From a virus: a stretch of 40,472 nucleotides of DNA. Positions 1 to 40,472 of the stretch are shown here, piece after piece. Within the stretch, counting starts at the first letter, position 1. Each line of letters starts with the position of its first letter. The translations under genes were made by a program, and so were the position numbers. The notes beneath the pieces were generated by a model, which was not told the DNA's origin, did not search any database, and saw only the letters and a program-made list of their open reading frames with translations. Location: the IMG/VR virus record IMGVR_UViG_3300038441_000527, positions 1 through 40,472 of that record; one strand, given 5' to 3'.

Positions 1-68
1 ACCATGCTGACGCTGTGATGATCGTTTATTCTAAGCGCAAGCCTACGGGCGGTTTCTTCAGTCGTTAA
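1..68 (+). CDS. C-terminal end of a cut gene, probably terminase large subunit
   Basis: An open frame enters from the left edge (codons start at base 3) and ends with TAA at 66-68; the last residues read MIVYSKRKPTGGFFSR. Only about 22 residues are visible, so no domain can be seen. The call rests on position: in tailed phages the gene directly upstream of the portal is normally the large terminase, the ATPase-nuclease that packages DNA. The right end of the window starts what looks like a small terminase gene, which fits a circular genome cut inside the terminase pair. An ATG at 18 lies in this frame but would give only a 16-residue peptide. Confidence 0.5.
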   Translation, partial: HADAVMIVYSKRKPTGGFFSR

Positions 69-81
69 TAGAGGTTCACAA

Positions 82-1881
82 ATGGGCATCCGCACTTGGT
101 GGCGCAACCGCAAGCAAACTGCAACAACCGAGACTGCCGGCGAAGAGGTTGTTGCAGGGCAAGGTTTCTTCACCAGTGACTTTGCCGGCACGCGCAACGT
201 GAAGCGCCCAGACCGCACAGCTTACTTGCACTCCCTGGTGCCGCAGCAGCCGGTCGTTGAAGGCGTGGCCATGGATGCTGGCGAAGTCACGGTCGACAAC
301 ACCAGCATGCTCAAGAACCGCATGGCAGATTGCGGTATCCCTGATGCACAGCTGTATTGGTACGGTTCGCAGGGCTTCATCGGCTACCAGCTGTGCAGTA
401 TCATTGCCCAGCACTGGTTGGTCGATAAGGCCTGCCTGATGCCTGGGCGCGATGCGATCCGCCAGGGCTACGACATCCGGATTAAGGGTGGTGACGATGA
501 TGCCGCAATCATCGAAGCCATGCGCGATGCCGACAAGCGCCACGGGATCAACCGCACCATGCGTGAGTACATCCACATGGGGCGCATCTTCGGTGTTCGG
601 TACGCGCTGTTCAAGGTTGACAGCACAGACCCGGAGTATTACGAAAAGCCGTTCAATCTGGATGGAGTGGCACCCAACAGCTACCGGGGTATCGCGCAGA
701 TTGATCCGATTTGGGTAACCCCGTTGTTGAATAGCGGTTCGCTGCTCAACCCGGATTCGTTGCATTACTACGACCCTGATTTCTACCTGATCGGCGGTCG
801 CAAATATCACCGCAGTCACCTGGCAATCTATATCCCGTTCCCTGTCACCGACATCCTCAAGCCGGCGTATCAGTGGGGTGGCGCGTCGGTCCCGCAGCGC
901 ATCTACGAACGGGTGTACGCAGCAGAGCGCACGGCAAATGAAGCCCCGCAGCTCACCATGACCAAGCGCCTTACGGTGCTGAAGGTGCAGATGTCCGCAT
1001 TCATGGCGAACCTTCAGCAAGGTATCGCGAACATCATGGAATGGGTGGGCCTGCGCGATAACTACGGCGTCAAGATGGTTGACAAGGACAATGAGGACTT
1101 GACGCAGTTCGACACCAGCTTGACCGACGTAGACACCACCATCATGACCCAGTACCAGCTGACTGCATCTATTGCTGAGGTGCCAGGTACGAAGCTACTT
1201 GGCACACAGCCCAAAGGATTCAACGCTACAGGTGAATACGAAGAGGCCTGCTATCGGGAGACTCTGGAGAGCATCCAGACCAACGACCTGACCCCTTTGC
1301 TTGAGCGCCACCACCAGCTGACCATGCGTTCTGAGGTTGCGCCGCGCCTGGGAATTACCCCCGTGGTCACCACAGTGAGCTGGTCGCCGCTCGACAGCCC
1401 GACCGCCGAAGAGTGGGCCAACATAAACAAGACCAAGGCCGAAACCGATCAGATCTATGTGAACATCCAAGCTATTGATGCCGCAGACGTTCGCGCCAAA
1501 ATTACCGCAGACAAAGATGGCGATTACCACGATTTACCTGAAGTTGTGGCAGAAGAGCCTGAACAGGTGGCCGCTCTGGATAGCGGTTTGTTCAACGCTG
1601 ACAACGGAACTTTCGGAGGCGCCAGGCTGGTCACGAATCAAACCTATCTTGATCCAGAGAAGGTCCGCGAAAAGATGCTGAATCGGGACTTTGAGGTACA
1701 GGTAAGCCCAGAATTCACTGACTCGAAAGGCACCGTTTATCGCGTAATCCTCGATGGTCACCACAGTCTCAATGGTGCTTTGATGGCTGGCGAAACACCG
1801 ATATTCGTTGAGCGGGATTACACCGGCAGCAATTACCGCAACGCGATCACAAATGGCGTTGGTTTCGATGGCAAAGCGTAA
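82..1881 (+). CDS. Portal protein (DUF1073 family) with extra C-terminal ParB-like domain
   Basis: 599 aa. The body (about 20-480) resembles DUF1073 portal proteins, the dodecameric ring at the capsid vertex through which DNA passes; features include an N-terminal run of Pro/aromatic motifs and the acidic helical C-terminal part of the core. Databases often label this family anti-CBASS Acb1-like; no HxT pair typical of the Acb1 phosphoesterase was seen, so a portal role is preferred. Residues about 510-590 form an extra module with the signature DGHHSLNGA (558-566), which resembles the DGHHR-type core of ParB/sulfiredoxin-fold domains. Start ATG 82 has GAGG eight bases upstream. The next gene begins inside its last codons. 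Confidence 0.85.
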   Translation: MGIRTWWRNRKQTATTETAGEEVVAGQGFFTSDFAGTRNVKRPDRTAYLHSLVPQQPVVEGVAMDAGEVTVDNTSMLKNRMADCGIPDAQLYWYGSQGFIGYQLCSIIAQHWLVDKACLMPGRDAIRQGYDIRIKGGDDDAAIIEAMRDADKRHGINRTMREYIHMGRIFGVRYALFKVDSTDPEYYEKPFNLDGVAPNSYRGIAQIDPIWVTPLLNSGSLLNPDSLHYYDPDFYLIGGRKYHRSHLAIYIPFPVTDILKPAYQWGGASVPQRIYERVYAAERTANEAPQLTMTKRLTVLKVQMSAFMANLQQGIANIMEWVGLRDNYGVKMVDKDNEDLTQFDTSLTDVDTTIMTQYQLTASIAEVPGTKLLGTQPKGFNATGEYEEACYRETLESIQTNDLTPLLERHHQLTMRSEVAPRLGITPVVTTVSWSPLDSPTAEEWANINKTKAETDQIYVNIQAIDAADVRAKITADKDGDYHDLPEVVAEEPEQVAALDSGLFNADNGTFGGARLVTNQTYLDPEKVREKMLNRDFEVQVSPEFTDSKGTVYRVILDGHHSLNGALMAGETPIFVERDYTGSNYRNAITNGVGFDGKA

Positions 1882-2704
1882 AACACGCGGGCCGCTAAGC
1901 CCGCTCAACCGCCCAGGTCCGCCGAAGGATGAAGCCGGCAAGCCACAACATTACCCGGCAAAGCCGGCGATCTACTACGACCGCCAGTTGATTGCGCTGT
2001 GCAAGCCGATGTTCGCTGATTATCTGGTTGAGTTGTCGGCTGTGGCGCTGGAGTACAAACCGATCACAGAAGACGCCAGCCCAACCGAAGTGCTGCGCAA
2101 AACCATGGACAAGCTGAAACGCAAGTTCATGGCACTGTTTGAACGTGAGGCGCCACGCATCGCAGACAACGTTGTCGGTATGATCGACAAGGCCAGTGCC
2201 GTAAGCAGCGACCTGTCGTTAAAGGACACATCAGCACGCATCACCCTCAAGAGCAAGGTTCCGCCGTCGAGCATCAATGATCATGTGCGCGCCAATGTTG
2301 CGTTGATCAAGTCGATTCCAGACAAGTACCATGAGCAGATTGAAAAAGCCGTCATCAAGTCTGTTGGTCCGTACGGCCACGGGCTACAGACCATCACCGA
2401 TGCGCTCATGGAATACGAAGGCGTGACGCGCCGCCGAGCTGAGTTCATCGCCTTGGACCAGACGCGTAAGGTGACTAGCCAGCTCAACGCAGAACGCGTG
2501 GTCAAGGCTGGTGCCAAGAAGTTCAAGTGGGTTCACAGTGGTGGCGGTGCCCATCCTCGCGAGCTGCACAAGTTCGGGCTTAACGGTCAGATATTCGAAT
2601 ATGCTAATCTGCCGATCATTGATGAGCGAACCGGCGAGCGCGGGCTACCTGGCCAGCTGCCCAACTGCAAGTGCATTGCGCAACCCATAGTGGAGTTTGA
2701 TTGA
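1868..2704 (+). CDS. Phage head morphogenesis protein (SPP1 gp7 / Mu F-like)
   Basis: 278 aa from ATG 1868, overlapping the portal stop by 14 bases; an ATG at 1853 is an alternative. The C-terminal third carries the family signature: a helix ending in ALDQTRKVTSQLNAER, then KFKWVHSGGGAHPRELH, then a Gly/Pro-rich segment closing with LPNCKCIAQP. This pattern (dQtrk...n..r, kW.hs...Pre.H, p.C.C) defines the minor head protein family PF04233, a few copies of which enter the procapsid with the portal and assist head assembly or DNA ejection. The N-terminal half is helical and unremarkable. Position between portal and protease is standard. Confidence 0.85.
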   Translation: MAKRKTRGPLSPLNRPGPPKDEAGKPQHYPAKPAIYYDRQLIALCKPMFADYLVELSAVALEYKPITEDASPTEVLRKTMDKLKRKFMALFEREAPRIADNVVGMIDKASAVSSDLSLKDTSARITLKSKVPPSSINDHVRANVALIKSIPDKYHEQIEKAVIKSVGPYGHGLQTITDALMEYEGVTRRRAEFIALDQTRKVTSQLNAERVVKAGAKKFKWVHSGGGAHPRELHKFGLNGQIFEYANLPIIDERTGERGLPGQLPNCKCIAQPIVEFD

Positions 2705-3879
2705 TGAGCGCCCGAACTTCGGACATTAACGGCTACATCGACATTGCTGATAACCCAATCAGCAAGATCGGCATTTACCCGTACCTCGGTTCCCAGATGG
2801 GGCTGAAAGACCCTTCGATGGCTGGGCGCGTTTATATGGTACTGCGCCCTGAAGAAGAACTCAGCGACCCGGAGTGCATCAAATCTTTCCATCTTCTGCC
2901 GTTTGTTGATGAGCATGCGATGCTCGGGGCTGAGGACAAGGGAGGGTTGCCAGCAGAGCGCAAGGGTGTTCAGGGCTTCATCGGTGAGCAGGTTCGCTAT
3001 GAACGTCCATACTTGCGGGGTAACATCCGTATTGTCAGCGAGTCGATGAAAAACACCATTGATTCGGGCAAAATCGAACTCAGCCCCGGCTATCGTTGTA
3101 TTTATGATTTGACGCCGGGGGTATGGGAAGGCCAGAATTACGACGCCGTGCAACGCAGAATTCGTGGCAACCATTTGGCCCTTGTTGATGAGGGTCGGAC
3201 AGGGGCCGACGTGGCTGTACTTGACGCAATGACTTTCACTATCGATACGAAGGAGTTTGGCCCCATGGCTGAAGAAAATCCCGCAGGCACCGAGGATATC
3301 AAATCCTTGCTCGCCAAGCTGAAGCCGCTTCTGAAAGAGCAAAGCGACATGGCAGCTGCGTTGGCGGAACTGGGCATTACCATGCCTGGCGCCACACCGG
3401 CTGTTACCGAAGAAGTCATCGACGAAGATCCGGCGAAACTGCCAGGTGCCGCAACCGACACCGACCCCGCAGCAGTTGCCGGTGCTGCCAAGGACGAAGA
3501 ACCGAAGATGGCTGAAATCGCCGCTGCGATGGACAGCATGAGCAAGCTGCTCAAGGGTCTGACCACCCAAGTTGCTCAGCTCCAGACCGCTCAAACCGGC
3601 ATGGATGCAGCTCTGGTGAACAGCATCGCCGAGCGTGACGACCTGGCCAAGAACCTCAGCAACTTCGTCGGCACCTTCGACAGCGCCCGCATGACCACGG
3701 GGCAGGTCGCAGAGTACGGCTGCAAGCAGCTCGGTATCCCTACCGTCAAGGGTCAAGAACTGGGCGCCCTGAAGGCCTGGATGCATGGTCGCGAAGTTCC
3801 GCACAAGCGCGCCCTGGTCAACACCATGGATGGTAAAACCGAACCAACCGACGTGCTCGGCACCTGGGGGAAACAATAA
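2704..3879 (+). CDS. DUF2213 prohead protease fused to scaffold
   Basis: 391 aa. ATG 2704 overlaps the preceding TGA (TGATG); an in-frame TTG directly before it is less likely. Residues 1-175 match DUF2213 by pattern: DEHAMLG with H71, a Gly-rich strand pair, GKIELSPGY (122-130), then IRGNHLALVDEGRTG (153-167). The family is thought to be a capsid maturation protease; H71, S127 and H157 are the conserved candidates for catalysis, which is inference. Residues 188-391 change to a Glu/Ala/Pro-rich segment and then a coiled-coil-like helix, as in scaffold proteins. An in-frame start with a strong ribosome site lies at 3265 (see the nested entry). Confidence 0.75.
   Translation: MSARTSDINGYIDIADNPISKIGIYPYLGSQMGLKDPSMAGRVYMVLRPEEELSDPECIKSFHLLPFVDEHAMLGAEDKGGLPAERKGVQGFIGEQVRYERPYLRGNIRIVSESMKNTIDSGKIELSPGYRCIYDLTPGVWEGQNYDAVQRRIRGNHLALVDEGRTGADVAVLDAMTFTIDTKEFGPMAEENPAGTEDIKSLLAKLKPLLKEQSDMAAALAELGITMPGATPAVTEEVIDEDPAKLPGAATDTDPAAVAGAAKDEEPKMAEIAAAMDSMSKLLKGLTTQVAQLQTAQTGMDAALVNSIAERDDLAKNLSNFVGTFDSARMTTGQVAEYGCKQLGIPTVKGQELGALKAWMHGREVPHKRALVNTMDGKTEPTDVLGTWGKQ
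3265..3879 (+). CDS. Probable nested scaffold protein from internal start
   Basis: Inside the protease-scaffold gene, AAGGAG at 3250-3255 is followed nine bases later by ATG 3265 in the same frame (codon 188). Initiation here would give a 204-aa protein starting MAEENPAGTEDIK that contains only the acidic, coiled-coil scaffold part. This mirrors lambda C/Nu3 and related phages, where protease and scaffold share a C-terminus so that scaffold is made in excess. The site falls exactly at the domain border, just after the conserved protease region. Seen: ribosome site, frame and composition change. Inferred: that the site is used. Confidence 0.6.
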   Translation: MAEENPAGTEDIKSLLAKLKPLLKEQSDMAAALAELGITMPGATPAVTEEVIDEDPAKLPGAATDTDPAAVAGAAKDEEPKMAEIAAAMDSMSKLLKGLTTQVAQLQTAQTGMDAALVNSIAERDDLAKNLSNFVGTFDSARMTTGQVAEYGCKQLGIPTVKGQELGALKAWMHGREVPHKRALVNTMDGKTEPTDVLGTWGKQ

Positions 3880-4409
3880 TGGCTCTTCAAACTTCGGTTC
3901 TGTCCGAACTCAAGTCGGGCATTGTGGGTGAAATCGCCTTTGACGGCCCAACCCGCGTGGCAACCGCCGTACTCAATTCTGACGCAGGTGCCGCAAACAA
4001 CGTAGTTGGTCGAGCGTTCACGTACAACGCTGATCAAACCGGCGTCGAGAACGTACGTGCTGGCGGCACCGGTCGTTTCGCCGGTATCCTGATCAACCCT
4101 AAAACCCACGTGCTCAATGGCACTGCTGCTGGTGGCACCTTGGCTGAAAGCCTGGTCGTAGCTGACGGCACACCAGTTGAATTGATGATCATGGGTGAAG
4201 TTTACGTTTCGCTGACCACGGCTGCCGCGCTGCTGACCCCAATCAGCTATCTGGTGTACGACACCACTACCGGTGCGCTCGACTGGGTAGCTGATCCTCA
4301 GACCCCCGGCGCTGGCAAGGCCTTGGTGCCCAATGGTGTCACCTACCGCCACAACGCATCCCCAACGGCAGCAGGTGCATACCTGGCCGTTGCCAAGCTG
4401 ACCAACTAA
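3879..4409 (+). CDS. Capsid decoration/cement-like structural protein
   Basis: 176 aa; ATG 3879 overlaps the previous stop (TAATG), so the two are translationally coupled. The protein is low in charge, rich in Ala, Gly, Thr and Val, with short beta segments (for example GTPVELMIMGEVYVSL) and no catalytic motif. Its size, composition and place between scaffold and major capsid match the small trimeric cement or head-decoration proteins of DUF2184-type capsids. It could instead be a head fibre base; the structural role is firm, the exact one is not. Confidence 0.6.
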   Translation: MALQTSVLSELKSGIVGEIAFDGPTRVATAVLNSDAGAANNVVGRAFTYNADQTGVENVRAGGTGRFAGILINPKTHVLNGTAAGGTLAESLVVADGTPVELMIMGEVYVSLTTAAALLTPISYLVYDTTTGALDWVADPQTPGAGKALVPNGVTYRHNASPTAAGAYLAVAKLTN

Positions 4410-4421
4410 GGAGCCGCGAAT

Positions 4422-5540
4422 ATGCGCAGCACCATCCACAGCAGTATCCTTGGCCGTGAGCTTGCACGACGCGGCCCCCTGTCCCTGCTAGGGGCGATCA
4501 ACCAAGCCAACGTTCAGACCATCGCGGATCAGCTGCGCAGCATCGGCATCAACGTGGACAACGTTATCGAGTCCGCAGGAATCGCGATGGACAGCGCGCT
4601 GGTCGGCCCAGCAACCGGCAGCCTGGGTACACCTGCACAGTTTCTGCAAGCCTGGATGGTTGGTATTGTCCGCCAGGTGACCCAAGTTCGCGTGATCGAT
4701 GAACTGTTGGGCGTGCAGACCATCGGTAGCTGGGAAGACGAAGAGGTCGTTCAGACCTTCAGCGAGCTGACCGGTAAGCCGGAGCTGTACGGCGACGCCA
4801 GCAACATCCCGCTCGCGAACTACAACGCCACCTACGAACGCCGCACCATCGTGCGCCTGGAACTGGGTGCGAACGTCGGCATTCTGGAAGAGAAGCGCGC
4901 CGCCAAGGCCAACATTTCGATGGCCCCGGAGAAACGTGCAGCTGTCGCGCTGGCGCTCGACATCCAGCGGAACCGCATCGGCTTCTTCGGCTTCAACGTC
5001 CCAGACACCCGCACCTACGGGCTGCTGAACGAACCGAACCTGCCGGCCTACGTGAACGTGCCTGCGGGCGTCGGCGGCACCACCTGGGCCACCAAGACGT
5101 TCTTGGAAATCACCGCCGACATCCGCAAGTTCGTCACCGACCTGACCATCAGCTCTGGTGGCACCTTCCGTCCAGCAAGCAACGACTTCACCATCGTTCT
5201 GCCGCTGGGCTACGAGAACTACCTGGGTGTGACCGACGCGACCGGTGTCACCAGTGTTCAAAGCTGGTTCAGCACCACGTACCCACGCGGGCGCATCGTC
5301 ACCGCGCCGGAGTTCATCGCAGCCAACGGCGGCGCCAACGTGGCCTACATATGGGCTGACAGCCTGGAAGGCGATGAGAGCACCGACGATGGTAAGGTGA
5401 TCGTGCAAATGGTTCCTTCGCGCTTCGAATCGCTGGGCACCGAGAAACGTGCCAAGTCGTACGTCGAGGATTACACCAACGCCATGGCTGGCGTCATGGT
5501 CAAGCGTCCGTTCGCGATCCGTCGTTACTCTGCGCTGTAA
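4422..5540 (+). CDS. Major capsid protein (DUF2184 family)
   Basis: 372 aa, preceded by AAGGAG and ATG 4422. The sequence has the marks of DUF2184 HK97-fold capsid proteins: an N-terminal helix, a segment EVVQTFSELTGKPELYGDAS in the E-loop region, a TIVRLELGANVG strand, an RNRIGFFGFN segment, and a C-terminal QMVPSRFESLGTEKRAKSY followed by RPFAIRRYSAL. Codon use is strongly GC3-biased compared with neighbours, as expected for the most highly expressed gene. It is the last gene before a strong terminator, which ends the head operon. Together with the DUF2213 and Mu F-like genes it forms the usual head cassette. Confidence 0.88.
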   Translation: MRSTIHSSILGRELARRGPLSLLGAINQANVQTIADQLRSIGINVDNVIESAGIAMDSALVGPATGSLGTPAQFLQAWMVGIVRQVTQVRVIDELLGVQTIGSWEDEEVVQTFSELTGKPELYGDASNIPLANYNATYERRTIVRLELGANVGILEEKRAAKANISMAPEKRAAVALALDIQRNRIGFFGFNVPDTRTYGLLNEPNLPAYVNVPAGVGGTTWATKTFLEITADIRKFVTDLTISSGGTFRPASNDFTIVLPLGYENYLGVTDATGVTSVQSWFSTTYPRGRIVTAPEFIAANGGANVAYIWADSLEGDESTDDGKVIVQMVPSRFESLGTEKRAKSYVEDYTNAMAGVMVKRPFAIRRYSAL

Positions 5541-5555
5541 GACGGTCTGCTGTGC

Positions 5556-5587
5556 AAAAAGCCCCGCCTGAGTTGTGGGGCTTTTTG
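5556..5587. terminator. Bidirectional intrinsic terminator after the capsid gene
   Basis: AAAAAGCCCC at 5556-5565 pairs perfectly with GGGGCTTTTT at 5577-5586 around an 11-base loop. The A and T tracts on both sides make it work-capable on either strand. It lies 16 bases after the capsid stop and separates the head block from the neck and tail block. Confidence 0.85.
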
Positions 5588-5613
5588 TTGGGCCTTATTT
5601 ACGCTACTCTATA
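5585..5613 (+). promoter_or_regulatory. Possible promoter for neck-tail block
   Basis: TTGTTG at 5585-5590 and TCTATA at 5608-5613 are separated by 17 bases. Both boxes are imperfect sigma70-type matches. The site directly follows the terminator and lies 36 bases before the next start codon, so some promoter is expected here; this is the best one seen. Confidence 0.35.
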
Positions 5614-5648
5614 GCTCCAAACCCCATCAAACTCATAGGGCTGACACC

Positions 5649-6029
5649 ATGAGCAAGAAAGTCTACGTTTACTCCACTCTCAGCAATGACCAAGCCTACA
5701 CTCAGTACGTGAAGGGCACCGAAGTGCCGCAGGTGGAGCACACCATCAACATCGCCGGTAAGGCCAACGTTGCAGGCAAGCACTTCCTGACGCCGCTCGG
5801 CATGGTGACCGAAATCACCGAAGAAGATTTGGCGATCCTGAAGGGCAACCAGATGTTCCAGATTCACGAAGCCAACGGCTTCATCACCATCAGCAACACC
5901 AAGGCTGACCCTGAAACCGTGGCTGCTGATATGACCGGTCGCGATGGTTCGGCCCCGCTGGTGGAACAGGACTTCGAAAACGAGAAGGTGGAAGCCCCGG
6001 TGAGCAACCGTCGCAACCGCGCCAAGTAA
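5649..6029 (+). CDS. Hypothetical head-region protein
   Basis: 126 aa, with AGGG eight bases before ATG 5649. Not recognised. Residues 1-75 look like a compact alpha/beta domain (MSKKVYVYSTLSNDQ start; GKANVAGKHFLTPLG; ITEEDLAILKGN), and the last 40 residues are polar and charged, ending in Arg/Lys (NRRNRAK). Proteins of this size and place, between the major capsid and the DUF4054 connector, are often virion proteins of unknown role. It is the first gene of the second structural block. No membrane segment or catalytic motif is visible. Confidence 0.6.
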   Translation: MSKKVYVYSTLSNDQAYTQYVKGTEVPQVEHTINIAGKANVAGKHFLTPLGMVTEITEEDLAILKGNQMFQIHEANGFITISNTKADPETVAADMTGRDGSAPLVEQDFENEKVEAPVSNRRNRAK

Positions 6030-6041
6030 GGAGCAGGGAAC

Positions 6042-6482
6042 ATGGCCGTAGAATTCGACATTGCCGCTTTCCGTGCTGCGTTCCCTGCCTTCGCGTCCGA
6101 AGTTCTCTATCCTGACGCGACTATCCAGGCGGCTGCCGATCAAGCGGCCTGCCTGCTGTCGTCCAATGGCTGCGGCTGTGAGACTCTGCAATTGCAGTTG
6201 ATGGTTGCACACCTGTTAACCTTGGGTGCCCGCGAACAAGCCGGCAGTGGTGCCACTGGGCCTGTGGTGTCGGCTACCATCGACAAGGTGTCTGTGACGC
6301 TCGCAGCGCCGCCAGGCAAAGACCCCTTCACGTTCTGGCTGTACCTGACGCCTTACGGTTCTCAGCTCGCTGCGATGCTTAGCCGCTGCGCGGCAGGTGG
6401 CCTGTACATCGGCGGTGCGCCAGAGCGTGCGGCTTTCCGCTCGGTCGGTGGTCTGTTCCCACGCGGTGGGCGGCGCTGGTGA
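6042..6482 (+). CDS. Head-tail connector (DUF4054-like adaptor)
   Basis: 146 aa with a strong AAGGAG before ATG 6042. The sequence begins with the typical adaptor opening FDIAAFRAAFPAFA followed by helices (YPDATIQAAADQAACLL), a LQLMVAHLLTLG helix, a Gly/Ser hinge and a C-terminal aromatic segment FTFWLYLTPYG. This order matches DUF4054 and the wider gp6/gp15-type head completion proteins that bind below the portal. The stop overlaps the next gene's GTG start by four bases. Five cysteines are present, which is unusual for a virion adaptor. Family call from pattern only. Confidence 0.7.
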   Translation: MAVEFDIAAFRAAFPAFASEVLYPDATIQAAADQAACLLSSNGCGCETLQLQLMVAHLLTLGAREQAGSGATGPVVSATIDKVSVTLAAPPGKDPFTFWLYLTPYGSQLAAMLSRCAAGGLYIGGAPERAAFRSVGGLFPRGGRRW

Positions 6483-6955
6483 AGGTCGTCCAGAGTGGAC
6501 CCGGCACCGCTGAGCTGCGGAGGGCGATCCGTGATCTTGAACGCCGCCAAGCCCGCGTGGGGTTCTTCGAGCATTCCAAGTACCCTGACGGTACACCAGC
6601 TGCGTACGTGGCCACGATTCAGGAATTTGGGTATGCAGAGGGGAACATTCCCCCGCGCCCTTTCTTCAGGCCCGCAACGGATGGCAAAGCCGCGCATTGG
6701 GCTGTACTGCTGGGCAAAGGTGCAAACGCTGTGATGGAAGGCCGCTTGACGGTTGACGCCATGCTTGAGCAGTTCGGACAGAGCGTTGCAGGTGGCGTGC
6801 AGGAAGCCATCAGCGCGGTGAACAGCCCCGCTCTATCAGACGCCACAATCGCAGCACGGCAGAGCCGCAAGAAGTCGCCGGGCGTATCAACAAAGCCCCT
6901 GGTAGATACCGGGTATCTAATAAGCCAGGTGAATAACGATGTGGTGAACAAATGA
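6479..6955 (+). CDS. Neck / tail-completion protein (HK97 gp10-like)
   Basis: 158 aa from GTG 6479, overlapping the preceding TGA (GTGA). It contains the feature shared by many tail-completion proteins: VGFFEHSKYPDGTPAAYVAT, then EFGYAEGNIPPRPFFRPA, where the NIPPRPFFRPA stretch is the family hallmark. After it comes an amphipathic helix and a C-terminal DTGYLISQV segment that typically ends these proteins (l.dTG.l..si). The role is to join the head connector to the tail end. The start is non-ATG but coupling to the upstream stop makes it convincing. Confidence 0.7.
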   Translation: MKVVQSGPGTAELRRAIRDLERRQARVGFFEHSKYPDGTPAAYVATIQEFGYAEGNIPPRPFFRPATDGKAAHWAVLLGKGANAVMEGRLTVDAMLEQFGQSVAGGVQEAISAVNSPALSDATIAARQSRKKSPGVSTKPLVDTGYLISQVNNDVVNK

Positions 6956-7326
6956 TCCCAGGTTCTAACCTTCTCGGACTGGCACTCACCGTCATTGCGC
7001 CGCAGGGCGTCGAGTGGCACAAGTTTGCCAGTCGTACACAGAACGGTCGCGGGGACTGGATCAACAACTACGAAACCCCGGTTGCACTTTGGGGATCGTG
7101 GCAGCCCCTGGACCAAGCTAAGTATCAGCAACTGGGTCTTGACCTGGCGAAAAAGTATTTTGTGCTCTATGTCAGTGCCGGTGTTGACGGCGTGGAGCGC
7201 GCCAAGGCTGGCGATTTGATCATCCGAGGTGGTCGCAAGTACCAAGTGGAAGACGCCGCGAACGACTGGCTTGATATCGACGGCTGGCGCGGCGTGATGT
7301 GCATCGACATTGGGCCGTCAGCATGA
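6952..7326 (+). CDS. Head-tail joining / collar-type protein
   Basis: 124 aa; ATG 6952 overlaps the previous TGA. The fold looks like a small beta-barrel with a central segment ALWGSWQPLDQAKYQQLGLD and a strand-rich C-terminus (GDLIIRGGRKYQVEDAAND). Similar small proteins between the tail-completion protein and the neck terminator in DUF3383-sheath phages are annotated as collar or head-tail joining proteins. No catalytic motif is present. The assignment rests on size, order and the Gly-Gly-Arg-Lys-Tyr-x-Val strand typical of the group. Confidence 0.55.
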   Translation: MIPGSNLLGLALTVIAPQGVEWHKFASRTQNGRGDWINNYETPVALWGSWQPLDQAKYQQLGLDLAKKYFVLYVSAGVDGVERAKAGDLIIRGGRKYQVEDAANDWLDIDGWRGVMCIDIGPSA

Positions 7327-7868
7327 CCGACAACGAATTGATGGAGCTTATTCGCCTGACCCTGCTGGACCAGCTGGCGTTGCAGGGCGCGCCCTGGGAC
7401 ACTGTACTGGTCGCAACCAGTTTCCAGTCAGCACAAGAGGGCCGTGAGAATGGCCCGATCATTTACTACTTCCCGCTTCCCAGCGTGCGCTATGGGTGGC
7501 AAGGTCGCGATGGTAAGTACGATCCAGACGAAGGCAACATCACATACACTGAACGCCAGTGGATGCAGCAGACTTTCCAGTTTTCTGCATTGCTGCCGCA
7601 GCAGGCAACCGATACGACGATACCCACGCCGCATGATCTGGTGAGTATGGCTGCAATGGTCATGAACTCTCGCGGCTTCATAGACAAGTTGCGCCAGGGT
7701 GGTGCTGGGGTTCAGCGAATTACCGATGTGCGTTGCCCGTTCTTCACAAATGACCAGAACCAATTTGAAGCTTCCCCAAGCTTTGACTTTACTGTGTCTA
7801 ATCTGCGCTCCATAATCCGCAAAGATCCTGCAACCGAACGTTTCGAATTCAGGCAAACCCGTGTATAG
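7323..7868 (+). CDS. Neck terminator / gateway protein (gp12-like)
   Basis: 181 aa from ATG 7323, chosen because it overlaps the previous TGA; an upstream in-frame ATG at 7299 lacks a ribosome site. The sequence has IYYFPLPSVRYGWQGR and a QQTFQFSAL strand, followed by helix HDLVSMAAMVMNSRGF and a C-terminal FDFTVSNLRSI strand. This order matches the LIC_12616/phage gateway family, ring proteins that close the top of the tail tube and meet the neck. It precedes the sheath gene, the usual place. Confidence 0.65.
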   Translation: MTDNELMELIRLTLLDQLALQGAPWDTVLVATSFQSAQEGRENGPIIYYFPLPSVRYGWQGRDGKYDPDEGNITYTERQWMQQTFQFSALLPQQATDTTIPTPHDLVSMAAMVMNSRGFIDKLRQGGAGVQRITDVRCPFFTNDQNQFEASPSFDFTVSNLRSIIRKDPATERFEFRQTRV

Positions 7869-7879
7869 AGGGAGTCAAC

Positions 7880-9382
7880 ATGCCCATCAGTATTGACCGT
7901 TATGTAGCGATCACGTCCGGCGTGATCGGAGCGCAAGCGGTTGCACAACGCGAACTTATCGGTTTGCGTTTCAGCACCGACCCACGCGTGCCGATTGACG
8001 CGGTGATCACCATGGATAAGGACGACGCCGGCCCGTACTTTGGCAACAGCACCCCTGAAGCCATCTTCGCGAACCAGTATTTCGCCTACATCAGCCCTGC
8101 GCCGGTCAGTCAGGCACAACGACTGCGCTTTGCCCCCTGGGCCGATGTCGCCCGCGCCGCCCGCATCTTCGGCGCCAAAGGTTCCTACAGCCTGCCGACT
8201 TTCACCGCCATCAGCTCGGGTAATCTGAACCTGACTCTCGGTGCCGAAACCTTCGAGTTGACCGGCATCAACCTGTCGGCGGCTGCGAGCCTGGCTGACG
8301 TTGCCTCAGCGGTGCAAACTGCGATTCGTGCGCACACTGCTGGGGGTGCCGACTGGACCGCCGCTGTCGTCAGCTATGACGCGGTTGGGGGTGCCTTCAA
8401 TCTGGTTGGCGGTGCCACCGGAAACGCCGCTGTTGGCGTGGCTGCGGCTGCTGGCGGCACTGATGTCGGTGCGGCGATGGGCTGGATCACCGGGGCCATC
8501 GATTCGCCTGGCTCCGTGGCCCAAACGCCGCTGGAGGCACTGCAAGCGGTTGAGCAGATCACCGACAGTTTCGGTTCTTTCAGCTACCCGACTGTCACGG
8601 TTGCACAGGCCCTGGAAGTTGCGCAGTACAACGCGGCCTTGAACGTGAAGTACATGTTCCTGATTTCTGCTACCAAAGCGAACGCCCAGGACTTCTACGC
8701 GGCCCTGCAAGCCCTGGCATCGGTTGGCGTGGTCATCAATGCGACCGCTGGCGAGTACAAGGAATCGTTGCCGGCTGCGATCATGGCAGCGACCAACTAC
8801 GACCGCCGCAATGCCACTGTGAACTACATGTACCGCCAAGGCCCGTTCACCGCCGACGTGACCACGGATGCTGAAGCCAACACCTTCGACCCGATCCGCG
8901 CCAACTACTACGGTGATACGTCGAGCGCTGGGCAGCGTGTTGCGTTCTTCCAACGCGGCTTCCTGATGGGTGGAGCTACAGCACCGCTCGACATGAACGT
9001 GCACGCCAATGAACAGTGGTTGAAAGCGTTCCTGCTGGCCCGCTTCCTGAGCCTGCAAATCAGCGTCGGTAAGATTCCTGCCAATGACGATGGTCGCGGC
9101 ATGATCCGTGCGGTGCTTCAGGAAGGTATCGAGAAAGCCAAGACCAACGGCACCATCAGCGTTGGGAAGGTGCTCACCACTGCCCAGCAGATCGCGGTAA
9201 CGCAGCTCACTGGCGACCCTGATGCATGGCGCGAAGTGCAGACAGCAGGCTACTGGTGTGATGTGCAGATTGTCGCCGTCACCGGCCCAAGCAACATCAC
9301 CGAATATGTCGCGGTCTACACCCTGGCGTACAGCAAAAATGACGTCGTTCGCAAGATCGAAGGCTCCCACAATCTCGTTTAA
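7880..9382 (+). CDS. Tail sheath protein (DUF3383)
   Basis: 500 aa, AGGGAG seven bases before ATG 7880. The start MPISIDRYVAITSGVIGA and the segment FFGNSTPEAIFANQYFAY-like region around residues 50-70 are typical of DUF3383, the contractile sheath of a group of small myoviruses. Residues about 110-200 are an inserted Ala/Gly/Thr-rich beta domain (LNLTLGAETFELTG...AAVGVAAAAGG) likely facing outward. The C-terminal half contains the conserved ATNYDRRNATVNYMYRQ region and a final DVQIVAVTGPSNITEYVAVYTLAYSK-type strand pair, which is the inter-subunit arm in sheath proteins. Its presence makes the virion a contractile-tailed myovirus. Confidence 0.85.
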   Translation: MPISIDRYVAITSGVIGAQAVAQRELIGLRFSTDPRVPIDAVITMDKDDAGPYFGNSTPEAIFANQYFAYISPAPVSQAQRLRFAPWADVARAARIFGAKGSYSLPTFTAISSGNLNLTLGAETFELTGINLSAAASLADVASAVQTAIRAHTAGGADWTAAVVSYDAVGGAFNLVGGATGNAAVGVAAAAGGTDVGAAMGWITGAIDSPGSVAQTPLEALQAVEQITDSFGSFSYPTVTVAQALEVAQYNAALNVKYMFLISATKANAQDFYAALQALASVGVVINATAGEYKESLPAAIMAATNYDRRNATVNYMYRQGPFTADVTTDAEANTFDPIRANYYGDTSSAGQRVAFFQRGFLMGGATAPLDMNVHANEQWLKAFLLARFLSLQISVGKIPANDDGRGMIRAVLQEGIEKAKTNGTISVGKVLTTAQQIAVTQLTGDPDAWREVQTAGYWCDVQIVAVTGPSNITEYVAVYTLAYSKNDVVRKIEGSHNLV

Positions 9383-9393
9383 GGTACTGAGCA

Positions 9394-9849
9394 ATGGATG
9401 ACATCAGCGTAACAGGCCTTTCGCTCACCATTACCGCGAGCGAAACCTTTCCCAACGGTTTCACCTTCACCGACTTCGCGGATGATGCCGACCCGTTCGA
9501 CATGCCAGCTTTGGTTATCGCCGCAACTGCCATGAACGTGAATGGTTCGTTGGTCACTTGGAGCGCCCCGGCGCCCATCCTACCGACCATCAACGCCATT
9601 CCTGGCAGCCCAGGCGACAACAACCTGTCGATTCTGTTTGAGGCCAACCGCCCAGCACAGGGCAAGCGCATTGCCCGTGACGTTATTACTATCGTGGGCA
9701 ACTACCCCGATGGCTCTACCGTCACCCTGAGCAAAGGCAAGATGCTCAGCGGTGCGCCTGGTAAGTCCGCAGCCAGCGCAGGCCGCTTGAAGTCCAAGCC
9801 GTATGCGTGGGCATTCCAAGATATCGCAGTCACGCGAGCGCCTGAATGA
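9394..9849 (+). CDS. Tail tube protein (DUF3277)
   Basis: 151 aa directly after the sheath gene. The sequence SLTITASETFPNGFTFTDFADDADPFD near the N-terminus, the GSPGDNNLSILFEANRPAQGKRIARDVIT core and the C-terminal PYAWAFQDI match DUF3277 by pattern, a tube protein that stacks in hexamers inside the sheath. The conserved DADPFD turn and the PG-DN loop are the clearest marks. It overlaps the tail chaperone gene by four bases. Confidence 0.8.
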   Translation: MDDISVTGLSLTITASETFPNGFTFTDFADDADPFDMPALVIAATAMNVNGSLVTWSAPAPILPTINAIPGSPGDNNLSILFEANRPAQGKRIARDVITIVGNYPDGSTVTLSKGKMLSGAPGKSAASAGRLKSKPYAWAFQDIAVTRAPE

Positions 9850-10301
9850 TGGAACTGATCAAGCCAAAAGAGGTTGAACTCAAGGACATTGACGGCAACC
9901 TCAAAACCTTCATTATCTCGCGTCTGCCGGCTGTCGCAGCACGCGAGATTCTGGCCAAGTACCCGGTGAGCAACATCCCAAAACTGGGCGAGTATCAGGC
10001 CAGCGCGGACGCAATGAAGTTGCTGATGTCCTACGTTGGCGTGCAGCTCAGCGGCGGTGTGCAGCGCTTGACGACTGCGGACCTGATCAATAACCACGTT
10101 GCTGACGGTGAACAGCTGCTGCGCCTTGAGTTCGCGATGCTGGAGTACAACACCAGTTTTTTCGGGAACGGCGGCCCGTCCGGTTTGGTAGAAACTCTGA
10201 TCAAGAAGTACCTTCCGTTGACTATCCAAACGCTGATGGATTCTTTGCCGCCATCATTAGCGCGGGATTTGCGAGCCGCACCGAACTCAAAACCACAATA
10301 G
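9846..10301 (+). CDS. Tail assembly chaperone, short (unshifted) product
   Basis: 151 aa; ATG 9846 overlaps the tube stop, with a second ATG at 9849 also usable. Helical protein starting MMELIKPKEVELKDIDGN, with a middle ADAMKLLMSYVGVQLSGG and a tail ending AAPNSKPQ. Its place between tube and tape measure is that of the gpG-type chaperone, which coats the tape measure during tail assembly. A second open frame continues in -1 to 10399 without its own start codon, so this gene most likely also makes a longer frameshifted form. Confidence 0.75.
   Translation: MMELIKPKEVELKDIDGNLKTFIISRLPAVAAREILAKYPVSNIPKLGEYQASADAMKLLMSYVGVQLSGGVQRLTTADLINNHVADGEQLLRLEFAMLEYNTSFFGNGGPSGLVETLIKKYLPLTIQTLMDSLPPSLARDLRAAPNSKPQ
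10157..10163 (+). promoter_or_regulatory. Candidate -1 frameshift slippery heptamer
   Basis: TTTTTTC falls in the chaperone's reading frame as T TTT TTC, the canonical X XXY YYZ layout for -1 slippage. From here the -1 frame is open to TAG at 10397-10399. No other canonical heptamer was found between this site and 10235, where the -1 frame begins to look protein-like. The true slip point could lie further downstream at a non-canonical site. Confidence 0.55.
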
Positions 10302-10399
10302 ACCTCGAAGAGGCCTTTGAGCTTTGGGAAATCGTTATCACCAACCGGTATAATGAGCGCCTAGCCATCGAGTACAGCAAGAACAAAACGGGCCGATAG
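10157..10399 (+). CDS. -1 frame extension of tail chaperone (GT-like)
   Basis: The -1 frame from the slippery site is open for about 79 codons and has no ATG, GTG or TTG that could start it alone. From about 10235 it reads FFAAIISAGFASRTELKTT and then LEEAFELWEIVITNRYNERLA, which resembles the usual T-domain of chaperone pairs (ala..gka.l.eL...sleda.dl.Ei..vnryNe.lA). The first 24 codons after the slip site are less protein-like. The fused G-T product would recruit tube or tape measure in tail assembly, as in lambda and P2-like phages. The open frame and pattern are seen; the shift is inferred. Confidence 0.65.
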   Translation, partial: FFRERRPVRFGRNSDQEVPSVDYPNADGFFAAIISAGFASRTELKTTIDLEEAFELWEIVITNRYNERLAIEYSKNKTGR

Positions 10400-10409
10400 T
10401 GGCCCGTTT
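10386..10409 (+). terminator. Stem-loop at end of chaperone extension
   Basis: AAACGGGCC (10386-10394) pairs perfectly with GGCCCGTTT (10401-10409) around a six-base loop that holds the TAG stop of the -1 frame. The T run is only three long, so it is a weak terminator or an RNA stem between the chaperone and the tape measure gene. It may instead trim the message or set the tape measure level. Confidence 0.5.
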
Positions 10410-10426
10410 CACTATGTGGGGTGCCC

Positions 10427-11902
10427 ATGCTGCTAAACACTTTCCTCAGCGTGTTCCAGGCCGACACCAGTAGCCTTGATCAAGGCCTTACGCGCTCTGA
10501 AAAATCCGCTGATGAACTGCTGGACAGCCTGAAGAAAACCGACCAACAGGCCAGCAAGACCGGTGAAACCTTCTCCAGCTTCGCCGCCATGGCCGTTGGT
10601 GCGCTGAGTGCAGCTGTATCCGCAAGCGCCATCATCAGCGGCACGATTGCCAAGGCCGCTGACATCACTGCCATCAGCCAGACCGCCGACGCCCTTGGCG
10701 AATCCGTTGAACAGGTGGATGCCTTTGGGCGCGCTGCAACGGCCCTGGGAGGCGATGCCCAAGGTGCGCGGGATTCCCTCACGGATATGGCTGAAAAGGT
10801 TGGTGAGGCGCTGTCTGACACCGAGAGCGGGGCAGCCAAGGCCTTCGGCGCGCTGAAGATCGGGCTGAAGGACGCCGAGGGTAACACCAAGGGCGCGATT
10901 GCCACGTTGCTTGATCTGTCGTCTGCGGTTGAAGGGTTGAGCAAATCCGAAGCCGTGTTTCGTATCAAAGAACTCGGTATCACCGATAACCGCACCGTGG
11001 AAATGGTGCTGAAGGGTCGCAAGGAACTTGAGCGCCTATTGCAGGTGCAGAAGGATCAAGGGGTTATCACCAAGGAGCAGGCCGAACAGGCCAAGCAGTT
11101 CACCGAGGGTATGAACCGGCTGCGCGGGTCGCTCGACAGCGCAGGTACTGGCTTCATGACTGCGCTGATCCCTGCGCTGACCGTGGCGGTCGAATGGCTC
11201 ACCAAGCTGGTGGACTGGGCGGGTGAGCACAGCGACATTATAGTGGGCTTCTTTGGGGCCGTAGCGGCCATCATCACAGCGGTGTATCTACCTGCGATGA
11301 TCAGTGCAGCGGCAGCCACCATAGCGGCCACCTGGCCCCTCATTGCGATGGGCGCCGCTATCGCCGCCGTGGCCGCTCTGTTCGCCTTGGCCTATGACGA
11401 TGTGATGAACTTCATAGATGGCAATGACTCGCTGATCGGGCAGATCTTCGAGAAGTACCCCATTGTGAAGGATATCGTCTACAGCCTCATTGACGCCTTC
11501 AAGTTCATGGGGCAGGTGATAGTCGGCGTCTGGAACATGATCACTGAAGGCTTCCAGCAAATGCTAAGCTTCGTGACCAAGGGTATCGACAAGATTTCGG
11601 CAGGCGTGAACAGCGTCGCAGGCTTCTTCGGTATCGGCGGCGGTGAGGATGCGGCACAGGGTGTTGCAGCAAGCCAGAAGGCCATCAACGATGCCGCCAC
11701 ATCACCGCTGAACTCGACGACCAGCAACAGTATCAGCAACAGCGTTGCCGCCAGCAGCAAAGAAACCAACGTCCAAATCGGTGAAGTGAATGTGCAGACC
11801 CAGGCCACCGACGCCCAAGGCGTGGCCAATGGAGTTGGGACGGAGCTTCAGCAGCAGCTGGCGCGCATGGACAGTGAGAGCGCAAACGGAGTAGACCGCT
11901 AA
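10427..11902 (+). CDS. Tape measure protein
   Basis: 491 aa from ATG 10427, with GGGG just upstream; GTG 10421 is an alternative two codons earlier. The N-terminus is a coiled coil (SLDQGLTRSEKSADELLDSL), followed by a long Ala/Gly-rich segment and two hydrophobic helix stretches (about 270-320: IIVGFFGAVAAIITAV and TWPLIAMGAAIAAVAALFALAY), then a Ser/Asn/Thr/Gln-rich C-terminus. This mix is typical of tape measure proteins, which fill the tube, set tail length and enter the host envelope. At about 0.15 nm per residue the tail should be about 70-75 nm, a short contractile tail. Confidence 0.82.
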   Translation: MLLNTFLSVFQADTSSLDQGLTRSEKSADELLDSLKKTDQQASKTGETFSSFAAMAVGALSAAVSASAIISGTIAKAADITAISQTADALGESVEQVDAFGRAATALGGDAQGARDSLTDMAEKVGEALSDTESGAAKAFGALKIGLKDAEGNTKGAIATLLDLSSAVEGLSKSEAVFRIKELGITDNRTVEMVLKGRKELERLLQVQKDQGVITKEQAEQAKQFTEGMNRLRGSLDSAGTGFMTALIPALTVAVEWLTKLVDWAGEHSDIIVGFFGAVAAIITAVYLPAMISAAAATIAATWPLIAMGAAIAAVAALFALAYDDVMNFIDGNDSLIGQIFEKYPIVKDIVYSLIDAFKFMGQVIVGVWNMITEGFQQMLSFVTKGIDKISAGVNSVAGFFGIGGGEDAAQGVAASQKAINDAATSPLNSTTSNSISNSVAASSKETNVQIGEVNVQTQATDAQGVANGVGTELQQQLARMDSESANGVDR

Positions 11903-12453
11903 TGGCATCCACGCAACCCGGCGTAAACCAGTCGAGCCAGGATATCGTCGCGATCTTGGACGCCGATAATTTCCAACCGTTATTCAGTGGTTCCAACATC
12001 ATGACAGCCACCGTTCGTGAGTCTTCCAAGCTCACGAATTGGGCGGTTGAGGACGGTACGCAACGCACCGACCACCGCGTTATCGACCCCGTCAGCATTG
12101 ACCTTCCGGTGCTGCTGTCAGATGATACGCGGGCGCTCTTCGAACAGCTGCGGAACGCCTTTATTGACGGTCGTAATCTGATCGTACAGACCAAGGTGCG
12201 CAGCTACAGCGACATGATGATTATCGAAATGCCGCACGATGAGACACCTGAGTACGGCGAGGCAGTACCCGTCACGGTGAAACTTCAAGAGCTGCGCGTA
12301 GTGAAGCCGGAATTCGGAACCTTACCGCCGTCCCGCGTGGCCAACAAGAAGCAGGCCAGTACGGTGAGCAAGGGGAACCAGCAGAGCACTACAGCACCAG
12401 CTGACGGCAGCACGCAGCGCAGGGCATCCGTGGCTTATGGGATTTTCAACTAA
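11902..12453 (+). CDS. Baseplate protein, Dit-like
   Basis: 183 aa; ATG overlaps the tape measure stop (TAATG). Residues 15-135 form a beta-rich domain: DIVAILDADNFQPLFSGSNIM, RESSKLTNWAVEDGTQRTDH, PVSIDLPVLLSDD, then YGEAVPVTVKLQELRVV. This matches the Dit-like phage tail domain that joins tube end to hub in small myoviruses. Residues 140-183 are a disordered Ser/Thr/Gln/Lys linker. A position straight after the tape measure supports it. Confidence 0.65.
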   Translation: MASTQPGVNQSSQDIVAILDADNFQPLFSGSNIMTATVRESSKLTNWAVEDGTQRTDHRVIDPVSIDLPVLLSDDTRALFEQLRNAFIDGRNLIVQTKVRSYSDMMIIEMPHDETPEYGEAVPVTVKLQELRVVKPEFGTLPPSRVANKKQASTVSKGNQQSTTAPADGSTQRRASVAYGIFN

Positions 12454-12887
12454 TGCAAATCATACCGCTAGCCAGCGTTCCCAATCAGTCATTCACTGTC
12501 ACCCTTGACGGCAACCGCTGGGGCTTCCGCATCAAGGCAGCACGCGATTGCATGTGTGCTGATGTTAGTTTAAACGAACAGGACGTGGTTTTGGGTCAGC
12601 GTATTGTCGCCGGAACACCCGTACTGCCGTACCGCCAGCTGGCAATTTTTGGCAACTTCATCTTGTTGACCGATAATGACGACTTGCCTGATTGGGAAAA
12701 GTTTTCCACGGGGCAGCTGTTGGTTTATGCCACCCCTGATGAAATTGCAGCTCTGGGGCCACCGCCGTACAACTGGCCTGATTTGGCCGGTTGGCCATCC
12801 ACGGTTCTTGACCTGAACTGGCGCATAACAACTGATTTCCAACAGCGCATAACCGCTGATGGTCAATTCCGCATAGTGAGTGACTGA
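12453..12887 (+). CDS. Baseplate plug-like protein (Pam3 gp18 type) with C-terminal extension
   Basis: 144 aa, TAATG overlap with the previous gene. Residues 1-105 match the plug domain of the minimal myovirus baseplate: MQIIPLASVPNQSFTVTLDG, a MCADVSLN strand, VVLGQRIVAGTPVLPY, then FGNFILLTDNDDLPDWEKF. The last 40 residues are an added tail: a Pro/Trp-rich stretch and the repeat-like RITTDFQQRITADGQFRI. Plug proteins usually end near residue 105, so the tail may be a docking peptide for the spike encoded next; that is inference. Confidence 0.62.
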   Translation: MQIIPLASVPNQSFTVTLDGNRWGFRIKAARDCMCADVSLNEQDVVLGQRIVAGTPVLPYRQLAIFGNFILLTDNDDLPDWEKFSTGQLLVYATPDEIAALGPPPYNWPDLAGWPSTVLDLNWRITTDFQQRITADGQFRIVSD

Positions 12888-12889
12888 TT

Positions 12890-14878
12890 ATGGCATACCG
12901 CATTAGCGACCTTATCGCAGAACCAAATCTTTTGGCCACTGCTTTATTTGAAATTGAAACGGCTGGCGGTGCAAGTCGTTCGGTTACGCTCAACCAAATC
13001 ATTGCAGCAGCAACAATTGATATACCAGCGCTTCATATCCTGTACAAGACTCGCAATCTTGCACAAATATTGGATGAAGTCGCCGATATCAAAGTTCATG
13101 GTGCTATTGGTGATGGTGATATCCATTTGCTTAGTGAGCGATTCAGCACGCTTGCTCAGGCTCAAGTTGTTTACCCTTTCGTAACAAGCCTAACACAAGA
13201 TATTGATTGGGCGGGTATTCAATCAGCACTGAATGCAAATACTGGTCGAGTTCGTATCCCCGCTGGACACTATAGGCCAACACAAGGCAATACGCGCACC
13301 ACCAATGTTATTTACGAAGGCGACGGGTACGATTCTTTCGTTGACTACCAGAGCGCCAATGTCAATGGCGCTCTGGTGACTCAAGGATCTTTGGTAAGAA
13401 TTGGCGATTTAGCATCAAACATTTCAAAAGGTGCGCGAAGTGCGAATTTTCTGGCAGCGCCTGACCTTCTGCCAGAAGACGTGCTTATCGTGTGGAACCC
13501 AACGCCGGGCTCATGGCTAACTGACCGCAACCCGTATTACGCCGGTGAAATGTGGAGAGTGCATTCTATAACCGGAAACAACGTTTTGTTTTATGGTGAT
13601 AGCTCTTCCGGTTATGTCGCGGCTAACGTGCAGGTATGGCGTTTACGTGGCGTGAAATGCGTTGTTGAAAATGTTCGATTCGGAGCTTCAAAAACTTACA
13701 GTATTGCACCGTTCAAAGTTTTGTTTGGTGATACTGTAAAAGTAAGTAATTATTTTGCGTCCGGTATAGATCTTTATACCGGGTTGGAAATCGAGCGCAG
13801 CTTTGACGTGACTTTCCAGAGCGTATCATCGCCTAATCGTTCCCCTGCGGTAGGTGACGAATACGGTATAACAATATCCAACTGCCACAACGTAGTTGTG
13901 GCCATAACCAATGCTGCCGCAACAAGACATGCAGTGGCCCTTGGTGGCATGGATGACGTTTGCTGCGTACCTAACCGTCACGTTCTTATGATTGGTGTGC
14001 ATGCAAGTAACGTAGATATAACCAATGATATTGGCGCAGGCGACATGCATGGCAACTGCGATGATGTAAAATACGAATCATGCACCTTTACCAACGGTGC
14101 TATCATGCAAGGGCGCGACGTATCTATACGCAATAGTACAATTTATGGTGTGACCAGCGTTTCAGGAGAATGCGTGTATGGCACCGAGGTATATGGCGGT
14201 ACTTATACCTTGGAAAATAACAAATTCATAAGCTATGGGGACGGTGGGGCTTTTGGAATAGTCCATATAAGCCCAAGTAATACGCAAAAAGAAGCGTTGG
14301 ATTTGATACTGCGGGGCAATACATGGGAATTGCCAAATGCTACAGGATCAACTAAAGCCGTGTTCATGCGTGCTCGCGGTTCAACTGTACCGTGTAGCGT
14401 ACTCATGAATGAGGTGCATGTACTCAAAGCTCCAGTAGCATTGCAATGCTTCCTGTTTGCTGACGAATCTGTCAATGCGACGTTCCTTTCGAATTACCTG
14501 ATTGTTGATAATGTATTCGGCCCTGCCGGAACATATCTTCTGTATCCGACTGCGAAAAACGCATCTGTACCAACACGTCAAATGAAACAGCGGGGGCGCG
14601 TTGGCGTAGCTACCACAGCAGTCCAATTGATTGCAGCGCCCACACAGCCTTTCCGCTACCCGTACAGTAAAACCCCAGTACCAACGCCTATCAGCGTGTA
14701 CGACGCTGCGGGCGGAACACAAGAACTTGTGCAGACCCAGTTCCCACTTGGTAAAGTCTATCAAGTGACAGCTACTGGTATTCGCCCAGCAATGCGCGGT
14801 CAGGCAGGGGCGTTTACTGATTCTTCCGCTGCTATCGTGGCAACGTTGGGATGGGAAGTGGGGATTGACGAAATATGA
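12890..14878 (+). CDS. Tailspike-like protein, beta-helix, probable depolymerase
   Basis: 662 aa; ATG 12890 two bases after the plug stop. Residues 1-100 look like a virion-anchoring domain (MAYRISDLIAEPNLLATALF). Around 101-125 the sequence LTQDIDWAGIQSALNANTG-RVRIPAG is the standard entry to a pectate-lyase-type right-handed beta-helix, followed by about 400 residues of short strand repeats rich in N, G, T and V. Such spikes bind and often cleave capsule or O-antigen. The codon use is clearly lower in GC than every flanking gene, and the gene sits between plug and hub, which suggests a horizontally acquired receptor-binding module. Active residues cannot be assigned from sequence. Confidence 0.68.
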   Translation: MAYRISDLIAEPNLLATALFEIETAGGASRSVTLNQIIAAATIDIPALHILYKTRNLAQILDEVADIKVHGAIGDGDIHLLSERFSTLAQAQVVYPFVTSLTQDIDWAGIQSALNANTGRVRIPAGHYRPTQGNTRTTNVIYEGDGYDSFVDYQSANVNGALVTQGSLVRIGDLASNISKGARSANFLAAPDLLPEDVLIVWNPTPGSWLTDRNPYYAGEMWRVHSITGNNVLFYGDSSSGYVAANVQVWRLRGVKCVVENVRFGASKTYSIAPFKVLFGDTVKVSNYFASGIDLYTGLEIERSFDVTFQSVSSPNRSPAVGDEYGITISNCHNVVVAITNAAATRHAVALGGMDDVCCVPNRHVLMIGVHASNVDITNDIGAGDMHGNCDDVKYESCTFTNGAIMQGRDVSIRNSTIYGVTSVSGECVYGTEVYGGTYTLENNKFISYGDGGAFGIVHISPSNTQKEALDLILRGNTWELPNATGSTKAVFMRARGSTVPCSVLMNEVHVLKAPVALQCFLFADESVNATFLSNYLIVDNVFGPAGTYLLYPTAKNASVPTRQMKQRGRVGVATTAVQLIAAPTQPFRYPYSKTPVPTPISVYDAAGGTQELVQTQFPLGKVYQVTATGIRPAMRGQAGAFTDSSAAIVATLGWEVGIDEI

Positions 14879-15693
14879 TTCTTGATCTGCGGCGCATTCG
14901 TGTTGGCATTGAAATATCGGGTCGCATTCAGTACTACGAAGGGTTGCGCGTAAAGGTCAACGGCACCAAGTACGCCAACCCAACGCAGAACGATTGCACC
15001 GTGGTCATCAGCGGCTTGGCGACCGATACGCGCAATTACATCCTGACGGAAACCAGCCCATTCAACGACAACCGCACCCCAAAGCGGATCATCGTTGAAG
15101 TTGGCAGGGTGTCCACGGGTTTGTTCAAGTTGTTCGTTGGTGACATCGTTTCTAGCGAACCAAGCGCGCCACCGGACCTTGATATCACCATCAAGGCAAA
15201 GACCCAGAACGCCCAGGCTGGCAACGTGATTGCCGGTTCTGGTGGCGCAAACAGTCGCCTGTCTGCACTGTCGTCAAAGGTTGCTTCTGACCTCGGTCTG
15301 GCGCTGGATTTCCAGGCCCAGGACAAGAACATTGGCAACTACGCGCACAACGGCGCAGCCCTCAAGCAGGTGAACAAGCTTCAAGAAATGGGCGGCGTGG
15401 TGGCCTATATTGACGATGATAGGCTAGTGGTCAAGGACGCTGGGAAACCCCTCAGCGGGCGCGTTCGCATCCTCAGCAAAGATACCGGCATGGTAGGCAT
15501 CCCCAAGGCCACAGAGAAGGGCGTCAAGGTGCAATTCCTGATCGACCCTGATACCGTATTGGGAGGCGCCTTGCGCATACAGAGCAAGCTGAACCCAGCG
15601 CTCAATGGAGACTACCTGATCACCCAATTGGCCTTTGATGCGCAAAGTCACGAAACCCCATTTTTCTATACGGCGACGACCACTCGGCTATGA
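14875..15693 (+). CDS. Baseplate hub protein
   Basis: 272 aa; ATGA overlap with the spike gene. The beginning MILDLRRIRVGIEISG, strands with ALTLEVK-like Thr/Val pattern, a DLDITIKAKTQNAQAG segment, and KGVKVQFLIDPDTVLGGALRI near the C-terminus match the hub family of phages with Gp138 spikes. Residues about 120-160 (SRLSALSSKVASDLGLALDF) form the helical insertion found in gp44/gp27-like hubs. It forms the trimer that joins tube and spike. Compact two-barrel architecture is inferred, not seen. Confidence 0.68.
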   Translation: MILDLRRIRVGIEISGRIQYYEGLRVKVNGTKYANPTQNDCTVVISGLATDTRNYILTETSPFNDNRTPKRIIVEVGRVSTGLFKLFVGDIVSSEPSAPPDLDITIKAKTQNAQAGNVIAGSGGANSRLSALSSKVASDLGLALDFQAQDKNIGNYAHNGAALKQVNKLQEMGGVVAYIDDDRLVVKDAGKPLSGRVRILSKDTGMVGIPKATEKGVKVQFLIDPDTVLGGALRIQSKLNPALNGDYLITQLAFDAQSHETPFFYTATTTRL

Positions 15694-16340
15694 CTGAAAT
15701 CAACAAGCCTGACAGCGATCAAGCGGCCCAAGGGGAAATGTCGGCAATTATGGCCGGTGTCCTATCGCGCTTCATCCGCGATGAAATCGACGGGATGCTG
15801 CCGGCTGAAGTAGTGTCCTACGACGATGCAACCAACCGCGCCACGGTAAAGCCGCTAGTCATGATGGGGACCACTGGAGGCCAGAAGGTTTCCCGCGCCA
15901 CCCTGCCGAATACACCGGTATGGCGCTTTGGTGGCGGTGGATTCTTTATGCGCTTCCCGCTCAAGCCTGGCGACAAAGGCTGGATCGTGGCCAACGACCG
16001 TGATATATCGCTGGTCATGCAAGCCAAGGGCGGTGAGGACTGGCCAAACACCAAGCGCCTGCATTCATTCAGCGATGCTGTGTTCTTTCCAGACACCTTC
16101 AAGGACTGGGTGATAGCGGGCGGCGACACTAACAACGCTGTGTTTCAAAGCGTTGACGGCACCAATGTCATAGCCTTGGCTGATGACGCCATAGAGCTGC
16201 GCGTTGGCGCTCAGGTGCTACGCCTTGATGCCACTGGGCTGTATCACAATGGCATCAACATTGGTGATACACATCACCACGCTGGTTCGCCAACTGCTCC
16301 ACTTGGACCAATTAGCAACACCGGGGTGCCGATACCATGA
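15690..16340 (+). CDS. Gp138-type membrane-puncturing spike
   Basis: 216 aa; ATGA overlap. The segment ATLPNTPVWRFGGGGFFMRFPLKPGDKGWIV is the OB-fold mark of the Gp138/gpV family. It is followed by DRDISLVMQAKGGEDW and an HSFSDAVFFP strand, then a beta-helical part and the tip GDTHHHAGSP ending in a Gly/Pro-rich tail. The HHH near the C-terminus is where family members bind a metal ion at the sharp tip. The protein pierces the outer membrane on sheath contraction. Confidence 0.85.
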   Translation: MTEINKPDSDQAAQGEMSAIMAGVLSRFIRDEIDGMLPAEVVSYDDATNRATVKPLVMMGTTGGQKVSRATLPNTPVWRFGGGGFFMRFPLKPGDKGWIVANDRDISLVMQAKGGEDWPNTKRLHSFSDAVFFPDTFKDWVIAGGDTNNAVFQSVDGTNVIALADDAIELRVGAQVLRLDATGLYHNGINIGDTHHHAGSPTAPLGPISNTGVPIP

Positions 16341-16681
16341 TTACGTTCCTTTCCAACAGCAAGAACGACTTGCAGCTTACGAACGGCGGCGATATGGCGT
16401 TGATCAGCGGTCTTGCCGGGATTGCCCAGGTGGCCGCGCAGTTCATGCAAGCACGTCAGGGGGAGATGTTCCTAGCCCTTCCTGACGGCATCCCTTATGA
16501 ATCTGTACTGTGGGCAGGCACGCCGAACATTGCGCAGTTTGAGGCAGCCGGTAGAGCCACCTTGTTGCGTGTGCCGCAGGTGGTTGAGGTGCTATCATTC
16601 GACGCACAGCTTGACGACGGCGTGTTGTCTTACACTGCCAACATTCGAACGGATTTAGGGACCACGACAGTCAATGGCTAA
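16337..16681 (+). CDS. Baseplate wedge protein (gp25/W-like)
   Basis: 114 aa; ATGA overlap. Short lysozyme-related wedge fold: a starting strand MITFLSNSKNDLQLTNGGDM, ALISGLAGIAQVAAQFMQARQGEMF helix pair, then FDAQLDDGVLSYTANIRTDLG. In T4 and related phages this protein starts sheath assembly at the wedge core. Length and order before the J-like gene are typical. The stop overlaps the next gene by eight bases. Confidence 0.7.
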   Translation: MITFLSNSKNDLQLTNGGDMALISGLAGIAQVAAQFMQARQGEMFLALPDGIPYESVLWAGTPNIAQFEAAGRATLLRVPQVVEVLSFDAQLDDGVLSYTANIRTDLGTTTVNG

Positions 16682-17867
16682 CTACCAATACATAACCCCG
16701 CTCGGCCTTGTGGTCCCTGATACCGCCACGCTTTTGGCTGATGTTGAAGCCGAATACAGGTTGGCCACGGGTGCGCCGGATCTGGTGACATCGCCGGAGA
16801 CGCCACAGGGTGCGCTGATTGCTGCTGAGGTTGAGAACCGCGACGCCATGGTGCGCAATAACGTGGACCTGGCCAATCAGATTAACCCAGACATCGCGGG
16901 CGGCATCTTCCTTGATGCGATATGGTCCCTGACCCGTGGTAAACGGCGTCCTGCCGTACGCTCGGTGATCACCGGGGTGGTGCTCGGGGGCCGCGCGTCA
17001 ACCATTATCCCCCAGTACTCGCTGGCCTCTGTTCAGGATACAGGCGCAACCTTCCGCACGAAAACCGCAGTCATTCTTGATGATGCGGGGCAAGCAACGG
17101 TTGACATGGAATCTGTCCTGTTTGGCCCCATCGCAGCCCCAGCCAACCAGCTTGTCAACTTGGCTACCAGCGTGCTTGGCTGGGAAACGGTGAACAACCC
17201 GACTGCCGCAGCTCTCGGGGCTGTAGAAGAGAGTGACGCAGCTGCCCGCAGGCGCCGACTGCAAACCCTAGCTCTGCAAAGCGTGGCCTTGATTGAAGCT
17301 ATCATTTCCTGGCTGAACGATATCGACAGCGTGCAGTCCGTGACCGTACGCGAGAACGTGACCAACGTAAGCACTGTGATTGATGGGGTTACGCTCAAGC
17401 CTCACAGCATTTACGTGTGTGTAAATGGTGGTACAGATTCCGAAGTCGCTGAAGTATTGTTGCGGGTGAAATCCCTGGGCTGTGGGTGGAATGGCGCTGA
17501 ATTGATTTCGGTGGTCGAGCCTTTCAGCGGCCAGAGCTACACCGTGCAGTTCGACCGAGCTGTAGAAGTACCGGTGTTCGCCAAGGTGACCGCGCGTTTC
17601 AATGGCTTGGATGGCCAAAGCATCATCCGTGACGCAATCATGCAGTACGCAAACGGTGAGCTTGAAGGTGACGCTGGCTTTGTAGTTGGCGGCTCTGTGT
17701 CGCCCTTTGAACTGTCAGGTGCAATAAATCAGGTTGAACCAAGAATATTCGTTACAAAGGTGGAATTATCGACAGATGGCATAAACTATGCAGCCATGGA
17801 CATTCCCATTAGCATTCAGCAGGTTGCCACGATTACAGAAGCCTCCATTACGGTTGTTCCAGCATGA
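16674..17867 (+). CDS. Baseplate J-like wedge protein
   Basis: 397 aa, starting eight bases inside the preceding gene. Hallmarks are the opening helix VPDTATLLADVEAEYR, then ETPQGALIAAEVENRDAM, NPDIAGGIFLDAIWSLTRGKRR, the anti-parallel PQYSLASVQDTGATFRTKT domain, RRLQTLALQSVALIEAIISWL, and the repeated wedge strands to the end. This is the gpJ/gp6 family, six copies of which carry the baseplate periphery. It is followed by the DUF2612 partner, as usual. Confidence 0.85.
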   Translation: MANYQYITPLGLVVPDTATLLADVEAEYRLATGAPDLVTSPETPQGALIAAEVENRDAMVRNNVDLANQINPDIAGGIFLDAIWSLTRGKRRPAVRSVITGVVLGGRASTIIPQYSLASVQDTGATFRTKTAVILDDAGQATVDMESVLFGPIAAPANQLVNLATSVLGWETVNNPTAAALGAVEESDAAARRRRLQTLALQSVALIEAIISWLNDIDSVQSVTVRENVTNVSTVIDGVTLKPHSIYVCVNGGTDSEVAEVLLRVKSLGCGWNGAELISVVEPFSGQSYTVQFDRAVEVPVFAKVTARFNGLDGQSIIRDAIMQYANGELEGDAGFVVGGSVSPFELSGAINQVEPRIFVTKVELSTDGINYAAMDIPISIQQVATITEASITVVPA

Positions 17868-18526
17868 GCACCATACAAGAATTTGACTTTAGTACCAACC
17901 TGCTAAAGGCTTTATTGTGGGAGCACAATAAAGCCGAAGTCCTTGAAAGCCTCATCAGACAAAAACAAACTTGGGTTGATACCAATCAGCGTGATTTCTG
18001 GTCTGCCTGGTTCCGCGATGTGTTCAACGTGGACACCGCCAATGACTTCGGTCTGTCCATTTGGGGTCGCATCCTTGGGGTTGCTCTATCGAGCACCATT
18101 GAATCTTCGCGTGATAAGGAGGCCTTCGGATTCGGGACGAACCACAAGAACTTCAACAACGGCAATTTCGCCCGAGGTCAAACGGGAGAACAGTCCCTTA
18201 CCACCGAACAGCGCCGCCTTGTAATCAAGCTGCGCTATTTTCAGTTGACAAGCCGTGGGGCCGTACCAGAAATCAACGAATTCCTCTACGCCCTCTTCGG
18301 TGATCAGGGTACGGTCTATGTCATAGACTCATTGGATATGACGTACGCAACATATTTTTTCAATTTTGAACCAGACAGCCAACTTCGATTCATCCTTGAA
18401 AAATTCGATTTATTGCCGCGTCCTGCGGGCGTAGGTGTGCGTTATATTGTGCAGGTCAAGCCATCGTTCGGCTTCGGAGTCGAGCACTTAAACTTTGAAA
18501 ACGGCAGCTTTGGGAGATTCCAATAA
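17864..18526 (+). CDS. DUF2612 baseplate / fibre-connector protein
   Basis: 220 aa; ATGA overlap with J. The order NLLKALLWEHNKAEVLESLI, then FWSAWFRDVFNVDTANDFGLSIWGRILGV, then FGFGTNHKNFNNGNFAR matches DUF2612, the protein that links the baseplate wedge to tail fibres (functional analogue of gpI). The N-F-N-N-G-N-F segment and the C-terminal repeat FGVEHLNFENGSFGRFQ look alike and may be paired docking strands. It stops directly before the fibre gene. Confidence 0.78.
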   Translation: MSTIQEFDFSTNLLKALLWEHNKAEVLESLIRQKQTWVDTNQRDFWSAWFRDVFNVDTANDFGLSIWGRILGVALSSTIESSRDKEAFGFGTNHKNFNNGNFARGQTGEQSLTTEQRRLVIKLRYFQLTSRGAVPEINEFLYALFGDQGTVYVIDSLDMTYATYFFNFEPDSQLRFILEKFDLLPRPAGVGVRYIVQVKPSFGFGVEHLNFENGSFGRFQ

Positions 18527-19486
18527 ATGGCCGGTAAAACATTCACTATCCCATTTGCCAGCGCAGGGGACCGCGCTGGTATTCCAGACGCCGTACAGCC
18601 TGATGGTAGCGTATCGTTCTCGGCTGGTTTCACGTTTGACTATGAGCGCCCAAACACTGACCCGTCTTATAAACCAGTGCCACGGGACCAAACAAACGAG
18701 TTCTATTATCTGGTAACCCAAGCCGTTGGTATCATCCAGAAGCAAGGGGCCGCAGACTGGGATGCCACTGCAACACCCTACGTGATCAATTCCCAAGTTC
18801 GCCACGTTGATAAGTTGTGGCGTTCCAACATCGCAAACAACAACGATGAGCCAGGGACGACAGGGGCTTGGGATGAAGACCGGACCAGTCAAGAACAAGG
18901 ATTGGCGGTGTTCAGCACAGCTGGCGTAAGCAACTGGACAGTACCTGACGAATTGAAGAGCGGTAGGCGTAAAGCAACCGTGACTGTTATAGGTGCGGGC
19001 GGTGGCGCATCGCGATTTAGCAATGGTGGTGGCGGTGGTGGAGGTGGAGGTATATCAAAAGCACTTGTAGACCTTACTGGGTTGAGTACCGTTACAGTAA
19101 CTGTTGGCGCAGCTGGTACCGGCAGAACTGGTAGCGCTGGCCCAGGCACTGCCGGAGGTGCATCCGGATTTGGTGGATTAGTTACAGCAACCGGTGGGTT
19201 GGGTGGCGATCAATGGAAAGGTGGCTCTGGCGGTGCGGGTGCTACGGCTGGCGGAGTCAATTCGTCTTTAGGTGGCGGGAGTAGTTGTGTTCGCCATGAC
19301 AACCCAGGATCGGTATCCAAATATGGCGGCGGTAATGGCGGCGGTCCTGGCGGCTCCGGCAGTGCGTCGGGGGATCTTGGCGCATCTGGTTCTTCTGCAA
19401 CCTTACCGGGTGGTGGTGGTGGGGCAGGTAATGAAAACGGAAATGGCGGTAACGGGGCAGCTGGTCAAGTAATCGTCGAATGGTGA
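18527..19486 (+). CDS. Tail fibre protein with glycine-rich tip
   Basis: 319 aa, ATG on the base after the previous stop codon. Residues 1-60 are an attachment domain (MAGKTFTIPFASAGDRAGIPD), 60-130 a carbohydrate-binding-like linker region (AADWDATATPYVINSQVRHVDKLWRSN, a pattern seen in chitin-binding modules). From about 150 the protein becomes Gly/Ser/Ala-rich with poly-Gly runs (nine consecutive Gly near 167). Such glycine-rich tips, packed as polyglycine helices, form the receptor-binding end of some phage adhesins. The nucleotide sequence is correspondingly GGT/GGC repetitive. Confidence 0.72.
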   Translation: MAGKTFTIPFASAGDRAGIPDAVQPDGSVSFSAGFTFDYERPNTDPSYKPVPRDQTNEFYYLVTQAVGIIQKQGAADWDATATPYVINSQVRHVDKLWRSNIANNNDEPGTTGAWDEDRTSQEQGLAVFSTAGVSNWTVPDELKSGRRKATVTVIGAGGGASRFSNGGGGGGGGGISKALVDLTGLSTVTVTVGAAGTGRTGSAGPGTAGGASGFGGLVTATGGLGGDQWKGGSGGAGATAGGVNSSLGGGSSCVRHDNPGSVSKYGGGNGGGPGGSGSASGDLGASGSSATLPGGGGGAGNENGNGGNGAAGQVIVEW

Positions 19487-19494
19487 TACACTTT

Positions 19495-19510
19495 CTCCCG
19501 TCCTGGGGAG
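19495..19510 (+). promoter_or_regulatory. Hairpin over the holin ribosome site
   Basis: CTCCC at 19495-19499 can pair with GGGAG at 19506-19510 around a six-base loop. The right arm is part of GGGGAGG, the ribosome site of the first holin-like gene at 19519. Closing the hairpin would hide that site, so holin output could be held low. The stem is only five pairs, so the effect is uncertain. Confidence 0.4.
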
Positions 19511-19518
19511 GAACGTGA

Positions 19519-19905
19519 ATGCTTAACGACTGCACAAAAAGCCTACCGTGGCTAATTTGCATGATTCTGGTGAACATGCACCCATGGGCAGCAATCGGAG
19601 CTTCGTTCGGTTGCTGCTTTTTTCTTACAAGACCGCCAAAAGAAACACCTTGGTTTGATGTTGCTTTACTATGCGCATTCAGCTGGGGGCTTGGGTATGG
19701 GTCCGGGGTTTTCTTCTATGGCGATGGGCCACCATATAGCCCTGAAGCAATGGTTGTGGCATCTTTGGTATCAGCCTTCGCGGCTGTAATCGCTGCAAGT
19801 GTTTGGTACATGGTAGAAAATCGCGGCGATTTACCTGCCTGGGCTGGCAACCTTCTGGACCGACTGCCAACACTTCGAAACCGAGGCAACGGGAATGGGG
19901 ATTGA
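19519..19905 (+). CDS. Putative holin, three membrane segments
   Basis: 128 aa with a strong GGGGAGG ribosome site. Hydrophobic segments lie at about 8-36 (WLICMILVNMHPWAAIGASFGCCFFL), 45-66 (FDVALLCAFSWGLGYGSGVFF) and 76-95 (AMVVASLVSAFAAVIAASVWYM), followed by a polar Arg/Asn tail. Size, topology and position at the head of the lysis genes fit a holin, which opens the inner membrane and sets lysis time. Family identity is not certain. Confidence 0.62.
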   Translation: MLNDCTKSLPWLICMILVNMHPWAAIGASFGCCFFLTRPPKETPWFDVALLCAFSWGLGYGSGVFFYGDGPPYSPEAMVVASLVSAFAAVIAASVWYMVENRGDLPAWAGNLLDRLPTLRNRGNGNGD

Positions 19906-20206
19906 AACCATGCTACTGAGCATTCGAGTTGCCGCGTGCGCGGTGATCTTCATCATGCTGGCCACGTATCGACCGCGTGACGCTCGGTGGAAATTGGGGA
20001 TTTCAACACTCGCAGCCTGTCTGGCTGGCGCCAGCTTGGCAAGCATCATGGCAAGCTTGATGTTCTGGCGCGAAGAGCTGAACGCCTGGTATCTACCCTG
20101 GCTCACAGCCCTATCGCTGCTGGTGGCAGTTCGCGTCATCCGTGCGCGTGGTAACATGGCGGTCGTCATCAACCTAAAGAGACGCCACGCACATGACTCC
20201 CATTGA
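19895..20206 (+). CDS. Second holin-like membrane protein (3-TM, Phage_holin_3_7-like)
   Basis: 103 aa from ATG 19895, which has GAGG eight bases upstream; ATG 19910 is also possible. Three hydrophobic segments: about 6-24, 35-56 and 67-82. The pattern (short N-terminal TM, RPRDARWKLG loop, LAACLAGASLASIMASL helix) resembles small three-TM holins of PF05449 type. It overlaps the first holin by 11 bases and the endolysin by 14. One of the pair may be an antiholin; sequence alone does not say which. Confidence 0.6.
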   Translation: MGIETMLLSIRVAACAVIFIMLATYRPRDARWKLGISTLAACLAGASLASIMASLMFWREELNAWYLPWLTALSLLVAVRVIRARGNMAVVINLKRRHAHDSH

Positions 20207-20708
20207 AGCGTTGAAGGCCGCTTTTGCCCTTCTCCCCCGCCATATGTCACCAAGCCCAGAGCAACCTGGGCGCGTCGTCGTTCCGCTGCTGGCCATGCAG
20301 CACCAAGAAGCCCCAAACCTTGAGCAGAAACAAGTCGGTGGCCCAGCCGTGGGTATCTGGCAGTTCGAAAAGGGTGGCGGCATCAAAGGTGTGCTCAACC
20401 ATTCCACAACCCGGCAAGCGTGCCGCGACCTGTGCGAAGCATTGGGCGTTGAATCAACCGTTGACGCGGTATACGTCGCCTTGCAAACCAAGAACGATAC
20501 CCTCGACGCAGGGTTCGCAAGGCTGTTGATGTGGACCGATCCAGAGCGCTTACCGGCCTTGGGTGAGGTTGAGGCCACATGGAAGCTATATTTGCGCGTG
20601 TGGCGCCCTGGCGCCTGGTGGAACGGCAGCCCTGAGCAGCGCCAGAAGCTGCGGCAGAAGTTCGCCGTCAACTACGCCAAAGCCCTGGAAGACATGCGGC
20701 AATGGTAG
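20193..20708 (+). CDS. Endolysin, lysozyme-like
   Basis: 171 aa, no signal peptide or transmembrane segment, so release depends on a holin. The core is MQHQEAPNLEQKQVGGPAVG followed by IWQFEKGGGIKGVLNH, a signature of a phage muramidase/transglycosylase-like group; E39 in the QHQEA segment is the likely catalytic acid and the GPAVGIWQFE loop lines the cleft. The C-terminal part has DAGFARLLMWTDPERLPALG and YLRVWRPGAWW, both characteristic of the same group. It would cut peptidoglycan after holin triggering. Confidence 0.75.
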   Translation: MTPIEALKAAFALLPRHMSPSPEQPGRVVVPLLAMQHQEAPNLEQKQVGGPAVGIWQFEKGGGIKGVLNHSTTRQACRDLCEALGVESTVDAVYVALQTKNDTLDAGFARLLMWTDPERLPALGEVEATWKLYLRVWRPGAWWNGSPEQRQKLRQKFAVNYAKALEDMRQW

Positions 20709-21193
20709 GGCTTCCGAGCTGGGTCGCTTACGCGGCCCTTTTTGTTGCCGGGGTGCTCTGCGGCGCCTATCCTACCCACCTATACTATCAGCGCGATATT
20801 GCCGAAACTGTGGCCAACACTGCGCAGGGTTTACAAGCTGCGGAATCGGCCTATCGCGCCGAAGAACAACGCCGCGCCCAGGCGCTGGAGACTGTCAAAG
20901 ATGTGCATGAGCGAGAGCTTAAACAAATCCGCGAGGATTCCTTTGCTTCTGGTGCTGCTTCTGTCGGGCTGCAAAACGACTTCAAGTCTGCCGCCGTCAC
21001 CGCCTGCAATCCCGGCACTACCAAGGGAAGCGATCCAACCGAACCCACCGCCTATTTGCTTGCCGACGTGCTTGCAAGGCTTGACGACGCTACGGAACAA
21101 ATTGCGCGAGCAGCTGACGAAAGGGCAGCCGCGTTGAAAACCTGCAACGCGTCCTATGAGGCGATCCGAAATGGTAATAAGCAAAGTCCTTGA
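20702..21193 (+). CDS. i-spanin (Rz-like)
   Basis: 163 aa, starting seven bases inside the endolysin gene. One N-terminal membrane anchor (about 5-24, WVAYAALFVAGVLCGAYPTH), then a long periplasmic coiled coil (about 35-80, AQGLQAAESAYRAEEQRRAQ...) and a C-terminal helix with a Cys near the end. This is the i-spanin plan: inner-membrane anchored, binding an outer-membrane lipoprotein to fuse the membranes in the last step of lysis. A nested lipoprotein gene in another frame confirms it. Confidence 0.78.
   Translation: MVGLPSWVAYAALFVAGVLCGAYPTHLYYQRDIAETVANTAQGLQAAESAYRAEEQRRAQALETVKDVHERELKQIREDSFASGAASVGLQNDFKSAAVTACNPGTTKGSDPTEPTAYLLADVLARLDDATEQIARAADERAAALKTCNASYEAIRNGNKQSP
20901..21137 (+). 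CDS. o-spanin (Rz1-like) lipoprotein nested in Rz
   Basis: 78 aa from ATG 20901 (GGAG ten bases upstream; ATG 20907 is also possible), read in a different frame entirely inside the Rz gene. It has a signal peptide ending in a lipobox, IPLLLVLLLSGC, then a short Pro-rich mature part (SSLPPSPPAIPALP, NPPPICLPT). A Pro-rich outer-membrane lipoprotein nested in Rz is the classic Rz1 arrangement. The mature protein is about 50 residues. Confidence 0.8.
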   Translation: MCMSESLNKSARIPLLLVLLLSGCKTTSSLPPSPPAIPALPREAIQPNPPPICLPTCLQGLTTLRNKLREQLTKGQPR

Positions 21194-22046
21194 TCTGGTA
21201 GCCACGCCGCAGGAATTCCCAATCCCTGGTGGTGCTGACGGTAGCGCGCAACTGACCATCGCATTCACAAGCCTGCCATCTGCCGGCACTGTCAGCGTGC
21301 AGTACCGGCGCCCAGGCACAACCGCTTGGCTGAGCCTATCGAAGTTCACTTCCCTGTCGCTCACTGCCGGCCCGGTAAGCGGGCGCGTCGATGGGCCCGT
21401 ATCAGCCGTGCGCATCACTTTCACGGGGCTTGTTGGCGGTGCGGCACCTATCGCTTGGATGGACACTGATTCGACGCCCAGCGGCTTGTACAGCGGCCTG
21501 GCAGCCATGACTACCCAAGGGTACGCTGAGGCGAACGTAAAGAACGGTGTTCAATTCGATATGCGCGCCAGCTGGGGCCTGTTCAACGTATCACCTGGGA
21601 CTGGCGGTGTTATCCCAGCAGGCGCGGTGCGTAAAATCCTGTTCCAGACTGGCGCCAAGACGGTGTTGATCAAGCTACGGGAATTGCAATACATCGCAGA
21701 AGAGGTGGTGTTACGGCTGTTCAGGGCACCAACCGGGGTCACTGGTGGCACACCCCTCAGCATCAACAACTACAACGCCCGCAACCCCGTGGCGTCCACC
21801 GTTTCGGCAACCAAGAACGTCACCACGACAACGGATGGGACCGAGTTCAATGGAACTGACCCGGAAGTTTTCTTTGGCTCAACCAACAACCCGCAGCGCA
21901 ACCAAGCAACTGCCCTACAAGGCCGTGAACGGTTGCTGCTGCCGAACACGACCTACTTGGTGACCATTGCCAATACGGGCAGCGGCGACGCACGGGTTGA
22001 GTACCATTTGGATTGGTACGAAGGAGACACAGATTTACCATTGTAG
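21171..22046 (+). CDS. Hypothetical beta-rich virion protein
   Basis: 291 aa from ATG 21171, with GAGG ten bases upstream; ATG 21156 is less well placed. Not recognised. The protein looks all-beta: short strands rich in Thr, Val and Gly such as AQLTIAFTSLPSAGTVSVQY and VSGRVDGPVSAVRITFTG, then NTTYLVTIANTGSGDARVEYHLDWYEG at the end. No catalytic motif or membrane segment. It is the last plus-strand gene before the replication block and ends at a hairpin. A virion surface or fibre-associated role is likely from composition; nothing more can be said. Confidence 0.6.
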   Translation: MVISKVLDLVATPQEFPIPGGADGSAQLTIAFTSLPSAGTVSVQYRRPGTTAWLSLSKFTSLSLTAGPVSGRVDGPVSAVRITFTGLVGGAAPIAWMDTDSTPSGLYSGLAAMTTQGYAEANVKNGVQFDMRASWGLFNVSPGTGGVIPAGAVRKILFQTGAKTVLIKLRELQYIAEEVVLRLFRAPTGVTGGTPLSINNYNARNPVASTVSATKNVTTTTDGTEFNGTDPEVFFGSTNNPQRNQATALQGRERLLLPNTTYLVTIANTGSGDARVEYHLDWYEGDTDLPL

Positions 22047-22050
22047 GGAG

Positions 22051-22085
22051 GTTGCCCGCAGTGCGTTAGGCTGCGGGCATGCAAC
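22051..22085. terminator. Hairpin between convergent genes
   Basis: GCCCGCAG (22054-22061) pairs with CTGCGGGC (22071-22078), extended outward by GTTGC/GCAAC with a small bulge. It fills the 39-base gap between two converging genes. There is no clear T run, so it may be a weak or Rho-assisted terminator for one or both strands. Confidence 0.55.
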
Positions 22086-22328
22086 TCATCTGATTTTGGC
22101 TTGAAGCGCCATGTCACGCGCAATTTTTGCTTCCATCAGTTCGCTCCAAGATTCTGCAGGCTGGCGTAGAATCTGGTAAATCCCGCCACCTTCGCATGCA
22201 GCTTCGGAACCATCTTCGTTTACCGATTCTACAGCGCCGGTCTGGAGGAACGAAACATCATCCTCCAAGAAACCGAATAGCGGAACACCCAGCTTAATTT
22301 GAATATCTTCGAAAATTTTGATTTTCAT
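22086..22328 (-). CDS. Small hypothetical protein after the polymerase
   Basis: 80 aa, last gene of the minus-strand block; its ATG lies three bases after the polymerase stop, with AAAGG about 11 bases upstream inside the polymerase end. Not recognised. The N-terminus MKIKIFEDIQIKLGVPLFGF and a central acidic segment are followed by a helix SWSELMEAKIARDMALQ. Coupled with the polymerase, it may be a polymerase accessory factor, but that is only context. Confidence 0.55.
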   Translation of the reverse strand: MKIKIFEDIQIKLGVPLFGFLEDDVSFLQTGAVESVNEDGSEAACEGGGIYQILRQPAESWSELMEAKIARDMALQAKIR

Positions 22329-22331
22329 TAT

Positions 22332-24287
22332 TCATGCAACCTTTGTGAGAACACCAAGAGTGCCAAGCATTTTGTATGCTTCGCGTTCGTAGAACCCATA
22401 GTCTATATCATCCGGCAGCTTATCCGGCAGACGCATGCACGGCACGCTCCCCATGCTGCCGCCAACCAAGTTCCCCTGCGTCTGACCGTTCCGCAGCTTG
22501 GTGGAGCGTATCCCATAGGTGCTGTTGCGCCCGTAGTACCACCTGACCGTCTTGCCTAGGATCTCGCCTGATCCTTCCCAGTACCCGCCGCCCGAGCACG
22601 TGGCCACGGTAAGGAACTTCCTGATGTCCTGGCATTGCCTTATGGTCGTGAACAGGGGCGTCCCCCGCGCCAGGTACTCAATGACGGCATCCGAGCAGAT
22701 ATCAATGTCCGGGTTTTTACCAGTCGGGCTGGCTTCGGGCGATACCCCGGACTCACCGAAGCAGCCCTTGGCCTTGTGCGAGCCATCGGGCTTGAAGGCA
22801 ATGTAGTTGTTCACGTCTCGACTGAACACGGCGCTGTATTTGGTTTCCTCTGTTTCCAGGCCGGTGCGTTGCTCCCAGTCCTTGATGATGCTGTCGCGCA
22901 GGGCCTCATAGCCGGCTGGTGTTTTGAGAATGATACCGTCAGTGTTTGCCGATATGACTGGGATACCGTTCAGCTCAAGGTTTTCAATCAGCATGAGCAG
23001 CGCAAGCTGCCCGGTGATCGTTGTGCGGATGAGCAGTTCAGGCGCAAACAGGATGGAGTATTTAGAACCGAGCTTGCCGAATGCACCGTTTAGTACAATC
23101 TTCAAGCTGTCAGCTATGGTTTTCCATTTCTTCGCACCGTCCTTGTCGCCGGCTTTCTTGCAGCTGCTGGCCATGTTTTTGGCGTGCAGGCGCTCGGTAT
23201 AGACAGAACGGTAGATGTCGATGAATGCCGCACCAACAGCGCTCGGGTACATCCCCATCAACAGGATAAGCGAAGGGTAGTAACTGGCCACGTCGTGGTC
23301 GGATAAGGACCACTTCCCCGGTTCACTCAGGTGATAGCAGGATTTCTCTTGGCTGTGCAAACCGCCAATGCCGAACTTGTAGACACTGGTGCCCATGGTA
23401 GGGCGTAAGGCTGCTACAGCCTGAGGGATGATGATGCCCGTTTTGATCTTCTTGCCGTCGGCGTCCAAGACTTCATCGTCTGTGCCTGGCATGCGGATCT
23501 GATCAACGTCATTCACGGTGAACACGCTGTTCAGCACCGTGACCAACACCTGCTGCATCTGCGGTGTCTGGAAGCGGATGAAGTCCGGGGCCTGGTACTG
23601 GAACTGGTAGCCGTGAGGATACGTTACCTTGTCGGGTCGGTAGCCGAGTTTGGCAATAATCGTCGCCTCACTGATTTGCGCGTCTGATTTGCTCATCACG
23701 TCCACGCCAAGCTCTTGGCTGATGGAGCGCCGCAGGTCGAGACGACCCTTGATCAACTCCTTGAGCAGCTTGGTTCCCGCCAAGTCGTTGCCGCAGTAGA
23801 GGTTGATGCCATCCATTTGGGCGATGGTTAGGTCAGCTGATGGGTCAACTGGCAAGTCTTGCAGCGTCGGCGCGTGTGCTCGACCCATGTACATCTTGAG
23901 GCCGATGCCCACGCCTGGGGCGACTTCAAACAGGTCGATGTGTTTGAGCCACGAAAGCTCTTGAATGTTGTTCTGCCGGTAGAACTGCCAGCTACGCACG
24001 CGCCCAACAATGATGCTGTCACTGTAGGCTTTCATGGTCGAGCAGAGTTGCGCGGGATGGATGTTTGGTTGAGTGCTTATCGTGTGTAGGCACGCTGCAA
24101 TCATCGGCTCGTCGTAGTTCTTACCGTTGAACGTGACCAGCTCATGCGAGGCAAGGAACATGCGCAGCGGCATCATTGACGGTAACGGCCAGTGCGGGCG
24201 CACCTCAAACTGGTAGTTCCAAGACTTGATAAGAAAGTAATTTCGGTAGCATTCAACGTCGGTTTCTGCCTGGGGATAGAAGCCCAT
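22332..24287 (-). CDS. Family B DNA polymerase with 3'-5' exonuclease
   Basis: 651 aa; GAGG nine bases before ATG 24287. Exonuclease motifs: Exo I TDVECY (D10, E12), Exo II FNGKNYD (N54, D59), Exo III LYCGND (Y164, D168). Polymerase motifs: A DVASYYPS (332-339), B KIVLNGAFGK (396-405), C SANTDG (447-451). The first acidic residue of the usual DTD in motif C is Asn (N448); D450, the metal-binding one, is kept. Length is short for family B, lacking long N-terminal or TPR1/TPR2 inserts. It replicates phage DNA with the helicases and ssDNA-binding protein nearby. An intrinsic hairpin precedes the gene. Confidence 0.85.
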   Translation of the reverse strand: MGFYPQAETDVECYRNYFLIKSWNYQFEVRPHWPLPSMMPLRMFLASHELVTFNGKNYDEPMIAACLHTISTQPNIHPAQLCSTMKAYSDSIIVGRVRSWQFYRQNNIQELSWLKHIDLFEVAPGVGIGLKMYMGRAHAPTLQDLPVDPSADLTIAQMDGINLYCGNDLAGTKLLKELIKGRLDLRRSISQELGVDVMSKSDAQISEATIIAKLGYRPDKVTYPHGYQFQYQAPDFIRFQTPQMQQVLVTVLNSVFTVNDVDQIRMPGTDDEVLDADGKKIKTGIIIPQAVAALRPTMGTSVYKFGIGGLHSQEKSCYHLSEPGKWSLSDHDVASYYPSLILLMGMYPSAVGAAFIDIYRSVYTERLHAKNMASSCKKAGDKDGAKKWKTIADSLKIVLNGAFGKLGSKYSILFAPELLIRTTITGQLALLMLIENLELNGIPVISANTDGIILKTPAGYEALRDSIIKDWEQRTGLETEETKYSAVFSRDVNNYIAFKPDGSHKAKGCFGESGVSPEASPTGKNPDIDICSDAVIEYLARGTPLFTTIRQCQDIRKFLTVATCSGGGYWEGSGEILGKTVRWYYGRNSTYGIRSTKLRNGQTQGNLVGGSMGSVPCMRLPDKLPDDIDYGFYEREAYKMLGTLGVLTKVA

Positions 24288-24300
24288 TTTGGCAACCTCA

Positions 24301-24325
24301 TAAAAGCCCCGGGCTTGCCGGGGCT
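24301..24325 (-). terminator. Attenuator-like terminator upstream of the polymerase
   Basis: On the minus strand AGCCCCGG is followed by a five-base loop, CCGGGGCT and TTTA. It lies 17 bases after the stop of the ssDNA-binding protein gene and 14 bases before the polymerase start. It probably cuts down read-through so that polymerase is made at lower level than the binding protein. Confidence 0.7.
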
Positions 24326-24341
24326 GGTGGGTGGGAGTTGA

Positions 24342-25490
24342 TCAGCTGATTACCATCATACCAGCAGCAACCAGACTTTCGTCAGTCTGCCCTGCTGCGT
24401 GCCACTGCTCGCGGGTATAACCTTGGGCGGATGGCGTCATGGTGTAGGTGCGCTGTGGCTGCGCGATGGGTTGGGTAAACGCCTGCGGCTGCGCGATTTG
24501 CGGTTGTGGCGCGGCCATTGGGGCCATCTGCGGCTGAGGTGCCGGTGCCTGCATCTGCGGCGCCATACCCATAGGCTGCGGTGCAGGTTGGGGTTGTGGC
24601 ATCATCTGTGGCTGTGGAGCTGCCATAGGTTGTGGCTGTGGAGCTGGCGTAACCGGGGCCGGCTGGCTGATGGTCATCATGCCTTTGGCGACCAGGGCCT
24701 CATCAGTCCACCCCTGACCGTGGTACTGCTCACGGGTGAAGCCCTGGGCTGCCGCAGTCATGGTGTAGATCGGCGCAGTGGCCATGGGCTGCGGTTGAGG
24801 CGATGGTGTGCCTGGCATCGAGGCGCTGGCCACGGGGGTCATGCTCATGCCGGCAGGCACATAGCCAGCGGTCGCGGGTTGGGCAAACATGGTGTTGGCA
24901 TCCGGGCCATTCTGGATCTTTGGGCCGTGGCCGACCAGCTGCACGCCGTCCGGGTTCATGAAAAGACCTGGCTTGGTGTTCTGGCCAGGCTGCCAGCCGT
25001 TGCCGGTGAAGTCCAGGCTCACACGGACGTACTTGCCGGTGTGAATGTGTTCTTCATCGGTGATGATGGCGTTGTTGTTCAGGCCGTCGTAGCAGCGCAT
25101 TTGCCCCGCTTCAGTCTTGACCTTGACGATCCAGTGCCCCGCGAAGCCTTCCTTGTTACCGTGAGGCTGCCCGTTTTGATCAACGCCATCGCCGTCAACC
25201 AGCTTGATGGCGAAGTCGCTACGGCTGCAACCGAAGTTCGGCAGCGTCGGCTGCACACCTTGAGGGAAGAACTGCGGGAAGGACCGGGCCGCTTCTTGCC
25301 AGATTTCGGTAACCATGGCCATGGTATCAGGGTCTTGCTTGCTGAAAGCCACGTTCATGTACCACTGCTGGCGTGGGCCGCTGTTGTCCTTTTTCATCTT
25401 GGGCTGCTTGGTGGTGTCGTCAATGACAGGCCACATTTTCAGCGGGTTGCCCTGGACGATACGACCGATGGGGGAAAGACGTTTAGCCAT
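24342..25490 (-). CDS. ssDNA-binding protein (DUF2815-like) with two C-terminal repeats
   Basis: 382 aa; GGAG eight bases before ATG 25490. Residues 1-200 look like an OB-fold ssDNA-binding protein of the DUF2815 group (T7 gp2.5-type): RIVQGNPLKMWPV, QQWYMNVAFSKQD, DFAIKLVDGDG, KYVRVSLDFTGNGWQPGQ, then LFMNPDGVQLVGHGP. After a Pro/Gln/Met-rich linker come two copies of a 34-residue module, at 242-275 and 349-382, with 24 identical positions (core GYTREQWHAAGQTDESLVAAG in the second). The typical acidic tail of phage SSBs is missing; the repeat ends the protein and may take over protein-protein contact. Confidence 0.72.
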   Translation of the reverse strand: MAKRLSPIGRIVQGNPLKMWPVIDDTTKQPKMKKDNSGPRQQWYMNVAFSKQDPDTMAMVTEIWQEAARSFPQFFPQGVQPTLPNFGCSRSDFAIKLVDGDGVDQNGQPHGNKEGFAGHWIVKVKTEAGQMRCYDGLNNNAIITDEEHIHTGKYVRVSLDFTGNGWQPGQNTKPGLFMNPDGVQLVGHGPKIQNGPDANTMFAQPATAGYVPAGMSMTPVASASMPGTPSPQPQPMATAPIYTMTAAAQGFTREQYHGQGWTDEALVAKGMMTISQPAPVTPAPQPQPMAAPQPQMMPQPQPAPQPMGMAPQMQAPAPQPQMAPMAAPQPQIAQPQAFTQPIAQPQRTYTMTPSAQGYTREQWHAAGQTDESLVAAGMMVIS

Positions 25491-25495
25491 TTTTC

Positions 25496-26614
25496 TTACT
25501 CCTGATTGAACATTTTGTCAGCGTGGTTATCTGCCAGGCGCCGAAGCTTCAGCTTGCCTGGCTTGTGTTGTGTGTAGTTGGCCAGCAGCTCATCAGAGAG
25601 CAGACCTTTTGCTTGCGTTGGCGTGATGAGCGCAATAGGTTTCTTTACTTCCTTGCCGAGCAGCGAAGCCAGAGCGGCGACTTGGGCGTGCACACCTTCG
25701 CGCCAATCGAGCTTTCCCTTGCCGCCACTGCGTTCGAAGTTCGGGTGCACGTACCCTTCGCCGATGGCGTGCTCAAGTTGCGATTCCAACCCGCTTTGCC
25801 TGGACTCCAGAACCTTGATGGCACGGTCAATCCTGCGCAGCTCTGCTGCTGCCTGGTCGTTGGTGAGTTCCAGGCTGTGCTGATCAGTTGACACATCGAT
25901 CAGTTGCAATGCCGCTTTCTGCAATGCTGGGCAGTTGTTGCGTGCCGAGCAGTAGTAACAGTGGTCGCCGGCTGTGAGTTCGCCATTGCCTTCAATTGCC
26001 ACTTTCGCCGCTTGCTTCAAGGTGTGCATGTAGCCGTACAGATTGTCACTGGTTGTACGCCAAACCTTGACCACGTCATGCCCGTAGCCGCGCGGTTGTA
26101 CGATGTACATTCGCACCTTGAAATGCTCGGTGAACTGGCCGTGAAGCGCTTGCAGGAAGTCCAGCGCGCCGCGAACGTAGCACAGTAGCTGCCAGTTTTC
26201 GAACGGGTCTACCGGGTTGTATCCGTACTTCAAATCACCCACATACAAGATGCGGTTGATCGGGTCCCAACCCCAGGCGTCGATGGTGCCGCCACACTGC
26301 GGGTGGATGCTTGGGATTGCCACGGTGTGTTCAAGATACACCTGTACACCCCAGCCCCGGAGCACCGCCAGATACTCGCGTACTGCGCTTTGCATTTCAT
26401 CGTCAATTTCAACCCCGTTCGGGGTCAAGACGCCGTTGGGCTGCGGGCGACCGTTCCCCGTTTCGTACGCCAGCCAGTGCGCGCCAATGCCTTCTTCGCG
26501 CACTTCGTTATCGCCTGGCAGCTCGGGGTAGCGGGTACTCATGCTGACGTACCCGCCGCAACGGACCCACATGCCCGCAGCGCTTGGACGTGCTGTGAAC
26601 TGTGAGTCTGCCAT
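25496..26614 (-). CDS. DUF2800 Cas4/RecB-like nuclease with Fe-S cysteines
   Basis: 372 aa from ATG 26614, which follows the previous stop by two bases. PD-(D/E)XK core: H46, CGGTIDAWGWDP with D112, then LYVGDLKYG with D127 and K129. Cys19 near the N-terminus plus C219, C222 and C228 (HCYYCSARNNC) is the four-cysteine layout of Cas4 and AddB, which bind a 4Fe-4S cluster. It probably trims DNA ends for recombination with the neighbouring ssDNA-binding protein. The C-terminal 140 residues are helical (FERSGGKGKLDWREGV) and not assigned. Confidence 0.8.
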   Translation of the reverse strand: MADSQFTARPSAAGMWVRCGGYVSMSTRYPELPGDNEVREEGIGAHWLAYETGNGRPQPNGVLTPNGVEIDDEMQSAVREYLAVLRGWGVQVYLEHTVAIPSIHPQCGGTIDAWGWDPINRILYVGDLKYGYNPVDPFENWQLLCYVRGALDFLQALHGQFTEHFKVRMYIVQPRGYGHDVVKVWRTTSDNLYGYMHTLKQAAKVAIEGNGELTAGDHCYYCSARNNCPALQKAALQLIDVSTDQHSLELTNDQAAAELRRIDRAIKVLESRQSGLESQLEHAIGEGYVHPNFERSGGKGKLDWREGVHAQVAALASLLGKEVKKPIALITPTQAKGLLSDELLANYTQHKPGKLKLRRLADNHADKMFNQE

Positions 26615-26616
26615 GA

Positions 26617-27558
26617 TCAGCCCGCCGCGTTGATCTGAGCAACGAACGATTGGTACAGCCATGCCACCGCATCAGGACGATTGGCAACCAGCGCGAACTG
26701 GCCGACACCGGCACCGTCTACGATCTGGCACTGACGGCAGAACCACTCAACGTGCTCGGGCTTCAGCTTACCGCCAGCCTCTTCGAGGTTCTGCGCTACC
26801 CACTGGGCCAAGGTCACGTAGTCATGCGGGGCGATCGGCTGAGGCGTGGGCATCGGCGCCAGGGTTGGCATTGGGGCGATTGCGCCACCTTGCGGTGCCG
26901 GGGCAGGTTGGGTTGGCGCAGGCGCGACCGCCAAGGGTTGTTCGGTAAGCCCAGCCGGAGCCGTCGCAACCGGGGCAGGCTGCTGAGGGGCCGGTGAAGC
27001 GGTCACCTGGGCGCCAGGCAACGGCTGGACCACGAAATGGTCCGGCTGCCCAGGCACCGGCACCGCGACTTGATGCGGGTGGTTGGTCGGGTTTCCCAGT
27101 ACGCCACCTGGCGGCAGGCTGGTCGCTGGCGCTGCGGCCATCAGGCTTTGCAGTTCCTTGGTCACGCGGGCATGCTCGTCGGCGTCGCCGCCCTTGCGCT
27201 TGGCCCAGCGGCCATCGGCGTTGGTCTTCTTGCTGCTACTGTGGATGCGCGCATCCCACGGTACGCCGTCCTTATCGAGTACGACACCAGCAGGGGCATT
27301 CGTAGCACCCGCCGATTGTTCCTGTGGAGTAGGGGCAGTCCCAGGGGTGGGCGCGGCGTTTGGGGCTTCAGCGGCCTGGGCAGGGCTGGTCGCCGGGGAA
27401 GGGTGCGATGCGTCGGCGGCAACCGTAGGCGGCGCAGTAGTTGGGGCAGCGGCAGTCGCCGGCTGGGCGTTTCCCGAGGTGCCATAGACGGCAGCAACAG
27501 CCGCCTGCACAGCGGCTTGCAGATCCTTGGCGGGATCGAAGGTAACCGAGATTTGCAT
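26617..27558 (-). CDS. Pro/Ala-rich replication-block protein
   Basis: 313 aa from ATG 27558, with AAGGAAAC upstream. Residues 1-30 start MQISVTFDPAKDLQAAVQAA. Residues about 95-130 contain DKDGVPWDARIHSSSKKTN then GRWAKRKGGD, a short module widespread in phage proteins near ssDNA-binding and recombination genes. Most of the rest is Pro/Ala/Thr/Gln linker. A C-terminal compact part (about 245-313: YVTLAQWVAQNLEEAGGKLK...QFALVANRPDAVAWLYQSF) resembles a small helical domain. It heads the minus-strand operon, so it is made in good amount. Function not known. Confidence 0.6.
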   Translation of the reverse strand: MQISVTFDPAKDLQAAVQAAVAAVYGTSGNAQPATAAAPTTAPPTVAADASHPSPATSPAQAAEAPNAAPTPGTAPTPQEQSAGATNAPAGVVLDKDGVPWDARIHSSSKKTNADGRWAKRKGGDADEHARVTKELQSLMAAAPATSLPPGGVLGNPTNHPHQVAVPVPGQPDHFVVQPLPGAQVTASPAPQQPAPVATAPAGLTEQPLAVAPAPTQPAPAPQGGAIAPMPTLAPMPTPQPIAPHDYVTLAQWVAQNLEEAGGKLKPEHVEWFCRQCQIVDGAGVGQFALVANRPDAVAWLYQSFVAQINAAG

Positions 27559-27580
27559 GGTTTTGTTTCCTTGGTTGGGG

Positions 27581-27609
27581 TTGTGATGTGATGCAAGACT
27601 AAGCATAAT
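27581..27609 (+). promoter_or_regulatory. Candidate promoter for the SF2 helicase block
   Basis: TTGTGA at 27581-27586 and CATAAT at 27604-27609 are 17 bases apart, 42 bases before the helicase start. It faces away from the minus-strand promoter in the same gap, and the two overlap, so one regulator could control both. Confidence 0.5.
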
Positions 27610-27624
27610 TAACGCCGAACGCAA
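27596..27624 (-). promoter_or_regulatory. Candidate promoter for the minus-strand replication block
   Basis: On the minus strand TTGCGT (27624-27619) and TAGTCT (27601-27596) are 17 bases apart. The spacer carries GTTAATTA, matching the GTTAATAA box in the spacers of the 31411 and 33388 promoters. The shared box suggests a common regulator. Confidence 0.5.
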
Positions 27625-27651
27625 ACACTATTTTCAGGGGAGCTTGAAAGG

Positions 27652-29421
27652 ATGGCGAACCTTCGAGGGTTCCAAAGTAAAGCGAACAGCGACACCGATG
27701 CAGCGTGGGAACACGGGCACCGTAACGTCATGGTTGTGATACCCACGGGTGGGGGCAAGACGGTTTGCATGGGCGACAAGGCCAGGAATCACAATGGTTG
27801 GGGTGTTTCCATGGCGCACCGCAAGGAGCTGGTTGGGCAGATATCCAAGGCGTTCGCACGCGAAGGGATCGTGCATAGCATCGCTGCGTCGCGGGAAACC
27901 ATCCGCGATATTCAGGACGATCACTTTGACGAATTCGGGCGCAGCTGGATCAACCAGAGTAAGGCCGATTGGACCGTCGCCAGCGTGGATACCGTGATTG
28001 GCAAGAACAGCGATTGGCGCTCCCGGTTCGAACGCTCGACGCTGGGCATCATTGACGAAGGGCACCACTGCCTGAAGAAGAACAAGTGGGGCAAGGCGTT
28101 CAGCTTCTTGCACGCTGATGCTCGCGGACTGCTGTACACCGCCACGCCCTGCCGTGCTGACGGGCTTGGCCTGGGTCGTGACTTTGATGGCATCGTTGAC
28201 CATATGGTGCTTGGGCCCGGCATGCGCTGGTGTATCGATAACGGCTACCTCACGGACTATTACTATCGCGGCATCCACCCTGACGACCTTGACCTGTCGG
28301 ACGTGAAGGTTGGCGCCAACGGTGAGCTTTCCAAAGAGCAAGCCGCTGAAGCCATGCGCAAGTCCAAGTGCATCGTTGGCGATGTGGTGGACAATTACAT
28401 TGAGTACGCCAGTGGCAAGCTTGGGGTGTGCTTCGCACAGAACATCGAGGAAGCGCAAAAGATCACTGACCGCTTCAACGCCTCGGGAGTTCCCGCAGCC
28501 CTGGTTACTGCGGACAATACGCCGACCGAGCGCCGCAACATCCTGCGCAGGTTCCGCAACCGCGAACTCAAGATGTTGGTGAACGTCGATCTGTTCGGCG
28601 AAGGCTTCGACCTGCCGGCAATTGAAATCGTGATCATGGCCCGCGCCACCGCGTCATTCTCGCTGTTCGCCCAGCAGTGGGGGCGTGTGCTGCGCCTGAT
28701 GATTTCCCCGATCCTGGCTGCGGCCTGGGACATGTACAGCCCCGAACAGCGCCGTATGCTGATCGCGCAGAGCGAGAAGCCCAGGGGTATCATTCATGAC
28801 CACGTGGGGAATCTCATCCGGCACCACGGTCCACCCGATCAGGAAAAGCTGTGGAGCCTGGCGAGCCGTGCACGTGGTGGTGCAGACGACTCTATCCCGC
28901 TGCGGGTCTGCGACAACAAGAAGTGTGCGCAGCCGTTCCAGCGCATCAAGCATACGTGCCCCTGGTGCGGTAAGCGCCAAGATCCGCCAGCACCACGCGA
29001 AGGCGGCTACAGCCCGGCACAGCTCGACGGCGACATCTACCTGTACAGCGACGAAGAGTTGCGATTGCTGCGCGTGGCTGCGAACAAGGCTGACGGCCCG
29101 CAGTTCGTACCGAAGCACCTACAAGGCACTGGCCTGGGCGCGAAGATCGCAGCGACGCAAGCGGCATTGCAGCGGGAGCAGCGCAACCTGCGGCACGTCA
29201 TGGACTGCTGGTACGGAACCGTGGCCAAGTCGGACGACATTGAAGCTGGCGCCATGCGGTTCTACCACGCCTTCAAGATTGATGTTCTCGCTGCTATGGG
29301 CCTCAGCGCACCAGATGCCAAGGAGCTGCGTGATCGCATCACGACGAAATTGGCGCTTGACGGGTACGTTATTAATGGCCTACCTTTCCCAGACGAAAAC
29401 CCATCGGAGTACGCAGCATGA
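27652..29421 (+). CDS. SF2 DEAD/DEAH-like helicase with zinc-ribbon
   Basis: 589 aa; ATG 27652 with GAAAGG just upstream. Motifs: I PTGGGKT (31-37), II IIDEGHH (D135, E136, H138), III YTATP (162-166), VI QQWGRVLR (341-348). A four-cysteine site follows, C420 DNKKC425 and CPWC at 436-439, a zinc-ribbon. The C-terminal 150 residues are helical. This is the helicase type that phages use for replication restart, recombination or transcription-linked repair. It is translationally coupled to the next gene by ATGA. Confidence 0.85.
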   Translation: MANLRGFQSKANSDTDAAWEHGHRNVMVVIPTGGGKTVCMGDKARNHNGWGVSMAHRKELVGQISKAFAREGIVHSIAASRETIRDIQDDHFDEFGRSWINQSKADWTVASVDTVIGKNSDWRSRFERSTLGIIDEGHHCLKKNKWGKAFSFLHADARGLLYTATPCRADGLGLGRDFDGIVDHMVLGPGMRWCIDNGYLTDYYYRGIHPDDLDLSDVKVGANGELSKEQAAEAMRKSKCIVGDVVDNYIEYASGKLGVCFAQNIEEAQKITDRFNASGVPAALVTADNTPTERRNILRRFRNRELKMLVNVDLFGEGFDLPAIEIVIMARATASFSLFAQQWGRVLRLMISPILAAAWDMYSPEQRRMLIAQSEKPRGIIHDHVGNLIRHHGPPDQEKLWSLASRARGGADDSIPLRVCDNKKCAQPFQRIKHTCPWCGKRQDPPAPREGGYSPAQLDGDIYLYSDEELRLLRVAANKADGPQFVPKHLQGTGLGAKIAATQAALQREQRNLRHVMDCWYGTVAKSDDIEAGAMRFYHAFKIDVLAAMGLSAPDAKELRDRITTKLALDGYVINGLPFPDENPSEYAA

Positions 29422-30314
29422 ACAAGCAAGATATCTTTAACGGTCTGTCGTGGGACTGGAAGTGGGCGAGCTGGGATAAGCATGGAATGGCAATGGTGCA
29501 TCGGAGCAAACCCGATTCATCTTCACTACCGACTGAAGAAAGCGCAGTTGACTGTCTGCGCATGGATTTTAATTCGCCAGTTGAGCCGGTAACTTGTGTG
29601 TCAGTTGAAATTATCCAACGCGACATTCCAGAGCCGCGCCCATACATTGACCCGACTGACGGCACCGGCCTGGTCTTGACCGAGCAGCCCGTGTGCCCGA
29701 CCGTAACCATTCCGCCGAAGACGCAGCCGATGGCACCGCCCCCACCTTCCCCTGTCTGGCAAGAACCCAAGCCTCTGGAACAACCATGCACTTTCGCTTC
29801 CCAGGGCTGCATCAATACCCCATGCAACGGCGTTGATCATGTGTTTGCAACGGTCGAAGCACGCAATGCGTTCTATGGTTATACCAAGCCGCCTGCCGGT
29901 CCTACACCAGATCTGCCGCCATTCGACCAACCTGTTGACGATGACCCGGTGAAGTACGCCATCAACTACCGGCTTGTTGGCTCACGCGTGACCTGCCAAC
30001 CCCCACCCTTGACCACGGATCAGGACGTACTGATGTTGGTGGGGGCTGGGCAGTTGGCCGAAACCGTGCAGCACCTGAAGCGCAACGGCTACACCCTTGA
30101 AGGTTCGTTGCCGGCTGATACTCACAACCCCATCGGTCATCTGGAACTGTTCGCATCGTTGCGCAAAGGCGACATGAATTTCATTGTTACCGAGGATCAG
30201 GCGTTCTATAAGCGTTTCTCGACCGCCACCGAGCTGGCCAAGCATCTGAATTTGATGCTGAAGGATGAGCGCATTCGGCTCTTCCAAGCCGTTCTGTATG
30301 GTAACTGGATATGA
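29418..30314 (+). CDS. Nucleotidyltransferase-fold phage protein
   Basis: 298 aa; ATGA overlap with the helicase. Residues 1-180 are a poorly conserved, Pro-rich region with a Cys pair (CINTPC, 131-136). Residues 180-298 carry the pattern of a small Pol-beta-like nucleotidyltransferase: GSRVTC (188-193), TTDQDVLMLV with D201 and D203, then LFASLRKGDMNFIVTED and the terminal LMLKDERIRLFQAVLYGN. The usual third acidic residue sits in DMNFIV, where it is Asn254, so catalysis is doubtful. The family is common in phages and its role is unknown. Confidence 0.6.
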   Translation: MNKQDIFNGLSWDWKWASWDKHGMAMVHRSKPDSSSLPTEESAVDCLRMDFNSPVEPVTCVSVEIIQRDIPEPRPYIDPTDGTGLVLTEQPVCPTVTIPPKTQPMAPPPPSPVWQEPKPLEQPCTFASQGCINTPCNGVDHVFATVEARNAFYGYTKPPAGPTPDLPPFDQPVDDDPVKYAINYRLVGSRVTCQPPPLTTDQDVLMLVGAGQLAETVQHLKRNGYTLEGSLPADTHNPIGHLELFASLRKGDMNFIVTEDQAFYKRFSTATELAKHLNLMLKDERIRLFQAVLYGNWI

Positions 30315-30829
30315 TCCTGCGCAGCTGGGCGGCGAAGTGGGGGATTCCATTCGCGGCAATCCAAGACCTTGAACAGCAGATCGGCATCAACGTGCGTGAG
30401 GCAACCGTGAATGCTGCTGAAGCCGGCAGTGAATCGCGCCAGCAATCGCTGATCAGGATGGAGGCCCCGCGCTATCGCATGCAGCTGTTCCGCAACAACG
30501 TAGGCGGTCAGGGTCGCTTGCGCTGGGGCCTGGCCAATGATTCCGAGAAGCAGAACAAGCTGTTGAAGTCTGCTGATCTGATCGGCTGGACAACGGTAAC
30601 CGTAACCCCGGACATGATAGGGCAGGACGTGGCCATCTTCACCAGCATCGAGTGCAAGGAAGAAGACTGGAGCTTCGGGAAAGACATCGAGCGCGAGGAA
30701 GCGCAGTTGAATTGGCTGGAGCTGGTGGTTGCTGGTGGTGGAAAGGCCATGTTTGCCACGCGGCCTGGCGACCTGATGCAAATCGCGCTGCCCTGGGGTG
30801 GCGTTGCGTATGTACCAACACCAAGGTAG
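30311..30829 (+). CDS. VRR-NUC domain nuclease
   Basis: 172 aa; ATGA overlap with the previous gene. Residues 51-120 match VRR-NUC: E51, LFRNNVGG, RLRWGLAND, SADLIGW with D89, then FTSIECKEED with E114 and K116. These residues form the metal site of the FAN1-type/phage Holliday-junction-cleaving fold. The N-terminal 45 residues are helical and may bind a partner. It follows the helicase and NTase-like genes, so a role in recombination or resolving replication intermediates is likely. Confidence 0.82.
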   Translation: MILRSWAAKWGIPFAAIQDLEQQIGINVREATVNAAEAGSESRQQSLIRMEAPRYRMQLFRNNVGGQGRLRWGLANDSEKQNKLLKSADLIGWTTVTVTPDMIGQDVAIFTSIECKEEDWSFGKDIEREEAQLNWLELVVAGGGKAMFATRPGDLMQIALPWGGVAYVPTPR

Positions 30830-30862
30830 ACTGGCCATAAATAACGTTTTGAGGGCTTACTA

Positions 30863-31381
30863 ATGGCCAATGACACTAAAGCCCTGCTGCTCAAAAAGGG
30901 TTACGAACTGGCTAAGCGGCTTGGTGGGGTTCATCACCTCACCACCCGCAACACCACTGCGCATGCCGGGGTTTATCACCACGGTATCAACCACCATTAC
31001 GGCGGCATTGCTGAGTTCCGGCGCCAGGTTCTGGAGTACGGCGTTAAGCTTGGTACCATGAGCACCGAGGGTAATTCGCTCCCACTGCGCATGTCGCCTG
31101 GTGAACGTCGTAACGCAATCTTGGCTGAAGCATACGCCCAGGCCGTTGAGCACGGTATTGCCAAGGTCACGCGGGTTTCGGTTGCCAACAAGATCGGTGT
31201 GACGGACGGGCTCATCAACCGCTACTTCAAGGGGCGCGACGGGCTGCGCGAAGCTGTCTTGGCACAAGGCGTGGTCAACAGCAATGCTGACATCGTGGCC
31301 GACGCTATCGAGCTGGGGATGCTGACGAACCATGTACCATCCGCACTGCTCGCGGAAGCCAGGAAGCTGCTGGCAGCTTGA
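30863..31381 (+). CDS. Tandem TetR-type HTH regulator
   Basis: 172 aa; GAGGG about eight bases upstream of ATG 30863. Two similar helix-turn-helix modules follow each other: first KALLLKKGYELAKRLGG...TTRNTTAHAGVYHHGINHHY (5-47), second RNAILAEAYAQAVEHGIAK...RVSVANKIGVTDGLINRYF (83-125). Both show the AAxxxGV-x-x-G-x-I-N-x-Y pattern of TetR N-terminal domains, and the second is the better match. The usual TetR ligand-binding half is absent; the protein ends with a short helix. A double DNA-binding domain without a ligand domain is unusual. It could bind spaced or inverted half-sites. Confidence 0.7.
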   Translation: MANDTKALLLKKGYELAKRLGGVHHLTTRNTTAHAGVYHHGINHHYGGIAEFRRQVLEYGVKLGTMSTEGNSLPLRMSPGERRNAILAEAYAQAVEHGIAKVTRVSVANKIGVTDGLINRYFKGRDGLREAVLAQGVVNSNADIVADAIELGMLTNHVPSALLAEARKLLAA

Positions 31382-31404
31382 GGCCCCGAAAGGGGCTTTC
31401 TTTT
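31381..31404 (+). terminator. Intrinsic terminator, GAAA tetraloop
   Basis: GCCCC (31383-31387), GAAA loop, GGGGC (31392-31396), followed by TTTCTTTT. It begins at the stop codon of the tandem HTH gene and is followed within seven bases by a promoter. Same layout as 33356-33416. Confidence 0.8.
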
Positions 31405-31410
31405 GCGTGC

Positions 31411-31439
31411 TTGACAGGGCGTTAATAAGGTACTAATGT
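31411..31439 (+). promoter_or_regulatory. Sigma70-type promoter with GTTAATAA spacer box
   Basis: TTGACA at 31411-31416 and TAATGT at 31434-31439 with 17 bases between. The spacer contains GTTAATAA at 31421-31428. It lies 40 bases before the next gene start and just after a terminator. The -35 is a perfect consensus. Confidence 0.72.
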
Positions 31440-31478
31440 TCGCTCTACCAACACATCACAACCCGCAGGGTGGCTGAC

Positions 31479-31979
31479 ATGGACAAGAAATACTCCGACG
31501 CTGAGCAGTATTCGAAGCACGACCGCGATTCGCACGAAGCGGACAACGCTCGCATCCTGTTCCTCGACTACGGTTTCACCGCCGATCAGATCAAGCGCAT
31601 TTCCGAAACCGGCTACATCTTCGACTGGGAAGGTGATGCGCGCACCGATGTTAGTTACTGCATTAACCACGATCTGTTGCCGAAGGATAAACGCTACGGT
31701 CTTCTTAATGCTGCGGATATGCAACAAGTTGGTTGCGGTAAAAGCTTAAGCAACTCAGTTGTAGATGACAGATTCCTCAAGAGCGCTTTGGTTGAAGATC
31801 GCGATCTTATTCGCACTGCCATCGTGAAGTTTTCTAAGTTTTACACCCGATGGGCAATAACTTCATACAAGCCAGAAGAACTTGATCAAGCTTTGGCTGA
31901 ATTCCGCACGCGGCTATATACCGCAAACTGCGTAAACATTGAAAACACTGTAATTCTGGTAATGGAGGATCTGAAATAA
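31479..31979 (+). CDS. Hypothetical early-region protein
   Basis: 166 aa from ATG 31479 with GCAGGG eight bases upstream; a GTG at 31470 is in frame but would overlap the ribosome site. Not recognised. The N-terminus is highly charged (MDKKYSDAEQYSKHDRDSHEAD), then a segment ARILFLDYGFTADQIKRISETGYIFDW, and the C-terminus is helical (FSKFYTRWAITSYKPEELDQAL). First gene of the promoter cassette at 31411. No membrane segment, metal site or nucleotide motif seen. The lower-GC codon use of its second half suggests recent acquisition. Confidence 0.6.
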   Translation: MDKKYSDAEQYSKHDRDSHEADNARILFLDYGFTADQIKRISETGYIFDWEGDARTDVSYCINHDLLPKDKRYGLLNAADMQQVGCGKSLSNSVVDDRFLKSALVEDRDLIRTAIVKFSKFYTRWAITSYKPEELDQALAEFRTRLYTANCVNIENTVILVMEDLK

Positions 31980-32287
31980 TGTTCGTGCTCATCATGACTT
32001 ATTGCTTGGTTGGCAAACCCTGCGTTGATGAAGCTGTGGCGTACTTCCCACAGTGGGATGTCGGGCAACACATCTGCGGCCTGGCCAAGCCTGCAATCGA
32101 GCAGGGTGTTCGTAAGCGTGCGCCGGCTGGTACTCGCGTTACTTTCGTGTGCCGTGAGGAAGACGACGAACCGCAGTCGGATATCCCGCAAGCCAACCTG
32201 AACGCGCCGAAAGGTGCAACTCTCTACAACGGCACTGACAATGTGCTTGAACAAGCCACTGAATTTATGAGGGCGATCCAGAAATGA
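31979..32287 (+). CDS. Hypothetical small protein
   Basis: 102 aa; TAATG overlap with the previous gene. Not recognised. A hydrophobic N-terminus MFVLIMTYCLVGKPCVDEAV contains two cysteines but is too broken to be a clear signal peptide or TM segment; the middle is alpha/beta (GTRVTFVCREEDDEP). Coupled to both neighbours, so it is part of the same transcript as the ParB-like gene. Confidence 0.55.
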   Translation: MFVLIMTYCLVGKPCVDEAVAYFPQWDVGQHICGLAKPAIEQGVRKRAPAGTRVTFVCREEDDEPQSDIPQANLNAPKGATLYNGTDNVLEQATEFMRAIQK

Positions 32288-33141
32288 AATCCTTTCGCCA
32301 AATGACTGAAGACAAAACCATCCGTCGTGCTGACGCGATGAAGATTCAGCTTGAAGACCTGCATTTCGAAGAGGGGTTTAACCTTCGCGATATGTCGCCC
32401 GATGCTGTTGATGAAGACGGGCAAACCTTCGAAGAGGGTATCGACGAACTCGCCGCGTACATCAAGGCAGGCGGATATGTTCCACCCCTGGAAGTGCGCC
32501 CACGTGCTGAAGGCGGCGTGTACATCGTTGAGGGTCACCGCCGCACCCTGGCCTATCGCAAGCTCGACGCTGCCGGGGAACTTCCGCGCACGCCAAGCAA
32601 GGCGGACCCGAAAGTGTTGGAAGCTTGGATTCCGATCACGGCATTCGAAGGTAATGACGCCGACCGTGTTCTGCGGGTCATGACCAGCCAGCAGAACAAG
32701 AAGCTCAGCCCGATGGCGATTGCTGAAGGTTACCGCCGGCTAAAGGCGTTCGGCTGGACCGAGGCGCAGATTGCAGCCAAGCGCGGAATGAGCGTTGCGC
32801 ACGTCAAGCGCCAGTTGGTTCTGTCCACCGAGGCCAACAGCGACGTACAGACCCTGGTGCGCGAGAACAAGGTGAGCGCCAGCGTGGCCATCGACACCGT
32901 GCAGACCCATGGTGAGAATGCAGGTGCGGTACTTCAGGATGCGTTGGCCACGTTGCCAGAAGGCAAGAAGGTGACCGCTAAGGCCTTGCGCAGTACGCCG
33001 CTGGTCCGCAACGTCAAGGTGTCTGTAGAGTTGTGGGATCGGATCAAAGCGAGCTTTGCGGTGCTGTCAGCTGGCACCGAGCCAACCGAAGAGCAATGGG
33101 CAGAAGCTGACGCCCTGGTTAAGGAAATGGAGGGTGTATGA
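32284..33141 (+). CDS. ParB-like protein with HTH
   Basis: 285 aa; ATGA overlap. Residues 15-130 match ParB N-terminal folds: EEGFNLRDMS, YVPPLEVRP, then IVEGHRRTLAYR with the GHRR box at 84-87. Residues 158-181 form a helix-turn-helix (TEAQIAAKRGMSVAHVKRQL), as in the ParB/KorB DNA-binding part. In phages such proteins are not usually for partition; they may act as DNA-binding regulators or nucleases. The last 60 residues are charged and helical. No partner ParA gene is in the window. Confidence 0.72.
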   Translation: MKSFRQMTEDKTIRRADAMKIQLEDLHFEEGFNLRDMSPDAVDEDGQTFEEGIDELAAYIKAGGYVPPLEVRPRAEGGVYIVEGHRRTLAYRKLDAAGELPRTPSKADPKVLEAWIPITAFEGNDADRVLRVMTSQQNKKLSPMAIAEGYRRLKAFGWTEAQIAAKRGMSVAHVKRQLVLSTEANSDVQTLVRENKVSASVAIDTVQTHGENAGAVLQDALATLPEGKKVTAKALRSTPLVRNVKVSVELWDRIKASFAVLSAGTEPTEEQWAEADALVKEMEGV

Positions 33142-33347
33142 GCGTCGTCTATCAGGCCGACATCTTCTGTGACTCTAACCGCACTTCCGGCTGCCAGATG
33201 TTCGTATTGCAGGACAAGACCTATCATAATACGACAGCTGGTATTTCTCAGGGCGCCTGGGAAGTTGCCAAGGCTGCTGGTTGGGAGCAGCGCAACGAAG
33301 GTGGAAGGCGGGTACACTATTGCCCAGCGTGCAAGGTCGTCCTCTGA
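33138..33347 (+). CDS. Small Cys-containing protein
   Basis: 69 aa; ATGA overlap with the ParB-like gene. Not recognised. CDSNRTSGC (11-19) and YCPAC (61-65) supply four cysteines spaced as a possible zinc site. Between them is an alpha/beta segment ending in GAWEVAKAAGWEQRNEGGRR. It ends the 31411 transcript before a terminator. It may stabilise or regulate the ParB-like protein, which is only context. Confidence 0.6.
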   Translation: MSVVYQADIFCDSNRTSGCQMFVLQDKTYHNTTAGISQGAWEVAKAAGWEQRNEGGRRVHYCPACKVVL

Positions 33348-33355
33348 CCACTCAT

Positions 33356-33382
33356 CGCCCCGGTTCGCCGGGGTTTTCTTTT
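33356..33382 (+). terminator. Intrinsic terminator, UUCG tetraloop
   Basis: CCCCGG (33358-33363), TTCG loop, CCGGGG (33368-33373), followed by TTTTCTTTT. Very stable. It ends the ParB transcript, nine bases after the preceding stop, and is followed at once by a promoter, as at 31381. Confidence 0.85.
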
Positions 33383-33387
33383 GGTGC

Positions 33388-33416
33388 TTGACGTACCGTT
33401 AATAACGACCTAGTAT
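33388..33416 (+). promoter_or_regulatory. Sigma70-type promoter with GTTAATAA spacer box
   Basis: TTGACG at 33388-33393 and TAGTAT at 33411-33416 with 17 bases between. The spacer holds GTTAATAA at 33398-33405. It resembles the 31411 promoter base for base in the upstream stretch (TTTTG, GTGCTTGAC). It drives the small-gene block that starts at 33458. Confidence 0.72.
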
Positions 33417-33457
33417 TGGTTTCAACAGAGACAAACAACGCCCTGGAGGGCAAGACG

Positions 33458-33658
33458 ATGAGCGCCTCGATCTACAGCATAAACAACGGAACGGCGATGG
33501 CGTACCAGTTCGGCGATAGTCGGGCGATCCAGAATCGCGCAGAAGTCAAAACCGCAACCATGGGCTGGCGCTGCGAAATTCTGAAAGATGGAAAATGGGT
33601 CGCTCGCAGTAATCGCTGGCAAGGCATCTACAGCAAAGTCGTAGCGGCGTTAAAGTAA
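33458..33658 (+). CDS. Small hypothetical protein
   Basis: 66 aa from ATG 33458, with TGGAGGG about 10 bases upstream. Not recognised. One alpha/beta domain: SIYSINNGTAMAYQF, KTATMGWRCEILKDGKWVARS, a short helix at the end. First gene after the 33388 promoter, so likely early and well expressed. Candidates of this kind often bind a host protein, but nothing in the sequence says which. Confidence 0.6.
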   Translation: MSASIYSINNGTAMAYQFGDSRAIQNRAEVKTATMGWRCEILKDGKWVARSNRWQGIYSKVVAALK

Positions 33659-33678
33659 ACCAACCCAGCCACCCACAC

Positions 33679-33697
33679 GCCCCTTAACTGGGGCTTT
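33679..33697 (+). terminator. Weak stem-loop, possible attenuator
   Basis: GCCCC (33679-33683), loop of six, GGGGC (33690-33694), then TTTGG. It lies between the 66-aa gene and the zinc-MazG gene and has only a short T run, so partial termination or processing is more likely than full stop. Confidence 0.45.
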
Positions 33698-33726
33698 GGT
33701 AGTACAAAACCCTGGAGGGAAAAACT

Positions 33727-34119
33727 ATGAAAGCTGTAGAGGACTGCAAAGCATGCTGGGGGAAGGGAACGGTAGTTGGCGCCTATGATTTCGTAGGGAC
33801 TTGCAACAAGTGCAACGGCACTGGGAATACCGTCTACGACACCGAAGAGCGTTTCGCACAAGAACTGGACAAGTTCCTGTCCGAGGTAAAAGCCGAAGTC
33901 CTTCGGGCCAGGTCCAAGTTTCCAGGTCGCCGCATCATGGGATTGGCCCTCGCCGAAGAGTTCGGGGAGCTTATGAAAGCAATGCTTGATGAGCATTCTT
34001 CCAACGTCCGCAAGGAAGCCGTTCAAACCGCTGCAATGTGTATCCGCGTATCGGTTGAAGGCGATGAAAGCCTAGACGAATGGCGCAGTAAACGCGGTTT
34101 AGGAAAACTTGGTTTTTAA
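33727..34119 (+). CDS. DnaJ-type zinc motif fused to MazG-like pyrophosphohydrolase
   Basis: 130 aa; CTGGAGGG upstream. Residues 7-33 hold two CxxCxGxG-type repeats, CKACWGKG (C7, C10) and CNKCNGTG (C26, C29), the zinc ribbon of DnaJ. Residues 70-115 match MazG-like folds: LAEEFGELMKAMLDEH (E77, E78, E81) and VRKEAVQTAAMCIRV (E97). The usual fourth acidic residue is not clear, so pyrophosphatase activity is uncertain. Phage MazG-like proteins can lower nucleotide alarm signals or clean nucleotide pools. The fusion itself is unusual. Confidence 0.65.
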   Translation: MKAVEDCKACWGKGTVVGAYDFVGTCNKCNGTGNTVYDTEERFAQELDKFLSEVKAEVLRARSKFPGRRIMGLALAEEFGELMKAMLDEHSSNVRKEAVQTAAMCIRVSVEGDESLDEWRSKRGLGKLGF

Positions 34120-34146
34120 GTTATAAACACCCCGCAGGAGGGAATC

Positions 34147-34431
34147 ATGGGAAATCTTGTACTTACTCGTAAGCAAGGTGAATCGTTCACGCTGACCAAG
34201 GGTGATGATCGTTACATCATCTACGTCTCGCGCATTGGCTCCAAGTCGTCGTTTGTGGTGGAGTTTCCAGACGGTGAATGTAAGTTCGCCAGCTTTGAAC
34301 CTAAGAAGATTCTGAAGGTTGCAGATGGCGAATTCACTTGGAAGTTCGACCCGAACAATCGCGGCCAGATTCGCGTGGCGCTGAACTTCCCACAAGACTA
34401 CAGCATCGCTCGCACGGAGTTACTGAAATGA
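34147..34431 (+). CDS. CsrA/RsmA-like protein with internal insertion
   Basis: 94 aa; GGAGGG seven bases before ATG 34147. The two ends line up with CsrA: LVLTRKQGESFTL (4-16) with CsrA LILTRRVGE, and GQIRVALNFPQDYSIARTELL (73-93) with [21 protein letters not shown]. R8 and R89 match the RNA-contacting arginines of CsrA. Between them are about 40 extra residues (about 31-71) rich in Phe, Lys and acidic residues. CsrA is about 61 aa. In Pseudomonas RsmA/CsrA binds GGA sites in 5' leaders, so a phage copy could reroute host or phage translation. Followed by ATGA coupling. Confidence 0.62.
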   Translation: MGNLVLTRKQGESFTLTKGDDRYIIYVSRIGSKSSFVVEFPDGECKFASFEPKKILKVADGEFTWKFDPNNRGQIRVALNFPQDYSIARTELLK

Positions 34432-34790
34432 TCTACCTGACCAGCAACAGTCGCCCGACCTTTGCACGCAAGTACCCAAGCGTGGAAACCGCCATCATCC
34501 AGGCCTATGAGCGCGTGGGGATTCCTGGGGAAATCTGGACCGCGACGAGCCATGGGCGCATCTACCAGTTCAGTCTGGACAGCACTCCACTGATGAAAGC
34601 GATCCGCGAAGGCGAGAAGGCCCTTCACGACCCCGAGATCAATAGGCCCTGCACTCGCGAAGAACTGCGCAGGGAAACGATTCAGCTTAAGCCTGAGCGT
34701 GCATTCGTGAGCCTGCGGCGGCTGTGGGGCTGGGTGGCACTCGGTCTTGCTGCCTGGTGCGCGATCTTCTATGCTTTGGCATATCTCTAA
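34428..34790 (+). CDS. Hypothetical protein with C-terminal membrane segment
   Basis: 120 aa from ATG 34428, which overlaps the previous TGA; upstream in-frame ATGs run through the CsrA-like gene. Soluble N-terminal domain (RPTFARKYPSVETAIIQAYE, GEIWTATSHGRIYQF), then a charged linker and one membrane segment at 97-120 (RLWGWVALGLAAWCAIFYAL). A tail-anchored topology is likely. Function not known; phage proteins with this plan often act at the inner membrane against the host or competing phages. Confidence 0.6.
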   Translation: MIYLTSNSRPTFARKYPSVETAIIQAYERVGIPGEIWTATSHGRIYQFSLDSTPLMKAIREGEKALHDPEINRPCTREELRRETIQLKPERAFVSLRRLWGWVALGLAAWCAIFYALAYL

Positions 34791-34808
34791 GAAACTGGAT
34801 TATCTGCC

Positions 34809-35156
34809 ATGGCTAAGAGCAACGCCGATTACAAGCGCGAGCAGTACAAGCGCCGGAAAGAACGTCAGGCGACGATGGGTGAGCGGGACATGGTGCTGCC
34901 GGTCCCGCTAGTGACCCTCACGCAGATGGAAGAGGTGTGCAAGTGGCACGGGTACAGCGACTGGCGCGAACTGCTGCTGAACACCGTGCGCGTGCTGCAC
35001 AAGCTGGGGCCGGAGCGCAATGGGCTGGTTGAGATTCCGCCATCGGGATTCGTGGCCACGGCTGCGCAGCTGGCGAAGGTTGGTAAACCGTGCCGGACCT
35101 GTGGTGGGTCCGGTTTAATTGACGATGAGTTTGATTGTCCGAGGTGTTCGGTATGA
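34809..35156 (+). CDS. Small putative regulator with zinc knuckle
   Basis: 115 aa; ATG 34809. The N-terminal part NADYKREQYKRRKERQATMG and LPVPLVTLTQMEEVCKWHGY, SDWRELLLNTVRVLHKL has the size and pattern of a small helix-rich or ribbon-helix-helix-like DNA-binding unit. The C-terminus has CRTCGGSG (C96, C99) and CPRC, a DnaJ-type zinc knuckle like that of the MazG-like gene upstream. ATGA overlap with the broken PAPS reductase. The DNA-binding idea is inference. Confidence 0.52.
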   Translation: MAKSNADYKREQYKRRKERQATMGERDMVLPVPLVTLTQMEEVCKWHGYSDWRELLLNTVRVLHKLGPERNGLVEIPPSGFVATAAQLAKVGKPCRTCGGSGLIDDEFDCPRCSV

Positions 35157-35866
35157 GCATTGAACCCAAGCACGTTGTTGGGTTGTCCGGTGGTAAGGAT
35201 TCAACTTGCTTGGCCCTAAAGCTTGTTGAGGATGAACCGCGTAAGTATGAGTTCATTTGCAATACCACCGGTGACGAACTTCCAGAAATGCTGGATCACT
35301 GGAAGCGGCTTGAGGATATGCTTGATTCTTAAATAATTCAGGTTAGGCATTCTCGCAACCTTGATGAAGAGATACGCAAACAGGGGATGCTACCAAGCGT
35401 GTTCGCCAGATGGTGTACTCGTATCCTCAAGATTGAACCTACAATCCGTTATATGGATTCTTTACCCGACGGATCTACGTTGTATGTCGGTTTGAGGGCT
35501 GATGAAGAGATACGACGTGGGATATACGGGGAAGACATATTGATAGATTTCCCACTACGTCGCTGGGGCATGGATGAAGCGGCGGTTTGGAGCTATCTGG
35601 ATAAACGAGGTGTCTATATACCCCAGCGCACCGATTGCGCCAAATGCCCATATCAAAGACTTGGAGAATGGCGCGATTTGTGGAACAACAATCGCGAAAA
35701 ATACATAGAAGCTATACAGCTTGAAGATGAGCACGGTGCTACATTCCGAAGCCCTGGGCGGGATACATGGCCTGCTGACTTGCGATCCCTTGCAGTCCAA
35801 TTTGATTCAGGTAGGAAATTAAGAGAATACAAAAGATCAACCACTTGTAGAGTATGCTCATTATGA
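35153..35866 (+). pseudogene. PAPS reductase / PP-loop gene interrupted by in-frame TAA
   Basis: ATG 35153 overlaps the previous TGA. The frame reads HVVGLSGGKDSTCLALKLVE (PP-loop SGGKDS) and stops at TAA 35330-35332; the same frame then continues without any shift through IIQVRHSRNLDEEIRKQG, ARWCTRILKIEP, TLYVGLRADEE, and DCAKCPYQRLGEW, ending TTCRVCSL at 35866. Together they make one normal-length PAPS reductase/sulfotransferase-like protein with a four-cysteine metal site. The lower GC than neighbours suggests a recent arrival. The stop may be a real lesion, a sequencing error or a read-through site. A restart at ATG 35387 has GGGG just before it but would lack the PP-loop half. Confidence 0.75.
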
Positions 35867-36030
35867 AAAAGATCCGTCATTGGCTGCACATCCTGTTGGT
35901 CCTGATTACTGGCGGCGTTTGGTTGCCGGTTTACCTGATCATCGTTTCAACCACCGAAATGTACAATCGTGGGTATCGTGCTGGTGTGGCGCGCTGTGGT
36001 TGGACTGTTGAAAAATTGGAGCGAATCTAG
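35863..36030 (+). CDS. Small membrane protein (55 aa)
   Basis: ATG 35863 overlaps the previous TGA. The 55-residue product begins MKKIRHWLHILLVLITGGVW and has one strong membrane segment (about 7-28), then a polar tail with YNRGYRAGVARCGWTVEKLERI. Positive residues at the N-terminus suggest the tail is outside the cytoplasm. The next gene starts two bases after its stop. It is within a chain of coupled small genes. Role unknown. Confidence 0.6.
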   Translation: MKKIRHWLHILLVLITGGVWLPVYLIIVSTTEMYNRGYRAGVARCGWTVEKLERI

Positions 36031-36031
36031 C

Positions 36032-36736
36032 ATGAAGCATCGAAAAGAGTTCGAAGCTCTGTTCCTGCAAGGTCGCGAAGGTCAGTTGCTCGCGCAGTCG
36101 CAGTTGGATACGGGTGCCGATGGGCTGTATTTCAACCCCGTGACGCGAGCAGCGTATGAGTGGTTTGAGCGGGGTGCTGAGCAGCTCCATGGCGATCCGG
36201 TGGCTTGGCAGGTTACTTGGCCGGATGGTTCATGCGAGCTGTATGCACATGAAGCTGGTGCCAAGGCATCCATGGCGCCTTACCGACCGCTCTACACCCA
36301 CGCTGATCCTGGCAAGGTTGAGCAGCTACAACAAGAGATCGAAACCCTACGCAGCCAGCTCGGGGCTGAGATTTCGAAAGCCAGTGGCTTGCGCACGCTT
36401 GCTGACGGTGCGAACAAATGGCGCCAAAGAGCTATCGACTCTCAGTTGGCGGCACGTGATTTGACTGACGCCAATAACAACCTGCACACCCAACTAGCTG
36501 AGCGAAATGGACTGCTCCGAGACATCAAGAGATGCGGAATTGATGCTGTAACAATCTGCGGCCCAAACATTAGAGAGCGCGATGAGCGGGCGGACTACGA
36601 ACACTGGTTAAACGAGCACGTTGCGAACCATGTTTATCAAGGCCAGGTGCTACGGCGGGACACGTTGGAGGATGCCTCAGAGGAAGCCGCGTGGGACGCT
36701 TGGCAAGCCCGCGCCGCCTTGGAGAGAAAGCCATGA
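36032..36736 (+). CDS. Hypothetical protein with coiled coil
   Basis: 234 aa from ATG 36032, with GGAG upstream and the previous stop two bases before. Residues 1-90 are an alpha/beta domain ending in ASMAPYRPLYTHADP; a PLYt-type segment is common in phage early proteins. Residues 95-165 are a coiled coil (KVEQLQQEIETLRSQLGAEI, LAARDLTDANNNLHTQLAER). The C-terminal part is charged. Not assigned to a function. ATGA overlap with the next gene. Confidence 0.6.
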   Translation: MKHRKEFEALFLQGREGQLLAQSQLDTGADGLYFNPVTRAAYEWFERGAEQLHGDPVAWQVTWPDGSCELYAHEAGAKASMAPYRPLYTHADPGKVEQLQQEIETLRSQLGAEISKASGLRTLADGANKWRQRAIDSQLAARDLTDANNNLHTQLAERNGLLRDIKRCGIDAVTICGPNIRERDERADYEHWLNEHVANHVYQGQVLRRDTLEDASEEAAWDAWQARAALERKP

Positions 36737-36963
36737 GCACAGTACGTATCCCCGCCGGAACGTATACGTTTGCTGACCTCAGGAGGTTCATGGACCAGGT
36801 AGATGGTGGGGTACAGATTCTTTCGCTTGAGGGTGAAGTAGAGTTTCTAGGCGAGGGGACGACCCTGATATTACCTCACGGGCTGGAAGGCCCTCGGAGT
36901 AAGAAACGTAAAACACCGGAAAAGACGCCATTTTGGGCGAAGTGTTGGAGACGAAAGCCATGA
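36733..36963 (+). CDS. Small hypothetical protein
   Basis: 76 aa; ATGA overlap at both ends. Not recognised. MSTVRIPAGTYTFADLRRFM, VQILSLEGEVEFLGEGTTLI are beta-rich; the last 25 residues are Lys/Arg/Pro-rich (RSKKRKTPEKTPFWAKCWRR), a basic tail that could bind nucleic acid or membrane. Part of the coupled chain 34809-37127. Confidence 0.55.
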   Translation: MSTVRIPAGTYTFADLRRFMDQVDGGVQILSLEGEVEFLGEGTTLILPHGLEGPRSKKRKTPEKTPFWAKCWRRKP

Positions 36964-37127
36964 CCCGCATCAAGTACGGCGGCTTGATCTACATCAAAAT
37001 CACCAAGGAAGATTGGGAGTTCGGGGGAGGGGAAACCAACCCGGATCTGCTGAAGCTCAAGCATCCAAAGCGCACTCGTAAGGCGTACCGTTACTTCAAG
37101 TTGCAAGCAGGCCTTTGTGTCGAGTAG
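36960..37127 (+). CDS. Small hypothetical protein
   Basis: 55 aa; ATGA overlap with the previous gene. Not recognised. Starts MTRIKYGGLIYIKITKEDWE, then basic residues HPKRTRKAYRYFKL. Last gene of the chain before a terminator. The high positive charge suggests nucleic-acid contact; nothing more can be supported. Confidence 0.52.
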   Translation: MTRIKYGGLIYIKITKEDWEFGGGETNPDLLKLKHPKRTRKAYRYFKLQAGLCVE

Positions 37128-37159
37128 ACTACAAGCGCATTGTCAGCCGTCCTCACTTG

Positions 37160-37195
37160 AACCCCGCAGCCAGCCCAGGCGCGGGGTTTTCTTTT
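37160..37195 (+). terminator. Intrinsic terminator
   Basis: AACCCCGC (37160-37167) pairs with GCGGGGTT (37181-37188) around a 13-base loop, followed by TTCTTTT. It ends the small-gene block. Its T tract resembles those of the two upstream cassettes, but no good -35/-10 pair follows. Confidence 0.8.
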
Positions 37196-37243
37196 GCCTG
37201 GGAATTGTGATTTACTAACGGTGCCAAGTTCACATCAATCAGT

Positions 37244-37330
37244 AGAAAGCCGGTAGCACCTTCGAAGGCGCGGGGACTGATTCCCGTGGAGCTTGGCAGC
37301 CCATTCCTTCGAAGGTGCTACCGGCTTTCT
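37244..37330. repeat. Perfect 25-bp inverted repeat with 37-base loop
   Basis: Bases 37244-37268 are the exact reverse complement of 37306-37330. The arms contain the palindrome CCTTCGAAGG (37259-37268 and 37306-37315). Inside the loop CGGGGA and TTCCCG can pair (one G-U). TGCCAAG at 37222-37228 is also complementary to CTTGGCA at 37292-37298, which could give an alternative fold. The right arm ends 20 bases before the primase start and six bases before its AAGG ribosome site. A DNA cruciform, a long leader hairpin or a processed RNA are all possible. Confidence 0.8.
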
Positions 37331-37350
37331 CGTTATAAGGCGCACGGACA

Positions 37351-39972
37351 ATGCTCAAGACAGCCTTGGCGGGAATGACCGCCATCAATCAGTGGTTTGT
37401 GTGGCGGCTCGCACCCGACCTGAACAGGCCCGGCAAGACCCTCAAGATTCCAGTTCATCCTGATGGCCGCATCGTTTTCCATGAGGGGAAGCTCGTCGGT
37501 ATCAACGCACAAGACCCGGCGAACTGGACTTCCTTTGACGTGGCCCAGCAGCAACTGGGTCAGCACATCGCACGCTTCGACGGTTACCAATACACCCTGG
37601 GTTTCATGTTGACCCAAGACTGTGGCTATTGGTTCCTTGACGTTGACAGTTGTGTGGGCGATCAGTACGCGCTGACCCCGTGGGCGCAGTGGTTCTACCA
37701 GAACCTACCTGGCGCGTTCTTCGAATACAGCTCCAGCGGTCGTGGTATCCACATCATCGGTCGTGGTGCGCCGCCGCCAGGGCACCGTACGCGCCCGACA
37801 CAACATTGGCTTCAGCAGCACCCCGGCAACGATCTGGAGTTCTACACCAGCGGTCGCGGTATCGCTTTCGGCACCAGCGGGCAAGCCTGGGGTTCTGCCG
37901 ACACTCACTTGGCGCCTCAAGCTGAGTACATCGTGGCCAACATCTTCACGCCCGAGGTGTCCACGATGTTGGCGCATCTGCCTGGCGCAGGCCCTCGGTC
38001 TGACTGGCGCGGTCCGACCAACGATGACGACTTGATCCGTCGTGCGTTGCAGTCTCGTAGTGCTGACGGCATGTTCAGCGGCAAAGCCTCATTCGCGGAC
38101 CTGTGGACCTGCAACAAGCCAGCCTTGGCCATGAGCTACCCAGACCCAGACCGAAGCGACGGGCTTACCTACGGCGGCACTGAGGCTGACTTTGCCCTAG
38201 CCTCGCACCTGGCCTTCTGGACCGGCTGCGACGAAGCGCGCATTGAACGCCTTATGTGGCGCTCTGGGCTGGTGCGTGATAAGTGGACCAGTCACCGCAC
38301 GTACCTCAAGGAGCTGACGATTCACCAAGCGTGCCTGCGCACTCGCAACGTGTGCCAGGACAAGGAAGTTGTACAGAAGCTTGAGACGTTGACGACCGCC
38401 GACGCCGCTGTCAGCCGGCAGCAGTATATGGACATGATCCTGTCGTGCAATGAAGACATGCAGCTTCGCAACGACATCATCCCAGTCATTGCGCAAGACC
38501 GGTCTATTGATCATCTTGATCGCGACTTTCTGGCCGCGACGATCAAGAAGCGCCTGAGCGAATGGGGTTTCCCCGTCAGCATGAGCGAGTGTAAGGCCAT
38601 GGTGCGGTTCACCGTGACCGAGGACGAAGAGGGCGGGATCATCCCCGAGTGGGCCAACAGGCACGTGTACGTGATGAACCATGATTGCTTCTTTGACCTG
38701 GCCAGCGGCACCACCATAAGCCGCGCTGCGTTCAATGCTCAGTACGACCGCATGATGCCGCAGAAGGCTAACGGCGACCGTGAGGAAGCCGCTAAATGGT
38801 GCCTTCAGCGCTGGAACACATCGACCGTCTACGACTACATGTACTTCCCTGGCGAAGAACCCATGTTCAACCGCGAAGGCCGCTGGTACTGCAACCTCTA
38901 CAGCCCTGCCAGCGTGCCTGAAGTCGCGTTGGCCTATACCCAAGGTGGCATCGACGCCATCGACGCCTTCCAGCGCCATATGCGGGCCTTCTGCGGCCAT
39001 CGGCAGGAGGTATACACCAACCTGTTCGACTGGATGGCCTGGGTGGTGCAGAACCCCGGCAAGAAGTGCCGCTATGCGCCGCTGCTGAAGGGCATCCAGG
39101 GTGACGGCAAGACGATGATCATCAGCGCCATACGGGCAGCCATGGGCAGCGCCAACGTGCGCAGCATCAACAACAGCCTGCTGACTTCTGACTTCGGCGA
39201 CTGGCAGGAAGGCAGCTGCGTCGCCGGCATTGAGGAAATGATGCTCACGGGGCGCCGTCGCTATGACGTGGCCAACAAGCTGAAGGAACCCATTGCCAAC
39301 CGTATGCTGACGATCAACCGGAAAGGGCGTGTGTCTGGCGCCGACATCATCAACGTGACCAACTACATCGGCTTCACGAACTTCGTGGACGCGGTGCCGC
39401 TGGAAGACAGTGACCGTCGGTGGTGGGTGATCTTCTCCCCGTTCACCAGCAAAGGTGCTCTGGCAAACGCCATGGGTATGAACCTTGATCAGCTGTTCGA
39501 AACCTTCGGCCTGATCTTTGACAGTATGGAAGATGGGCGCCGGGGCGAGTGGCGCAAGTTCTTCCTTGATTACCAGATCAGCCAGAACTTCCACCCGAAC
39601 CGCGATGCGCCGCAGACTGCTGAGAAATCTGAAATGCGTGTTAGCGGTGAAGATGTCCACGAGGCGGTGGCCCGTCAGTGCATTGAGCAAGGCGCGGTCG
39701 GTGTTGGCACCAGCGTGCTGTCTTCCAGCTGTCTCACAGCTGCAATGCGCATCGTGTGCATGGCTGATGGCATTGAGCTGCCCAAGACCACCAGCGTTAA
39801 CCACATGCTTACCCGGATGGGTTACAGCCAGGTTCCCCAGGTGGTCAAGTGGGATAACAAGGCGCATCGTGTGTGGTGGAAGCGCGGGGAGGTGGTGGAC
39901 GACAGCAACGACGTCCTGCGGTCGATGCTGGAATTGACGAAAATTCAGCATGGTTCCAAGGTAGGTTACTAG
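37351..39972 (+). CDS. Primase-polymerase / SF3 helicase replication protein
   Basis: 873 aa; AAGG ten bases before ATG 37351; ATG 37375 is a weaker alternative. Residues 1-200 look like an archaeo-eukaryotic prim-pol: FLDVD (D97, D99), SSGRGIHIIGRG (about 128-139), LEFYTSGRGIAFG (about 161-173). Residues about 270-320 (TYGGTEADFALASHLAFW, ERLMWRSGL) match the helix-bundle domain of NrS-1-like polymerases. The C-terminal half is a DUF5906-type SF3 helicase: Walker A GIQGDGKT (581-588), GIEEMM Walker B region, then TNYIGFTNFVDAVPLEDSDRRWW. This is the main replication initiator-type protein, with the candidate origin just downstream. Confidence 0.83.
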   Translation: MLKTALAGMTAINQWFVWRLAPDLNRPGKTLKIPVHPDGRIVFHEGKLVGINAQDPANWTSFDVAQQQLGQHIARFDGYQYTLGFMLTQDCGYWFLDVDSCVGDQYALTPWAQWFYQNLPGAFFEYSSSGRGIHIIGRGAPPPGHRTRPTQHWLQQHPGNDLEFYTSGRGIAFGTSGQAWGSADTHLAPQAEYIVANIFTPEVSTMLAHLPGAGPRSDWRGPTNDDDLIRRALQSRSADGMFSGKASFADLWTCNKPALAMSYPDPDRSDGLTYGGTEADFALASHLAFWTGCDEARIERLMWRSGLVRDKWTSHRTYLKELTIHQACLRTRNVCQDKEVVQKLETLTTADAAVSRQQYMDMILSCNEDMQLRNDIIPVIAQDRSIDHLDRDFLAATIKKRLSEWGFPVSMSECKAMVRFTVTEDEEGGIIPEWANRHVYVMNHDCFFDLASGTTISRAAFNAQYDRMMPQKANGDREEAAKWCLQRWNTSTVYDYMYFPGEEPMFNREGRWYCNLYSPASVPEVALAYTQGGIDAIDAFQRHMRAFCGHRQEVYTNLFDWMAWVVQNPGKKCRYAPLLKGIQGDGKTMIISAIRAAMGSANVRSINNSLLTSDFGDWQEGSCVAGIEEMMLTGRRRYDVANKLKEPIANRMLTINRKGRVSGADIINVTNYIGFTNFVDAVPLEDSDRRWWVIFSPFTSKGALANAMGMNLDQLFETFGLIFDSMEDGRRGEWRKFFLDYQISQNFHPNRDAPQTAEKSEMRVSGEDVHEAVARQCIEQGAVGVGTSVLSSSCLTAAMRIVCMADGIELPKTTSVNHMLTRMGYSQVPQVVKWDNKAHRVWWKRGEVVDDSNDVLRSMLELTKIQHGSKVGY

Positions 39973-39973
39973 T

Positions 39974-40016
39974 GTTACAAGCTGGGGTAGCTTGTAACCC
40001 CAGCTAAACCCTTGTT
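39974..40016 (+). terminator. Overlapping hairpins after the primase
   Basis: Two stems share sequence: GTTACAAGCT (39974-39983) with AGCTTGTAAC (39989-39998), and GCTGGGGT (39981-39988) with ACCCCAGC (39997-40004). They cannot both form. The second is followed by CCTTGTTTTT, so it can act as a terminator; the first would prevent it. This is an anti-terminator-like layout, or simply an operator with two GTTACAAG sites. Confidence 0.55.
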
Positions 40017-40076
40017 TTTATTGACTTTTATTTATAAAGGTTACAAGTTACAAGATAAAACAGATTGGTCGTCGCA

Positions 40077-40133
40077 GGTGGGCATATTTCTATATGGCCA
40101 TATGCCACCATCATAATATATGTATATGGTGGC
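40077..40133. other. AT-rich palindrome cluster
   Basis: ATATGGCCATAT (40092-40103) is a perfect palindrome. GCCACCAT (40104-40111) and ATGGTGGC (40126-40133) are inverted around an AT-rich 14-base loop. GGTGGGCATAT (40077-40087) and ATATGCCACC (40100-40109) also pair with one bulge. Alternative folds share the same bases. An AT-rich, palindromic stretch between iterons is typical of a DNA unwinding element. Confidence 0.6.
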
Positions 40134-40142
40134 GGCTGCGGT

Positions 40143-40171
40143 TTGACATGCTTGTAACCTAGTAACCTAAT
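40143..40171 (+). promoter_or_regulatory. Candidate promoter for small terminase, iterons in spacer
   Basis: TTGACA at 40143-40148, then CCTAAT at 40166-40171, 17 bases apart. The spacer contains CTTGTAAC and most of TAGTAACC. A protein bound there would block the promoter. Two more TTGAC boxes occur next to iterons (40021 TTGACT before GGTTACAAG, 40218 TTGACC before CTGTAACC). Confidence 0.5.
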
Positions 40172-40243
40172 CGCTGGAAGCCGCGTGGTTACTGGGCTGG
40201 AGGGGGTTACAAGGCTTTTGACCTAACCTGTAACCCGGCTTCG

Positions 40244-40376
40244 TAAATTTTGAAATTGGGGCTGAAATTCCGCAGCGTGGCCAATTTCGTGAATTTTGGG
40301 GCTGAAATTTGAATTTTGAATTTCGGTGTGAATTTTGGGACAGCTTGAATTTTTGGATTTTGAGCTGAAATTTTGA
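40244..40376. repeat. AT-rich short repeats before small terminase
   Basis: The stretch is a chain of GAATTTT, GAAATT and AATTTTG units. TTGGGGCTGAAATT occurs twice, at 40256-40269 and 40296-40309, exactly 40 bases apart, with a third partial copy GAGCTGAAATT near 40362. The spacing and the runs of T and A suggest bent DNA. No convincing gene is seen here on either strand. In many phages sites of this kind serve terminase recognition. Confidence 0.6.
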
Positions 40377-40418
40377 AAATCAGGTAACAAGCAGCGTTGG
40401 TGCGGAGGAAAATTTGAG

Positions 40419-40472
40419 ATGAGTAAAAAAATCAGCAAGAAGGAAATTGAATTTGCCAAGGAGTACGCAGAG
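40419..40472 (+). CDS. Start of a cut gene, probably terminase small subunit
   Basis: Strong ribosome site GGAGG (40404-40408) about ten bases before ATG 40419. The visible 18 residues, MSKKISKKEIEFAKEYAE, match the opening of many small terminases (basic start, then a helix of the k.e.Fa.eY type). The gene runs off the right edge. The small terminase binds the packaging site and starts DNA loading into heads. With the large terminase tail at the left edge it gives the circular order terS-terL-portal. Confidence 0.6.
   Translation, partial: MSKKISKKEIEFAKEYAE

Follow-up and report, generated by a model that had tools for sequence, protein, structure and literature searches.

A candidate iteron origin in full-size tailed phages, probably read by a predicted winged helix of the adjoining primase-polymerase

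Where does a replicon that relies on a PrimPol-helicase of the NrS-1 kind begin to copy its DNA? The literature offers a proposed pair of 8-mers for NrS-1 and a stem-loop for pRN1. The window analysed here, 40,472 bp of an IMG/VR virus record (IMGVR_UViG_3300038441_000527), raises this question at a 446-bp gap (39973-40418) between the stop codon of its PrimPol gene (39972) and an ATG at 40419 that is preceded by GGAGGA. An original prediction, made from the letters of the window, saw in this gap a candidate origin, packaging site or terminase control region. Sequence comparison and structure prediction lead us to the view that its repeat array is probably the phage's replication origin, laid out like the SaPI/PICI origins but carried by full-size phages, and that the PrimPol would recognise it through its own predicted winged helix.

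An exact search recovers the six perfect GTTACAAG sites that had been noted in both orientations, four forward and two reverse, with no further exact copy outside the gap across the 40,472-bp window. The gap also contains ten GTTAC cores, and 2000 dinucleotide shuffles of it gave a maximum of one GTTACAAG and four GTTAC. Near-matches (GTTACTAG, GTTACTGG, GTTACAGG, and GTAACAAG), one of whose cores overlaps the end of the PrimPol gene, bring the array to about eleven GTTAC cores, forming about eleven sites in two orientations across 270 bp (Table 1). Two sets can be distinguished, whose inner iteron pairs are separated by a 96-bp spacer of moderate AT content; the AT maximum (80%) sits within the left iteron set and not in this spacer, and a T/A-rich tract occurs at the equivalent place in relatives. 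The palindromes of the original prediction are represented by a 12-bp perfect palindrome, ATATGGCCATAT, at 40091-40102, and its AT-rich short repeats are likewise present. Only in the window is the gap lengthened by these C-poor repeats, AAATTTTGAAATT and TTGGGGCTGAAATT; in close relatives the terminase begins about 120 nt earlier. The suggestion that the repeats are bent DNA is not supported because their A/T tracts lack phasing at 10-11.5 bp, with 89% of shuffles as good.

Table 1. Features of the initiator gene and of the repeat array that follows it (positions in the window).
Feature	Position	Strand	Basis
Initiator: NrS-1-type PrimPol (AEP core) with HBD, SF3, and C-terminal winged helix	37351..39972	+	Pfam, phmmer
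Predicted winged-helix origin-reading domain, aa 769-844	39655..39882	+	AlphaFold2 model; 18/27 variable positions follow repeat type
Iteron variant GTTACTAG	39965..39972	+	overlaps PrimPol gene end
Iteron GTTACAAG	39974..39981	+	exact match
Iteron GTTACAAG, conserved left reverse position	39991..39998	-	exact match; geometry in relatives
AT-rich tract separating the left reverse iteron from the forward tandem, candidate melting site	40012..40039		80% AT in 40013-40052
Iteron GTTACAAG, forward tandem no. 1, 7-bp pitch	40040..40047	+	exact match, geometry
Iteron GTTACAAG, forward tandem no. 2	40047..40054	+	exact match, geometry
Central spacer (palindrome, hairpin), where unwinding or loading may occur	40055..40150		fold z -5.2 (40060-40150)
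Iteron GTTACAAG, reverse tandem no. 1, 8-bp pitch	40151..40158	-	exact match, geometry
Iteron variant GTTACTAG, reverse tandem no. 2	40159..40166	-	near-match
Iteron variant GTTACTGG	40188..40195	+	sequence, GTTAC core
Iteron GTTACAAG	40206..40213	+	exact match
Iteron variant GTTACAGG	40227..40234	-	near-match
AT-rich, C-poor short repeats, AAATTTTGAAATT type	40240..40382		no counterpart in close relatives
Outlying variant GTAACAAG	40384..40391	+	near-match
Beginning of downstream gene, truncated at contig end; small terminase from synteny	40419..40472	+	ORF here in relatives is PHROG 51, terminase small subunit

The gene upstream of the array had been described as an SF3 helicase gene; the SF3 domain is present, but Pfam and phmmer identify the protein as a PrimPol-HBD-SF3 chain and not a plain helicase. 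Its N-terminus aligns to the NrS-1 primase-polymerase structures, phmmer matches the NrS-1 primase (7rr4/6a9w) and CTR (6k9e/6k9c) structures, and the Pfam matches are PF22763 (3.7e-18) and PF19263 (1.7e-12). The helix-bundle domain (HBD) spans aa 277-334 and the SF3 AAA+ helicase, of the DUF5906 type, aa 579-690, so that AEP core, HBD, and SF3 lie in one chain as in other NrS-1-type PrimPols. The C-terminal region has no credible match in Pfam, and its profile has no sequence match in the PDB. An AlphaFold2 model made from a 20-sequence alignment predicts here a winged helix (pLDDT >90) with the order helix-strand-helix-helix-wing, whose recognition helix would lie at about aa 813-822 and wing at about aa 825-844. 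None of the solved structures matches this fold significantly, the best being an Orc1/Cdc6 heterodimer on origin DNA (E = 0.0067); the predicted viral structures that it matches include NrS-1-like helicases and PrimPols. Related winged-helix C-termini were found in L022, L029, L030, L045, L188, L212, and L246.

An array of the same geometry occurs at the same place in phages whose PrimPols are 31-71% identical to that of the window. Ten IMG/VR contigs have PrimPols at 68-71%, here called the close relatives, and other PrimPols reach down to about 30%. In the window and its relatives the array begins at the PrimPol stop, immediately after the gene for the SF3 initiator, as in SaPI/PICI-type origins. 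One or two reverse sites are followed by a forward tandem with a 7-8 bp pitch, a gap of about 70-115 bp, and a reverse tandem whose pitch is mostly 7-8 bp and in some relatives 12-14 bp. The expectation that relatives would carry the same 8-mer at this place held in part: the exact 8-mer is often missing, which the original prediction would have counted against itself, and another 8-mer stands there in the same arrangement. The repeat is GTTACAAG in the window, L004, L005, L008, L140, L066, and L068; GTTACAGG in L009, L069, L071, and Silvanus; GTAACAGG or GTAACARG in L002, L010, and Psp6; GTCACAAG in L007; GTCCCAAG in L003, L006, and L011; ATTACAG in L063; and CTCTCAGG in L072 and L106. Each locus has four to eight exact copies of its own repeat and no more than two of another type, so that the repeats switch in concert. 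The switch is not total, since L003, L006, and L011 keep GTAAC at two sites. Many more distant NrS-1-type PrimPols have no array, and repeats 3' of L097, L103, L107, L109, and L111 were rejected as iterons, being in-frame pentapeptide-repeat coding sequence, GCGGACCTT. A search of bacterial genomes for close relatives returned none with a single-protein query and partial matches only with a profile.

The GTTACAAG repeat is not confined to this PrimPol family. In unrelated contigs, dense GTTACAAG arrays adjoin SF3 genes whose primase domains are of other kinds (PriCT_2 PrimPol, VapE, and D5_N), and the GTTACAAG tandem marks SF3 genes (16 of 24 array loci versus 2 of 17 others, p = 0.0006). Among viral contigs, 41 contain GGTTACAAGTTACAAG and 69 contain GGTAACAGGTAACAGG, whereas two comparable 16-mers occur in 13 and 5. 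This association with diverse SF3 genes argues against a parS-like partition cluster bound by a ParB-like protein, a reading that we consider very unlikely. A ParB-like gene with an HTH (32284-33141) is indeed present in the window and has homologues in most of the close relatives examined, but tblastn found no ParB homologue in the stretches around the arrays of Psp6, Silvanus, and L063.

The SF3 core is nearly invariant among the ten close relatives, while the last 170 residues are variable and group by repeat type. In Mantel tests on these ten sequences, with five repeat types, repeat type correlates with the region from aa 700 to the end (r = 0.47, p = 0.0045) and is not tracked by the PrimPol domain (r = -0.12) or the SF3 core (r = -0.22). 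Within the winged helix, 18 of the 27 variable positions follow iteron type, being constant within types and different between them, and 11 of these 18 lie in the recognition helix and wing; before aa 691, the figure is 10 of 200. The permutation p of 0.0005 for the winged helix is the safer figure because a Fisher test ignores relatedness. The linker (aa 691-767) likewise follows repeat type. On the DNA side, iterons diverge less than spacers within a type (0.104 and 0.176) and more than spacers between types (0.375 and 0.320); this excess between types reverses the usual pattern of binding sites and would follow from joint change of site and reader. A natural chimera, L011, is L009-like to aa 400 and then identical to L006, and its iterons are of the L006 type. 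Taken together, the covariation suggests that the iterons are recognised by the C-terminal domain of the initiator. Two candidate contacts were considered. A wing Thr, found in two GTAAC lineages (L002/L010 and Psp6), is missing in L188 and L212, which have GTAACAGG, and was rejected as an amino-acid code; a Lys-to-Trp change in the wing occurs where the first repeat base is not G (L063, L072, and L106), in two lineages only.

Since winged helix and array adjoin, joint inheritance contributes to this covariation, and the terminase travelled with the array in the L011 chimera. The small terminase gene adjoins the array equally, yet it has no covariation signal among the ten sequences and five types (r = -0.18, p = 0.89). 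The same result bears on the earlier proposal of a pac or cos site, or terminase control, in which the small terminase would bind repeats beside its own gene. That gene does come immediately after the array in the close relatives of the window, and it is also the next gene in L140 and L065. The array does not stay with it, however: an endolysin gene comes next in Silvanus, L066, L067, L071, and L072, and the terminase of Psp6 lies about 1 kb beyond the array. Packaging is thus a highly improbable function of the repeats.

The array might alternatively be an operator through which a repressor, a TetR-like protein, or the PrimPol itself controls the late genes or the terminase. Its intergenic place upstream of a gene would suit such a role, a TetR-like protein with a TetR-type HTH match (PF00440) is encoded in the early gene region of the window (30863-31381), and autoregulation by the PrimPol is compatible with origin function. 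Unlike a promoter operator, the array spreads about eleven sites of both orientations over 270 bp, in a fixed geometry that is retained despite changes of the downstream gene, and the repeat sequence tracks the PrimPol C-terminus; we therefore judge control of transcription to be unlikely as the explanation of the array.

Between the inner iteron pairs of the window lies a strong hairpin (40060-40150, z = -5.2) that includes the palindrome ATATGGCCATAT. It could be argued from this fold that the origin is read by its shape, with the repeats merely forming hairpin arms: pRN1 depends on a stem-loop downstream of its PrimPol gene, and AEP-SF3-winged-helix proteins have been proposed to assemble at stem-loops (PMC4234260). 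The hairpin is absent (z about -1 to +1) in all five relatives tested (L002, L004, L006, L008, and L009), while their iteron geometry is kept, and a conserved central hairpin or pRN1-type stem-loop origin was accordingly rejected; we find such a reading scarcely credible. The initiators themselves are similar, ORF904 of pRN1 and the BIP-1 protein having a PrimPol, an SF3 helicase, and a C-terminal winged helix, and an origin region that lies downstream of the gene (PMC4234260). The difference is that stem-loop recognition is proposed there, whereas here the iterons and not the hairpin are conserved. For phage BIP-1, a stem-loop has been proposed and no iteron origin reported (PMC4234260). In its sequence (L251, AY526909), an AT-rich stretch is bordered by inverted pairs of the 9-bp AAACGAGGC spaced at a pitch of 9 bp, some 460-570 nt downstream of the end of the replication gene.

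An iteron origin read by the initiator has its closest likeness in the SaPI/PICI origins, where the origin, with its short iterons in two sets, follows immediately after the gene for the SF3 initiator and a C-terminal domain of that initiator is the reader (PMC7581432; PMC6092414); here, the reader is predicted. In SaPI Rep and Cch2, the C-terminal domain reads iterons just 3' of their own genes (PMC7581432). Unlike those elements, the present ones are full-size tailed phages that have a portal and a terminase, and their initiator is an AEP PrimPol of the NrS-1 type. The layout of the origin is PICI-like and the element itself is not a PICI, that is, not a helper-dependent satellite; the window reads as a phage because it encodes a portal protein and its relatives a small terminase. 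NrS-1 polymerase shares a homologous PrimPol core, HBD, and SF3 helicase, although the protein of the window exceeds it by 155 aa and has the predicted winged helix at its end. The proposed NrS-1 origin consists of two copies of TTTGGTTA (PMC7102993), a motif that occurs once in the window, at 9510, far from the array, and was rejected as its origin motif since the array has none. The alpha protein of satellite phage P4 also combines primase, SF3 helicase, and winged helix in one protein that binds origin repeats (summarised in PMC4234260), but its primase is of the Toprim class.

These parallels allow initiation to be pictured, with iteron binding by the winged helix, ring loading, melting, and priming drawn from the precedents of SaPI Rep/Cch2, the PICI origin, and pRN1 ORF904. 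Each subunit would contact a single iteron through its winged helix. Two SF3 rings may be seated on the forward (40040-40054) and reverse (40151-40166) pairs, facing one another over the 96-bp spacer; melting driven by ATP would begin in AT-rich DNA, and the PrimPol domain could then prime, and perhaps extend, on the opened strands. The candidate origin of the original prediction is well supported by a same-place array behind the SF3 initiator gene in relatives and by repeats that track the C-terminal domain of the initiator; GC skew, which had been put forward as a check, was uninformative, with no origin-type minimum at 40 kb.

As neighbours, the C-terminus of the initiator and the origin could be exchanged or re-keyed as one cassette. 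Whether winged helix and iterons have repeatedly been re-keyed or exchanged as such a specificity unit across a large group of PrimPol-SF3 phages, while SF3 core, spacers, and neighbours stay similar, appears to us evenly balanced. If so, the process would be comparable to the diversification of plasmid incompatibility, it may let co-infecting phages avoid cross-initiation, and comparison of the natural types could give a winged-helix recognition code. The locus offers a precise, testable candidate origin, ties the SaPI/PICI origin plan to full-size phages, and supplies natural initiator/origin pairs of differing specificity, including the L011 chimera, for direct tests of recognition. Within the open-licence literature, two things are new, the setting beside a PrimPol and the joint switching of iterons and winged helix; an earlier description elsewhere is possible.

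Other replication genes lie elsewhere in the window. An Enc34-like ssDNA-binding protein (weak match), a DUF2800 protein, and an SF2-type helicase are encoded at 24342-27624 (-) and 27652-29421 (+), and no separate DNA polymerase was found among the window ORFs scanned. The window starts (1-81) just before the portal gene and ends (40419-40472) inside the putative small terminase; it therefore appears to lack the large terminase and to represent an incomplete genome. In Psp6 (L166, 4620-4650), the PrimPol is annotated as two overlapping primase genes, which suggests a frameshift or sequencing error. A phosphoadenosine phosphosulfate reductase-like gene (PHROG 424) lies at 35387-35866 of the window.
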